64,000 bases of DNA from Anaerolinea thermophila. Lineage in GTDB: Bacteria > Chloroflexota > Anaerolineae > Anaerolineales > Anaerolineaceae. Location of the stretch: positions 578,484 through 642,483 of the forward strand of contig NZ_DYHZ01000001.1 of the NCBI RefSeq assembly GCF_020723905.1. Direction: 5' to 3'. A program made the translations under genes and the position numbers. How positions within the stretch are numbered: position 1 is the first letter of the stretch; every line of letters begins with the position of its first letter. This document shows positions 1 through 64,000 of the stretch, one piece after another. The notes beneath the pieces were generated by a model. The model made no database searches, had not been told where the DNA came from, and worked only from the letters and a program-made list of their open reading frames with translations.

Positions 1-67
1 CCGGCAGGATTCGAACCTGCGACCAAGCGGTTATGAGCCGCGCGCTCTGCCGCTGAGCTACGGGCCC
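1..67 (-). tRNA. tRNA with anticodon CAU (probably Ile2, possibly elongator Met), 3' end cut off by window edge
   Basis: On the minus strand an acceptor 5' arm (GGGCCCG), D stem GCTC/GAGC, anticodon loop CTCATAA, and a T arm with TTCGAAT between GCAGG and CCTGC are all visible. The last few acceptor bases lie outside the window before position 1. The anticodon is CAU. The anticodon 3' stem and variable region (CCGCTTGGTCGC) resemble bacterial tRNA-Ile2, whose C34 is converted to lysidine by TilS, more than elongator Met. The three G-C pairs typical of initiator tRNA and its mismatched first pair are absent. The Ile2/Met choice is an inference from similarity. Confidence 0.93.
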
Positions 68-172
68 CCCCGTACACTCATCCCAATTATAACAGAATCC
101 TGAGACCTTTTTTCAGGTTTCGAGTAGAATGGAAAAAAAACCTGGGCTGTGCGGGTCTGGAAAGGAGGAAAA

Positions 173-421
173 ATGTCCCTGTTTTTGCTGGACGATACCC
201 TTAGATTGACCGTGTTCTACGACCGCTCTTCAGAAGAAGGGGCAATCTGTCTGTACTTTGAGGAAGAAAGCCCTGTTTTGTTTCAGGGTACCGAAACCCG
301 GCTTCTCCTCAGCCCGGCACAGGCAAAAGCCCTGGCGCAGGCTTTACTGGAAGCCTTGCAGGAACGCGAGAAGAATCTTTCATCCACCCTTCAGGAGGTT
401 CTCCATGAGCACCATCCATGA
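173..421 (+). CDS. Small hypothetical protein coupled to the downstream nitroreductase
   Basis: An 82-residue acidic protein that I do not recognise. The ATG at 173 is preferred over an ATG at 149 because a strong ribosome binding site (AAAGGAGG, 161-168) sits just upstream. The first half reads as short beta strands (SLFLLDDTLRLTVFYD), and the second half, from SPAQAKALAQALLEAL to the end, as one amphipathic helix. Its stop overlaps the start of the next gene by 17 bases, so the pair is probably translated together. No cysteine cluster, signal peptide or membrane segment is visible. Real on the basis of the ribosome binding site and coupling; function unknown. Confidence 0.7.
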   Translation: MSLFLLDDTLRLTVFYDRSSEEGAICLYFEEESPVLFQGTETRLLLSPAQAKALAQALLEALQEREKNLSSTLQEVLHEHHP

Positions 422-983
422 CCTGATTCGCAAAAATCGCAGTTACCGCCGTTTTTACCAGCAGGAGGCAATCTCCATGGAAACCCTGCGTGACCTGGTG
501 GATCTGGCGCGTCTGTCTCCCAGCGCCGCAAATCGCCAGCCTCTCCGTTACTTTCTTTCGTGCGATCCTGAAACCAATGCCAGAATTTTCCCCACTCTGG
601 CATGGGCGGGATATTTGCACGACTGGCAGGGTCCAGAGGAGGGAGAACGCCCTTCGGCTTATATAGTCATTTTGCTGGACACCGAGATCAGCAAGAATGC
701 CGGTTGCGATCATGGAATTGCCGCCCAGAGCATCCTGCTGGGCGCCACCGAACGCGGATTGGGCGGGTGCATCATTGCTTCGATTCAGCGAGACGCCCTG
801 CGCGCCGCTCTGAACATTGATCCCCGCTACGACATTCTGCTCGTACTGGCACTGGGTAAACCCAAAGAGACAGTGGTGATTGAGCCTCTTCCACCCGACG
901 GCGATATCCGCTACTGGCGTACCCCCGATGGCGTGCATCACGTCCCCAAACGCTCACTGGATGATCTGATTCTCAACCGTTGA
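405..983 (+). CDS. Nitroreductase family protein
   Basis: A 192-residue FMN-dependent nitroreductase-fold protein. The start ATG at 405 follows TCAGGAGGTT; the frame is open further upstream but without a ribosome binding site. Visible family features are the N-terminal RKNRSYRRFYQQ (FMN phosphate-binding basic patch), ARLSPSAANRQPLRYF (the SPSaxNxQPW-like flavin contact), and IAAQSILLGATERGLGGCII (family helix plus glycine-rich turn), followed by LALGKPKE near the C-terminus. Members reduce nitro groups, quinones or other electrophiles with NAD(P)H. The actual substrate cannot be read from sequence. It overlaps the small acidic gene before it, suggesting a two-gene unit. Confidence 0.9.
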   Translation: MSTIHDLIRKNRSYRRFYQQEAISMETLRDLVDLARLSPSAANRQPLRYFLSCDPETNARIFPTLAWAGYLHDWQGPEEGERPSAYIVILLDTEISKNAGCDHGIAAQSILLGATERGLGGCIIASIQRDALRAALNIDPRYDILLVLALGKPKETVVIEPLPPDGDIRYWRTPDGVHHVPKRSLDDLILNR

Positions 984-1104
984 CCCTTTCACCGGCTGGT
1001 TCGTCCAACTGCGCCTCTGAAATCTGAACTATCACTGGCAGGCAGGGCATTTTTATCCCGGTTGTATCTTTCCCAGCCATTCCTCTCTTCTCTGTTCAAA
1101 TGGC

Positions 1105-1142
1105 TGTTACCGGTAACAATTTTCTGAAAATACCGATATAAT
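1105..1142 (+). promoter_or_regulatory. Promoter with LacI/GntR-like palindromic operator
   Basis: A perfect 14-bp palindrome TGTTACCGGTAACA occupies 1105-1118, directly followed by a consensus -10 TATAAT at 1137-1142. With 17-bp spacing the -35 would lie at 1114-1119, inside the palindrome. A central CpG dyad of this type is the hallmark of LacI-family operators, and the core matches the known operator of the enterobacterial gluconate repressor GntR. The position over the -35 implies repression of the aldo-keto reductase gene starting at 1176. The regulator is not in the window. Confidence 0.7.
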
Positions 1143-1175
1143 CCATTCAACAAAGGAACTTTCAGGAGGTGAATC

Positions 1176-2159
1176 ATGCAATACCGTCCGTTAGGTCGTA
1201 CAGGGTGGAATGTTTCCGCCATCAGTTTTGGTGCGTGGGCAATTGGCGGTACCTGGGGACCCGTGCAGGATGAAGAGTCCATTGCCGCACTGCACCGTGC
1301 GATAGATATGGGGGTCAATTTCATTGACACCGCCGATGTGTACGGGGATGGGCGTTCGGAACGGCTCATCGCGCAGGTGAAAAAATCCCGCAAGGAAGAG
1401 ATCATCGTGGCTACCAAAGCCGGGCGGCGCCTTAATCCCCATACCGCTGAGGGCTACAACCGCCAAAACCTTACCGCTTTTGTTGAGCGCAGCCTCAAAA
1501 ACCTTGAAGTTGAAGCACTGGATCTACTCCAACTGCACTGCCCGCCCACGCCGGTTTATTACATGCCCGAGGTTTTCGGCGTTCTGGACGATCTGGTGGC
1601 GGCGGGGAAGATTCGGTACTACGGCGTCAGCGTGGAAAAAGTGGAAGAGGCACTCAAAGCCATTGAATATCCCAATGTGCAAAGCGTGCAGATCATCTTC
1701 AACATCTTCCGCATGCGCCCCGCCGACCTGTTTTTCCGCGAAGCCGCCCGCCGGCAGGTGGGCATTATTGCCCGCGTTCCACTGGCATCGGGTTTGCTCA
1801 CCGGGAAGATTACCCGCGAGACGCAATTCAGCCCCGATGATCACCGTGCCTTCAACCGTCAGGGAGAAGCCTTTGATCGTGGTGAGACCTTCTCTGGCGT
1901 GGATCTGGAGATTGCCCTGCAGGCGGTCGAAGAACTGCGCCCGCTGGTTCCCCCCGGGATGACCATGACCCAGTTTGCCCTGCGCTGGATTCTCATGTTC
2001 CCCGAGGTCACCTGTGCCATCCCCGGCGCCAAACGTCCCTCGCAGGCAGAAGAAAACTTCAGCGCCGCCGACCTTCCACCGCTTTCCGAAGAAACCATGC
2101 AGAAAGTCAAAGCCATCTATGAGGCGCGCATCAAACCTCTGGTGCACCACTACTGGTAA
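1176..2159 (+). CDS. Aldo-keto reductase
   Basis: A 327-residue (beta/alpha)8-barrel NAD(P)H oxidoreductase. The classic tetrad is visible: Asp51 and Tyr56 (DTADVYGDG), Lys81 (ATKAG) and His121 (LLQLHCPP). The C-terminal half has the NADPH-binding stretches seen in the family (WILMFPEVTCAIPGAK). Start follows TCAGGAGGTGA. It is transcribed from its own TATAAT promoter over which sits a LacI/GntR-like palindrome, so it may respond to a sugar or sugar acid; that is inference. A metallopeptidase gene begins nine bases after its stop and is probably cotranscribed. The family includes plant auxin-induced-type reductases and ion-channel beta-like proteins; substrate unknown. Confidence 0.93.
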   Translation: MQYRPLGRTGWNVSAISFGAWAIGGTWGPVQDEESIAALHRAIDMGVNFIDTADVYGDGRSERLIAQVKKSRKEEIIVATKAGRRLNPHTAEGYNRQNLTAFVERSLKNLEVEALDLLQLHCPPTPVYYMPEVFGVLDDLVAAGKIRYYGVSVEKVEEALKAIEYPNVQSVQIIFNIFRMRPADLFFREAARRQVGIIARVPLASGLLTGKITRETQFSPDDHRAFNRQGEAFDRGETFSGVDLEIALQAVEELRPLVPPGMTMTQFALRWILMFPEVTCAIPGAKRPSQAEENFSAADLPPLSEETMQKVKAIYEARIKPLVHHYW

Positions 2160-2168
2160 AATGGAGGC

Positions 2169-3680
2169 ATGCGCCGACGTTTGACAGAGATCCAGAGGGA
2201 CATCCTTACACTGTTTATTGCCTTTATTCTCACCCTTGCAGGGGCGTGTGCGCCTTCCCCAACCCCGCCATCGTCAGAAACCGCCACGCCCCTGCCATCA
2301 CCCACCTTCCCCCCTTCCCCCACCCCTACCCTCGCACCCACATCCACCCCGGAAACTCCTGCGCCCATCCGTCCGCGCTACACCCTGACGGCAATACTCA
2401 ACTACCCTCTGCACAGCCTGAACGTTCAGGAACGCATTACCTATATCCATACCGCCGAAGAAACCCTGGACGAAGTCTGGCTGGTAGTAGATGCCCTGCT
2501 CTATCCCGGCGCGTTTGAAATGGACTCTCTGCAAAGCATCCGTGGACCGGCGCTGACGAACATCCGCCAGGAACGCACCTGGATCAAAGCCGAACTGGAC
2601 TCACCCCTGCGGAAGGGAGAAACCCTGGAACTGGACCTGACCTACCGGCTGAGCCTGCCGGCCCGGGTTGCACAGGAAGGGTTGCGCCCGCAGGTTTTTG
2701 GGTGGTCAGAACGGCAAACCAATCTGGTGGACTGGTACGCCTACCTGCCGCCTTACATTCCCGGGCAGGGATGGCTGGCGCATCCGCCGGGGTATTACGG
2801 GGAGCATCAGGTTTATGAATGGAGCGACTTCAAGGTCAATCTGCAGATCACCGGGGAACCTGAGAATCTCACCATTGCCGCCAGCGCACCCGAAAGCCGG
2901 CAGGGGGAATGGCGCCAGTACTTTCTGGAAGGCGCACGCACCTTTGCTCTCTCCCTTAGCCCATCCTTTGTGCACACCACCCGGCAGGCAGGCGCAGTGA
3001 CTCTTCACAGTTATGCCTTTCCCTATCACAAAACGGCCGGGGAACGGGTATTGAACACCGCCGCCCAAGCCCTGGACCTGTACTCCCGTCTGTTTTCCCC
3101 ATATCCACACGAACACCTTGCCGTGGTAGAAGCCGATTTTCTGGATGGGATGGAGTACGACGGGTTGTTTTTCCTCAGTTATGGCTTTTACAATCTGGAT
3201 AATGGCACACCGGCGCAGTATCTGGTGGCGTTAACCGCCCACGAAACCGCACATCAATGGTTTTACGGGGTGGTCGGGAACGATCAGGCACTTCAGCCCT
3301 GGCTGGACGAGGCATTGTGCACCTATGCCGAAAAACTCTACTACGAAACCTACGCTCCCGAAGCGTTAACATGGTGGTGGGAAGCGCGGGTCAACTACTA
3401 CCAGCCCCGCGGTTATGTGGACGACAGCATTTACAATCCGCACGGTGAAGCCCAACCCTACCGCGCCTATCGCGATGCCGTGTACCTCAATGGAGCCGTT
3501 TTCCTCGAAGAACTACGAAAGCAAATAGGAGACGAAGCCTTTTTTGACTTTTTGCGAATGTACGTCAACGAAAATCGAGGCAAAATTGCCAGCGCGCAGG
3601 ATTTCTTCCGCATCTTACGCCAGACCACCCGGGCACCGCTTCAACCCCTGCTGGAACGTTTCTTTCAGAATGTTCCGTAA
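2169..3680 (+). CDS. Secreted M1-like (gluzincin) metallopeptidase lipoprotein
   Basis: A 503-residue protein with a lipoprotein signal: hydrophobic segment then lipobox LAGAC at about residues 23-27, followed by a 40-residue Pro/Ser/Thr linker. The catalytic domain shows HETAH (zinc site), with the third ligand Glu in DEALCTYAE after an 18-residue spacer, the HExxH-x18-E pattern of gluzincins (M1 family). An upstream DGMEYDG resembles the aminopeptidase exopeptidase motif GxMEN but lacks the canonical Asn, so specificity may differ from true aminopeptidases. The N-terminal domain resembles the M1 beta-sandwich. Starts with a GGAGG site nine bases after the aldo-keto reductase stop. Probably anchored on the outer face of the cytoplasmic membrane. 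Confidence 0.88.
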   Translation: MRRRLTEIQRDILTLFIAFILTLAGACAPSPTPPSSETATPLPSPTFPPSPTPTLAPTSTPETPAPIRPRYTLTAILNYPLHSLNVQERITYIHTAEETLDEVWLVVDALLYPGAFEMDSLQSIRGPALTNIRQERTWIKAELDSPLRKGETLELDLTYRLSLPARVAQEGLRPQVFGWSERQTNLVDWYAYLPPYIPGQGWLAHPPGYYGEHQVYEWSDFKVNLQITGEPENLTIAASAPESRQGEWRQYFLEGARTFALSLSPSFVHTTRQAGAVTLHSYAFPYHKTAGERVLNTAAQALDLYSRLFSPYPHEHLAVVEADFLDGMEYDGLFFLSYGFYNLDNGTPAQYLVALTAHETAHQWFYGVVGNDQALQPWLDEALCTYAEKLYYETYAPEALTWWWEARVNYYQPRGYVDDSIYNPHGEAQPYRAYRDAVYLNGAVFLEELRKQIGDEAFFDFLRMYVNENRGKIASAQDFFRILRQTTRAPLQPLLERFFQNVP

Positions 3681-3737
3681 CGAAATTGCAATGTTCTTGT
3701 TAGGTATTTGTAAGGAACATTTCAAAATATTTGTGTG

Positions 3738-3743
3738 TATAAT
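3738..3743 (+). promoter_or_regulatory. Putative -10 element of the Flp pilin gene
   Basis: A perfect TATAAT lies 55 bases upstream of the pilin ATG, in an AT-rich stretch that follows the metallopeptidase stop. No good -35 is apparent at 17 bp (GAACAT). Confidence 0.5.
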
Positions 3744-3798
3744 ATAGGCAGAATTCCGAAAGGGATTTACACACTATTTTTTCATAAGGAGTTGTTCT

Positions 3799-3945
3799 AT
3801 GTTATTCGCCGCTAAAGAAAAAGGTCAAGGTCTGGTAGAGTACGCGCTGATTCTGGTGCTCGTGGCCGTCGTCGTGATCGTCATCCTCGCCCTCCTGGGC
3901 CCCGCCATCGGCAACATCTTCAGCAACATCGTCAACCGCATCTAG
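3799..3945 (+). CDS. Flp/Fap-type class IVb pilin (48 residues)
   Basis: A very short gene preceded by AAGGAG. The product begins MLFAAKEKGQGLVEYALILV, a basic leader ending in Gly, then QGLVEY. This matches the class IVb prepilin cleavage signature G/XXXXEY cut by a TadV-type prepilin peptidase, with Glu at position +5. A single long hydrophobic helix (about residues 12-34) and a short polar tail (PAIGNIFSNIVNRI) complete the usual Flp layout. It is flanked by its own -10 box and a hairpin terminator, so it appears monocistronic. No tad/cpa assembly genes occur in the window; they must be elsewhere. Pilins of this kind are usually highly expressed. Confidence 0.92.
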   Translation: MLFAAKEKGQGLVEYALILVLVAVVVIVILALLGPAIGNIFSNIVNRI

Positions 3946-3970
3946 TCTTCACGGATTGCATCCACGGAAT

Positions 3971-4000
3971 GGGCGCCCGCAAGGGCGCTCATTTGTTTTA
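3971..4000 (+). terminator. Hairpin terminator after the Flp pilin gene
   Basis: An 8-bp GC-rich stem (GGGCGCCC / GGGCGCTC, one G-U pair) with a GCAA tetraloop at 3971-3990, followed by an imperfect T tract (ATTTGTTTTA). Confidence 0.8.
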
Positions 4001-4016
4001 AGGTATACTCAGGGAA

Positions 4017-4436
4017 GTGAACGAAAACCGCACGCTCATTTCTATCCCCCCGGAAGAACTCCGTTTTACAGCCATTCGCGCCACCGGACCCGGTGGACAA
4101 AACGTCAACAAAGTCAGCACCGCAGTGCAACTTCACTTTGACGTCTTGCGCTCGAGAGCCCTTCCCGCCGATGTGAAAGAACGGCTGGTTCAGATTGCCG
4201 GGAAGCGAATCAACGAACATGGGGTGCTCATCCTTGATGCGCGGGCTTACCGTTCTCAGGAACAGAATCGCGCCGATGCCCTGCGGCGCCTATATGCACT
4301 GATCGAGAAAGCCATGCAGGTACCCAAAGTGCGCAAAAAGACGCAACCCTCCGGTGGAGGCAGGGCAAGAGAGAAACGCCATCTTGCCGAGAAGAAACGC
4401 ATGCGCCGTCTGAACCTTTCCGAGTGGGAGGAATAG
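4017..4436 (+). CDS. arfB: ArfB/YaeJ-like peptidyl-tRNA hydrolase (ribosome rescue factor)
   Basis: A 139-residue protein with the class I release factor domain but no codon-recognition domains. GPGGQNVNKVSTAVQL holds the catalytic GGQ that hydrolyses peptidyl-tRNA in the ribosomal A site. The C-terminus is a Lys/Arg-rich tail (RKKTQPSGGGRAREKRHLAEKKRMRRL) as in ArfB, where it probes the empty mRNA channel of stalled ribosomes. Length matches E. coli ArfB (about 140). The start is a GTG at 4017 with no clear ribosome binding site; a TATACT at 4004-4009 would put the transcription start at or next to the GTG, so the message may be leaderless. The role is inferred from the family. Confidence 0.9.
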   Translation: MNENRTLISIPPEELRFTAIRATGPGGQNVNKVSTAVQLHFDVLRSRALPADVKERLVQIAGKRINEHGVLILDARAYRSQEQNRADALRRLYALIEKAMQVPKVRKKTQPSGGGRAREKRHLAEKKRMRRLNLSEWEE

Positions 4437-4529
4437 CACTCATCGCATGAACCTGTGGACATGGAAACAGAGACTCACCACTCTGCGCCAGAATAAGCGC
4501 TTTTGACACTGGATGCCTGCCAGTGGTAG

Positions 4530-4730
4530 AACAAGACTTCCCACCCCCTGATCGGGCTTCTTCCTGACCATTGCCTGATTGCTTCGCTCAACCGCGGCAG
4601 CCAGACCCTCGTACCGCACGGAAACACCACCCTGCAAGCCGGAGATGTGCTGGTGGTAACCTCTCAAAAGGCATCCCGAGAGGCACTGGAACGCTTTTTT
4701 GCCACCGGCGAATTTATCAGAGATTTATAA
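4530..4730 (+). pseudogene. Remnant of a protein C-terminus with a TrkA-C (RCK_C) domain
   Basis: An open stretch without a start codon, bounded upstream by a TAG, translates to about 66 residues that contain a recognisable TrkA-C core: LPDHCLIASLNRG, then TLVPHGNTTLQAGDVLVVTS, ending FFATGEFIRDL and TAA. This is the usual C-terminal regulatory domain of potassium-uptake proteins, CLC-type channels or transporters. Nothing upstream continues the protein. A 19-codon ORF with a normal ATG (4447-4506) lies just before it in another frame and could be a scrap of the same gene. I read it as the tail of a gene lost by deletion. Confidence 0.72.
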
Positions 4731-4748
4731 GAATTTCCATCTCCCCTC

Positions 4749-4776
4749 TTGACTTTCCTCATAAAACTGGTAAGAT
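4749..4776 (+). promoter_or_regulatory. SigA-type promoter of groESL
   Basis: TTGACT (4749-4754), 16-bp spacer, TAAGAT (4771-4776). Transcription would start around 4783, immediately before the CIRCE element. Confidence 0.75.
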
Positions 4777-4788
4777 AAACGGCGAAAT

Positions 4789-4815
4789 TTAGCACTCTAA
4801 ATATTAGATTGCTAA
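4789..4815 (+). promoter_or_regulatory. CIRCE operator (HrcA binding site)
   Basis: TTAGCACTC (4789-4797), nine-base spacer, GATTGCTAA (4807-4815). The consensus is TTAGCACTC-N9-GAGTGCTAA, so only one arm position differs and spacing is exact. It lies between the groESL promoter and groES, the standard location, implying HrcA repression relieved by heat shock. hrcA itself is not in the window. Confidence 0.93.
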
Positions 4816-4864
4816 TTTTTTTGAGACTAAATTCGATCCAAAATCCTGAAGCAGGAGGAATCCA

Positions 4865-5158
4865 ATGGCTATCAATCTTAAACCCCTCGGAAGCCGTGTC
4901 GTAGTCGAACCCATCGAAAGCGAAGACGTCACGCCGGGCGGTATCGTTCTGCCTGAAACCGCCAAAGAAAAACCCCAGAAGGGCAAGGTGCTCTCAGTTG
5001 GTCCTGGTGACCGCGATGACAAAGGCAATCGCATCTCCATGGACGTGAAAGTGGGCGATGTTGTGCTCTTCGCCAAATACGCCGGCACCGAAATCAAGGT
5101 TGACGGCAAGAAACTGCTCATCCTGCGCGAAAGCGACTTGCTCGCAATCGTGGAGTAA
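4865..5158 (+). CDS. groES: Co-chaperonin GroES
   Basis: A 97-residue Hsp10. Start follows GCAGGAGG. Conserved features: [12 protein letters not shown] at the N-terminus, the mobile loop region around [29 protein letters not shown], and [34 protein letters not shown] at the C-terminus. It forms the heptameric lid on GroEL and opens the folding cage cycle. First gene of the groES-groEL operon, behind a SigA promoter and a CIRCE operator; groEL follows after 39 bases. Confidence 0.98.
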
Positions 5159-5197
5159 TTCATTCTAAATCACACCCCAAAAAAGGAGAGTTGAACA

Positions 5198-6829
5198 ATG
5201 GCAGCCAAACAACTGGTCTTCGCTGAAGAAGCCCGCCGAAAACTCAAGAACGGCGTTGATATCGTGGCGAATGCTGTTGCCACCACCCTGGGTCCCAAAG
5301 GACGCAACGTGGCAGTCGATCGCAAGTTCGGTTCCCCCACTATCACCCATGATGGCGTGACCGTGGCGAAGGAAATTGAACTGCAGGACCCCTTCGAGAA
5401 CATGGGCGCGCAACTGCTCAAAGAAGCCGCCACCAAGACCAACGACATCGCCGGTGACGGCACCACCACCTCGACCGTGCTGGCTCACGCCATCGTTACC
5501 GAGGGTCTGAAGAACCTTGCCGCTGGCTCCAACCCGATGCTGCTCAAGCGCGGTATCGAAACCGCCGCCAAAGCGGTTGCCAAAGCCATCACCGAAATGG
5601 CGATTGACGTCACCACCAAGGATGACATCGCCAACGTTGCCACCATCTCTGCGCAGGACCGCCAGATTGGCGAACTGATCGCCGAGGTCATGGACAAAGT
5701 CGGGAAAGACGGCGTCATCACCGTGGAAGAGAGCAAGGGCCTCGAATTCGAAAAGGATTACGTCGAGGGTATGCAGTTCGACCGCGGCTACATCTCGCCC
5801 TACTTCATCACCGACTCCGAACACATGGAAGCGGTCATTCACGAGCCTTACATCCTGATCCACGACAAGAAGATCTCCGCCGCTGCGGATATCGTCCCGA
5901 TCCTCGAAAAACTGGTGCAGATTGGCAAACGCGATCTGGTCATCATCGCCGAGGATGTGGACGGTGAAGCCCTGGCGACCCTGGTGCTGAACAAACTGCG
6001 CGGCATGCTCAACGTGCTGGCTGTCAAAGCCCCCGGCTTCGGTGATCGCCGCAAAGCCATGCTTCAGGATATTGCCATCCTGACCGGCGGCGTGGTCATC
6101 TCGGAAGAGACGGGCCGCAAACTGGAGACTGCTGTGATTGCCGACCTCGGTCGTGCCGAGAAGGTGGTTGCCGATAAAGACAACACCACCATCGTGGGCG
6201 GCAAGGGCGATGAAAAAGCCATCAAGGGCCGCATCGAGCAGATCCGCGTTGAAATCGAGAAGACCACTTCCGATTACGACCGCGAGAAACTGCAGGAACG
6301 TCTGGCAAAACTGGCGGGTGGCGTTGCCATCATCCGCGTAGGTGCCGCGACCGAAACTGAAATGAAAGAAAAGAAGCACCGCGTTGAGGACGCTCTCTCT
6401 GCGACCCGCGCGGCGGTGGAAGAAGGCATCGTGCCCGGCGGCGGTGTGGCGCTGCTCAACGCCATGAAGGCTCTGGATGGTCTGAAGATGGACCTCGAAG
6501 ATGAGCAAATCGGCGTTAACATCGTGCGCAAGGCGCTGGAAGTGCCCATGCGCAAGATCGCCGAGAACGCCGGGAAAGACGGCTCGGTGGTGGTGGAGAA
6601 CGTCCGCCAGCGCCAGAAAGCCGAGAACAACCCCAACATCGGCTACGATGTCATCACCGATCAGTACGTTGACATGATCAAGGACGGTGTCATCGATCCT
6701 GCCAAGGTCACCCGCGGCGCACTGGAGAACGCGGCTTCGATCGCGGCGATGATCCTGACCACCGAAGCCCTGATCACCGACGTGCCGGAGAAGGAAAAAC
6801 CCGCAACTCCGCCGATGCCGGAATACTAA
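5198..6829 (+). CDS. groEL: Chaperonin GroEL
   Basis: A 543-residue Hsp60, the usual length. Nucleotide-binding elements are present: [21 protein letters not shown] and [15 protein letters not shown] (with the catalytic Asp of the GDGTT motif), plus [15 protein letters not shown] near the C-terminal equatorial domain. The C-terminus ends in [11 protein letters not shown] instead of the GGM-rich tail of E. coli GroEL; several phyla have such variants. Start follows AAAAAGGAGAG. Second gene of the CIRCE-controlled operon, closed by a strong hairpin terminator 20 bases after the stop. Confidence 0.98.
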
Positions 6830-6849
6830 ACCGCCAGGCTGATCCAGTC

Positions 6850-6885
6850 ACAGGGTGCGTCTGAAAAGACGCACCCTGTTTTTTT
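6850..6885 (+). terminator. Intrinsic terminator of groESL
   Basis: Perfect 13-bp stem (6850-6862 / 6867-6879) with a GAAA tetraloop and a seven-T run. Textbook rho-independent terminator. Confidence 0.95.
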
Positions 6886-6900
6886 CAGTACGTTTTCCGT

Positions 6901-7612
6901 TCAGAGCATTGACTCAGGCGGCAGGAAACCGTATTTCTGCAAAATTTGCTGACCTTCATCTGAGAGGACAAACTCCACAAAAGCCCGGGCTTCGTCGCCG
7001 TGCAGGGTAGATTTCAACACCGCAATGGGATACACCGCTTCCACATTGACCGCGTCAGGGATGAGCACCAGTTGAATCTGCCCTTCAGCGCTTCTTCCAT
7101 CAGTGAGAAACACCATCCCGGCATCTCCTTCGCCCAGCATGACTTTATTCACCACCCCCTTGACAGTACACCTCGTTTTGATACACCTTCTCTATTAAAA
7201 TTAGACGCACCCCCAGTCTGGCAAGATCCCGCCTGGTCTTAATGCCCTGCGGATTGTCCCTGGGGACGATAATGACCGGGCGATTTCTGGCAAACACTTT
7301 TACGGCGTCTTTCTCAATCAAGCCCTGTGCTACGGCGTCCTCGATGAATTTTGGCGCGGCAGAAGAAAAGACATCCGCCGGTGCCCCCTGAGCAATCTGC
7401 TGAAACAGGGTAGAGGCATTGGCAAAGTTCAGGTTAACCCGAACCCCCGCATGTTGTTGTTCAAAGGTCTATCCGCTTTCGGTGAAGGCTTCTGTCAGCG
7501 AACCTGCCGCAAACACCACCAGTTCAACCGGTTGAGAGGGGGAAGGCGCCCCCGTCACGGCTTGACAACCGCTCAATACAAATCCCAGCAAAAGCCCTTT
7601 CAGCGTTTTCAT
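6901..7612 (-). pseudogene. modA: modA: molybdate ABC transporter substrate-binding protein, broken
   Basis: On the minus strand the ATG at 7612 starts a lipoprotein precursor (MKTLKGLLLGFVLSGCQA) that continues VELVVFAAGSLTEAFTESG, the canonical ModA N-terminus. There the frame meets TAG (7469-7471). The same frame then resumes as TFEQQHAGVRVNLNFANAST and APADVFSSAAPKFI, on to RPVIIVPRDNPQGIKTRRDL, clear ModA sequence. Near 7195 a stretch of several tens of residues expected in ModA is missing. Near 7168 a one-base change shifts the frame, and the conserved C-terminus (VVNKVMLGEGDAGMVFLTD, to GQQILQKYGFLPP) follows in another frame. Three independent lesions make a functional product very unlikely. 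No modBC genes follow. Confidence 0.88.
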
Positions 7613-8086
7613 GATGTTATCCCTGAGAGGAGGGGGGCACGCCTGCTTTACCTGCTCATACCAGCCAGTGCGCTCCGGTGTAAAGACATCAAAATCAGGC
7701 ACATAAGGTTTGATATCCAGCAAAGGGGTGCCATCCAGCACATCCACTCCTTGAATGCGCAAATGGCGGTCCTGCCGTTCCAGCAAACGCACTACCGAAA
7801 TCCCTATCGGGTTTGGACGGCAGGGATAACGGGTAGCGAATAACCCGGTCTCAAAGTCTGCCAGGAATGGTTTAACCTTCAGGCGCACCCCGGCAGGCGC
7901 ACGGTGCCAGACGTATAGCAGGATGAGATGTGAGAATCCCTCTATGCCCTCCAACCCCTCGGCATATTCGGGATAGACTTCCACCCAGCCTTCGGCATTC
8001 GAACGGCTGGACTGAATGGGGGTATCTTCAGGATCCTGATAGGGAGAATGGATGAGACCAATCGGTTTGAGTTCAGGCAGATTCAT
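7469..8086 (-). CDS. trmO: TrmO/TsaA-family tRNA methyltransferase, reading through in frame into modA
   Basis: Residues 1 to about 157 are a complete TsaA/TrmO domain: LKPIGLIHSPYQ, then GFSHLILLYVWHRA, ATRYPCRPNPIGISVVRL (the RPNPIG SAM-binding signature) and VDVLDGTPLLDIKPYVPDFD. Family members N6-methylate t6A37 in tRNA using SAM. The start at 8086 has AAGGTGA upstream. There is no stop before modA; the frame runs through modA's ATG (residue 159) and ends at modA's premature TAG, giving 205 residues with a useless 47-residue lipoprotein-signal tail. A G6 tract at 7632-7637 lies just before the junction. One base fewer there would end trmO at a TGA overlapping modA's ATG; one more would end it at a TAA just upstream. 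The fusion may therefore be an indel, natural or a sequencing error. Confidence 0.85.
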   Translation of the reverse strand: MNLPELKPIGLIHSPYQDPEDTPIQSSRSNAEGWVEVYPEYAEGLEGIEGFSHLILLYVWHRAPAGVRLKVKPFLADFETGLFATRYPCRPNPIGISVVRLLERQDRHLRIQGVDVLDGTPLLDIKPYVPDFDVFTPERTGWYEQVKQACPPPLRDNIMKTLKGLLLGFVLSGCQAVTGAPSPSQPVELVVFAAGSLTEAFTESG

Positions 8087-8339
8087 GACATCACCTTGAT
8101 TTGAAACACTCACTGAATGAGTACAAGTTTATTCCGTTTCATTCTCTTTGGGAAGGGGTTCTCCAGAAAATTCGGATCCAAACCGGAATACCAGATACGC
8201 TGTTTCCTCGCTCTGTCTCGCAAAGGTTAATGTCTTGTAAACGATGCCCGTTATATCTGTGTTTTTTATTTCTGTGGAAATACAATAAAGCAAACAACAC
8301 ATTACCCCAATTTTCTTATGGAAGGGAATTTACACTTCT

Positions 8340-9158
8340 ATGGGAACCTCCCTGGCGACTCGCAAATGGTTTACTCCATTGATGTATTTTCTTCTGGTAA
8401 TTGTTGCTTTTCTTCCCCTATCTACCGAACAGCCATACGATCCACGAAACACCTCAGAAGTTATTTTTGAAATTCTCAGCCACGCGCTTGTTCCTTACGC
8501 TGGCTGGGGGCTTCCTTTTCACCTCCTCACTTTGCTGGTGATTGGTATTGCCATCTGGAAACCCTCCACGGGCGGAAGGTTTGTTGCCGGATATTTTGGG
8601 CTGAACTATCTGATCATTGCTTTCACCCAGACTCGCGCGCTGACCCCAACCTACGGGTACGCAGTGCACACCGGGGCACTGATTGCAGAGGTTTTTCTGG
8701 GGGTGCTCTGGTTATGGGTGGCATGGAAAGGGAAACTCATCCTGTCCTTTAAAAACATACCGTTCTGGCGCTGGTTATTTCTGCCATTCGCTCTCTTATC
8801 TTTCTGGGTTCCCATGACCATGGAAGGGAGCAGAGCGGTCCCATATTTCAACCCGATTCTTCTTCTCACTTCAGCCGACTACGCACTGGCGTACTGTTTC
8901 ATGACCCCCGTATTTCTCTTCCTGCTCATTCTTGCCTACCCACATGTGGATGTGCTGGCACTGCGGCTGACGGCGTTCAACGCGCTGCTGTACGCACTGT
9001 TTAACCTCAACCACTGGGCTGTTCCCGACCGCATCTGGCTGGGGGTCATGCACCTGCCTTTGCTGGTCCTCTCGCTGGTCGCGCTGATTCTGGCGCACAA
9101 ACGCCCTGTCCAACCGGTTGCATTTCAGCCCGGGGGTGTCTATAATGGGAATGGATGA
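8340..9158 (+). CDS. Polytopic membrane protein of unknown function
   Basis: A 272-residue protein with about seven or eight hydrophobic segments, among them FTPLMYFLLVIVAFLPL, PFHLLTLLVIGIAIW, LIAEVFLGVLWLWVAW, WLFLPFALLSFWVPM, ALAYCFMTPVFLFLLILAY and LPLLVLSLVALILAH. Start ATG at 8340 follows GAAGGGAAT. I do not recognise the family. The 250 bases upstream contain no gene and look AT-rich. It is followed by a hairpin terminator at 9223, so it is likely a single-gene unit, independent of the aldolase/phosphatase gene beyond. Confidence 0.75.
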   Translation: MGTSLATRKWFTPLMYFLLVIVAFLPLSTEQPYDPRNTSEVIFEILSHALVPYAGWGLPFHLLTLLVIGIAIWKPSTGGRFVAGYFGLNYLIIAFTQTRALTPTYGYAVHTGALIAEVFLGVLWLWVAWKGKLILSFKNIPFWRWLFLPFALLSFWVPMTMEGSRAVPYFNPILLLTSADYALAYCFMTPVFLFLLILAYPHVDVLALRLTAFNALLYALFNLNHWAVPDRIWLGVMHLPLLVLSLVALILAHKRPVQPVAFQPGGVYNGNG

Positions 9159-9222
9159 AGCCTGCGCCCCACACTTTTTGATGATCGAGTCCGGATACAC
9201 AGTCTGGGGTAAGCATGATCGG

Positions 9223-9256
9223 GACCGTCTGCGAACTGTGCAGACGGTCTTTTTTT
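9223..9256 (+). terminator. Intrinsic terminator after the membrane protein gene
   Basis: Ten-base perfect stem GACCGTCTGC / GCAGACGGTC (9223-9232 and 9240-9249), seven-base loop, then seven T residues. It lies 65 bases after the stop at 9158 and only about 30 bases before the next start. Confidence 0.88.
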
Positions 9257-9284
9257 GAGCCAGTTCACCGAGGGGAGGTGTGAG

Positions 9285-10394
9285 ATGTCTGAAAAACTCA
9301 CTCTGAGCGTGATTAAAGCCGACGTAGGGGGTTTTGTGGGGCACTCTGCCATTCATCCAGACCTCATCACCACTGCCCACAACGCCCTTGAGGAAGCCCG
9401 GCAGAAAGGCTGGTTGATTGATTTCCACGTCACCGCCTGCGGAGACGACCTGCAGTTGATCATGACCCACACCCACGGAGTGGACAACGAAGATACTCAC
9501 CGTCTGGCGTGGCAGGTCTTTGAGCGCTGTACTGCCATCGCCCGGAAACTTAAACTGTACGGCGCCGGACAGGATTTGCTTGCAGATGCCTTCTCGGGCA
9601 ACGTGCGTGGCATGGGACCCGGGGTCGCTGAGATGGAACTGCATGAGCGCGAGTCTGAGCCGGTTATCATCTTCATGGCAGATAAGACCTCAGCCGGGGC
9701 ATGGAACCTGCCGCTCTTCCGCATGTTTGCCGACCCGTTCAACACCGCCGGGCTGGTCATCTCGCCAAGCATGCACGAGGGCTTCCGCTTCGAGGTGCAC
9801 GATGTGAAACTCCACAAACGTATCTTCTTCGACACCCCCGCGGAGATGTACGACCTGCTGGTGTTCATCGGCGCATCGGGGCGGTACGTCATCAAAGCCG
9901 TGTACACTCGCGACGGCGAGGTTGGCGCCGTTTCATCCACCCAGCGCCTGGCATTGATTGCCGGGAAGTACGTTGGCAAAGATGATCCCGTGTGCATTGT
10001 GCGCAGCCAGGGCAAGTTCCCCGCAGTGGGAGAAGTGCTGGAGCCGTTCACCATGCCGCACATCGTAGAAGGGTGGATGCGCGGATCGCACTACGGTCCG
10101 CTCATGCCTGTGCCGGTGCGTCAGGCAACACCCAGCCGCTTCGATGGTCCCCCGCGGGTGGTAGCGCTGGGCTTCCAACTGGCGCATGGTATGCTCATCG
10201 GTCCACGGGACCTGTTCGATGATCCCGGCTTTGACGAAGTACGCCGCCAGGTTAACGTGCTGGCAGATCAACTGCGGCGGCATGGTCCCTTTGAGCCGCA
10301 CCGCCTGCCCATGGATGAAATGGAATACACCACCCTGCCGCAGGTGATGGAGAAACTGGCAGAACGCTGGGAAGCCCTGCCCGACGAAGGGTAA
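9285..10394 (+). CDS. fbp: Bifunctional fructose 1,6-bisphosphate aldolase/phosphatase (type V FBPase)
   Basis: A 369-residue member of the archaeal-type FBPA/P family. Metal-site sequence SVIKADVGGFVGH (Asp13, His20) and the signature LLADAFSGNVRGMGPG are present. RYVIKAVYTR contains Tyr201 and Lys204, spaced like the aldolase Tyr and the Schiff-base Lys of the Sulfolobus enzyme; EMEYTT near the end supplies the further conserved Tyr348. The enzyme condenses glyceraldehyde-3-phosphate and dihydroxyacetone phosphate and dephosphorylates the product to fructose 6-phosphate, making gluconeogenesis one-way. It is found in archaea and deep-branching, mostly thermophilic bacteria. Start ATG at 9285 follows AGGGGAGGTG. 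Single-gene unit between two hairpins. Confidence 0.95.
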   Translation: MSEKLTLSVIKADVGGFVGHSAIHPDLITTAHNALEEARQKGWLIDFHVTACGDDLQLIMTHTHGVDNEDTHRLAWQVFERCTAIARKLKLYGAGQDLLADAFSGNVRGMGPGVAEMELHERESEPVIIFMADKTSAGAWNLPLFRMFADPFNTAGLVISPSMHEGFRFEVHDVKLHKRIFFDTPAEMYDLLVFIGASGRYVIKAVYTRDGEVGAVSSTQRLALIAGKYVGKDDPVCIVRSQGKFPAVGEVLEPFTMPHIVEGWMRGSHYGPLMPVPVRQATPSRFDGPPRVVALGFQLAHGMLIGPRDLFDDPGFDEVRRQVNVLADQLRRHGPFEPHRLPMDEMEYTTLPQVMEKLAERWEALPDEG

Positions 10395-10420
10395 CAGCAC
10401 AACCTCTTTTCCTCATATCA

Positions 10421-10455
10421 GCAGGGGAGATAGTTCTTTTGCCTATCTCCCCTGC
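10421..10455. terminator. Hairpin between convergent genes
   Basis: Perfect 13-bp stem (10421-10433 / 10443-10455) with a T-rich nine-base loop, midway between the fbp stop and the stop of the convergent SRPBCC gene. There is no clear T tract on either side, so it may act as a bidirectional or rho-assisted terminator or an RNA 3'-end stabiliser. Confidence 0.65.
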
Positions 10456-10479
10456 TTGCAGGTAATATGGTTTCAACGG

Positions 10480-10932
10480 TTACACCGTTCCCTCCTCACA
10501 CAAAATTTTGAGGTTTTCCAGGGTTTGTTCCATCGCGCGTTCCTGCATGCGTTCCACCAGAAGACGATTGGCAACCCGTCCCAACACTGCACCGGGAAGG
10601 GTGTAATCAATCGTGACGGTCACTTCCGTTCCTCCGTTTTTAGGGAGGTAATCCCAGGTCTGCTCGCCATCCAGGGGACCTTCGATTTTCCCCCTCCATC
10701 TGGCACCATTTGGACCAATGGAATCTTCCAAAACCCGACTGGTGACCGGGAAACGCACCCCCGCCATCAGATAATGGTGCTTTACCACCGTTCCAACCTC
10801 CCCCTGTCCGGTAACTTCTTCCGCCTCACTGAGACCGGCATAGAAAGTCGCCCAGCGGTTCGGATCCCTTGCTATTGCGTACACTTTCTCCACAGGGGCA
10901 TGAATGATAATACTTTTCTTCACGTGCGCCAT
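10480..10932 (-). CDS. SRPBCC (START/polyketide cyclase-like) protein
   Basis: A 150-residue protein with the helix-grip fold pattern: VKKSIIIHAPVEKVYAIARDPNRWATFYAGL at the start, a run of beta strands (GTVVKHHYLMAGVRFPVTSRVLE, ARWRGKIEGPLDGEQTWDYLPK, GTEVTVTIDYTLP) and a long C-terminal helix (VANRLLVERMQERAMEQTLENLKILCEE). Such proteins bind hydrophobic ligands in a cavity, and the exact role cannot be read. Start follows GAGAGAGTC. A small ABM-like gene lies 91 bases upstream on the same strand; the two may form an operon. Confidence 0.82.
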   Translation of the reverse strand: MAHVKKSIIIHAPVEKVYAIARDPNRWATFYAGLSEAEEVTGQGEVGTVVKHHYLMAGVRFPVTSRVLEDSIGPNGARWRGKIEGPLDGEQTWDYLPKNGGTEVTVTIDYTLPGAVLGRVANRLLVERMQERAMEQTLENLKILCEEGTV

Positions 10933-11023
10933 GACTCTCTCCTTTCGGACAAAAATGGATAACCAGAGGCAATCTTCTTGAGAAGGTCAAAGTTGTCCTC
11001 TGTATTCAGTCATTTGGCTTTGC

Positions 11024-11344
11024 CTATTTTCCAGGACGAATCGGTGCCGGCACAGCGGGTGAGGGACCCCACAGTTCGCCAACGGCATTGAGGGTCACTC
11101 CGTACAGTTCACCAAGCACTTTTTGATTTTCCTCATGGGTAAACCAGGCTGACCAGTCCAGTAAACTGGCAAACTCATATGTAGCCACAATCTGAGAAGT
11201 CCCCAGCAATCCGCGGTAGCCTCGAAATTCCACCACACCCGGAACCGCCAGTGTGCGCGGGATCACGCCGTTCAACCAGTTGTAATAGGCATCTTGTTTC
11301 TCAGGGTGGATATTCCACTTCACCACATACAGGATCATCGCCAT
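11024..11344 (-). CDS. Small dimeric alpha-beta barrel protein (ABM/monooxygenase-like)
   Basis: A 106-residue protein resembling antibiotic-biosynthesis-monooxygenase (ABM) or NIPSNAP-like folds: MILYVVKWNIHPEKQDAYYNWLNGVIPRTLAVPGVVEFRGY is the typical strand-helix-strand start, with a second set around SQIVATYEFASLLDWSAWFTHEEN. An ATG two codons downstream (11338) has better spacing from the strong AAAGGAGGTGA, so the true protein may start MILYVV. No catalytic residues can be assigned. It may share a transcript with the SRPBCC gene. The 226 bases upstream hold a hairpin (11420-11446) but no gene. Confidence 0.75.
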   Translation of the reverse strand: MAMILYVVKWNIHPEKQDAYYNWLNGVIPRTLAVPGVVEFRGYRGLLGTSQIVATYEFASLLDWSAWFTHEENQKVLGELYGVTLNAVGELWGPSPAVPAPIRPGK

Positions 11345-11570
11345 TCACCTCCTTTCTATAGAAACGTCCGGGAGACGGGGCTTCAACAAGGTGAGGGGGC
11401 TCCTTCCCGACCCGATCTTTTTCAAGGGTCCTTCTCATCCTTGAAACCTTTTCCAATTCCGTCATGAACACGGGTGGAGGAAGAAGTGTTCCAGTATCTG
11501 CCTCTCATCCCTCTGAAAAGCAGAATACCTCATCCCTGTCCACAAACTGGCTACAAAAAAGTTGACTCGC

Positions 11571-14500
11571 TTAATGGAATAACGGCAGTTTTCGCATGAG
11601 ATAACCTTCACGCCGGGAAGGCTCAGAGATGCACCGGGACTTCTTCTCTACCAGAGACCTGCCCTGCTGAAGGAACACATGCGCTTCTTCGACCCGTCCC
11701 AGGGCTTGTAACACCTTTGCATGGCTTTGAACCACTTCTTCAGTGGGAATCCATCCTTCATACGCTTGAGGGAGGAGATGGACTGCCCGAGAAGTGTGTT
11801 GTACTGCAGATCCCAGATTGTTCTGCGCCAGTAAAGTGAGTCCCTTTTCCATCTCTGCCCACATTTCGCAAACGGGAAGGGTAAACCGTTGAGCAACGCT
11901 CAACGCTTCATCGGAATAAGCCAGCGCATTCAGAAAATGCCCGGTTTCTCGTTCCACGCGAGCCAGCGCCGATAACCCTGCCGCCAGATTCTCGGCACAT
12001 TCGCTCTGGCGCGCCAATTGTACGGCTTCTTCCAATGCCTGTCGGGCTGATTCAGGACGAAGATCATCAAGTTCCACCAGTCCCAGCCCAATCAGCGCTT
12101 CAGCCAGACGACGCCGATGATTCACCACACGGGCACCGTCAACGGCATTCTGGAATCGGGCACGCGCTTCAGAAACTTCGCCCAGGTGGCACAAAGCAAA
12201 TCCCCAGCCAATTTCAGCCGCCACCCTGCCATGCACCTGAAACACCGACTGATGTAATGGGACTGTTTGCTGAAAGCACTCTATAGCCGCCGTATAATCC
12301 CCCTGATACAGTTTCCAGCAACCTGAGTACATACGGGCATAAAATTCGGCAGGTTGAGCGCTGATCCGATGAGCCAGTTCGAGGCTCTGTTCTAAATAGG
12401 CTTTTGCCTCTTTGAAATGTCCCAGTTTCAAATGCAAGAATCCCAGATCCAGTTCAGCCCATGCCATGCCATTAAAGTCTTTCACCATCTGATGACAACG
12501 CAAAGCGTTTTTCTGATGCACCAGCGCCTGAGTATATTCCCCCTGATGCAGAAACATATATCCAAGATGATGCTCAATGGGTCCCTGCACTGCCGGATCA
12601 GGATCCGGTCCCGCCATACGCTGAGCCGCGTAAAGCGCAGAAAAGCCCGCCCGGGGTTGCCCTAAAAAGTAGTGAGCAAAGGCAACCTCAACAAAAAGAA
12701 GCGCCAGGGTTGAGGCAGAGGCAGTAGACAAACCGTCTACAGAGAAAGCGTGGATTCCCTCCTCAGCAAGGGCAACGGCTTTTTCATATTGACCACCGAG
12801 ATTAAGGTAGCGAACCTGAGAGAGCAAAGCAAGAAGGGATAAGTTCCTTTCTGGTAATTTTTCAGCCAGGAGGCTTACCGCTTTCAGGTCGGCATCTCGA
12901 TCGGCAAGTCTTCCCTGGAGGTAGTCATGTTGAGCCCGCTTGAGCAGGATGTTGCCGCGCTTCAGGATGAGATCGGGTTGCGTTTCGTGCGGGTCAAGTT
13001 TGTCTAACAGAGCAAGCATACGGTTCTGAAATTGTTCGGTTTCTTTCCAGGCAAACAATGCCTCGGCTTGCCGGGCTGCCTGTTCATAGAAGAACAGGGC
13101 TTGTCTGGTTTCTCCACCAAGATCAAAGTGACGTGCCAGCACGCCTGCATCATCAGGCGTTAATCGCACCAGCATCCATCCGGCACGACGATGAAGCAGT
13201 TGACGACGGACCGGACTCAGCGCCTCATCCACCGCCCGTTGGACCAGTTCATGGTGGAACCGGTATTCCGAACCCTGCTCCACCAGTAATTCTCGATCGA
13301 CAAGTTCATCCAGCCCATTCACCACTTCCATCTCGCGGCGCCCTGCGATGCCCCGAACAAGATCAAAAGGAAAAGCAGAACCGGCAATTGCCCCGGCTTC
13401 CAGAACCTGCCGTGCCACCGAACTCAGTCGTTGAACGCGCGACATGATCACATCTCGAACAGTGTCTGGCAGAGGAATCCCCATCTCCACACCCCGTTGC
13501 TCGGGCTGCCATCCTCTCTCCATCATGGCTTTAAGCACTTCCAGAAGGAAAAACGGGTTTCCCCCTGTGGCAGACTGGAGGTGTTCGGCAAATTCATGCA
13601 TGTCAACAGGAAAATCGCCTCTTAAATGAGAAAGGAGAAGAAGGATTGAAGGGGTATCCAGTCCTGTAATTTGAAGTTCGGAGAGAACCCGCACGTTCTG
13701 CAATTCTTGCCGCAATTGCAGGACGGTGTCCGCTTCCTCACGGCGATAGGTCCCCAGAACCAGCACACGATTCCCGCGGATCTGGCGTCCCAGATAAGCC
13801 AGCCAGTCCAGAGTGGCGCTATCTGCCCAGTGAAGGTCTTCCAGACAAAGGATCAGGGAAGAATACGAACGCAAAAACATTGGAGAAGTGGATAACCCGA
13901 TCACAATCTGTACCAGCGCCTCGAATAACCGGCTTCTGGCTTCCTCCGATGCTGCTGGCAGGGGAAGGGGAAGATCGGGGTACAGACTGCGCAGTTCCGG
14001 AAGAACCCGGGATACTTCCACCAGCCAGACACGATCCAGAGCACGGGGTAACCACTGGAAGAGCAATTCTGGATCACCTTTCCCGGTCTGGCTCCAGAGA
14101 CCTCGCAGGGCTTGAATAATGGGAAAGTAAGGAAGTGTTCGTGCCTCTGGAAATGCAGAACCCATTAAGACGGCTGTATCCGTACCCAGACGAGCCAGAA
14201 ACTCTTGAAGCAAGCGAGATTTGCCCATGCCCGCTTCCCCGGAGATGAAGATCACCTTTTTGTTACCTCCCAGGGCTTCCTGGGCTGTTTTTTCAAGCCA
14301 CTCCAGCGCCTGAGAACGACCGATGAGCGGCACCCTTATCCCTGGAGAGGGTTTCCAGGCAGGCTGGACGACCTTCCTGAGCGAGAACCGTTTTTCTAAA
14401 ACATCCTGATAAGCGGTACGCGTTTCGGGAAGTGGACTGACGCCCAGTTCCCGCTCCAGCACACGGGCGCAGATTTCAAACTGGCGCATTGCGGCGTTGC

Positions 14501-15203
14501 GATTACCCGTGGCTGCATACAGTCCAATTAATCGGCGATGGATATCCTCGGCAAGCGGATCGGTATCCAGATAACGCCGGGCATAGCGTATCGCCGCCTC
14601 TAAATTTCCCTGCTCAGAAGCGCATTCGAGGAGAAATTCCAAACCTGAGAGGTAGATGCGTTCCAGCGAATATCTCTGCTGTGTCATCCATTCTTCAAAT
14701 TCGGCGCAGTCGGGGAGGGAAAACCCCTCCAGAAACAGCCCTCGATAAAGATTCACTCCCTGTTCAACAGAAGTTCTGTCTACCCGGGTGGGTTGACCAC
14801 CCTCATCCCGCAACAGATCATGAGGGCGCTGCGCGGTCAGACCCGCACAGAGGGGCTCAAACGTTGCCACATCCGACCATACCCGCTGAGGATTCAACCC
14901 AACCTGATCATCTTCCAGGACGAAAAACTGCGGTGCCGGTAAAGCGAGATGCAGATGGGTGATCAGGTGGCTGAGATGACGACGCGCGGATGTTTCCGCT
15001 TCATCTGCCCAGAACAAATAACACAGCCGCTCTCTCGGAATGGGTTGCATGTCTGTAGCCAGACGATATAACAACGCACGCGCCTGACGGCGAGTAATGG
15101 ATAAAGTGCCCTCTGCACCTTCTACCCGGGGAGGTCCTAAAAGAAAAATGCGCAGGTCTGGTGAGCCCTTCGATACAAGCCCCATTTTTTCTTGAACGAC
15201 CAC
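11571..15203 (-). CDS. Large SARP-type regulator: winged helix + BTAD + AAA ATPase + TPR repeats
   Basis: About 1210 residues. In order: an OmpR-like DNA-binding domain (LRIFLLGPPRVEG, then RRQARALLYRLATDM), a BTAD helical domain (GVNLYRGLFLEGFSLPDCAEFEEWMTQQR, through PLAEDIHRRLIGLYAATGNRNAAMRQFEICARVLERELGV), an AAA ATPase (Walker A ISGEAGMGKSRLLQEF, Walker B SSLILCLEDLHWADS), a winged-helix region and, from about residue 700, many TPR-like helical pairs (for example YEKAVALAEEGIHAF, YTQALVHQKNALR, FKEAKAYLEQSLELAHR). This is the layout of AfsR/MalT-like signal-sensing activators. I choose a GTG at 15203 because GGGGGGAG precedes it; an ATG at 15185 and ORF extension to 15308 are alternatives. 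Monocistronic. Target genes are unknown. Confidence 0.88.
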   Translation of the reverse strand: MVVQEKMGLVSKGSPDLRIFLLGPPRVEGAEGTLSITRRQARALLYRLATDMQPIPRERLCYLFWADEAETSARRHLSHLITHLHLALPAPQFFVLEDDQVGLNPQRVWSDVATFEPLCAGLTAQRPHDLLRDEGGQPTRVDRTSVEQGVNLYRGLFLEGFSLPDCAEFEEWMTQQRYSLERIYLSGLEFLLECASEQGNLEAAIRYARRYLDTDPLAEDIHRRLIGLYAATGNRNAAMRQFEICARVLERELGVSPLPETRTAYQDVLEKRFSLRKVVQPAWKPSPGIRVPLIGRSQALEWLEKTAQEALGGNKKVIFISGEAGMGKSRLLQEFLARLGTDTAVLMGSAFPEARTLPYFPIIQALRGLWSQTGKGDPELLFQWLPRALDRVWLVEVSRVLPELRSLYPDLPLPLPAASEEARSRLFEALVQIVIGLSTSPMFLRSYSSLILCLEDLHWADSATLDWLAYLGRQIRGNRVLVLGTYRREEADTVLQLRQELQNVRVLSELQITGLDTPSILLLLSHLRGDFPVDMHEFAEHLQSATGGNPFFLLEVLKAMMERGWQPEQRGVEMGIPLPDTVRDVIMSRVQRLSSVARQVLEAGAIAGSAFPFDLVRGIAGRREMEVVNGLDELVDRELLVEQGSEYRFHHELVQRAVDEALSPVRRQLLHRRAGWMLVRLTPDDAGVLARHFDLGGETRQALFFYEQAARQAEALFAWKETEQFQNRMLALLDKLDPHETQPDLILKRGNILLKRAQHDYLQGRLADRDADLKAVSLLAEKLPERNLSLLALLSQVRYLNLGGQYEKAVALAEEGIHAFSVDGLSTASASTLALLFVEVAFAHYFLGQPRAGFSALYAAQRMAGPDPDPAVQGPIEHHLGYMFLHQGEYTQALVHQKNALRCHQMVKDFNGMAWAELDLGFLHLKLGHFKEAKAYLEQSLELAHRISAQPAEFYARMYSGCWKLYQGDYTAAIECFQQTVPLHQSVFQVHGRVAAEIGWGFALCHLGEVSEARARFQNAVDGARVVNHRRRLAEALIGLGLVELDDLRPESARQALEEAVQLARQSECAENLAAGLSALARVERETGHFLNALAYSDEALSVAQRFTLPVCEMWAEMEKGLTLLAQNNLGSAVQHTSRAVHLLPQAYEGWIPTEEVVQSHAKVLQALGRVEEAHVFLQQGRSLVEKKSRCISEPSRREGYLMRKLPLFH

Positions 15204-15702
15204 GAGTCTCCCCCCATTGAACATCCCACTGAGCGCCTTGAACCCTCCTCTCTTTTTCAGAGGGGTCAAAATCCCACCCTCTCTGAGAGAAGTGCCGGGA
15301 CCACCCAATGACGAAAGACAAGCCTGTGCTTCTCTCTTCTATCCATGAAGGCACAAGCCTGTTGGTATCTTCTTTGTTCGATTGGAATTTTTCGACGGCT
15401 GATTGATGGGTTTCAAACAAAATTTCGTGAAAGCAGGACCTGCATTATCGCAGAATTAATTTTCCCAACCTCTTCCCATGCAGTACAAAGCATGTGCCTT
15501 TCTTTGAAGACCACCTTCAGAGTAACACGAACGCGAAGGAATTTCAAGAAGGATTCCGCCTCAGCCATGCCGGGTATCAGCCAGCGCAAACATAGATTCT
15601 ATGCCTGTCGAATGTACCAGATGCTATTTTTCACCCACATTCTCAAAATTGTGATAAAAATGAGAACGTTTCCAAAACTCATTTTCCGGGGGCAGTGAAG
15701 GC
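15204..15702. other. Intergenic region between divergent SARP regulator and hpt genes
   Basis: About 500 bases without a convincing gene; the ORFs present lack ribosome binding sites and family features. Notable items: a direct repeat of ACAAGCCTGT at 15318-15327 and 15353-15362, 35 bases apart, and an inverted repeat TTCTCA/TGAGAA (15640-15645 and 15661-15666) in an AT-rich segment just upstream of hpt that probably carries the hpt promoter. Both are weak signals. Confidence 0.5.
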
Positions 15703-16266
15703 ATGGGACTTCCTTACCATTTCCGTTACGACTTTCTGGACCGGGTGCTGATTACACCTGAACAAATTGAACAGCGCGTCGCTGAACTGGGCGAGCAGAT
15801 CACACAGGATTATCTCGATTCGGAGAAACTGATGCTTCTGGGGCTGTTACGCGGCAGTGTCATGTTCATTACCGACCTGATGCGCCACATCCGCCGCCCG
15901 CTCACCATGGACTTCATGGCAGTTTCTTCGTACTCGGGCACCGAATCGACCGGCTTTGTCCGCATTGACCACGACCACAAAGCCAGCATTGCCGGATGGG
16001 ATGTCATTCTGGTGGATGACATCGTCGACTCGGGGTACACCCTGTGGATGGTGCGGAAACTTTTGTTAGACCGCAACCCACACAGTCTGAAAGTCTGCGC
16101 TTTGCTGGATAAACCCGAACGCCATAAGTACCCCATTCCGATTGATTACTGCGGGTTCACCATTCCCGACGAATTTGTGGTAGGCTACGGGCTGGATATT
16201 GATGAAAAAGGGCGCAATCTGCCCTATATTGCTTCAGTAGATTTAAAGAAATATCGCAAGGAATAG
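15703..16266 (+). CDS. hpt: Hypoxanthine phosphoribosyltransferase
   Basis: A 187-residue purine salvage enzyme that converts hypoxanthine or guanine and PRPP to IMP or GMP. The PRPP-binding signature VILVDDIVDSGYT is intact, with the preceding hood loop region MAVSSYSGTESTG and the flexible first half LLRGSVMFITDLMRHI. The C-terminal DEFVVGYGLDIDEKGRNLPYI is the base-binding segment typical of HPRT. Length matches bacterial HPRTs. It heads a tight run of four plus-strand genes (aldo-keto reductase 12 bases later, GNAT, HD phosphohydrolase), probably one transcript. Confidence 0.96.
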   Translation: MGLPYHFRYDFLDRVLITPEQIEQRVAELGEQITQDYLDSEKLMLLGLLRGSVMFITDLMRHIRRPLTMDFMAVSSYSGTESTGFVRIDHDHKASIAGWDVILVDDIVDSGYTLWMVRKLLLDRNPHSLKVCALLDKPERHKYPIPIDYCGFTIPDEFVVGYGLDIDEKGRNLPYIASVDLKKYRKE

Positions 16267-16278
16267 GAGGACACAACC

Positions 16279-17127
16279 ATGGCACCGCTTAATCTACAAT
16301 CCACCATCCGGATGAACAACGGCGTGGAAATTCCGCGCTTTGGATTGGGTACATTCCAATCCAAAAAGGGAGAAGAGACCTACAACGCCGTGCGTTGGGC
16401 TCTGGAAATCGGTTACCGCCACATTGACACCGCCGCTGTGTACGGCAACGAAGAAGACGTGGGGCGCGCCATTGCCGACAGCGGTATTCCCCGCGAGGAC
16501 ATCTTCATCGTTACCAAAGTATGGAACGACGATCAGGGCTATGAGAACACCTTCCGGGCGCTGGAAGCCTCCCTGCGCCGTCTCAAGACCGATTACGTCG
16601 ATCTCTACCTAGTGCACTGGCCCGTCAAAGGCTTGCGTCACGAGACCTGGAAAGCCATGGTCGAAATTTACAAACAGGGTAAAGCCCGTTCGGTGGGGGT
16701 GAGCAACTACACCATCCGCCATCTGGAAGAATTGCTTCCCAATACCGAACTGGTGCCCGCCGCCAACCAGATCGAGTTCAGCCCCTTCCTGTACCGCAAA
16801 GCCCTGCTGGATTACTGCGTTGCCCACGGGATTGTGGTGGAAGCCTACAGTCCGCTGGCGCGTGCGCGCAAACTGGAAGACCCGCGCCTGGTTGCCATGG
16901 CGCAAAAGTACGGTAAAACGCCCGCCCAGATTGCCCTGCGCTGGGCAATCCAGCACGATCTGGTCGTCATCCCCAAATCGGTGCGCCGGGAACGCATTCT
17001 GGAAAACGCCAGCATCTTCGATTTTGAACTGAGCCCGGAAGATATGGCGGAAATGGACACCTGGAACGAGGATTACTGGACCATTTCCGAATCCTTCCAT
17101 CCCGAACGCTCACCGCGCTGGGAGTAG
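16279..17127 (+). CDS. Aldo-keto reductase, AKR5-like (2,5-diketo-D-gluconate reductase type)
   Basis: A 282-residue short aldo-keto reductase. Tetrad: Asp50 and Tyr55 (HIDTAAVYGNE), Lys80 (IVTKVWN) and His113 (LVHWPVKG). Signature VGVSNYTIRHLEELL and the C-terminal NADPH site IPKSVRRERILENASIFDFEL are typical of the DkgA/prostaglandin-F-synthase branch, distinct from the longer paralogue at 1176. Start follows AGGAGGACACAACC. Third-from-end in the hpt operon, only four bases before the GNAT gene. Likely acts on small aldehydes or keto sugars; substrate unknown. Confidence 0.94.
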   Translation: MAPLNLQSTIRMNNGVEIPRFGLGTFQSKKGEETYNAVRWALEIGYRHIDTAAVYGNEEDVGRAIADSGIPREDIFIVTKVWNDDQGYENTFRALEASLRRLKTDYVDLYLVHWPVKGLRHETWKAMVEIYKQGKARSVGVSNYTIRHLEELLPNTELVPAANQIEFSPFLYRKALLDYCVAHGIVVEAYSPLARARKLEDPRLVAMAQKYGKTPAQIALRWAIQHDLVVIPKSVRRERILENASIFDFELSPEDMAEMDTWNEDYWTISESFHPERSPRWE

Positions 17128-17131
17128 CCAT

Positions 17132-17719
17132 ATGAACGCCCCGCAGGACTCCGCTTACACCTTTCACCTGCTCACCCCCGAACGCTGGACAGATTTTGAG
17201 CGTCTGTTCGGTGCGCACGGGGCATACGCCGGGTGCTGGTGCATGTTCTGGTTCCTGCGGGGCTCCGACTTCACCCGTGGGCAGTGCGACCCCAACCGCC
17301 TGGCGATGAAAGCCCGCGTCGAGGCAGGGCTTACCCCGGGCATGCTTGCCTACCTGGGAGATGAGCCAGTGGGGTGGTGTGCGTTTGGACCGCGTGAGCA
17401 ATACCCGCGCCTGCTAGCCTCGCGCACCCTCAAACCTGTAGATGATGCACCCGTCTGGTCGATCGTGTGCTTTTATGTGGCAAAGGAACATCGAAAGCGC
17501 GGGGTCAGCAAAGCCCTGCTGAGGGCAGTTATCGAAGAAGTCCGGCGGCGCGGCGGAACCTTCGTGGAAGGGTACCCCAGCCCATCCACCGGCGAAGGAC
17601 GTCCCGATCCTTTTGTTTATCTGGGGCTGGAAGCGGCATTCCGCGAGGTCGGCTTTGTGGAAGTCGCCCGCCCCACCCCCAGACGGCTCATCATGCGGTA
17701 CTCGATTCAACACCCCTGA
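17132..17719 (+). CDS. GNAT-family N-acetyltransferase
   Basis: A 195-residue protein with a GNAT core: PGMLAYLGDEPVGWCAFGPRE (beta4), VWSIVCFYVAKEHRKRGVSKALLRAVIEEVRRRGG (beta4-alpha3 with the Q/RxxGxG/A-like pyrophosphate loop, here RKRGVSKA), and EVGFVEVARPTPRRLIMRYSI at the end. An N-terminal segment with GCWCMFWF is frequent in the YjcF/'GNAT with CWCM' subgroup. Acetyl-CoA is the expected donor; acceptor unknown. It starts four bases after the aldo-keto reductase and the next gene follows 13 bases on. Confidence 0.88.
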   Translation: MNAPQDSAYTFHLLTPERWTDFERLFGAHGAYAGCWCMFWFLRGSDFTRGQCDPNRLAMKARVEAGLTPGMLAYLGDEPVGWCAFGPREQYPRLLASRTLKPVDDAPVWSIVCFYVAKEHRKRGVSKALLRAVIEEVRRRGGTFVEGYPSPSTGEGRPDPFVYLGLEAAFREVGFVEVARPTPRRLIMRYSIQHP

Positions 17720-17732
17720 AGGGAGACCTCCC

Positions 17733-18347
17733 ATGGAATGGAAAACTGAACTGGACAAAGAGTTGCTGGAGCGCCTGGAAAATTTACCGGCGCTCCGGGC
17801 GTTTTATCAGATTCAACACCTCAAGCACCTGTACCGCCAGGGATGGTTAAAGGCAGGTGTACCGCGCGAACGCTGTGAAACAGTTGCCGATCACATTTTC
17901 GGGGTTGCCATGCTGTGCTGGCTGCTGGTGGAAGCGGGCGCCGCGCCATCAGTCAACCTTGACCGTGCCCTGCGCATGGCGCTGATCCACGAACTGGGAG
18001 AGATCTACGCCGGGGACCTGACTCCCTCGGACGCCATCCCGTTGGATGAAAAACATGCCCGCGAACGGCAGTCGCTGGAGCGTGTGCTGGAGGGCGTGCA
18101 AGGCACCGAAGACATCCGCGCCCTGTGGGAGGAATTTGAAACGGGAGAATCCCCCGAGGCGCGTCTGGTGCGCCAGGCGGATCGGCTGGAAATGGCACTG
18201 CAGGCAGTGACCTACGCCCGCGAGGGAGCGCTGAAGCGCCCCGGGGCATTTTTCCAGTCGGCACGCCAGGCCCTTGCCGATGCGCAATTGCTCCTCTGGA
18301 TGGAGATTGCCAGCACCGCGCTCATCCCCGACACCGGAAGGGAATAA
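17733..18347 (+). CDS. HD-domain phosphohydrolase (HDDC2/YfbR-like)
   Basis: A 204-residue HD protein. The metal-binding pattern is H in ETVADHIFGVAML, HE in ALIHELGEIYAGD and a final D in RQADRLEMALQA. This matches the HDDC2/YfbR group of 5'-deoxynucleotidases. Start ATG at 17733 follows AAGGGAGACCTCCC. Association with hpt in the same gene run fits a nucleotide salvage theme, though the cotranscribed reductase and acetyltransferase do not obviously belong. Substrate assignment is inference. Confidence 0.9.
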   Translation: MEWKTELDKELLERLENLPALRAFYQIQHLKHLYRQGWLKAGVPRERCETVADHIFGVAMLCWLLVEAGAAPSVNLDRALRMALIHELGEIYAGDLTPSDAIPLDEKHARERQSLERVLEGVQGTEDIRALWEEFETGESPEARLVRQADRLEMALQAVTYAREGALKRPGAFFQSARQALADAQLLLWMEIASTALIPDTGRE

Positions 18348-18393
18348 CCCTCGGGGAATTTCCTCAGAGCATGGCGCCTCTCTCCTGATTGGA

Positions 18394-18399
18394 TATAAT
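18394..18399 (+). promoter_or_regulatory. Putative -10 element of the lipoprotein gene
   Basis: TATAAT preceded by TTGGA, 39 bases upstream of the ATG at 18438, after the HD gene. No clear -35. Confidence 0.5.
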
Positions 18400-18437
18400 A
18401 CAAATAAACTACAGATATCCATTTTTGAGGTAAAGCC

Positions 18438-18980
18438 ATGAAAAACCTTCCCGCATGGATGATCGTCTTGTTGATTCTGGCAACCCTGAGCGCCTGCCTT
18501 CCCACTCAGACGGCATCCCCCACCCCCAACGTGGATGCTACGATTGCCGCAGGCGTGGCAACCAGACTGGCGGAACTTCAGCCCACCCAGGACATCCCTG
18601 CCACAGTCAGCGCCCAACAAACCCAGTTTGCCCAGTTCCAGCCCACTCAGGCACCTACACAACCGCCAGTCACCCCAACCCCTGCACTGAGCGATGAAGA
18701 AGCCCTGCGCCAGGCTCTGCTGGCGTACCTCGGCTGGCAGGAAAACGAACTGATCTTCTCGCTGGGAAAAATCGAAAACGGCATGGCACGGGGCGGGGTT
18801 AAGCGCGCCGGGGAGGAAAGCGGCGCGGGCTGGTTTGCCGGAAAACAGCCTGACGGCACCTGGGTAATTGTGCATGTTGGTCAGGGAGTTCCCTACTGCG
18901 CGGATATTGCCCCCTTCCCCTTCCCCACCGACTGGATTTCCCACTGCGTGGATGCTTCCGGCAACACCGTGCAACGGTAA
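18438..18980 (+). CDS. Small lipoprotein with Thr/Pro/Gln-rich linker
   Basis: A 180-residue precursor: MKNLPAWMIVLLILATLSAC gives a signal peptide with lipobox LSAC at residue 20. A low-complexity linker follows, with QPTQ repeats and TQPPVTPTP. A small globular domain begins near residue 85 (DEEALRQALLAYLGWQENELIFSLGKIENGMARGGVK) and contains AGWFAGKQPDGTWVIVHVGQGVPYC. Two cysteines in the last 40 residues could form a disulfide. Lipoproteins of this architecture are common in Chloroflexota. No function can be assigned. It has its own -10 box. Confidence 0.85.
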   Translation: MKNLPAWMIVLLILATLSACLPTQTASPTPNVDATIAAGVATRLAELQPTQDIPATVSAQQTQFAQFQPTQAPTQPPVTPTPALSDEEALRQALLAYLGWQENELIFSLGKIENGMARGGVKRAGEESGAGWFAGKQPDGTWVIVHVGQGVPYCADIAPFPFPTDWISHCVDASGNTVQR

Positions 18981-19072
18981 AAGTCCTTCTCCCACTGGCT
19001 GAAAAACATCCCGTTGGCAAAATTGTCTTGAAAAAGGTGAGGCTTTTCCCTTTTCCTGCAGGGGATAGCAGG

Positions 19073-19078
19073 TATAAT
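19073..19078 (+). promoter_or_regulatory. Putative -10 element of the TauE-cupredoxin/copper chaperone operon
   Basis: TATAAT 39 bases upstream of the ATG at 19118, in the gap after the lipoprotein gene. No clear -35 is seen at 17 bp. Confidence 0.45.
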
Positions 19079-19117
19079 GTAACTTGACTATTTATATCGC
19101 TTTACAGGAAAGGCACG

Positions 19118-20176
19118 ATGGAATCTCTCTGGGTAGCCTTTGTAACCGGTCTGACCACCGGTGGATTGAGTTGTATGGCTGTGCAGGGCGGGTTGCTCGC
19201 CTCTTCGCTCGCCGGGCAACTGGAAAAGGATCTTTCCCGGCAGGCGTCTCAAAAGAAGAAAACGCACCCGTCTGCCCCATCCCGTCATTCGGCTGTGGTG
19301 TTTCCCATTCTGGCGTTCCTGCTGGCAAAATTAACGGCATACACCCTGCTGGGTGCACTTCTCGGCGCGCTGGGCTCGCTGTTTGAATTGACTCCTGAAC
19401 TGCGCGCCATCCTGCTGTTTGGAGTGGGTGTGTTCATGCTCGGCAACGCCCTGCGCATGCTGAACGTTCACCCTATGTTTCGTTACTTTACCTTTGAACC
19501 CCCGCAAGCCGTCCGACGCTGGTTGCGGCGCACCTCCCGCGAGGAGAACCGCTGGTTTACCCCGCTGATGCTGGGAGCGCTCACCGTGCTCATCCCCTGC
19601 GGGGTGACGCAGACAATGATGGCGCTGGCGGTGGGAACGGGCTCCGCCGCGCAGGGAGCGGCGCTCCTGTTCGCCTTTACGCTGGGAACCAGTCCGGTGT
19701 TTTTCGGGCTGGCATATCTGGCAACTTCGCTGGGAACGCGCCTGGAGAAGCACTTCAACCGGGTGGCGGCTGTCCTGCTGATCATCCTGGCGCTGGTCTC
19801 GGTAAACTCGGGTTTGAATCTGGTTGGCTCACCGCTCTCCGCCGAAGCCCTCAGCCGCAACGCCCTGCAAGCCCTCAACCCCCCGGCGCCCGGTCAGATT
19901 GCCGACGCCAGCAACACCCTGACCCTCCAGGTGCGCGATGATGGCTACTTTCCCGCCGAACTGACCGCCCGCGCCGGTGAGCCGGTGACTCTTAAACTGG
20001 TCACCGACAACACCTTTTCCTGCTCGCGGGCATTCCTCATCCCCGCGCTCAAGGTTCAACGGCTCCTGCCCGCCACCGGCACCGAGGTGGTGGAAATCCC
20101 CCCGCAAAAGCCGGGCACTACCCTGCATTTTACCTGCTCGATGGGTATGTTCACCGGCGTCATCACCTTCAACTGA
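19118..20176 (+). CDS. TauE/SafE-UreH-type membrane protein fused to a cupredoxin-like domain
   Basis: A 352-residue protein. Residues 1 to about 240 form six or so membrane helices of the sulfite-exporter/UreH/DsbD-like superfamily (VAFVTGLTTGGLSCMAVQGGLLASSL with a Cys in the first helix; LGALTVLIPCGVTQTMMALAVG with the paired PCG motif). The C-terminal 90 residues are a cupredoxin-like beta sandwich: LTLQVRDDGYFPAELTARAGEPVTLKLVTDNTFSCSRAFLIP, ending LHFTCSMGMFTGVITFN. The CSMGM tail and the earlier FSCSR resemble a copper site. The neighbour 12 bases downstream is a metallochaperone. I infer copper export or delivery across the membrane. Confidence 0.88.
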   Translation: MESLWVAFVTGLTTGGLSCMAVQGGLLASSLAGQLEKDLSRQASQKKKTHPSAPSRHSAVVFPILAFLLAKLTAYTLLGALLGALGSLFELTPELRAILLFGVGVFMLGNALRMLNVHPMFRYFTFEPPQAVRRWLRRTSREENRWFTPLMLGALTVLIPCGVTQTMMALAVGTGSAAQGAALLFAFTLGTSPVFFGLAYLATSLGTRLEKHFNRVAAVLLIILALVSVNSGLNLVGSPLSAEALSRNALQALNPPAPGQIADASNTLTLQVRDDGYFPAELTARAGEPVTLKLVTDNTFSCSRAFLIPALKVQRLLPATGTEVVEIPPQKPGTTLHFTCSMGMFTGVITFN

Positions 20177-20188
20177 CCGGGAGGCAGT

Positions 20189-20404
20189 ATGGCCAAACAA
20201 CGCTTTTCCGTCCCCGATATGCACTGCTCTGCGTGTGTGATGCGCCTGGAAAGTCTGGAAGATGAACTGCCGGGCGTGAAACAGGTCAAAGCCAGTTTCC
20301 ACAGGCAGGAAATGGAAGTGGAGTACGACGAATCCCACCTGACCCTGGATGCCCTGCTGAACGCCATCCAGAAAAAGGGCTACCACCCCCAGCCACTGGA
20401 TTGA
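20189..20404 (+). CDS. copZ: Heavy-metal-associated (HMA) domain copper chaperone
   Basis: A 71-residue ferredoxin-like HMA protein with the metal site MHCSAC (MxCxxC) in FSVPDMHCSACVMRLESLEDELPGVKQVKASF, and the closing strand-helix EYDESHLTLDALLNAIQKKGYHPQPL. Same layout as CopZ and the N-terminal domains of copper P-type ATPases. Starts 12 bases after the TauE-cupredoxin gene with GGGAGG and is followed by a terminator, so the two genes form an operon. Copper (or another soft metal) is inferred from the family; the gene symbol is by similarity. Confidence 0.9.
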   Translation: MAKQRFSVPDMHCSACVMRLESLEDELPGVKQVKASFHRQEMEVEYDESHLTLDALLNAIQKKGYHPQPLD

Positions 20405-20423
20405 ATTTCTCCAGCCGCCTCAT

Positions 20424-20451
20424 TACCCCGCCTTCGGGCGGGGTATTTTTT
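20424..20451 (+). terminator. Intrinsic terminator of the copper operon
   Basis: Nine-bp stem TACCCCGCC / GGCGGGGTA closed by a UUCG tetraloop, followed by six T residues. The T run abuts the stop codon of the convergent gene. Confidence 0.93.
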
Positions 20452-21083
20452 CAGGATGAAGGTTCGTCCAGTCCGTGGCGCAGTTCAAAGAAATGCCAGA
20501 CGTTTGCCTGCGGATCGTAAGCCGTGCGGGCGAATCCCAGATCACCAAAGTGAAATGCCACCCCCTGACGATTGCCCCACGGGGGCACGCCACAAATCGC
20601 CCGCAGGGTCATGGAGAGAATGCCGCCGTGCGCCACCACCAGCGTGCGCGGCGCTCCCCGGCGTATCACTTCCTCCAGCGCTCCAGCGGCGCGGAGGAAG
20701 ACTTGCCACTCGCTTTCCCCGGTTGGAGTGATGCTTTCATACGGGTTGCGGAAGGCTGGACGCGGGTAAAGGCGCTCGGCTTCCTGCGGAGTCAGCCCCG
20801 CCAGCCCACCGGTGTTGGTTTCCATCCACAAATCCGAAACCTCCAGCGGAAGGTTAAGCACCTCACAAACGATTTCAGCGGTGCGGCGCGCTCGCTGAAG
20901 TGTGCTGGCAATTACCCGGTCAAAGGTGAAGCCCGTCTCTTTCCATTCACGGGCGCGGCGGTAGGCTTGCGCTTCTCCCACCGCAGTGAGCGGGGAATCG
21001 TAGCGTCCCTCGTACACGCCCTCATCATCAGCACGGGAACGTCCATGGCGCAACAGGGTAAGCGCTATCAGGGTGGGGCTCAT
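20451..21083 (-). CDS. Histidine phosphatase family protein (phosphoglycerate mutase-like)
   Basis: A 210-residue protein with the phosphohistidine signature LLRHGRS (RHG), the second-half LVVAHGGILSMTLRA with the catalytic His, and RVIASTLQRARRTAEIV (conserved Arg). The Glu general acid likely lies in WMETNTGGLAGLTPQEAERLYP. Family members include GpmB, alpha-ribazole phosphatase (CobC) and other broad phosphatases; a specific substrate is not evident. Start ATG at 21083 overlaps the upstream stop as ATGA, indicating translational coupling with the membrane protein gene at 21080-21604. A longer frame upstream lacks a ribosome binding site. Confidence 0.9.
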   Translation of the reverse strand: MSPTLIALTLLRHGRSRADDEGVYEGRYDSPLTAVGEAQAYRRAREWKETGFTFDRVIASTLQRARRTAEIVCEVLNLPLEVSDLWMETNTGGLAGLTPQEAERLYPRPAFRNPYESITPTGESEWQVFLRAAGALEEVIRRGAPRTLVVAHGGILSMTLRAICGVPPWGNRQGVAFHFGDLGFARTAYDPQANVWHFFELRHGLDEPSS

Positions 21084-21604
21084 CGGACAGAGTCCTTTCG
21101 GCGCATGAACCAGAACAGCGCGGCAAGCATGACTGCCACCAGACCGGCTTCCACCAGCACCCCTTTGCGTTCGGCGCGCCAATCAGGCAGGCGATTGAGT
21201 TCTTTCACCACCGGAACCCGGTTCAACAGGTCATGCAGTCCTTCGTTCAGCACGGGCTTCTCCCAGCCGGGAATGGCACGACCGGTGCGGCGGGAAATTC
21301 CCCGCACCACCCAGTCCAGATCGGGCAAAGCGGCGCACAGCATGGCAAACGCATGCCGGGGAGCCAGCGCCAGCACGGTTGCCCAGGTGAAGATCGGCAG
21401 TACCCGCTGATGATAGCCTTTCCAGAAGGCATCATCCAGCGGTTCCGGCGGATGGTAGGTGGCTTTTGCCAGTTTGTCCAGCACACCGTGAGAAAGGTAC
21501 GCCAGCCCGCCTGTAGTGAGGATACGCGCCCAGCCCGGCAGGCGCACGCGCGCCAGGGCTTCGTCAATCAATGCGCCAGCGATCAAATGCGTTGGTAACT
21601 GCAC
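21080..21604 (-). CDS. Predicted membrane protein of unknown function
   Basis: A 174-residue protein beginning MQLPTHLIAGALIDEALARV and containing several moderately hydrophobic segments (ILTTGGLAYLSHGVLDKLAK, ILTWATVLALAP-like around residues 72-90, LLVEAGLVAVMLAALFWFM near the end). The early His (THLIAG), LSHGVLDK and CAALPDLDWVVRG recall YdjM-like membrane-bound predicted hydrolases, but the match is not strong enough to name it. Its stop overlaps the start of the phosphatase gene (ATGA), so the two are coupled. Confidence 0.75.
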   Translation of the reverse strand: MQLPTHLIAGALIDEALARVRLPGWARILTTGGLAYLSHGVLDKLAKATYHPPEPLDDAFWKGYHQRVLPIFTWATVLALAPRHAFAMLCAALPDLDWVVRGISRRTGRAIPGWEKPVLNEGLHDLLNRVPVVKELNRLPDWRAERKGVLVEAGLVAVMLAALFWFMRRKDSVR

Positions 21605-21653
21605 CGGCTTCCTCCCGCAAGAAAATGACTGAAATGATTATAGTCGATTCTCA

Positions 21654-21690
21654 AAAACGAAAAGACCGCCCCATGCTGGAGCGGTCTTTT
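21654..21690 (-). terminator. Intrinsic terminator of the ferredoxin gene
   Basis: Nine-bp stem (21661-21669 / 21681-21689); read on the minus strand it is followed by TTTTCGTTTTT. Confidence 0.88.
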
Positions 21691-21707
21691 CTTCGAGGAG
21701 GTACTGC

Positions 21708-21899
21708 CTATTCTTCGATGGAGATAGCCTGTTCGGGGCAGGCATCCATGGCTTCGCGGACATTGGCTTCCTCTTCAGGAGGCACCACGTCCACCAGCAC
21801 TACAGCAATGCCGTCATCTTCCAGTTTGAAAACATTCGGGGCAATCGTTTCGCATACCCCACATCCCATGCACAAATCGCGATCAACAAAGGTTTTCAT
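21708..21899 (-). CDS. Ferredoxin, single [4Fe-4S] type
   Basis: A 63-residue ferredoxin with CMGCGVC (Cys10, 13, 16) and a distal Cys in DACPEQAI (Cys54), the pattern of a single cubane cluster. The second cluster of 8Fe ferredoxins is replaced by ETIAPNVFKLEDDGIAVVLVDVVPPEE, as in Thermotoga- and Bacillus-type monocluster ferredoxins. Acts as a soluble low-potential electron carrier. Start follows AAGAGGGAATA. Monocistronic with a clear terminator. Confidence 0.96.
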   Translation of the reverse strand: MKTFVDRDLCMGCGVCETIAPNVFKLEDDGIAVVLVDVVPPEEEANVREAMDACPEQAISIEE

Positions 21900-22076
21900 T
21901 ATTCCCTCTTTTCAGGTGAATTTTATTCAATTATACAGCAGTTGTGAAAATTCACACAATAAAAACCGGAATTTCTCATGATTTTTTAAGATCGTAAATT
22001 GGCGGTTGCCTAATCCTGTGTTCCCCCTTAAAATAAAGAGGGAACCAGGTGATTTTCGCCGAAGGAGGGATACCTG

Positions 22077-22706
22077 ATGATTACACCCATGGGCGTCATC
22101 TTGATTGTGGTGGGGATAATCGTATGCTTTTCGGGGTACAGCATGTTCCGCTCCATGCTCCCGCTGTGGGGGTTCATTCTGGGCGGTTTTGTCGCCATGA
22201 ACCTTGCCCCGCTGGTGATTAAAGTGCCGGAAGCCCAGCGTCTCTTTCTCGATATTGGCAGTTTTGTGCTGGGGGGGGTGCTGGGAGCGGTGCTGGCATC
22301 TCCGCTGTATTACGTGACCATTTTCGCCTCTGGCGCAGCAATGGGAGCGCTCTCGGGGATGGTGTTTGGCGCCTACCTGCAAATCTCCGGAGGGGAAATT
22401 TCGGTGCAGGCGCTCTCACGGCTGGCGGCAATGACCTTCCCTCCGCGGGTCGAGACAGCGGTTCAGGTTTTCCTGATGGTCGCCCTGGGGTTAATCATTG
22501 GCGCGGCGGCACTGAGTTTCCAGAAGTTTATGATCACCGCTTCCACTGCCTTCCTCGGCTCGGCGGCAGTGGTGAGCGGGTTTACCGGCACCATCACTCA
22601 AGCCCTGCAGGGCAGTGGTTCGCAGGGGGTCTGGATGATGGTTGGCTGGTTGTTGCTGGGCATGCTGGGAATGTTTATTCAGTTCCGCATGCGAGACGAG
22701 ACTTAA
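22077..22706 (+). CDS. Multi-pass membrane protein (TMEM198/DUF4203-like)
   Basis: A 209-residue protein made of about seven Gly/Ala-rich hydrophobic helices: VILIVVGIIVCFSGYSMF, LPLWGFILGGFVAMNLA, IGSFVLGGVLGAVLA, LYYVTIFASGAAMGALSGMV, VFLMVALGLIIGAAALSF, and a final GVWMMVGWLLLGMLGMFIQF. The arrangement of paired glycine-rich helices recalls DUF4203/TMEM198 proteins. Start follows GAAGGAGGGATACCTG. The next gene (NYN-LOTUS) follows 30 bases later and may be cotranscribed. Function unknown. Confidence 0.8.
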   Translation: MITPMGVILIVVGIIVCFSGYSMFRSMLPLWGFILGGFVAMNLAPLVIKVPEAQRLFLDIGSFVLGGVLGAVLASPLYYVTIFASGAAMGALSGMVFGAYLQISGGEISVQALSRLAAMTFPPRVETAVQVFLMVALGLIIGAAALSFQKFMITASTAFLGSAAVVSGFTGTITQALQGSGSQGVWMMVGWLLLGMLGMFIQFRMRDET

Positions 22707-22736
22707 TATTTTTAGAAATGGAGAAACCCATAGCAC

Positions 22737-23555
22737 ATGGATTCTGAGCAAACTGCTCTTCGCTCTCGAAGAATAGCCATGCTGATTGACGGAGATAACG
22801 CCCAGCCCTCGCTGATTGGCGACATGCTGGCGGAAACCAGCAAATACGGCACGGTCATCATCCGGCGCATTTACGGAGACTGGACAACCGCCAACATGAA
22901 CGGCTGGAAAGAAGTGCTGCAAACCTACGCCATCCAGCCCATTCAACAGTTCCGTTACACCATCGGCAAGAACGCCACCGACAGTGCCATGATCATTGAC
23001 GCCATGGATATCCTCTACGAAGACCGCGTGGAGGGGTTCTGCCTGGTGTCCAGCGATTCGGACTACACCCGCCTGGCAACCCGCATCCGCGAGAAGGGCA
23101 TCTTCGTGATGGGTATTGGCAAATCCACCACGCCGCGGGCATTTGTCAACGCCTGCGATGTGTTTGTCTTTACCGAAAACCTGCAGAAGAAAAACCTGCC
23201 TGCTCCCAAACCGCGTGCGCAAAGCGCCAGCGCTTCCCGTAAAAAGACGGAAAAGAACGGCAAGAGCGAGAAGCCAGAAGAGAAATCTTCTGCTCCGGTG
23301 GAAAATGAGACCCTGGCAAACCTGCCGCTGGACCTGCTCCGTCAGGCTTACGACCTTGCCGTAGGGGATGACGGCTGGGCGTTTCTGGGATTGATGGGTA
23401 CGCACCTGCGCCAGTTAGACCCCAGTTTTGACCCGCGCACCTACGGCTTCAAACAGTTGTCCATGCTCATCAAAGCCCTGCCCGACGTGTTTGAAACCAA
23501 AGTGGGAAAACGCGGCGACGGCACCTTCAACGTGTACGTGCGTCTGAAAGAATAA
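22737..23555 (+). CDS. NYN-domain protein with C-terminal OST-HTH/LOTUS domain
   Basis: A 272-residue protein. Residues 10-150 are a PIN-like NYN (LabA/DUF88) domain with the acidic residues expected for a metal-dependent RNase: AMLIDGDNAQPSL, TDSAMIIDAMDIL and LVSSDSDYTRLATRIREKG. A charged, Ser/Lys/Glu-rich linker (about 155-190) joins it to an OST-HTH/LOTUS domain: LPLDLLRQAYDLAVGDDGWAFLGLMGTHLRQLDPSFDPRTYGFKQLSMLIKALPDVFE. LOTUS domains bind RNA, including G-quadruplex RNA. The combination suggests an RNA-processing nuclease; the RNA target is unknown. Family knowledge gives the domain functions and the role is inference. Confidence 0.93.
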   Translation: MDSEQTALRSRRIAMLIDGDNAQPSLIGDMLAETSKYGTVIIRRIYGDWTTANMNGWKEVLQTYAIQPIQQFRYTIGKNATDSAMIIDAMDILYEDRVEGFCLVSSDSDYTRLATRIREKGIFVMGIGKSTTPRAFVNACDVFVFTENLQKKNLPAPKPRAQSASASRKKTEKNGKSEKPEEKSSAPVENETLANLPLDLLRQAYDLAVGDDGWAFLGLMGTHLRQLDPSFDPRTYGFKQLSMLIKALPDVFETKVGKRGDGTFNVYVRLKE

Positions 23556-23574
23556 CCTCTGTAAAAAAACCTGC

Positions 23575-25062
23575 ATGCCTGCCCCCACTCTCCCCAGCGA
23601 TGAACGCGACGCGGCGCGATGGGTTGCCGTGGTGGTGGGCGTGCTGATTTTTTTAATGGCGGCGCGCACCCCGCTGGATAGCGACCTGTGGTGGCATTTG
23701 CGCACCGGCGAAGAAACCCTGCAAAGCGGAAAGCCTGTTCTCACCGATATATTTTCCTTCACCCGTTACGGAAGCCCGTGGATCAATCACTCGTGGCTGG
23801 GACAGGTGGTGCTGGCAGGGCTGTACCGGCTGGGCGGCTACACCGCCCTCACTGTACTGGTGGCTGGACTGGCTACTTTAAGTTTGATGCTGGTGTACCG
23901 GCAGATGAGCGCCCCGCCGTTGTGGCGGGCAGTCGTGGTCATTCTTGCCGGGCTGGTGTGTGCCCCGCTGTGGACTGCCCGTCCGCAGTTGTTCTCGCTG
24001 GCGTTGTTTGCCCTGCTGCTCGTCCTCCTGCCGGCATTCCGCACCGAACGGCTTTCCCCTTACCTCGTCCTGCCGCCCCTGTTTGCGGTGTGGTCGAATC
24101 TGCACGGCGGCTATGCGCTGGGTTTTTTGCTTTTAGGCGCCACACTTGCCGGTCAGGTGATGGACCGCTGGCTTACCCCCGAACACGCCCCTTCATGGCG
24201 CGGGATCGCCCGTCTGGCGGGAGCCAGTGCGCTGGGATTTCTGGCAGTGGCGCTCAACCCCAACGGCATCAACATGTGGAAAATCCCGTTTCAGACGGTG
24301 GGCGTGCAAATCCTGCGGCAAGCCATCTCCGAATGGGCTTCGCCGGATTTCCATGACCTGACTCAACAACCCTTCCTGTGGATGCTGGCGGGCATCCTGC
24401 TGACGCTGGGTATTTCCAGACAACGGCGCCCCGCCGAAACGCTTCTGCCTGTACTGCTCTTTACCGCCATGGGGCTGATGGCGCGGCGCAATTTTGCCCC
24501 ATTTGCGCTGGCGGCGGCGCCCCTGCTTGCCTCTGCGGGGTGGGAAGCCCTGCAAACTGCCTTTGCCCCACTCTCACCTCATCTCAAGCGGTACTCGGGG
24601 GCGTCGCGCCCTGTGCGGGCATCACTCCGGCGGAGCATTAACCTGACCAGCGTGGGACTGCTGGCATTTGCCGCCTTTCTCAAAGCCGGGCTGGTCAGCC
24701 ACCCGGCGCTGGTCGAGGGCGCAATCCGTCAGTATTATCCGGCAGACGCCGTGGCATGGATGGAACAGCATCACCCCACCGGGAATCTCTTCAACGAATA
24801 CGCCTGGGGCGGTTACCTGATCTGGCGCCTGCCGCAGGTTCCCGTCTTTGTGGATGGGCGCACAGATTTATACGGCGATGACCTGCTGAAAGAATGGCTG
24901 ACTCTCGTCAATGCCGGAGAGGACTGGCAAAACCTGCTGGAAAAGCATGGCATCCGTCTGGCGCTGATCTCTCCCGATGCACCGCTGAGGCACGCCCTGA
25001 AACAGGCAGGCTGGCAGGAGCAGTATGCCGACCCGATTGCGGTGATTCTGGCAAAGCCCTAA
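23575..25062 (+). CDS. Polytopic membrane protein, GT-C glycosyltransferase-like
   Basis: A 495-residue protein with about ten membrane helices. The first extracytoplasmic loop carries DSDLWWHLRTGEETL and FSFTRYGSPWINHSWLGQ, a conserved block of a large family of uncharacterised bacterial membrane proteins; the acidic D-x-D near the end of helix 1 is typical of GT-C lipid-sugar-using enzymes. The C-terminal soluble part (AVAWMEQHHPTGNLFNEYAWGGYLIWRLPQVPVFVDGRTDLYG) is also a recurrent block of that family. No ribosome binding site is obvious. Its stop overlaps the stop of the convergent hydrolase gene by four bases. Confidence 0.82.
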   Translation: MPAPTLPSDERDAARWVAVVVGVLIFLMAARTPLDSDLWWHLRTGEETLQSGKPVLTDIFSFTRYGSPWINHSWLGQVVLAGLYRLGGYTALTVLVAGLATLSLMLVYRQMSAPPLWRAVVVILAGLVCAPLWTARPQLFSLALFALLLVLLPAFRTERLSPYLVLPPLFAVWSNLHGGYALGFLLLGATLAGQVMDRWLTPEHAPSWRGIARLAGASALGFLAVALNPNGINMWKIPFQTVGVQILRQAISEWASPDFHDLTQQPFLWMLAGILLTLGISRQRRPAETLLPVLLFTAMGLMARRNFAPFALAAAPLLASAGWEALQTAFAPLSPHLKRYSGASRPVRASLRRSINLTSVGLLAFAAFLKAGLVSHPALVEGAIRQYYPADAVAWMEQHHPTGNLFNEYAWGGYLIWRLPQVPVFVDGRTDLYGDDLLKEWLTLVNAGEDWQNLLEKHGIRLALISPDAPLRHALKQAGWQEQYADPIAVILAKP

Positions 25063-27065
25063 ATGCCAGCAAACAGCATCCCCCACCATGCCAGCACCCC
25101 CAGCGCCGCCAGTGCAGAGATCGCCAGCAGGACGAAATACCCCCTGGTCCACCATCGCCAGCGCCGCCATGCCACCGGGATGAAACCCACCAGAGCGAGG
25201 CTCACACCCAGCATCAGCAAAGGAATCAGGAAAATCGGACGCGCCGTGTCGGGCATCCCCAGCAGGATGAGGGGGTTGTTATTCGACACCAGAACGCCCA
25301 GCGCCACCACCAGACCCGCCAGGAAAAGCCAGAGCAACGCGCCACTCATCAATCCCGAAGCCGTTGCCAGATAGTGGGAGAGCGGCGCCACCCCTGCCGG
25401 GATACTGCGCAAACGGCGAATCAGCCACCCCAGCGGATACACCACCCACAGTGTAAGCAGGAACACCGCCGCTGTCCCCAGAATGAGTGCGGGAAGCAGC
25501 AGGCGCTGATCCAGATTGAGCAGATTTGAGATCACCGGAAGGGAAATGTACTCTCGCGGGGTGACAAAATCCATGCGCTGATTCGCCAGACAGGACGCAT
25601 CCGGCTCTCGATCGGGGTCTTTCACAAATTCCAGCATGATCTGATTGGCACAGTCATTGGAGGAAAACGCGCCGTGCCCGGTATTGGGAAAGGTGAAGGA
25701 ATAAACACGGCGCAAATACTTTGCAACCATCTCGCCATACTCCGGCGGGGTGATGGGGTCAAAACGACCGTTAAAAATCAGAGTAGGAATATCACTGCTC
25801 ACCGGCTCTTCCGCCTCACTGCCCAGCGGAGACACCCCCCAGTCCTGACACAGTTTCAGGAAAGCGCGGTTAGACACATCCACATCCTTGCGCAGTTCCG
25901 GACGGATGCGGCTGTAATCGTAGCGGTTCAAATCTGCCCGACCGTCTTCAGAACAAACCACCGAATGGTACATGCCATACGCCATAGTACGGTCAAAGAC
26001 AAGAATGGAGAAGATGCGCTCCACCAGCCCGTAATGGCCCTGTTCGGTTTCTCGGATCATCGCCGGCAGAATGGGCAACAGTTCGGTGGCATAAAGCGTC
26101 TGGAAGAGCAGTGAAATCATGCTGTCGCCATCCAGCAATGCGGGATAGGACTGCATGGATTGATCGTCTTTGAGGATGATGGTAACCGGTTGTTTTTCCA
26201 GACGCTCCACCAGATCGAAGAAGCGCTTTTCCAGATCGGGATAACCCTGCTGACATTCCGGATCACTGGCACAGGCGTTGAAAAATTCATTAAAGGCGCG
26301 GTCCTGCGAAAACGGCGCTTCCAGGTTGAAGTTGCCCTGCAATGGCACCACCGCGTCAAGGATGACACTGCGCAGGGCTTCAGGATGCTCGCGCATGAGG
26401 TGCTGTGCCAGCAGAGTGCCGTAAGAAACCCCGTAGAAGTGAATCTTCTCGTACCCCAGCGCCTCGCGCAGGGCATTGACATCGTGAGCGTTTTCAACGC
26501 TGTTATAGGCGGAGAGGTTCACTCCCTCGCGGGTTAAGCGTTCCCGGCAAGCCATTGCCGACTCATAGTAGCGCTTTTCGGATTCCTCGGCTGTTACATC
26601 AACCGGCAACAGGTCAATACCTTCCTGAAAAATTTCCTCACAAAAGAGGAACGGCTGAGAGTACAGCGTCCCGCGCTGATCAAAGAGGATCAGAGTAAAA
26701 TGCTCCCGCAAAGGGCTTTCGGGTAAAACCTGAGTGTAATAATCAATGGTCGATCCACCCGGACCGCCCTGCGCAAACACAATGGGATCCGGCTCCGGGG
26801 TCCCAGTCGGATGGAAAATCACCACCGCAAGGCGCAGGGTGTTGCCCTGAGGGTCTTCATAGCGCTCCGGCACAATCAGCCACCCGCAGGTGAGATCCGT
26901 CCCTGCAACCATTCCCGGCGGCACCGGCATAGGACAATCCCCGCTCTCAAAGCGGGGCACCTGCTCCCCGCCGGGCGCGGGAGCCTGCGCCTGCACCGGA
27001 AGTACCAACGCCGGCACCACTAACGCAATGAAAACAACCCATAATGCCCTTCGCCAAATGTTCAT
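25059..27065 (-). CDS. Secreted alpha/beta hydrolase with C-terminal membrane anchor (TAP/prolyl aminopeptidase-like)
   Basis: A 668-residue protein. Signal peptide WRRALWVVFIALVVPALVLPVQAQA, then an alpha/beta-hydrolase of the tripeptidyl-aminopeptidase type: oxyanion FAQGGPGGSTIDYY, nucleophile Ser in FYGVSYGTLLAQ, Asp in FNGRFDPITPPEYG and His in FPNTGHGAFSSNDC. The C-terminal 150 residues hold four hydrophobic segments (LLPALILGTAAVFLLTLWVV, LLWLFLAGLVVALGVLV, IFLIPLLMLGVSLALVGFI, YFVLLAISALAALGVLAWW), which would hold the catalytic domain on the outer face. Start ATG at 27065 follows GGAGGAAAA. Divergent from fur, sharing a 148-base region with its operators. Likely releases N-terminal residues from peptides. 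Confidence 0.9.
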   Translation of the reverse strand: MNIWRRALWVVFIALVVPALVLPVQAQAPAPGGEQVPRFESGDCPMPVPPGMVAGTDLTCGWLIVPERYEDPQGNTLRLAVVIFHPTGTPEPDPIVFAQGGPGGSTIDYYTQVLPESPLREHFTLILFDQRGTLYSQPFLFCEEIFQEGIDLLPVDVTAEESEKRYYESAMACRERLTREGVNLSAYNSVENAHDVNALREALGYEKIHFYGVSYGTLLAQHLMREHPEALRSVILDAVVPLQGNFNLEAPFSQDRAFNEFFNACASDPECQQGYPDLEKRFFDLVERLEKQPVTIILKDDQSMQSYPALLDGDSMISLLFQTLYATELLPILPAMIRETEQGHYGLVERIFSILVFDRTMAYGMYHSVVCSEDGRADLNRYDYSRIRPELRKDVDVSNRAFLKLCQDWGVSPLGSEAEEPVSSDIPTLIFNGRFDPITPPEYGEMVAKYLRRVYSFTFPNTGHGAFSSNDCANQIMLEFVKDPDREPDASCLANQRMDFVTPREYISLPVISNLLNLDQRLLLPALILGTAAVFLLTLWVVYPLGWLIRRLRSIPAGVAPLSHYLATASGLMSGALLWLFLAGLVVALGVLVSNNNPLILLGMPDTARPIFLIPLLMLGVSLALVGFIPVAWRRWRWWTRGYFVLLAISALAALGVLAWWGMLFAGI

Positions 27066-27156
27066 TTTTCCTCCGATTTTGTGACAATTATACCTTCTTG
27101 CCATGACAGGAAACACTTACCAGACCCGAAATCAGGAGTAAAATATCTCTAATTGA

Positions 27157-27196
27157 TGCAAATTGTTTGCAATAATTTATTGCAAAACATTTGCAA
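27157..27196 (+). promoter_or_regulatory. Three interlocked inverted repeats: likely Fur-family autoregulatory operator
   Basis: Three dyads share half-sites of TTGCAA: TGCAAA-TTG-TTTGCA (27157-27171), TTGCAATA-ATT-TATTGCAA (27167-27185) and TTGCAAA-ACA-TTTGCAA (27180-27196). Their centres are exactly 12 bases apart (27164, 27176, 27188). They lie 18 bases upstream of the Fur-family start and between it and the divergent hydrolase gene, so the Fur protein probably binds here and regulates fur-feoBA, and perhaps the hydrolase. Confidence 0.8.
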
Positions 27197-27213
27197 TAGA
27201 CAGGAAACAGGCT

Positions 27214-27711
27214 ATGGACACACTCGTTCAACAGGTTGCCACGCGATTGCGCGACGAAGGCGGAAGAATGACCAGCCAGCGCCGCCTGATTCTGCAGGCG
27301 CTGGAAGAACTGGGCGGTCACCCCACCGCCGAGGAGATTTTCCGGCATGTCTCCCGACAGTCACCGGGAATTAATCTTTCGACGGTGTACCGCACGCTCA
27401 ACTGGCTGGAAGAAAACGGCTTTATTGCGCCGCGCTGGTTTGAGGAAGAACGCCGTCGGGAACGCTTTGAGCCGGCAGTGCAGATAGCCCGCTCCCACCA
27501 TCCCACCCCGTTCCACTTTCGCTGTCGCTCATGCAACCGCATTCTGGAATTTGCAGACCCGCGGATGGAAGAAATTGTGGCGCAATTCGAGCGGCGCAGC
27601 GGTGCGCGAGTAAAAGACGTGGAATTGACCCTGTACGGGTTGTGTCAGACCTGTGCAAAAACAGAGTCTCTTTCTGGAACTTCACCTCATCACGAAGGGT
27701 TTATCAGGTAA
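27214..27711 (+). CDS. fur: Fur-family metal-responsive repressor
   Basis: A 165-residue protein. The winged helix is clear (MTSQRRLILQALEELGGHPTAEEIFRHV, INLSTVYRTLNWLEENGFI). The dimerisation domain has HHPTPFHFRCRSCNRILEF with the structural zinc pair CxxC, matched by a second CxxC in LYGLCQTCAK. His residues for the regulatory site are in the HFRC and HH segments. Start ATG at 27214 follows CAGGAAACAG; an in-frame ATG at 27163 lies inside the operators and lacks a ribosome binding site. Five bases separate it from feoB, so it most likely senses Fe(II), although Zur or PerR specificity cannot be excluded by sequence. Confidence 0.92.
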   Translation: MDTLVQQVATRLRDEGGRMTSQRRLILQALEELGGHPTAEEIFRHVSRQSPGINLSTVYRTLNWLEENGFIAPRWFEEERRRERFEPAVQIARSHHPTPFHFRCRSCNRILEFADPRMEEIVAQFERRSGARVKDVELTLYGLCQTCAKTESLSGTSPHHEGFIR

Positions 27712-27716
27712 TCGCT

Positions 27717-29693
27717 ATGGAACATTGCCAACCCAGTTCTGCTATACCGGTTACACCCTCAGGGAACACCATTGCGCTGGTCGGGAATCCCAATGTGGGC
27801 AAATCGGTGCTTTTTCACCGCCTGACCGGGCAGTACGTCATCGTATCCAACTATCCGGGCACAACCGTTGAAATCACCCAGGGCGCTCTGCGGGAGTTGC
27901 CCGGCGTGATGGTGCTGGACACACCCGGCATCGTCAGTTTTCCCGCCCAGAGCGAGGACGAAGCCGTTACAGCGCGTGTCCTGCTTAACGAGCCTTTGCG
28001 GGCGGTGCTTCAGGTGGGCGATGCCAAGAACCTGCGCCGCACCCTGCACCTGGCGGTGCAGTTAGCCGAGATGCGCCGTCCGCAGGTGCTGGCGCTGAAC
28101 ATGATGGACGAAGCCCGGCAACGCGGTTTGAAACTGGAGTGCGCTCACCTTGCGGATGCGCTGGGCATTCCGGTGGTGAGCACGGTTGCCACACAGGGAA
28201 AAGGCATGGACGATTTGCTCGCCGCCGTCCAGCATGCTGCCATTTCCCCCCTGCAACTGGAATACCCCCCCGCCATTGAGCAGTTTCTCAAACAGGCTGA
28301 AGGGCTGTTTCCCCCCGCTTATATTGCTCCGCGCGCGCTGGGCTTGCTCTTCCTGAGCGAAGACCCGGCTGTGGAAGCCTGGTTGAGTGAAAAAGCCGCG
28401 CCAGAGACGATCGAAACCCTGCGGCGTCTGCGACGCGAGACGGCAGAAACCCTGGGAGATACCCCTTTCAGCGTGATTCTGCAAACCCGCGAAGCCTTTA
28501 TCGCTCAGGTGGCAGAACGCGCCCTGCAGATCAGTGAAGAACAGACGTTCAGCCTCGCCATGGAACTGAGCCATTTGAGCACACATCCCCTGTGGGGCAT
28601 TCCGGTACTGGCGCTGATTCTGTACGCCATGTACTGGTTTGTGGGCGTGTTCGGTGCGGGCACGCTGGTAGGCTTGCTGGAAGAAAACCTGTTCGGCAAC
28701 ATCATCAACCCGTGGGTGGTCGAACACATTCAGCGCTGGATCCCGTGGCAATTTTTGAGCGATTTGCTGGTGGGCGAGTACGGGCTGTGGACGATGGGCG
28801 TGACCTATGCCTTTGCCCTGCTCCTGCCGGTGGTCACCACCTTCTTCATCGCTTTTGGCATTCTGGAAGATTCGGGATACCTGCCGCGCATGGCAGTACT
28901 GAGTAACCGTTTCTTCAGCCGCATGGGATTGAACGGGCAAGCCGTCCTGCCGATGATTCTCGGGCTGGGCTGTGTCACCATGGCAACCATGACCACCCGC
29001 ATCCTGCCCACGCGAAGAGAACGGGTGCTGGCGACCATCCTGCTGGCACTTGCCATCCCCTGCTCGGCGCAGTTGGGCGTGGTGATGGGCATGCTCGCCA
29101 ATGTGTCCTTCAGCGCGGCGCTTATCTGGACGGGCATCATCCTGCTGGTGCTGATGGCAGTGGGCTGGCTTGCCGCCCGCCTGATGCCCGGAGAACGCAA
29201 CCCGCTGGTGATCGAACTGCCGCCCCTGCGCTTCCCGGTATTGAGCAACGTGCTGGTGAAGACCGCCGCGCGGCTGGAGTGGTACATCAAAGAAGCCGTG
29301 CCGCTCTTCCTGCTGGGCACTCTGCTGCTGTTTGTGCTGGATAAAGCCCATTTGCTCCCCGCCATCATTCACGGGCTGGAGCCCATCGTCACGGGCTGGC
29401 TGGGCTTGCCGCCTCAGGCTGCCGCATCCTTCCTGCTGGGATTGATGCGCCGCGACTTTGCCGCCACCGAACTCTTTATGATGCAATCTCAGGGCTTGCT
29501 GAACCCCGTTCAGACGGTGGTGTCAATCGTTACCATCACGCTCTTTGTGCCCTGCATTGCCAGCATCTTCATGCTGTTCAAAGAACGCGGCACCAGAATC
29601 ACGCTGGGCATTCTGGCATTCGTCTTCCCCTTCGCCATTCTGGTCGGTGGGTTACTGTACCGTTTGCTGTTACTGGCAGGCTGGAATGGATAA
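27717..29693 (+). CDS. feoB: Ferrous iron transporter FeoB
   Basis: A 658-residue Fe(II) transporter. The N-terminal G domain has G1 ALVGNPNVGKS, G2-region SNYPGTTVEI, G3 VMVLDTPG and G4 LNMMDEA. After a helical spacer, about ten membrane helices form the core with the paired gate blocks (FALLLPVVTTFFIAFGILEDSGYLPR with NRFFSRMGLNGQAVLPMILGLGC, where Cys lines the path, and SFLLGLMRRDFAATELF in the second half). Translation is likely coupled to fur, five bases upstream. The longer upstream frame overlaps fur and is ignored. Operon order is fur-feoB-Cys-rich-feoA, an uncommon order since feoA usually precedes feoB. Confidence 0.96.
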   Translation: MEHCQPSSAIPVTPSGNTIALVGNPNVGKSVLFHRLTGQYVIVSNYPGTTVEITQGALRELPGVMVLDTPGIVSFPAQSEDEAVTARVLLNEPLRAVLQVGDAKNLRRTLHLAVQLAEMRRPQVLALNMMDEARQRGLKLECAHLADALGIPVVSTVATQGKGMDDLLAAVQHAAISPLQLEYPPAIEQFLKQAEGLFPPAYIAPRALGLLFLSEDPAVEAWLSEKAAPETIETLRRLRRETAETLGDTPFSVILQTREAFIAQVAERALQISEEQTFSLAMELSHLSTHPLWGIPVLALILYAMYWFVGVFGAGTLVGLLEENLFGNIINPWVVEHIQRWIPWQFLSDLLVGEYGLWTMGVTYAFALLLPVVTTFFIAFGILEDSGYLPRMAVLSNRFFSRMGLNGQAVLPMILGLGCVTMATMTTRILPTRRERVLATILLALAIPCSAQLGVVMGMLANVSFSAALIWTGIILLVLMAVGWLAARLMPGERNPLVIELPPLRFPVLSNVLVKTAARLEWYIKEAVPLFLLGTLLLFVLDKAHLLPAIIHGLEPIVTGWLGLPPQAAASFLLGLMRRDFAATELFMMQSQGLLNPVQTVVSIVTITLFVPCIASIFMLFKERGTRITLGILAFVFPFAILVGGLLYRLLLLAGWNG

Positions 29694-29919
29694 TTCACAC
29701 TGGATCACCTGCTCGGTTTGCGGATTTCGCTTCTCACCGGAGGAACATCCGGGCTGTGCCGCCTGCCCTCTGCACGAGGGATGCCAGACGGTTTGCTGTC
29801 CCAACTGCGGCACCAGCCAGATCAATCCCGAACGTTCCAGTCTGGCACGTTTCATTAAAAACCTCATCACCAAAAAGGAGCATCATGCCTCGTCATCCGC
29901 TTCTTCAACCCAATCATAG
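29686..29919 (+). CDS. Small cysteine-rich (zinc-ribbon-like) protein of the feo operon
   Basis: A 77-residue protein starting inside the last codons of feoB (eight-base overlap) and ending 35 bases into feoA. Eight cysteines in the first 45 residues are arranged CSVC, CAACPLHEGC and CCPNC, consistent with a zinc ribbon or a small metal-binding knuckle; the C-terminal half is basic and Ser-rich (RSSLARFIKNLITKKEHH). It is not FeoC by sequence (no winged-helix pattern). Similar Cys-rich small proteins occur next to feo genes in anaerobes, but no function is established from what I can see. Translational overlap on both sides implies a role with FeoB and FeoA. Confidence 0.8.
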   Translation: MDNSHWITCSVCGFRFSPEEHPGCAACPLHEGCQTVCCPNCGTSQINPERSSLARFIKNLITKKEHHASSSASSTQS

Positions 29920-30178
29920 ACGCCACCGTTACCGCCATGGCAATCTCCTGACCCTTGCAGATGTCTTTCCGGGTAAGCGCGCCCTCATTGCCGGGCTGGG
30001 AGACCTGCCAGCCGAGCAAATTCACCGTTTACAGGCATACGGCATCCTTCCGGGGCGGCTGGTGCGCGTGCTGATGAATCGCCCAATGATTATCGTTCAG
30101 GTAGAACAGACCGAACTGGCGCTGGAAGAAAGCATTGCCCGGCAGATTTTCATCGCTCAGGAAAACAACCTGATATAA
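29885..30178 (+). CDS. feoA: FeoA-domain protein
   Basis: A 97-residue SH3-like protein: LLTLADVFPGKRALIAGLGDLPAEQIHRLQAYGILPGRLVRVLMNRPMIIVQVEQTELALEESIARQIFI. The GxxxxRLxxxGilPGxxVxV block and the closing ELALEESIARQI are the FeoA signature. A basic, His/Arg-rich N-terminus (RHPLLQPNHRRHRYRHG) precedes it. Start ATG at 29885 follows AAAAAGGAGCATC and lies inside the Cys-rich gene. FeoA supports FeoB activity at the membrane. Last gene of the fur-feo operon; the next gene begins 33 bases on with its own ribosome binding site. Confidence 0.93.
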   Translation: MPRHPLLQPNHRRHRYRHGNLLTLADVFPGKRALIAGLGDLPAEQIHRLQAYGILPGRLVRVLMNRPMIIVQVEQTELALEESIARQIFIAQENNLI

Positions 30179-30211
30179 TCCACGCAAATCTGTTTGTACG
30201 ACGGAGGCTCC

Positions 30212-31135
30212 ATGCGCTACCGTGTAATGCTCCTGCTTACCCTGCTGATGTTGTTGATTTCGTCATTCCCGGCGCAGGCGCAGGATGAGACCATCCGCTT
30301 CCAGAATGTGGAAGTGCTCCTCTGGCCCGAGTACGACCGCGAGCGCAGTGTGCTGGTCATCTACCGCATCACCCTGGGTGGGGATGTGAAACTGCCCGCC
30401 GAGATCACCCTTCCCATGCCCGCCGCCGCCAGAACCCCGCACGCGGTTGCCGAACAAAACGAAAACGGGCTGTTCAACGTGGAATATACCCTTTCGCCAG
30501 TACAAAACAATATCATCTGGGTGAAGTTGCTGGCAACCGTGCCGCAAATCCATCTGGAATACTACGATCCCACACTGGAGATCAACAACGCCAGCCGTAC
30601 GTACCGTTTTCAATATCTCATGCCCTACCCCACCGATAATCTGGTGCTGGAAATTCAACGACCGCGCACAGCCACAAGCCTGGTTCTTGATCCGCCCGGC
30701 GGGACCTCTCAGCAGGGCACCGATGGGTTGACCTATCACGGCGTGGTGGTGGGCGAGGTCAAAGCCAGCCTGCCGGTGAATTTAAAGATCACCTACCAGA
30801 AGAGCGACGATGAATTAACCCAGCCCAACACCTTTGAGCCGGTTGCGCCTGCCGAGCCCATCAGCGAAACGACTCCCGGAAAACTGCGTGTCACCGAGGT
30901 GATTCCGTGGGCGGTGGGCGGACTGGGACTGATCATGGTCCTCGCCGCAGGCTGGATGTTCCTGAAAGCCCGCAAAGAGAGCGAGACCACGCCGGGGCGA
31001 CGGCATAAACCCGCCGGAACGGTAAAATCAGCGTCCTCAGCGAGCGAAGCCCTGTACTGCCCGCAGTGTGGCAAGCGTGCCGCTCCCGGTGATTTGTTTT
31101 GCCGAGCCTGTGGCACCCGCCTGCCGCGCGGATAA
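30212..31135 (+). CDS. Secreted membrane-anchored protein with C-terminal zinc ribbon
   Basis: A 307-residue protein. Signal peptide YRVMLLLTLLMLLISSFPAQAQA, then a roughly 200-residue beta-rich extracytoplasmic domain (TIRFQNVEVLLWPEYDRERSVLVIYRITLGG; RTYRFQYLMPYPTDNLVLEIQRP; VVVGEVKASLPVNLKITYQ). One membrane helix (WAVGGLGLIMVLAAGWMFL) and a short cytosolic tail end in a zinc ribbon CPQCGKRAAPGDLFCRACG. The extracellular-sensor, helix, ribbon order fits a surface sensor or a membrane-tethered assembly protein. Start at 30212 follows ACGGAGG. It is likely the last gene of the feo transcript or a separate unit ending at the terminator at 31161. Confidence 0.82.
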   Translation: MRYRVMLLLTLLMLLISSFPAQAQDETIRFQNVEVLLWPEYDRERSVLVIYRITLGGDVKLPAEITLPMPAAARTPHAVAEQNENGLFNVEYTLSPVQNNIIWVKLLATVPQIHLEYYDPTLEINNASRTYRFQYLMPYPTDNLVLEIQRPRTATSLVLDPPGGTSQQGTDGLTYHGVVVGEVKASLPVNLKITYQKSDDELTQPNTFEPVAPAEPISETTPGKLRVTEVIPWAVGGLGLIMVLAAGWMFLKARKESETTPGRRHKPAGTVKSASSASEALYCPQCGKRAAPGDLFCRACGTRLPRG

Positions 31136-31160
31136 CGCCGCACCTTCTTTGGAAACGAAA

Positions 31161-31197
31161 AATCCCCGAACCGTTGAATGGTTCGGGGATTTTTTTG
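31161..31197. terminator. Bidirectional intrinsic terminator
   Basis: Perfect 12-bp stem AATCCCCGAACC / GGTTCGGGGATT with a seven-base loop. A T7 run follows on the plus strand and a T5 run on the minus strand, serving both the secreted zinc-ribbon gene and the convergent cytochrome operon. Confidence 0.93.
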
Positions 31198-31207
31198 AGC
31201 AGGTATT

Positions 31208-32389
31208 TTACTTTTCCGGCGCGCCGGACTGAATCCACTCGATGACCTTCTGCAACTCGTCATCGGTAAATTTACCCGGATGTTTGCCGCCCTGAACGGT
31301 CTGCACCAGTAAACTCCCCTGAGCGTCGCCGGGCAGGATTGCCGCGCCGCTCTTACCACCTCTCATCGCGTCCGCATAATTCTTGAGATTCAACCCTCCC
31401 AGCGAGCCATGGCAGGAACCACAACGCGCCACCATGATTTTACCAATGGAACCTTCCCAGGTCAGCGCGCCTGTGGGAGCGGCTTCTGTGGTGGGTTGCG
31501 GTTGCGGCGTCTCCGTGGGCAGAACAGTCGGCAGGGGCGTGGGCGAACGCAGGACAATCACCTGGCTTGCCTCTTCCGGACGGGGAATGGTGGTAATGGA
31601 GGTCTGCTCGAAGGTGATGAAGTAAATCACCCCGGCGGTGAGTGCCAGCCCCACCACGCTGGCAATGGGCACGTAAATGCGCATGCGTTTGCGAATCACC
31701 TCAGGCGCAGGGCGCGGGGGAAGCGCGCCGCGTTCAATCTGTTCCAGTTCGAGGGCATGCTCTTCTTCCATTTCCTCACGGGAGAGAGTGCCTTTGATCA
31801 TGGACCAGTTCCAGTGTTTGATGTGCACGTTGTAAAAGTGCCAGAGGATGATCGCCAGCACCGCCAGAATGGCTTCCGCGCCGTGCGCCGCTTTTGCGGC
31901 AGGAATCACCACGCCGGGCAGGACGCGGCTGGTGGCAATCGGGTTCCAGAGCATGAAGCCGGTAAGCGCCATGATCACCAGTCCCCATACCATTGCCCAG
32001 TACTCCATCTTTTCCATGAAGTTGTAGCGCGGCATTTTGGGGCGCTCTTTGCGCAAACCGATATTGAAAAGGAACCACTGAATGGCATCCTGCGCGTCCT
32101 TGATGCCCGGCAACATGCTGGGCTCGACCCGCAAGACGTACAGTTTATATCCCATCACCACCAGATGATAGATGGCTTGCAGACAGAAGACCGTCGCCGC
32201 CACACGGTGGACAATGCGGATGGACTCAATTCCGCCAAAAGCGGCAATGATCGCCTGTGAGATGTCCGAGAAGAAGAACTTCTGCGGTAAGCCGGTCAGC
32301 GCCAGCAGGGTGAAAGAGAGAATCAGCACAAAGTGCTCAATCCGCTGGGCAATATTAAAGCGTTGATACGTTTTGGTTTGCTCGCTCAT
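31208..32389 (-). CDS. Cytochrome b fused to a c-type cytochrome domain
   Basis: A 393-residue protein. Residues 1-205 carry four or five membrane helices with conserved histidines for b hemes (RFNIAQRIEHFVLILSFTLLALTGLP, IVHRVAATVFCLQAIYHLVVMG, MEYWAMVWGLVIMALTGFMLW, GAEAILAVLAIILWHFYNVH), as in FdhI/thiosulfate-reductase cytochrome b subunits. After a further helix (residues 243-262) and a Pro/Thr-rich linker, the C-terminus is a monoheme cytochrome c with RCGSCH and Met-bearing AMRGG and QTVQGG segments. It starts four bases after the multiheme gene on the same strand. The pair resembles Cbc-type quinol:cytochrome complexes, moving electrons from the menaquinone pool outward. Confidence 0.92.
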   Translation of the reverse strand: MSEQTKTYQRFNIAQRIEHFVLILSFTLLALTGLPQKFFFSDISQAIIAAFGGIESIRIVHRVAATVFCLQAIYHLVVMGYKLYVLRVEPSMLPGIKDAQDAIQWFLFNIGLRKERPKMPRYNFMEKMEYWAMVWGLVIMALTGFMLWNPIATSRVLPGVVIPAAKAAHGAEAILAVLAIILWHFYNVHIKHWNWSMIKGTLSREEMEEEHALELEQIERGALPPRPAPEVIRKRMRIYVPIASVVGLALTAGVIYFITFEQTSITTIPRPEEASQVIVLRSPTPLPTVLPTETPQPQPTTEAAPTGALTWEGSIGKIMVARCGSCHGSLGGLNLKNYADAMRGGKSGAAILPGDAQGSLLVQTVQGGKHPGKFTDDELQKVIEWIQSGAPEK

Positions 32390-32393
32390 CTCT

Positions 32394-33593
32394 CTACTCC
32401 TCCTTGCCGGTTTCTTGGGCCGCTTCTGATGGCTCCGGAGTCTGCGGCGGTTCTGCAGCAGGTTGAACCGGTTGAGCAGGCTTGCGGCGGCTCAAAGCGC
32501 GGCGCACCCGGTAGAAAATATCGCTGGCTACAAAGACCGCCATTCCGCCCAGCACCAGCGGGATGAAAATCTTGTAGAACAGATTGACATAGTACACCAG
32601 CGGGAACTTCTCGCGGTCAGGACGGTAATGGCTCATCCACGAATCGGGGAAGTTTTCGGTGGCATCGGGGTGGCACTTCTGGCAGGCTTTCAGCATGTTT
32701 TGTTTCATGCCCAGTCCGACCATCGGGTCGTCCACGTCTCCGATGTTGTGAACGCCATGGCAGTCATAACACACTGCCTTGTTCGTCTGTTGATCGGGTG
32801 AGATGCGCTCGAACAGAGTGACCGTGGAACCGTGGAAGTCTGCCACATAGGTGTTGTACACATCCGTGGAGAGACCGTATTTGTTCATGATCTCCGGGTT
32901 GCTGTGGCACTCTCCACACATCTTGGGCGAAGCCAGGCGGAACTGAGTGGTGGTCGGGTCTTCAATGACATGCAGTCCATGGCAGGTAATGCACACCGGC
33001 ACATCGGGGTTGCCTTCTCGGGCGGCTTTTCCATGCACCGACTGGCTGTACTCCTGATAGATGCCGAAGTGGCATTGCGAGCATACTTCCGGCGACTTGC
33101 CCAATTCTTCGGGAATGAGGTTGCCCTGTTCGTCTTTAACCTGCGCCTGTGTGTGCGGGTTATGGCAATCAATGCAGGTTGGCGCCAGTTCATTACCGCT
33201 CTCGAAGGCGCGCCGATGGACGCTATCCAGTTCGTACTTGTCGGCGTGGCACACTTTACAGGTATTCTGATACTGCTTGCGGTACGCCCGTAAACTGGAC
33301 AAATCCTTCGCCGGATGCGGATACCCGAACATGTCGGAGTGGCACATGGCACAGGCTACTCCGTTTTTGGCGTGTACAGATTTGCCGTACTCCTCGGGCA
33401 GGATGGTCACATACAGTTGTTCGCCGTTGTCCAGCGTCAGGATCTGTCCCGGGGTCTGGTGACAGGCGAGACAGACCTCATTTCCGGGCAGAGACTCCTG
33501 CGATAGAGAGACGGCGTGTGCAACGGAAGACAGGGTTACCAGCAGAAAACCTGCCAGCAACAGAGCCATCCATGGTTTGGCGAAAGGTTTCAT
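32394..33593 (-). CDS. Nine-heme c-type cytochrome with C-terminal membrane anchor
   Basis: A 399-residue precursor. Signal peptide MALLLAGFLLVTLSSVAHA, then nine CxxCH motifs: CLACH, CAMCH, CKVCH, CIDCH, CSQCH, CITCH, CGECH, CYDCH and CQKCH. Additional His residues (GVHNIG, LHVIEDP, NPHTQ) can serve as distal ligands. A C-terminal helix (FYKIFIPLVLGGMAVFVASDI) and a Pro/Glu-rich tail anchor it in the membrane. First gene of a two-gene operon with the b-c fusion. Nothing in it identifies a terminal reductase site such as the Lys ligand of NrfA, so I read it as an electron conduit. A promoter is likely at 33666-33692 (TAGACA, 15-bp gap, TATAAT). Confidence 0.93.
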   Translation of the reverse strand: MKPFAKPWMALLLAGFLLVTLSSVAHAVSLSQESLPGNEVCLACHQTPGQILTLDNGEQLYVTILPEEYGKSVHAKNGVACAMCHSDMFGYPHPAKDLSSLRAYRKQYQNTCKVCHADKYELDSVHRRAFESGNELAPTCIDCHNPHTQAQVKDEQGNLIPEELGKSPEVCSQCHFGIYQEYSQSVHGKAAREGNPDVPVCITCHGLHVIEDPTTTQFRLASPKMCGECHSNPEIMNKYGLSTDVYNTYVADFHGSTVTLFERISPDQQTNKAVCYDCHGVHNIGDVDDPMVGLGMKQNMLKACQKCHPDATENFPDSWMSHYRPDREKFPLVYYVNLFYKIFIPLVLGGMAVFVASDIFYRVRRALSRRKPAQPVQPAAEPPQTPEPSEAAQETGKEE

Positions 33594-33665
33594 CACCGGT
33601 ACTCCATCCTTTTGGAAGAATTTCCTGCTCACTCTCTCATTAAAAGAAAGTGAGAGGCTGGATTA

Positions 33666-33692
33666 ATTATATATTAAACAGGGACTTGTCTA
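33666..33692 (-). promoter_or_regulatory. Putative promoter of the multiheme cytochrome operon
   Basis: On the minus strand TAGACA (33692-33687), 15-bp spacer, TATAAT (33671-33666), in an AT-rich gap 70 bases upstream of the start. The short spacing makes it provisional. Confidence 0.5.
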
Positions 33693-33777
33693 TACTTAGA
33701 GGGAAGTTTGACGAGAAAAAATGTGACCAATGACGCAGGGTTTATCCAATTCATCATCCCGACATTGATTTTAAAGT

Positions 33778-33802
33778 GGAAAAACCTCCGTTATGCGGAG
33801 GT
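33778..33802 (-). terminator. Intrinsic terminator of the Hsp20 cluster
   Basis: Seven-bp stem ACCTCCG / CGGAGGT with a five-base loop; on the minus strand a T5 run follows. Confidence 0.85.
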
Positions 33803-33832
33803 CTTTCCCAAACGCGACGTACCGTTATTTTT

Positions 33833-34339
33833 TCAACCGCGCTGGACCGGAATGCGCTTACCGATGACTTCCGGACGGGTAGACTTGGGCAAAACAACCG
33901 TCAATTCCCCCTTCTTGTAGGTTGCCGTAATCTTGTCCTCCTCTACCTCACAGGGCATCTCGATATCACGTCGGAAGGATCCGTAAGTGCGTTCGATCCG
34001 ATGATAGCGGCGGTCTTTTTCTTCTTTTTCCGCGCGTTTCTCGCCCTTGATGGTGAGGATGCCATCCTTGAACGAGACTTCAACGTCGTTCTCGTCCATG
34101 CCCGGCACCTCAGCCGTTACGACGATTTCCTTGTCATTCTCGCTCACGTCCACCCGCGGGAAGAACGCTCCCATGCGCTCCAGCAAGCGCGGTCGGAGTG
34201 AGAAGAGCGGTTCATCGAAGAACTCTTCCATCATGCGATCCATCTCGTCACGCAGGGTGAGGAAGAGATCTTCCTCGCGCCGGCGGGGAGCCAGCGCCCG
34301 TTCTTCGCGTTTCCAGGGAAGTAAATCTGTGATTGCCAT
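33833..34339 (-). CDS. Hsp20-family small heat shock protein (1 of 3)
   Basis: A 168-residue alpha-crystallin-domain protein. The N-terminal arm (ITDLLPWKREERALAPRRREEDLFLTLRDEMDRMMEEFFDEP) is charged. The domain runs from FFPRVDVSENDKEIVVTAEVPGMDENDVEVSFKDGILTIKGEK to RTYGSFRRDIEMPCEVEEDKITATYKKGELTVVLPKS. The C-terminal IxI/V-like motif is GKRIPV. Start ATG at 34339 follows GGAGGTGAGTCT. Acts as an ATP-independent holdase. Last of three tandem sHSP genes on the minus strand, about 100 bases after the second, and followed by a terminator. Confidence 0.96.
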   Translation of the reverse strand: MAITDLLPWKREERALAPRRREEDLFLTLRDEMDRMMEEFFDEPLFSLRPRLLERMGAFFPRVDVSENDKEIVVTAEVPGMDENDVEVSFKDGILTIKGEKRAEKEEKDRRYHRIERTYGSFRRDIEMPCEVEEDKITATYKKGELTVVLPKSTRPEVIGKRIPVQRG

Positions 34340-34441
34340 AGACTCACCTCCTCTTTTCACGCGCCGCGGCTCCTTCATCAGGTGCCGCGAGTGCGGGATT
34401 ATATCACCAATCGAGATACTGTCAAGTGTTTTTCTCTATTT

Positions 34442-34852
34442 TTATCCGGCTTTGACCGCAATCTTGGTAGGCTTTGCCGCACCGGCTTTGGGCAGGCGCA
34501 GGTACAGCGTGCCGTTTTTGACGCGGGCTTCAATGTGTTCGCGGTCAATCTCATCCGACAGGGCGAAGGAGCGTTCAAAATCGCCTTCGCCGTACTCGGC
34601 GTACGCCAGCGTGTAGTTTTCGGGGCGCTCAAAGGTCGGATAGGCTTTGATGGTCAGCACGTTCTTTTCCAGCATGATATCCACATTCTTTTCATCCACG
34701 CCCGGCAGATCCATCACCAGCACCAGATCATCGCGGGTTTCGTAGATATCGGTGCGGGGCAGATACACGCGGCGTTCGCGAATGCGTTCGGTTTTCTCCT
34801 CAGCCAGCGGAGTTTCCTTCTTGATTTCGATCGATTTGGTCTCTTCTGCCAT
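34442..34852 (-). CDS. Hsp20-family small heat shock protein (2 of 3)
   Basis: A 136-residue sHSP with a Lys/Glu-rich N-terminus (ETKSIEIKKETPLAEEKTERIRERR). The crystallin domain is VYLPRTDIYETRDDLVLVMDLPGVDEKNVDIMLEKNVLTIKAYP, then FERSFALSDEIDREHIEARVKNGTLYLRLPKA, ending KPTKIAVKAG with an IAV motif. It is more diverged than the flanking paralogues and has a Tyr-rich insert (ENYTLAYAEYGEGD). This class of short sHSP commonly sits beside a second one. Start follows GGGAGGAGGTGGCAT. Confidence 0.95.
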   Translation of the reverse strand: MAEETKSIEIKKETPLAEEKTERIRERRVYLPRTDIYETRDDLVLVMDLPGVDEKNVDIMLEKNVLTIKAYPTFERPENYTLAYAEYGEGDFERSFALSDEIDREHIEARVKNGTLYLRLPKAGAAKPTKIAVKAG

Positions 34853-34875
34853 ATGCCACCTCCTCCCGCTTCATC

Positions 34876-35316
34876 TTATGCCGATTTGACGGTGATCTTG
34901 CGCGGTTTGTCGGCTTCGGCGCGCGGCAAAACGATCTTCAAAATACCGTTCTCGTACGACGCCGTTACCTTATCCGCATTCACCGGGAAAGCCAGCTGGA
35001 TCGAGCGGCTGAACTTCCCGCACACCCGTTCGCGGCGATGATAGCGAATATCATCCTTGGGATCTTCAGGTTTGCGCTCGCCGCTGATGGTCAGCACATC
35101 GTTGACCACGCTGATGTCCAGGTCTTTCGGATCCACGCCCGGCACTTCCACGGTGACAATTTCCGCCTCGTCATTCGTCCAGGCATTGATGGCGGGGAAC
35201 ACGGTCGAAACACGCCCGGTTTCAGGCAGGAATGCCTGCATCAAGCGCTCCATCTCACGTTGCATGCGGTTCATCTCTTCCCAGATGCTCGGCATGGTAT
35301 ATCTCCGGTAGATCAT
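34876..35316 (-). CDS. Hsp20-family small heat shock protein (3 of 3, promoter-proximal)
   Basis: A 146-residue sHSP. N-terminal arm IWEEMNRMQREMERLMQAFLPE, crystallin domain FPAINAWTNDEAEIVTVEVPGVDPKDLDISVVNDVLTISGERK, then ERVCGKFSRSIQLAFPVNADKVTASYENGILKIVLPRAEADKPRKITVKSA with C-terminal ITV. It follows GGAAGGAGGGTCGT. First gene of the three-gene cluster; the region upstream (35317-35432) is AT-rich and has no CIRCE element, so heat control here differs from groESL. Confidence 0.96.
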   Translation of the reverse strand: MIYRRYTMPSIWEEMNRMQREMERLMQAFLPETGRVSTVFPAINAWTNDEAEIVTVEVPGVDPKDLDISVVNDVLTISGERKPEDPKDDIRYHRRERVCGKFSRSIQLAFPVNADKVTASYENGILKIVLPRAEADKPRKITVKSA

Positions 35317-35424
35317 ACGACCCTCCTTCCATTCAGGGTGAATGTTTCATTCCTGATTACGCCTCGAATTGTAAGAGGAATGTATTAACAATCCATCAAA
35401 GAATTATTGGAGTTTTGTTAAATT

Positions 35425-35456
35425 CAAAAAAAACGGGAGGGCGTGTACCCTCCCGT
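35425..35456 (-). terminator. Intrinsic terminator (distal) of the S9 peptidase-adenosine deaminase operon
   Basis: Nine-bp stem ACGGGAGGG / CCCTCCCGT (35433-35441 / 35448-35456); read on the minus strand it is followed by eight T residues. Confidence 0.9.
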
Positions 35457-35460
35457 AAAA

Positions 35461-35483
35461 GGCTGTCTTCTTTCCAGACAGCC
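35461..35483 (-). terminator. Hairpin (proximal) in tandem with the terminator above
   Basis: Eight-bp stem GGCTGTCT / AGACAGCC, seven-base loop, followed on the minus strand by TTTT. Tandem hairpins make a strong transcription end between this operon and the Hsp20 cluster. Confidence 0.75.
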
Positions 35484-35503
35484 CCAGCAAACACCTTTTT
35501 TCC

Positions 35504-36505
35504 TTATTCCGCCTGACAACTTTTCATCAGGGCTTGCTTTTCTGCCGGAGTGAGGAACGCCACCTCCAGGGCATTGCGTTGCAACTGACGAATCTGTTCG
35601 GGGGTCAGCCCGGCGGCAGGCGCGGCAACGGTGTACTCATACGGCAGGTTAATGCCACTGATGCCGGGATCATCGCTGTTGAGGGTGGCGCGGATGCCGC
35701 GCTCCACAAACTGGCGCACGGGGTGCCCGGCATAAGACGGGGCGGTGGTGGTCTGTACGTTGCTGGTCAGATTCACTTCCACGCCAGTACCGCGCTCCGC
35801 CAGAACATCCATCAGTGCGGGATCTTCGGGGGCATGGACGGCATGACCGATGCGCTCAGCGCCCAGTTCGTGCAGGGCTTGCCAGATGCTTTCGGCGCCA
35901 GCAGCCTCTCCAGCGTGCACGGTAACGTGCAAACCGACATCACGCACGGCTTTAAAATGCTCCACAAACAGACTGCCCGGAAAACGGGCTTCGTCGCCTG
36001 CCAGATCCACCGCCACAAACGCCTCGCGGCGGGCAAGGATGGCGCGCAGTTCCTTCCAGCAGGCATCCACGCCATAGGTGCGGCTGAGAATGCCAATCAG
36101 GTTCACCCTGACGCCGGTCTTCTGGCAACCGGCGCGCACCCCATCCACCACCGCATCAATCACTTCCACCGGGTCCAGATGATGCGGCTCTGCCATGAAG
36201 AGCGGAGAAAAGCGCAATTCGGCGTAATGCACCCCTTCGCGCTGCAGGTCTTCCACATTCTCAAAAGCAATCCGCCGGACAGCATCGGCATTGACCATCA
36301 CGCCGGTCATCCACTCAAATCGGGCAATAAACGCCATGATGCCGGGCTGGGCTTCGCTGACCTGCACATACGGGCGCAAACGCTCCACGTCCCATGCCGG
36401 CAGGTTGAGACCATGCTGACGACCCAGGTCCAGAATCGTCTCCAGACGCACACAGCCATCCAGATGGCGGTGCAAATCAATCAGCGGAAGGTCAGGAGCA
36501 ATCAT
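35504..36505 (-). CDS. add: Adenosine deaminase
   Basis: A 333-residue metal-dependent deaminase. The zinc and catalytic residues are visible: LIDLHRHLDGCVR (HxH), HVTVHAGEAAG (His and Glu), LGAERIGHAVHAPED (His) and TLNSDDPGISG (Asp pair). NLIGILSRTYG and AVDLAGDEARFPG are family elements. It deaminates adenosine or deoxyadenosine to inosine. The start ATG at 36505 sits seven bases after the S9 peptidase stop. Other members of the family act on related purines, so adenosine is the likely but not proven substrate. Confidence 0.93.
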   Translation of the reverse strand: MIAPDLPLIDLHRHLDGCVRLETILDLGRQHGLNLPAWDVERLRPYVQVSEAQPGIMAFIARFEWMTGVMVNADAVRRIAFENVEDLQREGVHYAELRFSPLFMAEPHHLDPVEVIDAVVDGVRAGCQKTGVRVNLIGILSRTYGVDACWKELRAILARREAFVAVDLAGDEARFPGSLFVEHFKAVRDVGLHVTVHAGEAAGAESIWQALHELGAERIGHAVHAPEDPALMDVLAERGTGVEVNLTSNVQTTTAPSYAGHPVRQFVERGIRATLNSDDPGISGINLPYEYTVAAPAAGLTPEQIRQLQRNALEVAFLTPAEKQALMKSCQAE

Positions 36506-36512
36506 GCCGGGA

Positions 36513-38519
36513 TTAACTCTCCTGCAGGTACTTCTTGAACCAGCGGGCAATGTGATTCAGACGCAGGATACGCCGGTCGGTGCGCCCATTGCGCGAAAGC
36601 CCGTGAAACTCCTCGGGGAAACGCACCATTTCGGTTTCCACGCCCAGCCGTTTGAGCGCCACAAACACCTGCTCGCCCTGCTCGATGGGACAGCGCAGGT
36701 CCATCTCATTATGCAGAACCAGCGTAGGAGTGCGCGCATTGCCAATGTAGGAAATGGGCGAGCGCTCCCAGTAGTACTGAAGCGCCTCAAAGGGCGGTTG
36801 ATTGTTCAATTCTTTCTGGAAATGCCAGTTGAAATCGCTCGACCCCCACATGGAGATGAAATTGCTCACACACCGCTGGGTCACGGCGGCTTTGAAGCGC
36901 TGCGTGTGTCCAATGATCCACACCGTCATGTAACCGCCGTAACTGCCGCCGGTAACCCCCATGCGGGTGGTGTCAATGTAGGGCAATTGCGACACATAAT
37001 CCGCCCATGCCATCAGGTCGGCATAATCGCGATCGCCCCAGTTGCCGTGAATGGCGCCCGCATGCGCCTCGCCGTATCCGCGCCCACCCCGCGGATTGCA
37101 GAAGTACACTACAAACCCCTGCGACGCCAGATAGTAAAACTCGTGCATGAAGAGTTTGCCATACTGGGTGAGGGGACCGCCGTGGATTTCCATGATCGAA
37201 GGGTACTTACGGTCAGGATCAAAACCGGGCGGTTTCAAAATCCAGCCCTGCAGGTCATTATTGTCGGGACCTTTGAACCACACTTCTTCGATTTCGCCCA
37301 GATCTACACGGTCGAGGATCTCGCGGTTGAAGCGGGTCAGGGTGCGCAGATTGCCGGTGCGGAAGTTGTACACAGCAATTTGACCGGGGTCGGAAAAGGT
37401 GCCGTAGATTCCCGCCATGCGCTCCCCCTGCACATCCACTGTGTGAGAGTGGAACACGCCGCCCTCGCCAATGAGCGTCTCCAGTTGAGTGCCGTCACGG
37501 CGAATGCGCATCATTAAACTGGAGCCATGCCGGACAATCGGGAAGATGAGGCTTTCACCGTCCTGGCTCCACACCGGTCGGTTGGTTGCCGCCGAGCCAA
37601 TATCGTTAATTGTCCAGGAACTGACGTGCAGGTCGTATTTCTCCGTCAGGTTGACGGCTGGCTGTGAGCCATCTACCGGTACCACCCACAGCCCTTCATT
37701 GCGGAAGCCCTCATCCACGCCTTCCTGAGCGTAATACGCCAGAAACCTGCCGTCGGGAGAGAAGCGCAGAGAAGACTTGTTGCCGGGCGGGGCAGGCAGT
37801 TTGCGCGCTTCGCCGCCGCGCGCGGGCATGATGAAAATATCGTCCAGTTCCGGGCTGGAATCGGGGTCTGGACTGTGATTGGAAATGAAGGCAATCCACT
37901 GACCATCCGGGGACCAGGCGGGGTATACCTCATCCCAGACAGGATGATCGGTGAGTTGAATGGCTCTGCCGGTGCCGGCATCCATCACCCAGAGATGCCA
38001 GCGCTCTCTGGGCAGATAACCATAACCATCCAGTTTGTAAAACAGACGTTCCACATGGCGCTGAGGGGTGCTGAGCGATTTGCGGTCGGGGTCTTTGCGG
38101 CGCTGGAGCACTTCCTCATCGGTCTTGCGCACGGTCAAAAGCAGTTTCCTGCCATCCGGCGACCAGAGGATTTCGCCAATCTCCCCCTCGATCTGCCCCA
38201 GCGGACGCGCTTCACCGCCGCCAAAGGGGATGACAAAGAGAGCGGGCGGCTTTTCTTTATCCAGCCGGTTGGAAAGGAAGGCAATTTTGTTTCCATCCGG
38301 CGACCAGACGGGATGCCCATCGCTGTGATCGCCCACGGTAAACTGGAAAGCGTTACCGCCGCGGGTAGGCACAACCCACAGGTTGGTGTACTTCTTCTCA
38401 TTCTTGCGGTCCACACGCTGAACCGAAAAGACGACATGCTCACCGTCCGGCGAAATTTGCGGATCGGAAAGCACCTGAAAACGATACAAATCTTCTGCGG
38501 TGATGAGACGTTTTGCCAT
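36513..38519 (-). CDS. S9-family peptidase (acylaminoacyl-peptidase/prolyl oligopeptidase type)
   Basis: A 668-residue protein. The first 410 residues form a beta-propeller with repeated PDG blocks (SDPQISPDGEHVVFSVQRV, VWSPDGNKIAFLSN, WSPDGRKLLLTV, SPDGQWIAFISN, FSPDGRFLAYYA). The C-terminal hydrolase has nucleophile Ser in GVTGGSYGGYMTV, HGGPLTQYG in the oxyanion strand, and the Asp (LRCPIEQG) and His (EFHGLSRNG) of the triad. No signal peptide, so it is cytosolic and degrades oligopeptides. First gene of the unit with add; an adjacent divergent glycosyltransferase shares a 126-base gap. Confidence 0.93.
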   Translation of the reverse strand: MAKRLITAEDLYRFQVLSDPQISPDGEHVVFSVQRVDRKNEKKYTNLWVVPTRGGNAFQFTVGDHSDGHPVWSPDGNKIAFLSNRLDKEKPPALFVIPFGGGEARPLGQIEGEIGEILWSPDGRKLLLTVRKTDEEVLQRRKDPDRKSLSTPQRHVERLFYKLDGYGYLPRERWHLWVMDAGTGRAIQLTDHPVWDEVYPAWSPDGQWIAFISNHSPDPDSSPELDDIFIMPARGGEARKLPAPPGNKSSLRFSPDGRFLAYYAQEGVDEGFRNEGLWVVPVDGSQPAVNLTEKYDLHVSSWTINDIGSAATNRPVWSQDGESLIFPIVRHGSSLMMRIRRDGTQLETLIGEGGVFHSHTVDVQGERMAGIYGTFSDPGQIAVYNFRTGNLRTLTRFNREILDRVDLGEIEEVWFKGPDNNDLQGWILKPPGFDPDRKYPSIMEIHGGPLTQYGKLFMHEFYYLASQGFVVYFCNPRGGRGYGEAHAGAIHGNWGDRDYADLMAWADYVSQLPYIDTTRMGVTGGSYGGYMTVWIIGHTQRFKAAVTQRCVSNFISMWGSSDFNWHFQKELNNQPPFEALQYYWERSPISYIGNARTPTLVLHNEMDLRCPIEQGEQVFVALKRLGVETEMVRFPEEFHGLSRNGRTDRRILRLNHIARWFKKYLQES

Positions 38520-38645
38520 GGTGAATCCTTAATCCAGAAATATATGGGGAAATGTGCTTTCATTGTACTCCGAATCCGGGCGAGTGTTTGATTTTTTTGC
38601 CCATTCCATGTTATCCTTGAACCGCAAACCCAGTTGAGGAGTCCT

Positions 38646-39329
38646 ATGACCTCGTCCCCCCCTTCGATCCTCGCCCTCATTCCTGCCCATAACGAAGCCG
38701 GGCACATCACGCCGGTTATCGCCGGGGCGCGCCGTTACCTGCCCGTGCTGGTCGTAGATGACGGCTCTAGCGATGAAACTGCCCGTGTTGCCAGCGCCGC
38801 CGGAGCGGAAGTGCTCCGGCAAACCCCCAACCTGGGCAAGGGCGAAGCCCTGAAAACCGGGTTCCGTTGGGCGCTGGAGCAGCACTTTGAAGCCGTATTG
38901 ACGCTGGACGCCGACGGTCAGCACGATCCGGAAGAGATTCCCCGTTTTCTGGAAAAATGGGCGCAGAGCCGCGCGGATTTAATCATTGGCGCGCGGGATT
39001 TCCGGCAAATGCCTCTACACCGCCGCCTTGCCAACACCAGCGGCACATGGCTCTTTTCGTGGGCGGTCGGGCGTTCCATCCGTGATAACCAGTCGGGCTA
39101 CCGGCTCATTTCCCGCCGTCTGATGGAAGCCTCACTTGCCAGCGCACATGGCGGGTTTGAGTTTGAGGTGGATATGATTGTGATCTGCATCCAGCGTGGA
39201 TACAGGCTGGACTGGGTGAACATCCGCACCATTTACGGGGACGAGAAAAGTCACATTCAACCGCTCCGCCATGTGCAGGGGTTTATCCGCCTTGCCCTGG
39301 CGACCCGCCGCCTGATGCGGGAAAAGTAA
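38646..39329 (+). CDS. GT2 family glycosyltransferase (polyprenyl-phosphate sugar synthase-like)
   Basis: A 227-residue single-domain GT-A enzyme without membrane helices. The nucleotide-sugar motifs are LIPAHNEAGHITPVI, VVDDGSSDETARVA, LDADGQHDPEEIPR (DxD-type) and LTLDADGQ. The C-terminal DNQSGYRLISRRLMEAS is typical of dolichol- or undecaprenyl-phosphate mannosyl/glucosyltransferases. Start follows GAGGAGTCCT. A plausible promoter is TTGATT (starting about 38597) with TTATCC at 17 bp. It likely loads a lipid carrier with a sugar for the envelope. Confidence 0.9.
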   Translation: MTSSPPSILALIPAHNEAGHITPVIAGARRYLPVLVVDDGSSDETARVASAAGAEVLRQTPNLGKGEALKTGFRWALEQHFEAVLTLDADGQHDPEEIPRFLEKWAQSRADLIIGARDFRQMPLHRRLANTSGTWLFSWAVGRSIRDNQSGYRLISRRLMEASLASAHGGFEFEVDMIVICIQRGYRLDWVNIRTIYGDEKSHIQPLRHVQGFIRLALATRRLMREK

Positions 39330-39340
39330 TCCCAACCCCC

Positions 39341-39398
39341 TTGACAAAAAATACTCATCTGTTTACTATTTTCCGAAATTGGTAAACGGGTGAGTATT
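39341..39398 (+). promoter_or_regulatory. PadR operon promoter with a large interrupted palindrome
   Basis: TTGACA (39341-39346), 17-bp spacer, TACTAT (39364-39369). Over it lies a 49-bp interrupted palindrome: AATACTCATCTGTTTACTA (39350-39368) and, 11 bases later, TGGTAAACGGGTGAGTATT (39380-39398), matching at 16 of 19 positions in the inverted alignment. The left arm covers the -10, the right arm ends five bases before the ATG at 39404. It is most likely the operator of the PadR regulator encoded next. Confidence 0.85.
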
Positions 39399-39403
39399 TT
39401 CTT

Positions 39404-40018
39404 ATGTCTGTTCGCAACGCCATTCTGGGACTGCTCTGCCAGCGAAACCGCTACGGATACGAGGTGCTTCAGGCTTTCCAGGCTGTGGCAGGCGGTCGGG
39501 AAACATGGGAGTTGAAACCCGCTCAGGTGTACACCACCCTTGCCCGCCTGAAGGAAAACGGACTGGTGGTGGAAGAAATCTCTGATGGAGAAACCGACCC
39601 CGGAAAGCGCCGCTATGCCATCACCCCGGCGGGCAAAGCCGAACTGCAACGCTGGTTTGAGACTCCCGTGCCGGTGGAACATCAGCGCGATGAGTTCTTC
39701 CTGAAACTGATGCTGGCGCTGGCAACCGGTCAGGCAGATCCACGCCGGTTGATTTATCTGCAACGCGCCAGTCTGTTTCAGGAACTGCACCGCCTGACCA
39801 CCCTGCGCATGGAACTCGACCCCTACACCTCGCTGGCGCACATTCTCTTACTGGATCAGGCAATCATGCACATTGAAGCCGACCTGCGCTGGTTGGAGAT
39901 GATTGAAGCCCGATTGGACGAAGTGCGCAAACAGCCCATCCCTGAGCCGGAACTCCGCCCAAGAGGCAGACCAGGCAAGCATGAAAAAAACATCATTCCC
40001 ATGAAGGAGGAACCATGA
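39404..40018 (+). CDS. PadR-family transcriptional regulator
   Basis: A 204-residue protein with the PadR winged helix: NAILGLLCQRNRYGYEVLQAFQAVAGGRETWELKPAQVYTTLARLKENGLVVEEISDG, then KRRYAITPAGKAELQRWFETPV, and a C-terminal dimerisation helix region (EADLRWLEMIEARLDEVRKQ). It commands the ABC-transporter genes that follow: its TGA overlaps the ATG of the ATP-binding gene (ATGA), the classic arrangement for LmrR/BceR-like antibiotic-stress circuits. Likely autoregulated through the palindrome at its promoter. Confidence 0.93.
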   Translation: MSVRNAILGLLCQRNRYGYEVLQAFQAVAGGRETWELKPAQVYTTLARLKENGLVVEEISDGETDPGKRRYAITPAGKAELQRWFETPVPVEHQRDEFFLKLMLALATGQADPRRLIYLQRASLFQELHRLTTLRMELDPYTSLAHILLLDQAIMHIEADLRWLEMIEARLDEVRKQPIPEPELRPRGRPGKHEKNIIPMKEEP

Positions 40019-40764
40019 GCAACCCCATCGTATCTACCCAGTCCCTGACCAAGGTGTACGGGCAAGGCGCCGCCGCCGTCCGCGCACTGGATGGCGTGAA
40101 CCTGACCATTCAACCGGGCGAATTTGTCGCCGTGATGGGTCCCAGCGGATGCGGCAAGTCCACACTGCTTCACCTCATCGGCGGATTGGACCGTCCCACC
40201 TCTGGCACCGTCTGGCTGGATGGACAGGACCTGACGCAATTGAATGACGATCAGGTCACCGCCATCCGCCGGAAGAAAATGGGCTTCATCTTCCAGTTCT
40301 TCAACCTGATCCCGGTGCTTAACGCTCTGGAAAACGCCGCCCTGCCGATGATTCTGGACGGTATGCGCCCTGCTGAAGCCCGCAAACGCGCTCAGGAATG
40401 GCTGGAACGGGTAGGACTGGGACACCGGCTGACCCACCGCCCTTCGGAACTCTCCGGCGGCGAGCAACAGCGGGTTGCCATTGCCCGGGCGCTGGCAAGC
40501 GATCCCGCCCTTATCCTGGCGGATGAACCCACCGGCAACCTGGATTCGCGCGCCTCGGAGGAAATTGCCGGTTTGCTCCGCCAAATTTCCAGCACATGGG
40601 AACGCACCATCCTCATGGTCACCCACGATGCACGCATTGCCGCGTATGCCGACCGCATTGTCTTTTTGAAAGACGGGAAAATTGTGGATGAAACAGTGCT
40701 GGAGCACCGCAACGGCGAGCAGGCGGAGATGGTTGCCGATAAGATGAAAGAAATCGGGGATTAA
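40015..40764 (+). CDS. MacB/LolD-type ABC transporter ATP-binding protein
   Basis: A 249-residue ATPase with Walker A GPSGCGKSTLLH, Q-loop region FIFQFFNLIPVLNALENAALPM, signature LSGGEQQRVAIARALA, Walker B PALILADEPTGNLDSR and H-loop LMVTHDARIAAYADR. The sequence around the Q-loop is that of FtsX/MacB-type transporters. Partner is the permease at 40796. Its start overlaps the PadR stop. Confidence 0.95.
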   Translation: MSNPIVSTQSLTKVYGQGAAAVRALDGVNLTIQPGEFVAVMGPSGCGKSTLLHLIGGLDRPTSGTVWLDGQDLTQLNDDQVTAIRRKKMGFIFQFFNLIPVLNALENAALPMILDGMRPAEARKRAQEWLERVGLGHRLTHRPSELSGGEQQRVAIARALASDPALILADEPTGNLDSRASEEIAGLLRQISSTWERTILMVTHDARIAAYADRIVFLKDGKIVDETVLEHRNGEQAEMVADKMKEIGD

Positions 40765-40795
40765 CCGTGTTTTTAGCCGTAAAAAGGAGTGCAGG

Positions 40796-43351
40796 ATGAA
40801 CCTGTATCTGACCCTTGCTTTTCGCTATCTGGGCGGGCGCAAACTGCGCACCGCTTTGACCACCCTTGCCATCGTCTTTGGAGTGATGGTGATTTTCGGC
40901 ATGAACACCTACATGCCCACTTTCATTAAAACCTTCCAGACCCAGGCCAAAGCGGCGGCAGGACAGGTAGATCTGACCATCACTCAGAAAACCGGAGAGG
41001 CATTTGACCCGACCGTTCTGAATCAAATCCGCGCGGTTGATGGAGTCACTGTGGCAACCGGCTCTCTGGAGCGGTTAATCAACCTGCCCGCCAACTATGT
41101 TGATGGTAATCCCGGGACCCCTGACCGCATTACTGCGGTGATTCTCAAGGGCATCGTCCCGCAGGAAGCCCGCCAGATGATTGCCTACAACATTGTGGAA
41201 GGGCGTTTCCTGGAAGAGGGCGATACCCGGGCGGCAGTCATCACCCGTTCGCTGGCGCGGGAGTTCGGCATCGGCTTGGGAGATACCCTGACCCTGCCCA
41301 CCGCCATCGGGTTAAGTGACCTGACCGTTGTGGGCATTCTGCCTGAGCAGATTCTGCCCGGCAACGAAGTGGTGCTGGTGTCGCTCGCCGAAGCACAGCG
41401 CCTGACCAATATGCCCGGAAAAATCAACATAGTGGACGCCAACCTGGATTCCATGGAAGAGGCACGGCGCAACGAAATCCAGCAGAATGTGCTCAAAGCC
41501 ATTGGCGATGCCTACAAAATCGGTGCGCTGGAAGCCGGTTCGGAGATTCTCACCAACATCCGCAACGCGCAGTCCATCTTCAACCTGATGGGCTTCCTGG
41601 CGCTGGTGATGGGCGGCTTTATCATCTTCAATACCTTCCGCACCATTATCGCTGAACGCCGCCGCGATATTGGCATGTTGCGGGCGCTCGGCGCCAGCCG
41701 TCGAACCATCCGCTGGCTAATTCTCACCGAAGGTCTCATTCAGGGAGTCATCGGCACAGCGCTGGGACTGGTGTTGGGGTATCTGTTCGGGGCGTTCACG
41801 CTCAACCTTGTCACGCCCATGATGCAGGAATTCCTGAACATCACCGTGAGCACGCCCGCCATTTCACCTGCGCTGGTGCTCACATCCATCCTGCTGGGGG
41901 TGGGGATTACTGTGCTTTCAGGGTTGATTCCGGCGAATTCGGCTACGCGCATCACACCGCTTGAAGCCCTGCGTCCTTCGCTGGGGAATGTCTCGTTCAA
42001 GCGCATTGCGGGCATTTCCTTCTGGGCGGGGGTTGTCCTGCTGACCATTGCCGTGGGCTTCCTCTTCACCGGTTCCATGGAGTGGCTGGGGCTCGGCGCG
42101 CTCCTCTTCGTGGGCGCCATCATCCTGATGGCGCCGGCGCTGGTCAACCCGATTTCAATTCTGTTTGCCAGCCTGCTCACCCTGCTCTTCGCACGCGATG
42201 GCACGGCACAACTGGCAGAAGGCAACCTGAGCCGCCAGCCCGGGCGCGCCACGGTCACCGCCTCCACCACCATGATTGCGCTGGCTGTGGTGGTGATGAT
42301 GGCAGGGGTGCTTTCCTCGGTGTCATTGACCTTTATCCATGTCATGGAAAAAAGCCTGGGAAGCGATTACTTGATCATGCCGCCCACCCTGGCGGTATGG
42401 GGGTCAAACACCGGCGCCGCGCCGCAACTGGCGGATGACCTGCGCCGGGTGCCCGGGGTGACTGTGGTAAGCACGCTCCGCTTTGCCGGTACGCAAATGA
42501 AAGACATTGCAGTGGGCATTCTGGGCATCGAGCCGCAGTCTTACCGCGAGTTAGATTTACTTTCCTTTACCAGAGGCGACCCTGAGGCGGTGTACCGCGC
42601 CATGGAAAACGAGCGCGTCATGATCATCAACGGTGTGCTGGCAGCGGCGGCGGGCATCCAGCCGGGTGATGAGGTAGAAGTCCTCACTCCCATGGGAAAG
42701 CAGACCTACCGCGTGGCGGCAGTGGCAACCGATTACCTGAACGCCAAGACCACCACCGCGTACATCTCTCAGCGCTTCATTGAAGAGGATTTTGGACGCG
42801 AAGAGGATATCTTCTTCCAGATTAACGTAGCGCCGGATGCCGACCGTCAGGCAGTGGAAAGCGCTTTCAGCGCCATTTTGAAGGATTACCCGCAGTTCAA
42901 ACTGGTGGATGGGAAGAAATACGTGGAAGAAAACGCCCGTCTGTTTGATGCCGTTTTCCTGGGGATGTACGTCCTGGCGGCTTTCCTCGCCATTCCCTCG
43001 CTGATTGCCATGGTAAACACGCTGGCAATCGGCGTCATCGAGCGCACCCGCGAAATTGGCATGTTGCGGGCGGTGGGCGCCATCCGCCGGCAGGTGCGCC
43101 GCATGATTCTCTCGGAGGCGCTCATCCTCTCCGCGATTGGCACCGCCTTTGGAATTCTGGCGGGGCTGTACATGGGCTACATGGGAGTAAAAGCCTTTGA
43201 AGCCATGGGATACCCCATGGATTACATCTTCCCCGGCTCAGGCATCCTCGCCGCGGTTGCCATCGGCATCCTTTTTGGCGCGCTGGCAGCCGTTGTGCCT
43301 GCCCGCCAGGCCGCCCGGCTGGATGTCGTGGAAGCCCTGCGGTACGAGTAA
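40796..43351 (+). CDS. FtsX/MacB-type ABC permease (tandem-domain, 851 residues)
   Basis: An 851-residue permease with two FtsX-like units. Each has the membrane block with ERRRDIGMLRALGASRRTIRWLILTEGLIQGVIGTALG (residues about 285-320) or ERTREIGMLRAVGAIRRQVRRMILSEALILSAIG (about 750-790), and extracytoplasmic domains of about 200 residues between. About eight to ten membrane helices. The duplicated format is that of large antimicrobial-export or lipoprotein-type permeases. It works with the adjacent ATP-binding protein and is regulated by PadR; export of a hydrophobic or peptide substrate is inferred, not shown. Ends before a strong terminator. Confidence 0.93.
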   Translation: MNLYLTLAFRYLGGRKLRTALTTLAIVFGVMVIFGMNTYMPTFIKTFQTQAKAAAGQVDLTITQKTGEAFDPTVLNQIRAVDGVTVATGSLERLINLPANYVDGNPGTPDRITAVILKGIVPQEARQMIAYNIVEGRFLEEGDTRAAVITRSLAREFGIGLGDTLTLPTAIGLSDLTVVGILPEQILPGNEVVLVSLAEAQRLTNMPGKINIVDANLDSMEEARRNEIQQNVLKAIGDAYKIGALEAGSEILTNIRNAQSIFNLMGFLALVMGGFIIFNTFRTIIAERRRDIGMLRALGASRRTIRWLILTEGLIQGVIGTALGLVLGYLFGAFTLNLVTPMMQEFLNITVSTPAISPALVLTSILLGVGITVLSGLIPANSATRITPLEALRPSLGNVSFKRIAGISFWAGVVLLTIAVGFLFTGSMEWLGLGALLFVGAIILMAPALVNPISILFASLLTLLFARDGTAQLAEGNLSRQPGRATVTASTTMIALAVVVMMAGVLSSVSLTFIHVMEKSLGSDYLIMPPTLAVWGSNTGAAPQLADDLRRVPGVTVVSTLRFAGTQMKDIAVGILGIEPQSYRELDLLSFTRGDPEAVYRAMENERVMIINGVLAAAAGIQPGDEVEVLTPMGKQTYRVAAVATDYLNAKTTTAYISQRFIEEDFGREEDIFFQINVAPDADRQAVESAFSAILKDYPQFKLVDGKKYVEENARLFDAVFLGMYVLAAFLAIPSLIAMVNTLAIGVIERTREIGMLRAVGAIRRQVRRMILSEALILSAIGTAFGILAGLYMGYMGVKAFEAMGYPMDYIFPGSGILAAVAIGILFGALAAVVPARQAARLDVVEALRYE

Positions 43352-43367
43352 ACCGTTTTCTCTGACC

Positions 43368-43412
43368 ACAGAAAGCCCTCCTGCAGACATTCACCGGGAG
43401 GGCTTTCTGTTT
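43368..43412 (+). terminator. Intrinsic terminator of the PadR-ABC operon
   Basis: A 14-bp stem (ACAGAAAGCCCTCC-type arm, 43368-43381, with GGAGGGCTTTCTGT, 43397-43410) and a 15-base loop, followed by a short TTT. Confidence 0.85.
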
Positions 43413-43433
43413 CGTCCAGCGCGCTCCCCCTGG

Positions 43434-44306
43434 CTATCCGTCCAGTGAAGTTGCTGTGTGCGGCAAAGCGCGCACCCGGCGTAAGAACGCGCTCACTCGA
43501 TCATCATCTCCCTGCGGGTAGGTCAGACCAGAGTGTTGCGCCACCGCCTGCGCCGCTTTGCGGAAGAGATCCGTCATGGCAAACAGGGCATCCCAGGTAC
43601 GCTGTTCGTCGGCATCGGCATACGTCGCCAGCAGGTGCTCCCACTCTGCGGGTTCAAGGTATTTACGGAAGTACTTTCCCTCTTTGCCCGGATTGACCCT
43701 GAAATCGGTGCGTATCCCTATATACCAGCGAAGCATGGCGAACAACTGCGCACGGCAAATCTCCATCATGGCTCTGGCATAGGTGATTTCCTCGCGCCAC
43801 AGTCCCTTTGCCACACAGGTGCTCACCCACCAGAACTCATTACAGCAATCGGCAAAGGAACGCTGAGCAGGCGGTCTGGGCGGGTAGTCACCCTCGTGCG
43901 GCGGCGGGAATGGCTCGATGATGCCATCTTTATCCAGTAAAAGCACGCTCAAACTGTCCCGTCCCAGTTCAGACAGACGCTGAAGGGGATGAAAAGTCAA
44001 GTCTATACGGTTGCCATCGGTGAACTGCATGAGAAAAGCAAAAATCCCCGTGGAGGATTCCTAAACGGGGTCACCCATCTCCTCAGGCACCTGATAAATC
44101 ATCAGGTCTCCAAAAGAACGCATCCAGGCGCGATCCTGTTTGAAAGGCGCATCGTCGGTGACCACATAGACGATATCGAAATCCTGAAAGAAATCCCGCG
44201 GCGCATCTGGGTTGGCGCGCGAGCCGTTGAGAATCACTGCTCGCACGCGCTCATCACCGCGGGCAAAGTCGAGAATGAGATTCATCATTTCCTGTTCCGT
44301 GCGCAT
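43434..44306 (-). pseudogene. Aminoglycoside 6-adenylyltransferase (AadE/ANT(6))-like gene interrupted by an in-frame TAG
   Basis: Minus strand. A well-placed ATG at 44306 (GGAGGGAGC upstream) starts RTEQEMMNLILDFARGDERVRAVILNGSRANPD (nucleotidyltransferase GS motif) and FQDFDIVYVVTD (Asp pair). At 44061-44063 the frame meets TAG; it resumes at once without frame change as ESSTGIFAFLMQFTDGNRIDLTFHPL, an essential AadE block, and continues to the end at 43434 (CNEFWWVSTCVAKGLWREEITYARAMME, then the helical C-terminal domain). Apart from the single amber codon the protein is full length (289 sense residues). The TAG is inside a hairpin (see findings). Original role: possible streptomycin-type resistance or a related nucleotidyltransferase. 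Confidence 0.86.
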
Positions 44307-44372
44307 AACATGCTCCCTCCTTGAAGGAAAGGATACTACAGGGTTCATCCAAAAGACAAAACTGGAATGTGA

Positions 44373-44378
44373 TACAAT
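44373..44378 (+). promoter_or_regulatory. Putative -10 element of the 675-residue membrane protein gene
   Basis: TACAAT 17 bases upstream of the ATG at 44395. Transcription would start about ten bases before the ATG, leaving no room for a ribosome binding site. Confidence 0.5.
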
Positions 44379-44394
44379 ACCCCCGTTTTCACAT

Positions 44395-46422
44395 ATGTTG
44401 AACTATCGACGCCACCCGTGGTTTTTTCCCCTGGCCCTTCTGGCAGTCTGCATTCTGGCTTACGGATTGCAAGCCCCATGGCTGGGATATTATCTGGATG
44501 ACTGGATTATCCTGGCCGCCTATCATTCTCATGGAGTGCAAGGGCTCATGGAATATGCATTCCTGGGGAATCGCCCGCTGGTGTTCTGGTTATGGTGGCT
44601 GGGATTTCAGATTCTTGGGGAAGCCCCACTGGGATGGCAGATCTGGGCTTTGCTCTGGCGCTGGGCTACGGTAACCGCCGCCTATTATACCCTGCAATTG
44701 CTCTGGGAAAACCAACCACGCCGAAACGCGGCAATCGCTTTGCTCTTTGCAGTGTATCCGATTTTCAAACAACAATCCTCCGCCCTCACCTACAGTTTTC
44801 ACTGGATTACCTTTGCGCTGTATTTCTTTTCCTTGATTGCCATGATTCGCGCTACCCGCACCCGTTCCCATTATCTGGTGTGGTCGGTGGCAGGAGTTCT
44901 GGCAAACGCCGTGCAAATGTTTTCACAGGAATTTTTCGTGGGGCTGGAACTCATCCGCCCGCTGGTTCTTTTCCTTGCGCTGGAGAATACACCTTCCACA
45001 CGCCAGCGGATAAAACGCACCCTGATTCACGTTCTGCCGTATGCTCTGTTATGGGGGGGATTCCTCCTGTGGCGCCTGCACTTCATGCCTACGCCGGGAA
45101 GTGACCGTAACACTCCCATCATCCTGTTTAACCTGATCGATTCCCCATTGCCAACGCTGTTAACCCTGATCGGCCGTGCCTTACAGGATACTGCCGAAGG
45201 GCTGATTGGAGTGTGGGCAGAGACAGTTGCTCCCTCTACTTTTGCCTTCCAGCCCATCTCAAACCTGCTGGCATGGGGGCTGTGCCTGTCAGGAGCAGTG
45301 CTTGCCTTCCTGGTTCTGCGGCAGCGCCAGCCTGGATTCTCTTCTACTGAACAACCCTGGCACTGGCAAGCCCTCTCCCTCGGCGGGCTGGCTTTACTGG
45401 GCGGCTTTGCTCCCGGATGGCTCATTGGACGTTATCTCACCGATACCAGCACCCTGTACAATGATCGTTTCGGTCTGGCGGCGATGTTCGGGGCATCTAT
45501 CCTGCTGGTGACTTTCCTCGATTGGGCGATCCGTCCTGGAAAGCCACAACAGATTCTGCTGAGTTTGCTCATCGGGCTGGCAATTGCCCAGCAAGCCCGC
45601 ACTGCTACCGTGTATCGCTGGTCATGGGAAGATCAGCGCAGCCTGTTCTGGCAATTGCACTGGCGCGCGCCAGGCATTAAGCCATACACAGCCATCTTCG
45701 GCAACGGCGCACTGGCAAAATACATGGGATCATGGGCAAACATTTCAGCGCTAAATCTTCTCTATTTTGACGATATTCCCAGCCCTGCCTATACCTGGTA
45801 CTTCGACCTGTACCGCTACCCGATTAAGGAGTTTGTCGAGGAAGGCGGAGCAGTCACCGACGAGAAAAATTTCCTGGAATACCGTGCTCCTGTCAGCCAG
45901 AGCCTTGTCATTCTCTCTGAAACATTGGAAAATCAGTGTCTCTGGCTGGTCTCTGAGGCAGACCGCCACAACCCCTATCTGGAAGAAGTGGTACGCACCG
46001 CTCTGCCGCTTTCAGACCTCTCACGGATTTTGCCCGAAGAAACCTATCCGGTTCCAACTTCCATTTTTGGAAAAGAACCAGCCAGAGACTGGTGCTGGTA
46101 CTACCAGAAAGCCCGCCTAGCAGAACAACAGAACGACTGGCAGACCATGGTAAGCCTGTGGGCACAGGCAAAAGACCAGGGCTTTACTCCTCATAACGAA
46201 CCTGAAATAGTACCATTCATTTTAGCCTCAGCGCATACAGGAAACTGGAAACAGGCTCTTGAATTGACGGATCAGGCGTACTACCCATCGTTTGTCATGC
46301 ACGATTACCTGTGCACCACCTGGCGGAGAATTCGTGACGAAGTCCCTCCTTCCCCGGAAAAAGCGGAAGCCCTTCGGCAGGCAATCAAAGAGTTTGATTG
46401 CGAAAACATCATCCGTCCATAA
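44395..46422 (+). CDS. Large polytopic membrane protein (GT-C-like)
   Basis: A 675-residue protein with about eleven membrane helices in the first 440 residues (WFFPLALLAVCILAYGLQAPW, FWLWWLGFQILG, WALLWRWATVTAAYYTLQLLW, LLWGGFLLWRLHF, LAWGLCLSGAVLAFLVL, LSLGGLALLGGFAPGWLI among them). The first periplasmic loop has YYLDDWIILAAYHSHGVQGL, an acidic pair typical of GT-C enzymes. A soluble C-terminal part (RWSWEDQRSLFWQLHWRAPGIKPYTAIFG to the end) includes TPR-like helices. No ribosome binding site. The longer upstream frame overlaps the AadE-like gene and is not used. Possibly an envelope glycosyltransferase; substrate unknown. Confidence 0.82.
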   Translation: MLNYRRHPWFFPLALLAVCILAYGLQAPWLGYYLDDWIILAAYHSHGVQGLMEYAFLGNRPLVFWLWWLGFQILGEAPLGWQIWALLWRWATVTAAYYTLQLLWENQPRRNAAIALLFAVYPIFKQQSSALTYSFHWITFALYFFSLIAMIRATRTRSHYLVWSVAGVLANAVQMFSQEFFVGLELIRPLVLFLALENTPSTRQRIKRTLIHVLPYALLWGGFLLWRLHFMPTPGSDRNTPIILFNLIDSPLPTLLTLIGRALQDTAEGLIGVWAETVAPSTFAFQPISNLLAWGLCLSGAVLAFLVLRQRQPGFSSTEQPWHWQALSLGGLALLGGFAPGWLIGRYLTDTSTLYNDRFGLAAMFGASILLVTFLDWAIRPGKPQQILLSLLIGLAIAQQARTATVYRWSWEDQRSLFWQLHWRAPGIKPYTAIFGNGALAKYMGSWANISALNLLYFDDIPSPAYTWYFDLYRYPIKEFVEEGGAVTDEKNFLEYRAPVSQSLVILSETLENQCLWLVSEADRHNPYLEEVVRTALPLSDLSRILPEETYPVPTSIFGKEPARDWCWYYQKARLAEQQNDWQTMVSLWAQAKDQGFTPHNEPEIVPFILASAHTGNWKQALELTDQAYYPSFVMHDYLCTTWRRIRDEVPPSPEKAEALRQAIKEFDCENIIRP

Positions 46423-46448
46423 AAAACGCCCCGCCATGGGGCGGGGCG
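46421..46448 (-). terminator. Intrinsic terminator of the bacterioferritin operon
   Basis: Nine-bp GC-only stem CGCCCCGCC / GGCGGGGCG with a four-base loop, followed on the minus strand by TTTTTT. It also lies just after the plus-strand membrane protein gene. Confidence 0.88.
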
Positions 46449-46467
46449 GTGAGAACGGGCGTTCTCT

Positions 46468-46938
46468 TCAGTCCTCCAGTTGCTGGCTGAGGTAATTTTC
46501 CAGCCCCATCTGACGAATCTGATCCATCTGCGCTTCCAGCCAGTCAATGTGATTTTCCTCGTCACTGAGAATGCCCTCAAGCAGGGTGCGCGAGCCATTG
46601 TCGCCTTCTTCCACGCACAGGCGCACTGCCTGATTGTACGCCGAGATGGCTTCCGCCTCAGCCTGGTGGTCTTTTTCGAGCATCTCCTGAACCGTTGCGC
46701 CAATGTGCATGGGATTCAACTGACTGACCACAGGCATCCCTTCAAGGAACAGGATACGCGCAATGAGTTTCTCCGCGTGTTTCATCTCCTCAATGGCGCG
46801 CTTTTCAATGGCTTCATGCAAACGCTCATAGCCCCAGTTGGCGCACATTTCAGAGTGCAGGATGTACTGATTGATTGCCGTCAGTTCATCTGCCAGCAAT
46901 GCATTCAGGGTTTTCAGGACGTTTTCTTTGCCTTTCAT
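46468..46938 (-). CDS. bfr: Bacterioferritin
   Basis: A 156-residue four-helix ferritin. Ferroxidase ligands match Bfr numbering exactly: Glu18, Glu51, His54, Glu94, Glu127 and His130. Met52 (IEEMKHAEK), the heme-binding Met of bacterioferritins, is present, so this is a heme-containing Bfr rather than a heme-free Ftn. It forms a 24-subunit shell that oxidises Fe(II) and stores iron. Second gene of an operon with the HicB-like/DinB gene, 11 bases apart. Ends with a terminator. Links to the Feo uptake locus 17 kb away by function only. Confidence 0.97.
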   Translation of the reverse strand: MKGKENVLKTLNALLADELTAINQYILHSEMCANWGYERLHEAIEKRAIEEMKHAEKLIARILFLEGMPVVSQLNPMHIGATVQEMLEKDHQAEAEAISAYNQAVRLCVEEGDNGSRTLLEGILSDEENHIDWLEAQMDQIRQMGLENYLSQQLED

Positions 46939-46949
46939 GGTTTGACCTC

Positions 46950-47645
46950 CTACAGCAGTTCAACAATATGTCCGATATGATCCATTTCATGCCAGAGCGC
47001 ACGGCGCAGAAGTTTGCGGGGGCTCCACAGTTCCCCATCCACGCCCAGCACCTGTTTCGAGCCAGCCAGTGAGGGCAATACCTCGTTCAGACGCTGACGC
47101 ACCACCTCCAGGCGCTGGAACGGTTCTTTGGGCAGAGATGAACGCTCGCCCATCAACCCGAAACGGTTGAGGTACCACCATTCGGCGGTAGCCACATGCG
47201 CCAGAATACCGCGAATGCTCCAGCGCTGTCCCTCATAGGTTTGATCCAGTTTCTCAGCGGGCAATTCTCCCACAATCGCCAGCAAATCCGCACGGCTCCA
47301 GGAGAGCAGATCCAGTCCGTTCTGTACTTCTTCCTCGCTCAATGGGCGCCAGTCATCGCGGAAAAAGGAATTAATTTCCAGCCCTTCCGGAACCACCTCG
47401 AAGGCTTCATTAATACAGTACACTTCCCACGTCTCCACCAGACGCAAGTCGAGGTGGCTCATATTCAGGCGCGGTTCGCCGGCATGGCGGTTGACCCAGT
47501 GCTCGTAACGCACCAGCGCCTGCGGCAGGTTGAGCAGGGCTTCACTGCTATCTCTGCCATAGGCAAACGCGCCAGGGTAATCCAGCGCCCAGGCAATCGA
47601 ACGGCGACCCTCAAAACCGTTTTCCAGACCGATGCGAATCAACAT
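46950..47645 (-). CDS. HicB-like domain fused to a DinB-type domain
   Basis: A 231-residue protein. Residues 1-55 (MLIRIGLENGFEGRRSIAWALDYPGAFAYGRDSSEALLNLPQALVRYEHWV) follow the HicB antitoxin-type strand order ending in a short helix. Residues 100-231 form a DinB/YfiT-like four-helix bundle with the His triad of that family (ILAHVATAEWWYLNR, then WHEMDHIGHIVELL). DinB proteins are metal-dependent thiol transferases or related enzymes. No HicA toxin is nearby, so the HicB part is probably a domain relic or dimerisation unit. It precedes bfr by 11 bases, suggesting co-regulation with iron storage. Start follows GGTGGAGGA. Confidence 0.84.
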   Translation of the reverse strand: MLIRIGLENGFEGRRSIAWALDYPGAFAYGRDSSEALLNLPQALVRYEHWVNRHAGEPRLNMSHLDLRLVETWEVYCINEAFEVVPEGLEINSFFRDDWRPLSEEEVQNGLDLLSWSRADLLAIVGELPAEKLDQTYEGQRWSIRGILAHVATAEWWYLNRFGLMGERSSLPKEPFQRLEVVRQRLNEVLPSLAGSKQVLGVDGELWSPRKLLRRALWHEMDHIGHIVELL

Positions 47646-47727
47646 GGGAATCCTCCACCCATCATCATAGCACAATTTTTTTAACCCAGCCTCTCAGGCG
47701 CAGGGATGATTGGTGATGGTTGAGCAA

Positions 47728-50061
47728 TCAGGCGTTCTTCGGCTCTAAATACGCCACCGCATAGGACTTTTCGTCGCTCATCACCAGCCGCAGATGATGT
47801 CCGGGGCGGAAATCTGCCACACGGATGAGTTTGAGGGCGGGCAAAATGCGCTCATCCACCTGAACAAACTGCTGCACCCGATTGGGAGAGCCATCAAAGA
47901 AGCGCCGGTTGAACACGCTTTGCGGATCATCCAGCACAATTGCCAGCGGGTAAATTTGCGACTCAATCAAATCCTGGAAGAAATGCGTCCCCAGCGAAGG
48001 TTCGGGGGCACTTCCCACCCCCTGCCCGGAGAGTTCCACCAGTGCACGGGTATGGTAAATATCGCCATAGTTGACGGGAACGCCCAGATCGGAGTTGGCG
48101 CTTCCCCAGCGTCCCGGACCCACGCAGATAAAGCGCTCGTTTTCCAGTGCGGCGTTCAGTCGCGCAATGGTGCGCACCAGCAGGTTGCGCAAGTCCATGC
48201 TCTGGAGATGGAAGTAGCCCTCCGGCGGGACATACAACACATAATCAATCCCTGAAACCACCCCTTCCGGCACCACAAAACGCGTGGAGAAGATGATATC
48301 CTCAGGTTGCAGGTTGACCGGCAGACTGACCGCTTCGGTGGGCATCAGGCTGGACTGCGGACGGCACTGCAGAATGGTAATACACAGGTGCGGCTGAGCG
48401 TGATCAGCGTGTTCGATGTTTAAGGTAAATTCCAGATCAACCGGAGAGTGATAATGTTTTTCCAGCGTTTTGAGGATGTGGCGCATTTTCTCGGCAAAGT
48501 CGGTGCGCTTGAGCAGTTCCTCAAAGGTAATGACCAGATGGCGCGGGCTGACATCCAGCAGGGCACTGCGCAGAGACTCAAAATAACCATCGCGGTCCAC
48601 CTGCGCCAGATAGCGCAGCGGCGGATAGCGGGCGTCCAGCACCTCGTGAATGGGCAGGGACTTAAAGGCATTATCCTCAAGGTCAATCACATCCACATAC
48701 TGCTGGGAATAGCGGCGCACCTGTTTGGGATCGGTGGAAGGGCGCAGAAGCGGGTGACTGAGCGCCACCAGACGCGGATAATCATTACCCACACGGTCCA
48801 CCGCGCGCGTGCCCAGTCCCCAGACCAGACGGATAACCCCATCTTCACGGCGGATTTGCGGCGCCCAGCGGTACAGGTTGCGACTGAAGGCAACCCCGGC
48901 AGCATGCGGCAGGAAAAAGCGTCCGTAGCGTTCCCCCTCAACCACCTGAAGCAAAATTGCCATGCGCTCGTCATAATCCTGCAGACGCTTACTGCGGCGG
49001 TACAGCAACGCTCCCGGGTTGAGCGTAGAGGCATACACGCGGGTGATGCCGCGCACCAGTTCGCGCAGGTTTTCCTCCACACCGCCCTGGTTGGGCAGGA
49101 AGACGCTGTCGTACTTTCCGGCAAACGAGGTGCCGAAATTGTCTTCCAGCAGACTGGATGAGCGCACAATCAACGGCTTTTTACCGATGCGCTCCAGCAA
49201 ATCGCGCAAATGGTCGAGGATATCCACCGGGAACTGTCCGGCTTCAAAATCGCGCAGGATTTGCGGGTAATCGGAGCGCATCTCTTCTTCGCTCTTGTAC
49301 TTCTGGTCGTTCCAGCGCACCAGGTTATTGATGGTCATGAACGTGTAGAACACGTCCGAGCCGATGAAATACGAGTCGGGTACATTCAGGCACTGGAGGA
49401 TTTCGGGGTCGCCGGAAGACCGCAGGATACGCAACGCCAGCAACATGCCTGCGGCTTTGCCACCAATGCGTCCGGTTCCAATCTTGCGGCGGCGGATCTC
49501 CGCCAGATCTTCTACGGTAAACCACTGCTTGGCAACGTCCAGGTAACCCAGTTGATCGCTGATCAGCGTGCGGATGATGACCACCTTGTTTTCTTTCAGG
49601 CGGGCTTCCAGCGGAGCGCGCTGTTCCGGCGGCATGGACTCAATACGGAAGGCTTCCTCAAAGACCAGTTCTAAGGGTGCCAGTTCCGGGTTAAACGAAA
49701 GCGTCTGATCCTCGAAAGACACGCCTCGTTCCCGCAGAACCTCCCAGACCAGTTGCTCAAAGAGTTCGTAGGAAAGATACTGACTGAACAGGTAGTCGGT
49801 GTGATGGTCGCGCACCCGCTGAAGGCGCAGTTCCCACAGTTCGGCAGGTTCCTCGCCGTACGGGTCGCGCAAACCCTCCCATTCCTGCGTCTGAATGGCG
49901 AGGGCACGGGCCTGTTCTTCAAACTCCAGCGGGGTGATGATGCCGCGCTCAAAGAGTTCGCGGCGCATGCGCGCCCGAATACGCCCGGCCAGCACCGGGT
50001 ACTGACATAACGCCAGATAAATGCGGAACTGCCGTCCCGGATGCGAGCCGTGCGTAACCAT
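47728..50061 (-). CDS. PPDK_N-domain protein (PEP/pyruvate-binding, phosphohistidine domains absent)
   Basis: A 777-residue protein. The central part (about residues 195-560) is an ATP-grasp-like PEP synthase/PPDK N-terminal domain: GTGRIGGKAAGMLLALRIL, IVRSSSLLEDNFGTSFAGKYDSVF (catalytic Arg loop) and ILLQVVEGERYGRFFLPHAAGVAFSRN. There is no TSHAA-type phosphohistidine motif and no TIM-barrel PEP-binding domain, so full PEP synthesis is unlikely. N- and C-terminal extensions (for example GPGRWGSANSDLGVPVNYGDI) are unknown to me. It starts 15 bases after dnaN. A role in phosphoryl transfer or as an ATP-sensing enzyme is possible. I chose the ATG at 50061; an upstream TTG at 50073 is an alternative. 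Confidence 0.82.
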   Translation of the reverse strand: MVTHGSHPGRQFRIYLALCQYPVLAGRIRARMRRELFERGIITPLEFEEQARALAIQTQEWEGLRDPYGEEPAELWELRLQRVRDHHTDYLFSQYLSYELFEQLVWEVLRERGVSFEDQTLSFNPELAPLELVFEEAFRIESMPPEQRAPLEARLKENKVVIIRTLISDQLGYLDVAKQWFTVEDLAEIRRRKIGTGRIGGKAAGMLLALRILRSSGDPEILQCLNVPDSYFIGSDVFYTFMTINNLVRWNDQKYKSEEEMRSDYPQILRDFEAGQFPVDILDHLRDLLERIGKKPLIVRSSSLLEDNFGTSFAGKYDSVFLPNQGGVEENLRELVRGITRVYASTLNPGALLYRRSKRLQDYDERMAILLQVVEGERYGRFFLPHAAGVAFSRNLYRWAPQIRREDGVIRLVWGLGTRAVDRVGNDYPRLVALSHPLLRPSTDPKQVRRYSQQYVDVIDLEDNAFKSLPIHEVLDARYPPLRYLAQVDRDGYFESLRSALLDVSPRHLVITFEELLKRTDFAEKMRHILKTLEKHYHSPVDLEFTLNIEHADHAQPHLCITILQCRPQSSLMPTEAVSLPVNLQPEDIIFSTRFVVPEGVVSGIDYVLYVPPEGYFHLQSMDLRNLLVRTIARLNAALENERFICVGPGRWGSANSDLGVPVNYGDIYHTRALVELSGQGVGSAPEPSLGTHFFQDLIESQIYPLAIVLDDPQSVFNRRFFDGSPNRVQQFVQVDERILPALKLIRVADFRPGHHLRLVMSDEKSYAVAYLEPKNA

Positions 50062-50076
50062 GTCCGTCCCCAAAGA

Positions 50077-51198
50077 TCAACCCAGGTGCATGGGCATAAT
50101 CACATGCTGGAAGGACTCATCACCCACCGGCTGAAGCCGCGCCGGAGAGCGGTTGTCATTGGTCTGCAGAACCAGATTCGGGGTCTTGATGACTTCCAGA
50201 GCCTCGCGCAGGAATTTGACGTTAAAGGCAATCGCCAGGGTGGGACCTTCGATGTTGGCATCCACCAGCGACTCGTTGGCGCCAGTCTCTTCCGACTGGG
50301 CAGAGATCTCAATTTGTCCGGGGCGGTCGTCAAATTTTTGCAGGTGCAGGCGCACCACGCCGTTGCCCATGCGGGCAATGATCTCCGCCTGCTTGACGGC
50401 TTTGAGCAGGGCATCGGTGGAGACAATGGTGTGCGTCTTGTACGAGCGCGGCAGGATGACCTTGTAATCGGGGAAGTTGCCGTCAATCAACTGCGAGGTG
50501 AGTTGCAGATTTTCCATCTGGAAGACCACCTGCCCGCGTCCGGGCGGGACAATCAGGCGCACCTCTCCCTCCTGGGCAATGCGCGCCAGTTCCTGGAGTG
50601 CCCGTGCGGGGATGATGACGGAAATGGGCTGAGAAACCGGTTCGCTCAAACGCATCTGGCGCACGGAGATGCGGAAGCCGTCGGTTGCCGCCAGCGAAAT
50701 TTCATCGCCGCTGATAACCATCTGCACGCCCTGCAGCACGGGGCGGGCTTCCTCGGTGGAAGCCGCAAACGCCACCTGCTGAATCATCTCTTTGAAATCG
50801 GCAACCGGCAAAAGCACGCCGTGGTCGCTGTCCACCGCAGGAACAGGCGGGAATTCTGCCGCGTCAATGCCTTTTAATTCGGTGGACGAAGAACCGCATT
50901 TTACAGAGAGCGCCATCGAACGAGGATTGACTGCCAGATGAATCATCTCACTGGGCAGGGTGCCGATTAAGTCGGCAAACAGGCGGGCAGGCACAGTAAT
51001 GGAGCCCTCTTCCTGAATTTGTGCGCCGAGCCAGCAGGAAATTCCCAGTTCCAGGTTGGTTGCCGCCAGGCGCAAACGCCCTTCATCGGTCGCCAGCAGA
51101 ACATTACCCAGCACGGGTAAGGTACTGCGCGGAGCCACCGCTCGAGAAACCAGTCCAAGTCCATGCGCCAGTTGCTGTTGCGATACCGTAACCTTCAT
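50077..51198 (-). CDS. dnaN: DNA polymerase III beta subunit (sliding clamp)
   Basis: A 373-residue clamp protein with three similar domains: MKVTVSQQQLAHGLGLVSRAVAPRSTLPVLGNVLLATDE, then FPPVPAVDSDHGVLLPVADFKEMIQQVAFAASTEEARPVLQGVQM, and SYKTHTIVSTDALLKAVKQAEIIARMGNGVVRLHL, with the C-terminal VLQTNDNRSPARLQPVGDESFQHVIMPM motif that forms the peptide-binding pocket. Length and register are normal. It is not beside dnaA, recF or gyrB, and I see no DnaA-box cluster, so this is not an origin. It is the first gene of a pair with the PPDK_N protein. Start follows GAGAGGGTCATC. Confidence 0.97.
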   Translation of the reverse strand: MKVTVSQQQLAHGLGLVSRAVAPRSTLPVLGNVLLATDEGRLRLAATNLELGISCWLGAQIQEEGSITVPARLFADLIGTLPSEMIHLAVNPRSMALSVKCGSSSTELKGIDAAEFPPVPAVDSDHGVLLPVADFKEMIQQVAFAASTEEARPVLQGVQMVISGDEISLAATDGFRISVRQMRLSEPVSQPISVIIPARALQELARIAQEGEVRLIVPPGRGQVVFQMENLQLTSQLIDGNFPDYKVILPRSYKTHTIVSTDALLKAVKQAEIIARMGNGVVRLHLQKFDDRPGQIEISAQSEETGANESLVDANIEGPTLAIAFNVKFLREALEVIKTPNLVLQTNDNRSPARLQPVGDESFQHVIMPMHLG

Positions 51199-51257
51199 GA
51201 TGACCCTCTCCATCCAATCGGTGAGAATGTATGTTCAAAGTATATCAAAAAACCGCT

Positions 51258-52928
51258 TTAACGGGGTTGATTCCAGAGCATCGAGATGAGCAATCCAATC
51301 GCTACGCCCAGCACCAGAAAGAGCGCACCGCCCAGCAAAATCTGCACCCACCCGCCGGAGGGGGACATTGCCAGCAAAAACGCCAGCGCCACAATCAATG
51401 CCGCCAGCAGAATGCCAAAAACCAGGTAAATGAAGAGACGGTGCACCTGTTTCATGAAACGCTCGGCGCCAGCAACCTGCAAAGGAAGCGGCTCGCGGCG
51501 CTCGAAATCTTCCAGGATTTGCAAAGCCGCCCGCGGCACAGTGCGGATGAACTGCTCCCATTCCATGCCCATCTGAACGCCCTGCTCCAGCCAGGCCCGC
51601 CTGGGAAGGAACATCGCCAGGGTCAATTTTTGTACGAACGGCTCGGACACGGCAAACACATCGAAATCGGGGTCCAGTTGCAAACCAATCCCTTCCATCA
51701 TCGCCAGGGTTTTGCCCAGCAGCCACAGATTCGACGGCAGGCGCAGACGATGATGAAACATGATGGGGGTGATCTCTTCCATGACCTCGCGGGCACGGAT
51801 GTCCTTCAGGGGCAGATTGGCATATTTCATCAGCAGGCGGTTGATATCCAGCGCCAGTTGCCTGCGGTTGACATGCACATCGGCGGCGCCCATGCGAATC
51901 AGTTGATCCACAATGCCTTCAGCGTCCAGACGCACCGAAACAATGTACAAACGCACCAGTTCGGCGCGGTCACGCTCGCGTAAAAAGCCCACCATGCCAA
52001 AATCCATGGCGCCAATCACCTCGCCGGGCAGAATGACCAGATTGCCCGGGTGCGGGTCGGCATGGAAAAATCCATCTTCCAGCACTTCTTTAATCACAAT
52101 ACGGGCGCTGTTGAGGGCAATGCGTTTTAAGTCATATCCGGCGGCTTTGAGGCGGTCAATCTGATCAATTTTGATGCCATTCAGGTACTCCATCACCAGC
52201 AGACGCTGAGTGGTGTACTGCCAGTACACCTCGGGAATGTACAGGCAGGTCTCTCCGGCAAAGTTACGGCGGAAGCGCTCGGCGTTGCGCGCCTCACGGC
52301 GGTAATCCAGTTCATTACGCAGGGTAAAGGCAAATTCATCCACCACGCCAACCAGATCGTAATACTGACCCAGCCGGGTTCCGGAAACCCGCCGCGCCCA
52401 TGCCGTAAGAATGTCCAGATCCACCTTGACCTGCCGCTGAACGCCGGGACGTTGCACCTTCAGCACCACCTCTCTGCCATCGTGCAGGCGGGCGTAATGC
52501 ACCTGCGCCAGCGAGGCACTTGCCAGCGGTTGAGGGGAGATCTCCGCAAACACCTCTTCCGGAGGTCTGCCCAGTTCCTGCTCGATCACCGGGCGGATCA
52601 CCTCCCAGGGCAGGGGTGGGACGCTGTCCTGCAGGTGGGACAGTTCGCGGATGAATTCCGGAGGGAGCAAATCGGGGCGGGTGGAAAGGATCTGTCCCAA
52701 TTTAATAAAGGTGACACCCAGTTCTTCCAGCGCCAGCCGCAGATGCAGAGCCACCTCATCGGGCATGGAAGGCGCCGCCACGCTCCCCGCAGGCAGGCGC
52801 AGAAAGCGCCGGATGGGCGCCCATTGCGGATCGAGACGGGCAAACAAAAACTCCAGTCCGTGGTTGAGCAGAACACGGACAATTTCGCGGTAACGATGGA
52901 AGTGAAACTCCGGGAATAGAGGGAACAA
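51258..52928 (-). CDS. UbiB/AarF-family protein kinase-like ATPase (ABC1)
   Basis: A 556-residue protein. UbiB hallmarks: LALEELGVTFIKLGQILSTRPDLLP (KxGQ motif region), PLASASLAQVHYARLHDGREVVLKVQRPGV (A-rich nucleotide loop and VxKVQRPG), DGFFHADPHPGNLVIL (catalytic loop with HADPHPGN) and AMDFGMVG (DFG). The C-terminus has two membrane helices (LFIYLVFGILLAALIVALAFLLA and ILLGGALFLVLGVAIGLLI). Such proteins are ATPases for isoprenoid quinone biosynthesis or membrane lipid processes. I choose TTG at 52928 because GGGAGG with six-base spacing precedes it; an ATG at 52949 inside the hairpin is an alternative. Confidence 0.93.
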   Translation of the reverse strand: MFPLFPEFHFHRYREIVRVLLNHGLEFLFARLDPQWAPIRRFLRLPAGSVAAPSMPDEVALHLRLALEELGVTFIKLGQILSTRPDLLPPEFIRELSHLQDSVPPLPWEVIRPVIEQELGRPPEEVFAEISPQPLASASLAQVHYARLHDGREVVLKVQRPGVQRQVKVDLDILTAWARRVSGTRLGQYYDLVGVVDEFAFTLRNELDYRREARNAERFRRNFAGETCLYIPEVYWQYTTQRLLVMEYLNGIKIDQIDRLKAAGYDLKRIALNSARIVIKEVLEDGFFHADPHPGNLVILPGEVIGAMDFGMVGFLRERDRAELVRLYIVSVRLDAEGIVDQLIRMGAADVHVNRRQLALDINRLLMKYANLPLKDIRAREVMEEITPIMFHHRLRLPSNLWLLGKTLAMMEGIGLQLDPDFDVFAVSEPFVQKLTLAMFLPRRAWLEQGVQMGMEWEQFIRTVPRAALQILEDFERREPLPLQVAGAERFMKQVHRLFIYLVFGILLAALIVALAFLLAMSPSGGWVQILLGGALFLVLGVAIGLLISMLWNQPR

Positions 52929-52933
52929 GGCAA

Positions 52934-52963
52934 CCCTCCCTGCTCTCATCATAGCAGGGAGGG
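52934..52963 (-). promoter_or_regulatory. Hairpin covering the ribosome binding site of the UbiB-like gene
   Basis: Perfect 11-bp inverted repeat (52934-52944 / 52953-52963) with an eight-base loop. On the minus strand the 3' arm contains AGCAGGGAGG, which is the ribosome binding site for the TTG at 52928. No T tract follows, so it is not a simple terminator of the response regulator gene. Confidence 0.7.
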
Positions 52964-53008
52964 AGCAATCCGGCAAGGTCAATGCTCATCCGGAAGTTCC
53001 GCCTGACC

Positions 53009-53647
53009 TTACGTTTCCTGAATCAATCCGTGGCGCAGGGCAAAACGGGTGAGCGAGGCAATATCGTACAAATCCAGTTTTTTCATTAAATTCCCGCGGT
53101 GGGTTTCAACGGTTTTTGGGGAAATGCCCAGCGCCAGGGCAATGGCTTGAGTGGTGCATCCGCTGGCGAGCAACGTCAGAACTTCTTTCTCGCGGGCGGT
53201 TAACCGCTCCACCGGCGGCTGTGCCCGGATGACTTCCTGAATGCGCTCCATGGGAACCCCCGGCGGAAGGTATACTTCTCCCGCCACAGCAGTACGGATG
53301 GCGCGAATCAGTTCTTCATCGGGAACATCCTTCCACAGGTAGCCGCGCGCGCCTGCCTGCAATGCCCGGGCAATGTATTCCTCGTCTTTATACATGGAGA
53401 GCATGATCACAGCCGTGGAGGGCGAGATTTCCAGCACGGTGGTGAGAATCTCCAGCCCGGTGATGCCCGGCATGGAAATATCCAGCAAGAGCACATCGGG
53501 ATGAGACTGGCGCAATTGCTCAAGCGTTTCCTCTCCGCTGGCAGATTCCCCCACCACGCACAGATTCGGGTCAGTCTCCAGCAACAGGCGGATTCCCCGA
53601 CGCACCAGCGCGTGATCGTCAGCCAGCAGGATGCGGATTCCCGTCAT
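53009..53647 (-). CDS. NarL/FixJ-type response regulator
   Basis: A 212-residue regulator. Receiver: IRILLADDHALVRRGIRLLLE with the acidic pair, DVLLLDISMPGITGLEIL with the phospho-Asp, VIMLSMYKDEEY (Ser/Thr switch) and GARGYLWKDV (Lys). The C-terminal LuxR-type helix-turn-helix is LTAREKEVLTLLASGCTTQAIALALGISPKTVETHRGNLMKKLDL. The start ATG at 53647 lies inside the kinase gene (29-base overlap), so the two are coupled and form one signalling pair. Confidence 0.96.
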   Translation of the reverse strand: MTGIRILLADDHALVRRGIRLLLETDPNLCVVGESASGEETLEQLRQSHPDVLLLDISMPGITGLEILTTVLEISPSTAVIMLSMYKDEEYIARALQAGARGYLWKDVPDEELIRAIRTAVAGEVYLPPGVPMERIQEVIRAQPPVERLTAREKEVLTLLASGCTTQAIALALGISPKTVETHRGNLMKKLDLYDIASLTRFALRHGLIQET

Positions 53648-55217
53648 GATACCACTCCAGAACAACGCGCGTGCCCTTTCCGGGGGCGGTATCAATGAGC
53701 AGGTTTGCCCCAATCAGTTCTGCACGCATGAACAGGTTGTTTAACCCCAGCGATTTGCCAAATGTGGCGAGACGGGCTTGCTGTAAATCAAAGCCGCGCC
53801 CATCATCGCGGATTTCCAGCCGGGAACAGGTGGAAGTTTGTTCAAAAGTAAACCAGCAATGGGTTGCCTGCGCATGACGCAGGACATTGCTGAGGGCTTC
53901 CTGCGCCACGCGGTAAAACGCCAGTTCCACCTCGCGGGGCATGGGCAGGTACGATTCGGGGGTAGAGAGGGTCAGGGGCAGTGCCACCGAGTTCGCCATG
54001 TTATTCGCCAGCCAGCGCAAAGCGGTGACGAATCCCAGATCCTCCAGCATTTTGGGATGCAACTGCAGAGAAAGCGAACGCACCTGATTAAGGATGGAAG
54101 AAGCCAGATTCAAACTCTCATCCAGGTTTTGCCCCAGATCGGGGAAGGCCGTTTTTACAGCAGCGGCAACACGCGTCAGGTTTAAGTACAGAGCCGTAAT
54201 GGCTTGCCCTAACTGGTCATGAAAATCTCGAGCCAGACGCTTTTTTTCCTCTTCCTGAACGTTCATCAACGCTCTGGAAAGGCGGAAAAGATTGGCTTCA
54301 TTGTTGCGGGTTTTTTCATACAGGCGGCGGTTTTCTTCGACTTGCCGGCGGAGTTCATCCATCAATTCACGCTGGCGAAGCGCCATACTGAGCATATCCG
54401 CGCTGGGAAGCAAAAAGTTCAAATCATTTTCCTGGTACATACCGGGTTGGGAATGCACCAGCCCAACGGCAAAGCGCACATCCATTCCCGGGCGAATCGG
54501 CAAAAGCAGGAGGGAACGATCCTCTGCGCACAGCGATTCGCCATCCAGCGCGTAGTTTCCCTGAGAAAGGTCTTGAATGCAGTACGGTTGAGACACAGCA
54601 CGTAAAGCCGCCAGCAGGCTGCCCTGCAGAGAATGCTCCCCACCCTGTACCCAGCGGTCACCTGCAGGATGGTATTGCCAGACCACCGCATATCGGGACT
54701 GATCCAGGAATTTCCATAACACAACCCGGGTGCAGGGCAAGAGATTGGCAACCCCCTGGGCATACAGGTAGAACAACTCGTCCAGGGTGTTGCCCTTGAG
54801 AATCATGTGGTTCAACTGTTCCAGCCGGGTGAGTTTTTCGCCAGTACGCTTGCTCTCGGTAATATCCCGATTGACGGCAATCATTCCGATCATTTCGCCC
54901 TGTTCGTTTTCCAGCAGGGCAACCGTGGAGGCGATCCAGACCGGTTTTCCCTGACGGTCAAACTGACGTACAATCCCCCGCCAGATTTTCCTGCGGAGCA
55001 GGGTTTGAAAAGCCGTCTGAGAGGTTTCATTTGGGTCTTCGTACTGGGTGCGGAGGAACTGACTGACCGGTTTATTCAAAACCTCTGCGGAAGTCCATCC
55101 GTACAAAGCCTCTGCCGCGCGGTTCCAGAGGGTAATACGCCAGTCCCGGTCGGTGACAATAACCGCTTCACCGAGCGTTTCCAGCAACTTTTTCTCGAAA
55201 TCGACAGGTTCCGGCAT
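53619..55217 (-). CDS. Sensor histidine kinase (PAS + GAF + HisKA_3/HATPase)
   Basis: A 532-residue soluble kinase without membrane helices. A PAS domain (residues 10-125: ETLGEAVIVTDRDWRITLWNRAAEALYGWTSAEVLNKPV, ending GMIAVNRDITESKR) is followed by a GAF-like domain (about 145-285) and a coiled segment. The HisKA_3 dimerisation helix carries the phospho-His in LARDFHDQLGQAITALYLNL. The HATPase has EALSNVLRHAQATHC (N box) and LEIRDDGRGFDLQQ (G1), ending GKGTRVVLEW. The ATG at 55217 is used; a GTG lies one codon before. Cytoplasmic signal (redox, small ligand) is likely sensed. It is paired with the NarL-type regulator. Confidence 0.95.
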   Translation of the reverse strand: MPEPVDFEKKLLETLGEAVIVTDRDWRITLWNRAAEALYGWTSAEVLNKPVSQFLRTQYEDPNETSQTAFQTLLRRKIWRGIVRQFDRQGKPVWIASTVALLENEQGEMIGMIAVNRDITESKRTGEKLTRLEQLNHMILKGNTLDELFYLYAQGVANLLPCTRVVLWKFLDQSRYAVVWQYHPAGDRWVQGGEHSLQGSLLAALRAVSQPYCIQDLSQGNYALDGESLCAEDRSLLLLPIRPGMDVRFAVGLVHSQPGMYQENDLNFLLPSADMLSMALRQRELMDELRRQVEENRRLYEKTRNNEANLFRLSRALMNVQEEEKKRLARDFHDQLGQAITALYLNLTRVAAAVKTAFPDLGQNLDESLNLASSILNQVRSLSLQLHPKMLEDLGFVTALRWLANNMANSVALPLTLSTPESYLPMPREVELAFYRVAQEALSNVLRHAQATHCWFTFEQTSTCSRLEIRDDGRGFDLQQARLATFGKSLGLNNLFMRAELIGANLLIDTAPGKGTRVVLEWYHDGNPHPAG

Positions 55218-55325
55218 CACCCTCCCCCAGATATTTCAGGATGGTTTTTAAATTATACATAAAGATACCGGAAAAACATCCATTCCAAATGAATTTCAAA
55301 CGCCTTGAATCCGTCCGCGGCTGGT

Positions 55326-55354
55326 TTGACAGCCCTCATCAACCATGCTTTAAT
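55326..55354 (+). promoter_or_regulatory. Promoter of the HEAT-repeat gene, apparently leaderless
   Basis: TTGACA (55326-55331), 17-bp spacer, TTTAAT (55349-55354). The A of the ATG at 55361 is seven bases after the -10, and no ribosome binding site exists, so transcription may begin at the start codon. Confidence 0.65.
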
Positions 55355-55360
55355 ACAGAT

Positions 55361-57100
55361 ATGCCCCTTTTTGGTCCCCCCAATGTCGACGCCCTGAAAG
55401 CCCGCCGCGATGTCAAAGGTTTGCTGAACGCGCTGAAATACCGCGATGACCCCACTGTGCGCCGTAAGGCGGCGCAGGCGCTGGCAGAGATCATGGAAGA
55501 ACTGCCCGCAGAAGTGCGAGAGAAAATCATCCCTGCCCTGCTTGCCGCGCTGGAAGAAGTGGATTCCTCGGTTTTTCAGGCAGTGATAGGCGCGCTCAGT
55601 GCGGTGGGGCAACCTGCCATTCTGCCGCTCATTGGGGCATTACGCGCGCCTCAGGAACGGGTGCGCGAAGGGGCGGCGCGGGCACTGGGCAGACTGGGGG
55701 TCGGACTGAATGAGCCTGCTTATCTGCGTCTGGCGGTGGATCCGCTCATCGGCGCCCTGCGCGATAGCGCCTTCGTCGTCCGGCGCGCCGCGGCATGGGC
55801 GCTGGGAAACATCGCTCCCCGCCTGGACGCCGCCTCCCGGGGCCTGCCCGTGGAGAATCTGGTGCTGTGCCTTCGCGATCCTGTACCCGAGGTACGGCAG
55901 TTTGCCGCCGGAGCGCTGGGAAAAATCGGCGAGGGGCGTGCCATTCGCCCGTTGATTGCGGCGCTGGAAGATGACTCCTCAGTCGTGCGCAAAACCGCCG
56001 CCGAAGCCCTGAACACCTTAGGCTGGCATCCCACCACCCCCACCGAGCAGGTGCTGGAATGGATTGCCCTGCAAAACTGGGAGCGCCTTTTCCAGATGGG
56101 AGAAACTGCCGCTCCCGCGCTTTTGCACGTGGCAAAAGACCGGGATCGGGATGTACGAACGGGTGCCATCCGCGTGCTGGGCAAACTGGGTATACCGCAG
56201 GGTGTAGAAATCTTCCTGCAGAGTCTGCACGATGTGGACGCTGAAGTCCGCCGCGCCGCCGCCGAAGCGCTGGAACAGGCAGGCACGCCGCAAGTCGTTG
56301 AGGTGCTTTTACAAGCCCTGCGCGACCGCGACCGCGAAGTGCGCCGCCGGGTCATCCGCGCTCTCGGACGCACAAAAGACGCGCGCGCCGTTCCCCCGTT
56401 ACTGGGAATCCTCAAGAGCCATGAAGAAGACTTTGCCCAGATTGCCATGCAGGCGCTGGTAGAAATCGGGTTGAACGGGGTGCTTGCCATTATCCCCGCT
56501 CTGGGCGATGCCGACCCCTATGTGCAGGAACGGGTTGCCTGGGTGCTTACCCGGATGGGGTCTGCCGCTGTCCTGCCGCTGATTCAGGCGCTCCAGATGT
56601 CGCCTCCGCCCGTCAACGAATTTGCGGCCCGCATTCTGGGGGATATAGGCGATACGCGCGCCGTCTATCCGCTCATCAATGCGCTGGAAAACCCTTTACT
56701 GACCGGTTACGCCGCCCAGGCACTGGGCAAAATTGGCGATGCGCGCGCCGTCCCGCCACTGCTGGACTTGCTCAACGCCAACAGCGATGCCGTACGGCAA
56801 GCCGCCGCTCTGGCGCTGGGCAACATCGGCGATCCGCGGGCAGTGGACGCGCTCATTCCTTTGCTGAAGTCCAACGAACGCGCCACCCGGCTGGAAGCCG
56901 CCCACGCACTGCTGCAGTTGTACCGCTCCAACCGGCTGGATATCATCGCCAAGCGTAAAATCCTCGCTCAGCAAGACCGCATCACCGAGGCGCACGCCGA
57001 CCACCAGAGCCACGTGGATAACGTGCGTTCTTCGGACTGTCACCGCGATGAAATGTATCACCTGGATACCGGCATTGGTTTACCCTTCCCCACCGAATGA
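55361..57100 (+). CDS. HEAT-repeat (PBS lyase HEAT-like) protein
   Basis: A 579-residue all-helical protein. At least twelve repeats of about 30 residues are recognisable by the pattern DxxxxVRRxAAxALGxIG (for example DSAFVVRRAAAWALGNIA, DPVPEVRQFAAGALGKIG, DDSSVVRKTAAEALNTLG, DVDAEVRRAAAEALEQAG, DRDREVRRRVIRALGRT and NSDAVRQAAALALGNIGD). Such solenoids bind other proteins or act in phycobilisome-lyase-like or regulatory scaffolding. No catalytic residues are seen. Start at 55361 has a good promoter but no ribosome binding site. It overlaps nothing and the ABC exporter gene follows 11 bases later. Confidence 0.88.
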   Translation: MPLFGPPNVDALKARRDVKGLLNALKYRDDPTVRRKAAQALAEIMEELPAEVREKIIPALLAALEEVDSSVFQAVIGALSAVGQPAILPLIGALRAPQERVREGAARALGRLGVGLNEPAYLRLAVDPLIGALRDSAFVVRRAAAWALGNIAPRLDAASRGLPVENLVLCLRDPVPEVRQFAAGALGKIGEGRAIRPLIAALEDDSSVVRKTAAEALNTLGWHPTTPTEQVLEWIALQNWERLFQMGETAAPALLHVAKDRDRDVRTGAIRVLGKLGIPQGVEIFLQSLHDVDAEVRRAAAEALEQAGTPQVVEVLLQALRDRDREVRRRVIRALGRTKDARAVPPLLGILKSHEEDFAQIAMQALVEIGLNGVLAIIPALGDADPYVQERVAWVLTRMGSAAVLPLIQALQMSPPPVNEFAARILGDIGDTRAVYPLINALENPLLTGYAAQALGKIGDARAVPPLLDLLNANSDAVRQAAALALGNIGDPRAVDALIPLLKSNERATRLEAAHALLQLYRSNRLDIIAKRKILAQQDRITEAHADHQSHVDNVRSSDCHRDEMYHLDTGIGLPFPTE

Positions 57101-57111
57101 GAGGTACTTCG

Positions 57112-58866
57112 ATGAAACCACTGCAGTTAGTCTCTCGCTTTGCTCAACATTACTGGAAAGAACTGCTCATCACAGTGGTGAGCATGCTGGCGCTGGTTGG
57201 TATTCAACTGTTCATCCCCTGGGCAGTGCGCTCACTGATCAACACCGTCACTGCCGGGATGGACAGCCCCCAGACACTCCACGCCATCACCATGCTCACT
57301 CTGGCGGTGATCGCAGTGTACCTGATGCGCGGTGTATTCCAGTACCTGCGCAGTTACATGGCGCACATTGCCGGCTGGGGGGTGGTGGCAGACCTGCGCA
57401 AGTACGTTTACGACCACCTGCAGCGGCTGAGTTTGCGCTTTTATGAGGACAAGCAAACCGGTCAATTGATGTCGCGGGTGATCAACGACACCGACCTGTT
57501 CGAGCAGTTAATTGCCCACGCCGTGCCAGATGTGCTGGTGAACGTGATTACGCTCATCGCCATCAGCGCAGTGCTGTTCCATCTGAACTGGATTCTGGCA
57601 CTGCTCAGCCTTGTCCCCATTCCGCTGGTGGTGCTATCCCTGCGGCTGTACGCGCGCTATGTGCGTCCCCGTTTTGTGGAACGCCAGAAGGTGCTGGGAG
57701 AGTTAAATGCCATCCTCAACGATAATCTCTCCGGCATTCGCGAAATCAAAGCCTTTACGCAGGAAGAAGAGCAGTACCTGCGGGTGGGCAATGGGGTGGA
57801 CAATTACAAAAAAGCCAACCTCAAAGCCCTGCGACTGATGGCAATCTTTCAGCCCTTCATTGACTTTGCCTCTTCGCTGGGCACGCTGGTGGTGATCTAT
57901 TTCGGAGGACGCCTGGCGTTTCAGCAAACCCTGCCGGTGGCTGATCTGGTGGCATTCTTCCTGTATCTGGAAATGTTTTACCAGCCGGTACGCAACCTGA
58001 GCGGCGCATGGGAAGCCATCCAGAACGCCCTGGCAGGCGCCGAACGGGTCGCAGACCTGCTGGAAGAACAACCCGAACTGGAAAAGCGCCCGCACCCCGT
58101 TGTGCTTTCCGGTCGGGCAAAGGGACACATCCGCTTTGAGAATGTGTCCTTTGAGTACATCCCCGGCGAGCCGGTGCTGGAAAACATCAACCTTGAGATT
58201 CTGCCTGAGCAGGTGGTGGCGCTGGTGGGTCCTACCGGTGTGGGCAAATCCACGCTGGCGAGTTTAATCCCCCGCTTCTACGACGTAACCAGCGGTTCGC
58301 TTAAACTGGACGGTTACGATGTGCGCGACCTTTCACTGGAGTCTCTGCGCAGGCAGGTGAGCATTGTCCTGCAGGATGTCTTCCTGTTCCATGGCACCGT
58401 GCGGGAGAACCTGCTCTTTGGTCATCCCGACGCCAGCGAAGAGCAAATGATTGAAGCGGCAAAAGTTGCCAACGCGCACCGTTTCATCATGGACCTGCCC
58501 AACGGCTACGATACACTCATTGGCGAGCGCGGGGTGAAACTCTCCGGGGGGCAGAAACAGCGCCTTTCCATTGCCCGCGCGGTACTGAAAGATGCCCCTA
58601 TCCTGATTCTGGATGAAGCCACCTCGGCAGTGGATACGGAGACCGAACTGCTCATCCAGCAAGCCCTGGAACGATTGATGCGGGGACGCACTACCCTGAT
58701 CATCGCCCACCGGCTCTCCACCATCCGTAACGCCGATAAGATTGTGGTGCTGGAAGGACGACACATCGTCGAAGAAGGCTCTCATGAACAGTTGTTCTCG
58801 CGGCGCGGGCTGTACTACCGGCTTTGCACCATTCAAAGCCAGTTAGAACCAGTGCGGATGAATTGA
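57112..58866 (+). CDS. ABC exporter, fused membrane and ATPase domains
   Basis: A 584-residue half-transporter. Six membrane helices in the first 300 residues (LLITVVSMLALVGIQLFIPW, LVNVITLIAISAVLFHLNWILALLSLV and others), with the coupling-helix segment YDHLQRLSLRFYEDKQTGQLMSRVINDTDLFEQLI. The ATPase has Walker A LVGPTGVGKSTLASL, Q-loop SIVLQDVFLFHGTVREN, signature GVKLSGGQKQRLSIARA, Walker B APILILDEATSAVDTE and H-loop IIAHRLSTI. Works as a homodimer or with another half, exporting a lipid or drug-like molecule. Follows the HEAT-repeat gene by 11 bases. Start ATG at 57112 has GAGAGGTAC upstream. Confidence 0.95.
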   Translation: MKPLQLVSRFAQHYWKELLITVVSMLALVGIQLFIPWAVRSLINTVTAGMDSPQTLHAITMLTLAVIAVYLMRGVFQYLRSYMAHIAGWGVVADLRKYVYDHLQRLSLRFYEDKQTGQLMSRVINDTDLFEQLIAHAVPDVLVNVITLIAISAVLFHLNWILALLSLVPIPLVVLSLRLYARYVRPRFVERQKVLGELNAILNDNLSGIREIKAFTQEEEQYLRVGNGVDNYKKANLKALRLMAIFQPFIDFASSLGTLVVIYFGGRLAFQQTLPVADLVAFFLYLEMFYQPVRNLSGAWEAIQNALAGAERVADLLEEQPELEKRPHPVVLSGRAKGHIRFENVSFEYIPGEPVLENINLEILPEQVVALVGPTGVGKSTLASLIPRFYDVTSGSLKLDGYDVRDLSLESLRRQVSIVLQDVFLFHGTVRENLLFGHPDASEEQMIEAAKVANAHRFIMDLPNGYDTLIGERGVKLSGGQKQRLSIARAVLKDAPILILDEATSAVDTETELLIQQALERLMRGRTTLIIAHRLSTIRNADKIVVLEGRHIVEEGSHEQLFSRRGLYYRLCTIQSQLEPVRMN

Positions 58867-58887
58867 CCTCGCCCGACAACCAAAAGC

Positions 58888-58916
58888 ACACACCCCCCAG
58901 TTTCGGGGGTGTGTTT
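58888..58916 (+). terminator. Intrinsic terminator of the HEAT-ABC unit
   Basis: Ten-bp stem ACACACCCCC / GGGGGTGTGT (58888-58897 / 58905-58914), seven-base loop, short T run. Weaker than others. Confidence 0.7.
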
Positions 58917-58968
58917 GATATTCACCATCCAGGATCACAGATACGTCTCGGGCGCCCCGGTTTCCGTT

Positions 58969-59787
58969 TTATCCTTTGCCCGGCAGATGAAACTTCACCG
59001 GAATGACGAAGCGCTGAGGTTTGGCACGACGGGAACGGCGGGTAGCGGCGCGTTCCGCTTTGCGGGCGGCACGTTCCGCTTTGCGGGCTTCGCGCTCGGC
59101 GCGCTGGCGCAGAATATTCTCATCATACGCCGCCAGTTCACGGGCATGGATGATGGTGACAATGATAAAAGCGCTGAACAGCAACAGAGCGATGAACAAC
59201 GCCACCAGATCATACAGCGTAAACGATCCCAGCAGACTGGAGAAGGTAGGGTTGCCCACGTAGAAGACAAAGATGTTCGAAAGAATCATGATGCCGCGCA
59301 CTTCCGTCGGTCCCAGGCGCAGGAAGGAAATCTGGAAAACCCCCTTCACCTGACTGTACAGAAACACCTGAATGGACATCATCAGGTAAGTAATCAGCGC
59401 CAGCATGGCGAATTCCACGCGCACATACGGCGAAAGCCCCAGCCCCATGAACACCAGCGCTTCCGAGACCGCGTCCACGGCGTGGTCAATGTAATACCCG
59501 TAGTTCGAGCGTTCAATTTTACGATATCGCGCCAGCGTACCGTCCAAACTGTCGCCAAACCAGTTGAGCAGGACCCCCAGGTTTGCCAGCCAGAGAAATG
59601 CCGGACTGAAGTTGGTCAGAATCAGGCTGATGCAAATCAACAGTGAGGCAAAAATACCCAGCGCGGTGAGGTGGTCGGGGTTCACCCAAGCAGGCATGTG
59701 AGCCGCCAGCCATTCCAGGGCTTTCTTCTCCAGCGGGCGCAAAATTGTTTCATTGACACGCACATGATTTTTAATGTGATTTTCCAT
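58969..59787 (-). CDS. CDP-alcohol phosphatidyltransferase with a basic C-terminal tail
   Basis: A 272-residue membrane enzyme. The CDP-OH-P signature D(x2)DG(x2)AR(x8)G(x3)D(x3)D is complete in GDSLDGTLARYRKIERSN followed by GYYIDHAVDAV. Six membrane helices surround it (LGIFASLLICISLIL, FLWLANLGVLLNWFG, ALVFMGLGLS, FAMLALITYLMMSIQVFLY, GIMILSNIFVFYVG, LYDLVALFIALLLFSAFIIVTII). The last 50 residues are highly charged and coiled-coil-like (RAEREARKAERAARKAERAATRR), an unusual addition that probably binds the membrane or a partner. The alcohol (inositol phosphate, glycerol phosphate or another) cannot be chosen from sequence. First of a run of minus-strand envelope genes. Confidence 0.93.
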   Translation of the reverse strand: MENHIKNHVRVNETILRPLEKKALEWLAAHMPAWVNPDHLTALGIFASLLICISLILTNFSPAFLWLANLGVLLNWFGDSLDGTLARYRKIERSNYGYYIDHAVDAVSEALVFMGLGLSPYVRVEFAMLALITYLMMSIQVFLYSQVKGVFQISFLRLGPTEVRGIMILSNIFVFYVGNPTFSSLLGSFTLYDLVALFIALLLFSAFIIVTIIHARELAAYDENILRQRAEREARKAERAARKAERAATRRSRRAKPQRFVIPVKFHLPGKG

Positions 59788-59811
59788 GTCAGTTCATCCC
59801 TTCGTTGTGAG

Positions 59812-60714
59812 TTATGGCACCTGATCCATCCAGTCGGGCCAGACCGGGAAGGTCATATTCCATTGTACCGGAAACTGGCGGATATTGCCCATAACCACTT
59901 CGAGCACTGCCTCGGCATTTGCCAGAATTTCTTCCTGCGGATCAGGGAAGCGCTGGAGGGTCAGTTCACTTGCCCAAAGCGAAATGCGCTGATTGTCCTT
60001 CAACGCCGCACCAACCACGTAAATGGGCAAATCCAGTTTCAAAGCCACGCGCACATGTGCCACCGGCAATGCCGCCGGGATGCCAAAGAAGCGTGGACGG
60101 AAGGCGCTGTCGGCAAAGGGACGGTCGACCCCAAAAACCACCGCCTCACCATCCCGCAGACGGGTCAGGGCTGTACGCACGGCTTCCAGCGAACCTGGAA
60201 TCACCTCAATGCCCACCTGACGGCGGAGTTGATTCTGAACCTGATAACCCTCCAGCAGGCGGTTGGGTGCGATGGCAGTCAGCCGTCCAAACAACGGCGC
60301 CGAAACCCAGCCCAGCAAATCCGGGTTGGTCATGTGGGGCAACGCCAGAATGACCCCGTGCTCGCGGTTGCGGGCTTTTTCAGCCACTTTCAGGAAACTC
60401 TCTTCCACCTGCACCCGCTTTTTCAGCACCTGCGGATGGTCTTTCCAGTGGGCAAAGTCATACACGGCACGGGCGGCACTCCGCAGGGTTTCGCGCGTCA
60501 GATGATCCAGTTCGCGCGCATCGGGCTGTCGGTCATGGGCAATCCACTGATTCAGGCGCACAGCGCGCACCGGCGCCAGATGCGGCATACGACTCATCAG
60601 CCCGGAAATCAGATCTGCCAGCGCATACCCCACCACCGGCGGCAAAGCCCTGCCCAAACCCAGCGCCGCCTGATACGCCGCGCGGCTGTTGATGATGTGA
60701 TAGATGCGATTCAT
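59812..60714 (-). CDS. LpxL-like lysophospholipid/lipid acyltransferase
   Basis: A 300-residue protein of the HTRB/LpxL-type acyltransferase group. Elements: AAYQAALGLGRALPPVVGYALADL, a catalytic region GVILALPHMTNPDLLGW (HxxxxD-like: H with D in HMTNPD), GIEVIPGSLEAVRTALTRLRDGEAVVFGVDRPFADSAFRPRFFGIPAALPVAHVRVAL (anion-binding and acceptor region) and a C-terminal FPVQWNMTFPVWPDW. In Gram-negatives this fold acylates lipid A; in bacteria without lipid A it acylates glycolipids such as phosphatidyl-myo-inositol mannosides. Start ATG at 60714, one base after the YbjN gene stop. Lies between YbjN and the CDP-alcohol enzyme: probably a lipid modification cluster. Confidence 0.9.
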   Translation of the reverse strand: MNRIYHIINSRAAYQAALGLGRALPPVVGYALADLISGLMSRMPHLAPVRAVRLNQWIAHDRQPDARELDHLTRETLRSAARAVYDFAHWKDHPQVLKKRVQVEESFLKVAEKARNREHGVILALPHMTNPDLLGWVSAPLFGRLTAIAPNRLLEGYQVQNQLRRQVGIEVIPGSLEAVRTALTRLRDGEAVVFGVDRPFADSAFRPRFFGIPAALPVAHVRVALKLDLPIYVVGAALKDNQRISLWASELTLQRFPDPQEEILANAEAVLEVVMGNIRQFPVQWNMTFPVWPDWMDQVP

Positions 60715-60715
60715 G

Positions 60716-61168
60716 CTATCGTTCGACTTCTTGAATGGCTTCTTCTGCAGTGAGTCCTCCATACACCACTCGCATGATTCCGGGGAAATAGCGATCCATA
60801 ATCAACAGGTTGGGATAGACGAGATTGCGCACCATCACGGGGGTAAATTCTACATCTTCCACATCCAGACTGGTTTTATAGCGCACCTCGCCGTCTGACA
60901 GATCCATTTCAAAATTACCCACCACCATGCCGTAATTGGCGCGGGTGATGAATTCCATCACTTCCTGGCGTTTTTCCGGGGGCACCTTGAGGGGAGATAC
61001 CGAATAAAACACACACTGATGCTGGAGTTCACGTGCCTGAGCAAAGCATTCATAACGCCCGTTTTGACCCTGAAACGCTGTGTTCAGAATGGTGGTGTTT
61101 TCCAGATGCACATAGTGCCAGTCGTCATTCTGGAAGAAATCTTCAAGAACAGACAGGATCGTTTTCAT
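60716..61168 (-). CDS. YbjN-domain protein
   Basis: A 150-residue protein: ILSVLEDFFQNDDWHYVHLENTTILNTAFQGQNGRYECFAQARELQHQCVFYSVSPLKVPPEKRQEVMEFITRANYGMVVGNFEMDLSDGEVRYKTSLDVE. This matches the YbjN (sensory-transduction/type III chaperone-like) fold, with the FITRANYGMVVGNFEMDLSDGEVRYKTS core. Such proteins act as small chaperones or regulators. The acyltransferase gene starts one base after its stop. Function in this cluster unknown. Confidence 0.85.
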   Translation of the reverse strand: MKTILSVLEDFFQNDDWHYVHLENTTILNTAFQGQNGRYECFAQARELQHQCVFYSVSPLKVPPEKRQEVMEFITRANYGMVVGNFEMDLSDGEVRYKTSLDVEDVEFTPVMVRNLVYPNLLIMDRYFPGIMRVVYGGLTAEEAIQEVER

Positions 61169-61183
61169 GAATGAATGGATCCT

Positions 61184-61948
61184 CTAAGAGGGGTCTCCAG
61201 ACGCGCTGAGACTTTCGGCATAAGCCGTGCCGTTCAGCCACGCCAGAATGGTGAGGATGTAAGCAACCCCAAAAGAAGTCAGTGCGGGGAGCAAAAACAG
61301 GAGGAAAATCCACAGGGGAAAGATCACCGCCAGCCCGAGTTGCAACAGGTACAAAAGCATCAAACCCAGCAGGAAGATAACGATGAAAGCGCCCTTGCTG
61401 GCTTTGAACACCCGCCACCACCCTTTGAAATCAAAAAGCGCAGAGAAGGTATCGCGCACTGCCATGTGAGTGAGAGCAGGTTGTAAAAGCGTTCCCCCTG
61501 CCAGATAGAGCAAAAACCCCAACCCCTGAAACACAAAAAGCACCGTCATGGCAAACATCATCAGGAAGAAAGCCAGCGCGTCCTCTCCTCTTCCCCCGAT
61601 CCCTACCACAGAAAATACAAGAGCGAAATACAGCGCCCATGCTTTCAGAATCAAAATGAACGCGGGAAGCAGGAAAATCAATCCGGCGCCGAGGGCTTTC
61701 AAGCCATTGACCAGCAACCGCCCCCAGTTTTCCCAGGGCGGAAGCGCGGGTTTACCACCCTGCGTCGCCAGCCGCAGGACCTCCACGAGATACCCCGCCC
61801 CCATCAGGCATGGGAGAAGCGGGAACACCCAACCGAGGGTGAAAAAACCGCCCAGAAAGAGAAAACGGGGCAGGGTTTCACGGTTCTGGAAGGGAAACGC
61901 CATCAGAGAGGCAAAGCCTCTGGGAGAAAAAGACAACTCGTTATCCAT
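61184..61948 (-). CDS. DUF4013-like multi-pass membrane protein
   Basis: A 254-residue protein with six or so membrane helices (LPRFLFLGGFFTLGWVFPLLPCLMGAGYLVEVL, ALGAGLIFLLPAFILILKAWALYFALVFSVVG, LAFFLMMFAMTVLFVFQGLGFLLYLAGG, GAFIVIFLLGLMLLYLLQLGLAVIFPLWIFLLFLLPALTSFG). The pattern with Gly-rich first hairpin and PALTHMAVRDTFSALFDFKGWWRVFK between helices resembles DUF4013 proteins. It starts ATG at 61948, just before the 2H-phosphoesterase-like gene end, and is followed by ybjN after 15 bases. Function unknown. Confidence 0.85.
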   Translation of the reverse strand: MDNELSFSPRGFASLMAFPFQNRETLPRFLFLGGFFTLGWVFPLLPCLMGAGYLVEVLRLATQGGKPALPPWENWGRLLVNGLKALGAGLIFLLPAFILILKAWALYFALVFSVVGIGGRGEDALAFFLMMFAMTVLFVFQGLGFLLYLAGGTLLQPALTHMAVRDTFSALFDFKGWWRVFKASKGAFIVIFLLGLMLLYLLQLGLAVIFPLWIFLLFLLPALTSFGVAYILTILAWLNGTAYAESLSASGDPS

Positions 61949-61949
61949 A

Positions 61950-62507
61950 TTATTGACTCAACTGTGCAAAACCAAGGGTCTCGAAATCATTTAACCCCAT
62001 CACCCGGCTGAAAACGACCCGTCGGGCGGTGAAAAGGTGCAGTGGATAGTTAAAGCGAGGAGCAAATTCCAGTTGTACCGGCGTGATGAGATCCAGGGCA
62101 CTACACGTAAACGGCGTGTTGTGCGGATAGTGTGGGATGATACCCGTCTGTTCAAGCAGTCCATCCAGCGCAAGGATGAAGGCTTTAAACTCTGGGGTGT
62201 ACTCCACCTGCCAGCGCAGGACGTAACTTTGCCAGAAGGGCGCATGGAACTGGGTGAGCCCACTGGCAATGACCGGGAAAGCAGGAAAACGCGCCAGCGC
62301 CGTGCGCAGGTTCAGCACCACCTCGTGAATCTTGCGATCGAAAGGCGGTTCAAAACGCTGACAGGTCACATGCACCTCGGCAGCAATCCAGCCGCCAAAG
62401 GTGCGCATTAATTCTTCCTGCATCTGTCGAAGGGGAGGAAGTTCTTCCGGCTCCGGCATCAGGAGAACACAAATATCCCCTGCCTGTGCGGTGCGAATCT
62501 CAGTCAT
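61950..62507 (-). CDS. 2H phosphoesterase-like protein (2'-5' RNA ligase/cyclic phosphodiesterase superfamily)
   Basis: A 185-residue protein. One clear HxT-type motif is visible as EVHVTCQRFEPP, expected for the first catalytic half; the second HxT is less evident (PLHLFTARRVVF may supply it). The strand-helix pattern of two lobes fits the 2H superfamily. Start at 62507 follows GAGAGGGTCAG; the frame extends to 62648 without support. Two bases separate its stop from the DUF4013 gene. A cyclic-nucleotide or RNA-end phosphodiesterase role is possible but unproven. Confidence 0.65.
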   Translation of the reverse strand: MTEIRTAQAGDICVLLMPEPEELPPLRQMQEELMRTFGGWIAAEVHVTCQRFEPPFDRKIHEVVLNLRTALARFPAFPVIASGLTQFHAPFWQSYVLRWQVEYTPEFKAFILALDGLLEQTGIIPHYPHNTPFTCSALDLITPVQLEFAPRFNYPLHLFTARRVVFSRVMGLNDFETLGFAQLSQ

Positions 62508-62609
62508 CTGACCCTCTCTGCATAAGTCTTTTAACGATTGTACAATAAACTCTCTCCCGCCGGGTAAGAATCCTGCACATTTCCGCAAAACTGTCTGTAT
62601 CACCGTAAG

Positions 62610-62640
62610 AAAAAGACCTGCCTTCTGCATGCAGGTCTTT
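62610..62640 (-). terminator. Intrinsic terminator of the UDP-glucose dehydrogenase gene
   Basis: Ten-bp stem AAAGACCTGC / GCAGGTCTTT with a nine-base loop; on the minus strand a T5 run follows. It lies 22 bases after the stop of the gene at 62662. Confidence 0.9.
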
Positions 62641-62661
62641 GATTGCATTACCGCTCAAAGA

Positions 62662-63981
62662 TTATCCCTTGGGATGGATAGAATTTCCGCGCCCAATGCC
62701 AAAGTAGGTAAAGCCAAGAGAGCGCAATTTGTCGGGGTCCCACAGGTTGCGAGCGTCCATGATGATGGGCTGGCGCATGGAATGGTAAATCTGGTCAAAA
62801 TCCAGTTGTTTGAATTCGTTCCATTCGGTTGCCAGCACCAGCGCATCTGCCCCTTCGGCAACCTGATAGGGGGTATCCACCAGTTGCACCCGCGGGAGAA
62901 CACTGCGGGCATTGTCCATAGCCTGAGGGTCGTAGGCTTTGACCAGCGCGCCTTCGTTTTCCAGCAGGTGAATCACTTCCAGAGCAGGGGCTTCGCGGAT
63001 ATCATCAGTGTTGGGCTTAAAGGAAAGCCCCAGCACCCCGATGACCTTCTGATCCAGCGATCCGAGGGCTTTGCGCAGTTTGACCACCACACGGCGGCGC
63101 TGATTGCGGTTGATTTCCATCACCGCCTGAAGCAGTTGCGGGTGGGTGCCGTGCAGAACAGCCATGTGCGCCAGCGCCTTCACATCTTTGGGGAAACAAC
63201 TGCCACCCCAGCCCAGGCCGGCATCCAGAAATGCCGGTCCAATGCGCTTATCCAGCCCCATGCCGCGCGCGACTTCGCGCACGTCGGCACCCAGTTCCTC
63301 GCAGATATTCGCAATCTCATTAATGAAGGAAATACGCGTGGCAAGGAAAGCGTTCGAGGCGTACTTGATCATCTCAGCCGTACGCAGGTCGGTGATCATG
63401 ATGGGACAGCGCAAACTCTGATACAACTGCGCCACTTTCTCTGCTGCGTTCCGATCCAGCGAGCCCAGCACCACGCGGTCAGGCATCATAAAATCATTAA
63501 TGGCAGAGCCTTCACGCAAAAATTCCGGGTTGCTGACCACGCTGAAATCCAGCGGTTTACCCGCCCGGCGGCGGTTGATCACCTCTGCCACCCAGTCACC
63601 GGTACCAACCGGCACGGTGGACTTGTTCACCACCACAATGGGATGATCCACAATATCGGCAATGGCTTCTGCCGCCTGACGCACATACTGCAAATCGGCT
63701 TCGCCATCCACTCCCGAGGGTGTGCCTACTGCGATGAAGGCAAATTCGGCATCCTTGAGGGCTTCCGGGTAAGAGGTGGTGAAATGCAGTCGTCCATGGC
63801 GTACATTCTGCTGGACAATCTGCTCCAGCCCTGGCTCGTAAATGGGCATGATGCCCTGTTTGAGACGTTCGATGCGCGAGGCATCCACATCCAGACACGT
63901 CACGGTATTTCCCAGATCGGCAAAGCAGGCTCCGGTGACCAGCCCAACGTATCCCGTTCCAATCACACAAATTTTGCTCAT
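62662..63981 (-). CDS. ugd: UDP-glucose 6-dehydrogenase
   Basis: A 439-residue enzyme that oxidises UDP-glucose to UDP-glucuronate with two NAD+. N-terminal Rossmann motif [19 protein letters not shown], the conserved [14 protein letters not shown] and [18 protein letters not shown] regions, and the catalytic Cys in [17 protein letters not shown] are all intact. C-terminal UDP-binding half ends YFGIGRG. Length is typical of bacterial Ugd/TuaD. Start follows AGAGGATGATG. Its product feeds envelope polysaccharide synthesis. Confidence 0.97.
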
Positions 63982-64000
63982 AAATTCATCATCCTCTCGG

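Follow-up and report, generated by a model that had tools for sequence, protein, structure and literature searches.

The locus analysed here lies in a 64,000-nucleotide stretch of Anaerolinea thermophila DNA (the window) and consists of a gene for a PadR-family regulator followed by genes for an ABC ATPase and a permease, with a promoter and a long interrupted palindrome immediately upstream (Table 1). The ATPase gave its best scores with the LolD, YbbA and MacB models. The MacB model NF007826, which describes one chain where the window has two genes, was not reached (the permease scored 80.9 bits and the ATPase 233.6 bits, with the cut-off at 966), and neither was the ADOP model TIGR03434 (112.7 against 622.3 bits), despite the duplicated chain with two FtsX stretches. 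Because the LolD, MacB and ADOP models all scored below their curated cut-offs, we call the system a LolD/MacB-type ABC exporter with a duplicated permease. The first-pass annotation had named it a MacB operon, which is loose. The genes were kept together in the orthologous loci surveyed below: the ATPase lay at most 400 bp from padR in 77 of the 85 loci with at least 900 bp of downstream sequence, and among the 41 loci whose downstream sequence reached 2500 bp or more, 40 had a permease match, which was weak in four (26-27% identity). On the minus strand, two ORFs at 43434-44030 and 44061-44348 corresponded to the C- and N-terminal portions of a single PF04439 streptomycin adenylyltransferase, so this gene appears to be split in the assembly.

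Table 1. Features of the padR-exporter locus, in window coordinates.
Feature	Position	Strand	Remarks
-35 hexamer TTGACA	39341..39346	+	sigma-70 consensus match
Predicted operator box 1, AAAATACTCATCTGTTTACTATTTT	39348..39372	+	pseudo-palindrome, centre 39360; occupies the -35/-10 spacer and takes in the -10
-10 hexamer TACTAT	39364..39369	+	inside right half of box 1
Predicted operator box 2	39376..39400	-	box 1 sequence inverted, centre 39388; over predicted transcript start and leader
PadR-family regulator, 204 aa, proposed autorepressor	39404..40018	+	PF03551 and PF10400
ABC ATPase, LolD/MacB type	40015..40764	+	start overlaps PadR stop codon
Permease, 851 aa	40796..43351	+	two MacB_PCD and two FtsX stretches in one chain
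Probable operon terminator	43369..43410	+	stem then T-rich stretch 3' of permease, by inspection

The regulator belongs to the PadR family (PF03551, 59.9 bits, cut-off 27) and, with PF10400 at 26.4 bits (cut-off 22.4) and a length of about 200 residues, to the two-domain subfamily PadR-s1. The structure model had a mean pLDDT of 83.8, falling below 50 at residues 185-204, and placed C-terminal helices at 91-108, 113-137 and 144-176. Its best fold matches were the PadR proteins Rv0047c (Z 15.1, rmsd 5.7, 160 residues aligned) and Rv1176c (Z 14.2, rmsd 6.0, 167 aligned), and Bacillus subtilis PadR (BsPadR) and AphA superposed well on it over the winged-helix part only. Residues W35, P39, Q41, T45, L46 and R48, in or just before a predicted helix at 39-51, were invariant in all 91 orthologues. 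The PadR signature tyrosines, given as Y20 and Y42 for BsPadR in the part of the source consulted (PMC6457526), correspond in the alignment to window Y19, present in 91/91 orthologues, and Y43, present in 90/91.

The palindrome at 39350-39398 has 19-base arms that pair at 16 positions across a gap of 11 bases, and its right arm ends five bases 5' of the ATG at 39404, exactly as described in the first-pass annotation. It extends further than was described, with 26-nt arms (22/26 paired) around a one-base centre at 39348-39400. When the local 74 bp were shuffled 5000 times with dinucleotides preserved, arms of 19 bp with at least 16 matches and a gap of 0-30 bp arose in 3 shuffles, and any repeat of this class was present in 3 of 40 Markov-simulated whole windows. 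The palindrome is therefore real and beyond local chance. Repeats of this kind are not unique to 39350 within the window, which holds four, the others being at 27156, 31156 and 43368. By inspection, those at 31156 and 43368 resemble terminators and that at 27156 resembles another operator: this inverted repeat (27156-27197) has TTGCAA-type arms, lies just 5' of a Fur-family-like ORF (about 27214-27711) and then a FeoB-like ORF (27531-29693), all named by inspection, and is probably a Fur-type operator.

The promoter TTGACA-N17-TACTAT agrees with the sigma-70 consensus at 10 of 12 positions and was the sole promoter-like site called within 39250-39550. It had been placed over the left arm of the palindrome, but TTGACA lies just to the left of that arm. 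A more informative division of the region is into two 25-bp boxes whose centres are 28 bp apart, the second ending three bases 5' of the PadR start codon. The boxes have nearly the same sequence in opposite orientations, hence the apparent long palindrome.

The survey on which this division rests drew on a class-level search, in which any match at E 0.001 was found in 280 of 396 genomes, and an order-level search, with 41 of 301 at E 1e-40. A contig search of genomes gave 34 loci and 34 further stretches were hand-picked, the listed matches being sampled in part. In total, 126 loci with a PadR match reduced to 99 distinct upstream regions, of which 91 had a PadR at least 50% identical to that of the window; the remaining 8, with PadR identity below 50%, were left out of every count. 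Named relatives included Thermanaerothrix and Anaerolinea at 72-83% PadR identity, and some of the 91 regions are near relatives of each other and do not represent 91 independent cases.

A 25-base matrix was built iteratively from a seed picked by eye from the same set, giving the matrix consensus AAA[AC]TA[G]TAACTCGTttA[n]TAtTTT and a box family consensus of about AAAnTAnTAACTCGTnnAnTAnTTT. With the threshold set above all 1820 simulated upstreams, boxes were called in 86 of the 91 regions, of which 57 held two and 29 held one; the other 5 had none (L040, L082, L083, L102 and L121). At the same threshold, 0 of 455 further Markov-simulated upstreams and 1 of 217 coding stretches passed. As the matrix had been trained on the surveyed regions, the test was repeated across the midpoint split of the PadR tree with the same seed; a matrix trained on 29 regions found boxes in 58 of the other 62, and one trained on the 62 found them in 28 of the 29. 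Box 1 of the window scored 27.0 and box 2 scored 27.6 on the minus strand; with the window's side of the tree excluded and the matrix trained solely on the other PadR clade, the scores were 28.7 and 29.0, respectively. The orthologue comparison thus supports the first-pass proposal of an operator over the promoter of the PadR-ATPase-permease operon.

The individual boxes showed dyad symmetry, with a mean of 6.9 of 12 pairs matched over the 143 called boxes against 4.0 in shuffles. The matrix correlated with its own reverse complement at r = 0.68; with symmetry this imperfect, one half may be bound much more strongly than the other. We infer that each 25-bp box is probably self-sufficient, a site of imperfect symmetry that takes a single dimer of the adjacent PadR. 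Neither window box contains ATGT or ACAT, the words of the ATGT-N8-10-ACAT type of PadR operator, by inspection; their half-site is nearer to TAnTAAC. In three loci with PadR identity of 42% (L086, L087 and L126), two boxes of drifted sequence are apparent by inspection at TTGACA promoters, which suggests that the twin-box plan may be older than the 91-member set.

The first box is tied to the promoter. In 67 of the 91 orthologue promoters a box centre lies 18 or 19 bp after the start of TTGAC, and 64 of these 67 have, following a 17-base spacer, a hexamer whose second base is A and whose sixth is T; the -10 therefore belongs to box 1. The orientation of box 1 was constant in 52 of 53 clearly oriented pairs, and we infer that it is fixed by the -10. 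Box 2 is free of this constraint: 38 pairs were direct (++), 14 were inverted (+-, the form found in the window) and one was --. Among the single-box promoters, 12 had box 1 only, 10 had box 2 only and 7 were ambiguous as to position. Since direct, inverted and single forms all occur, the window's long palindrome is one of several arrangements of two separate boxes. Across orthologous upstreams, then, the boxes are conserved and the long inverted form is a minority.

The centre-to-centre spacing in the 57 two-box promoters was 25 bp in one, 27 in one, 28 in one, 29 in 4, 30 in 11, 31 in 16, 32 in one, 35 in 21 and 36 in one. This distribution is bimodal, with 31/57 at 29-31 bp and 21/57 at 35 bp, and roughly half a helical turn separates the modes. 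A search of the 57 spacings for a constant helical phase between dimers found none, and with two modes no single geometry of two touching dimers fits. On the PadR tree, the minimum numbers of changes were 7 for orientation, 6 for spacing and 13 among two-box, box-1-only and box-2-only architectures. These counts are approximate because the tree came from a quick maximum-likelihood search in which 25 of 88 inner branches were starred and 32 open; its labels used an earlier count without boxes that overlap the start codon (53 two, 33 one, 5 none), with 50 oriented pairs (36 direct and 14 inverted). Boxes have thus been independently gained or lost and flipped.

The first-pass annotation had read the palindrome as a single unusually long PadR site, which the regulator might bind as a pair of dimers or through looped contact. 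In a strict version of this, the 49-53 bp palindrome could not be divided: a PadR tetramer or a looped complex would occupy all of it and use each long arm as a half-site. The 22/26 match between the window's arms fits such a site, as does the retention of the inverted arrangement in the four nearest relatives (L035-L038, 79-83% PadR identity) and in L039. However, each box is a dyad of ordinary length on its own, most clearly oriented pairs are direct repeats, single-box promoters exist, and orientation has changed at least 7 times; we therefore regard the indivisible site as very unlikely. The single long-armed site was rejected on the ground that most orthologues have direct repeats or one box. 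Looped contact found no support here, and 28 bp between centres would be short for a loop. The pair of dimers is the reading that the data favour.

We also considered that the repeat might act as RNA: transcripts that read through from the upstream glycosyltransferase gene would fold into a long hairpin, and this would insulate the PadR operon or attenuate its expression. The plus strand folds to -28.3 kcal/mol (z -6.1), 17 pairs were predicted in six inverted-type promoters, 5 of them with at least one two-sided change, and by inspection 3 of the 4 arm differences permit G-U pairs. Two-sided changes would also arise if the two boxes followed the changes of a single regulator. Transcription from the predicted promoter would start near 39376, giving an RNA with the right arm only, the 38 direct-repeat promoters could not form such a hairpin, so that it is not general, and no terminator-like site was called within 39250-39550. 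The upstream glycosyltransferase was found in 1 of the 91 loci, the window's own, within the locus sequence examined. An RNA role is accordingly very unlikely.

The inverted box 2 of the window contains a Shine-Dalgarno-like GGTGA at 39389-39393, 10 nt before the start codon, and GGTGA is also present in the inverted box 2 of L036-L038. GGTGA itself occurred in 4 of the 14 inverted promoters, all four of the window's clade. There was no general link between inversion of box 2 and a Shine-Dalgarno sequence: Shine-Dalgarno-like words were present in the last 18 nt of 5/14 inverted and 8/38 direct promoters.

We scanned genomes for further copies of the boxes using a sequence-only model. In ten genomes (the window's own and nine hand-chosen relatives) the model gave 17 matches, of which 16 adjoin padR. 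The best 150 candidates per genome were scored, with modest E-values; the model included boxes from some of the scanned genomes, so that the matches at padR are partly by construction and the scarcity of others is the informative part. In the own genome there were exactly two matches among the best 150 of 532 candidates, box 1 at E 0.007 and box 2 at E 0.005, both of which were in the model. Searching that genome with 19 bases of the box 1 pattern and allowing as many as 3 mismatches gave one place. The boxes are thus nearly confined to the padR promoter in the ten genomes, which fits the earlier description of a self-contained circuit, for which a role in drug or peptide stress had been suggested.

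Within promoters, the strong halves of the two boxes were more alike (0.761) than in random pairings with promoters of distant PadR proteins (mean 0.699); over the 57 promoters, 0 of 2000 random draws were as high as 0.761. This is as expected if one protein reads both boxes. That protein might be a regulator other than the adjacent PadR: AT-rich dyads of this size are used by many regulators, and the own genome has two other PadR-family matches above cut-off. The region upstream of one further PadR gene in this genome (L003) carries ATACTCATTTAGTGAGTAT, a short and almost perfect palindrome. Its outer half is similar to box 1, with which the palindrome shares ATACTCAT, and cross-binding may occur. 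Against a different regulator stand the 86 of 91 padR orthologues that boxes accompany, the co-variation of boxes within a promoter and their near-confinement to padR. We consider it very unlikely that the boxes are bound by another protein instead.

Taken together, these results make it highly probable that the window carries a twin operator through which the PadR-ABC exporter operon is self-repressed, with one PadR dimer per box and repression relieved by a ligand. The boxes, their positions and their conservation were computed, and binding, stoichiometry, repression and ligand are proposed from PadR precedents. A PadR dimer on box 1 would cover the -35/-10 spacer and the -10 and so exclude RNA polymerase, and a second dimer on box 2 would cover the predicted transcription start and leader as an additional block. 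The padR-ATPase-permease operon would be kept silent by its own PadR until a ligand, probably one of the compounds that the exporter handles, released the regulator and allowed the exporter to be made.

A broader proposal, which we offer tentatively and hold to be somewhat doubtful, is that the PadR-ABC family forms a natural operator series. A promoter-occluding dimer site would be joined by a second site that is gained, lost, flipped and moved, mostly 29-31 or 35 bp away, which would put the dimers on one face of the DNA or on opposite faces. This additional site would act as an independent tuner of dose response and not as a cooperative partner, and its inversion in the window's clade would also bring the Shine-Dalgarno-like GGTGA into the operator. 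The effect of a second operator on repression has a natural experiment in the promoters that have a single box, two direct boxes or two inverted boxes. The box also supplies an operator motif that can be tested in a PadR-exporter family found widely across the window's class of bacteria. The locus illustrates, too, how two ordinary sites that chance to lie face to face can look like one impressive long palindrome.

A literature search, among its best matches listed, gave no study of a PadR operator in Anaerolineae, and one combining the PadR family with Anaerolineae gave no paper, subscription papers being mostly outside the coverage of both. Bacillus subtilis PadR, which regulates phenolic acid decarboxylase, is likewise a two-domain protein whose signature tyrosines align with those of the window PadR, and it is seen as a dimer on operator DNA (5x11, operator complex). 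It differs in having L65 where the window PadR has Pro66, and whole-chain superposition on the window model was poor (rmsd about 18). LmrR of Lactococcus lactis is a PadR-like repressor of the drug ABC exporter LmrCD and of its own gene (PMC5428041, PMC4534193, both in part), and two dimers sit on the lmrCD operator (PMC5428041). In contrast to the window system, as far as the excerpts of these papers go, LmrR is a PadR-s2 protein with ATGT/ACAT repeats, its two dimers occupy a 33-bp fragment that carries a single motif, and its exporter is heterodimeric (PMC5428041, PMC4534193).

The nearest solved sequence to the window PadR is AphA of Vibrio cholerae (1yg2). According to the portion of the report consulted, AphA recognizes the palindromic site ATGCAA-N4-TTGCAT, binds single sites or two adjacent sites cooperatively, and excludes RNA polymerase at one promoter from a single site (PMC6855506). 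It thus shares with the proposed system the PadR family, palindromic sites that are single or in adjacent pairs, and polymerase exclusion; however, the same portion presents AphA as a quorum-sensing regulator with many targets, whereas the window PadR is proposed to be a local autorepressor of an exporter (PMC6855506). A comparable arrangement is that of cdPadR1 (CDR20291_0991) of Clostridium difficile R20291, a PadR-s2 protein with a different box sequence (the window PadR being PadR-s1), for which the available text reports binding to two TACT-N11-12-AGTA repeats in its own promoter, each set of inverted repeats being bound on its own in gel shifts and the placement being read as autoregulation (PMC5050560). 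Two dyad boxes with an AT-rich core in the regulator's own promoter are common to cdPadR1 and the window (PMC5050560), and in its box layout this arrangement was found in 57/91 promoters including the window's. The cdPadR1 motif was predicted, in the same text, at about 200 other places in the genome, whereas the window boxes are nearly confined to one promoter (PMC5050560). From these partial sources, two adjacent sites for PadR proteins are already known (cdPadR1 and AphA), and the window system is set apart by the sequence of its box, by how nearly that box is confined to one promoter and by the variety of its arrangements.
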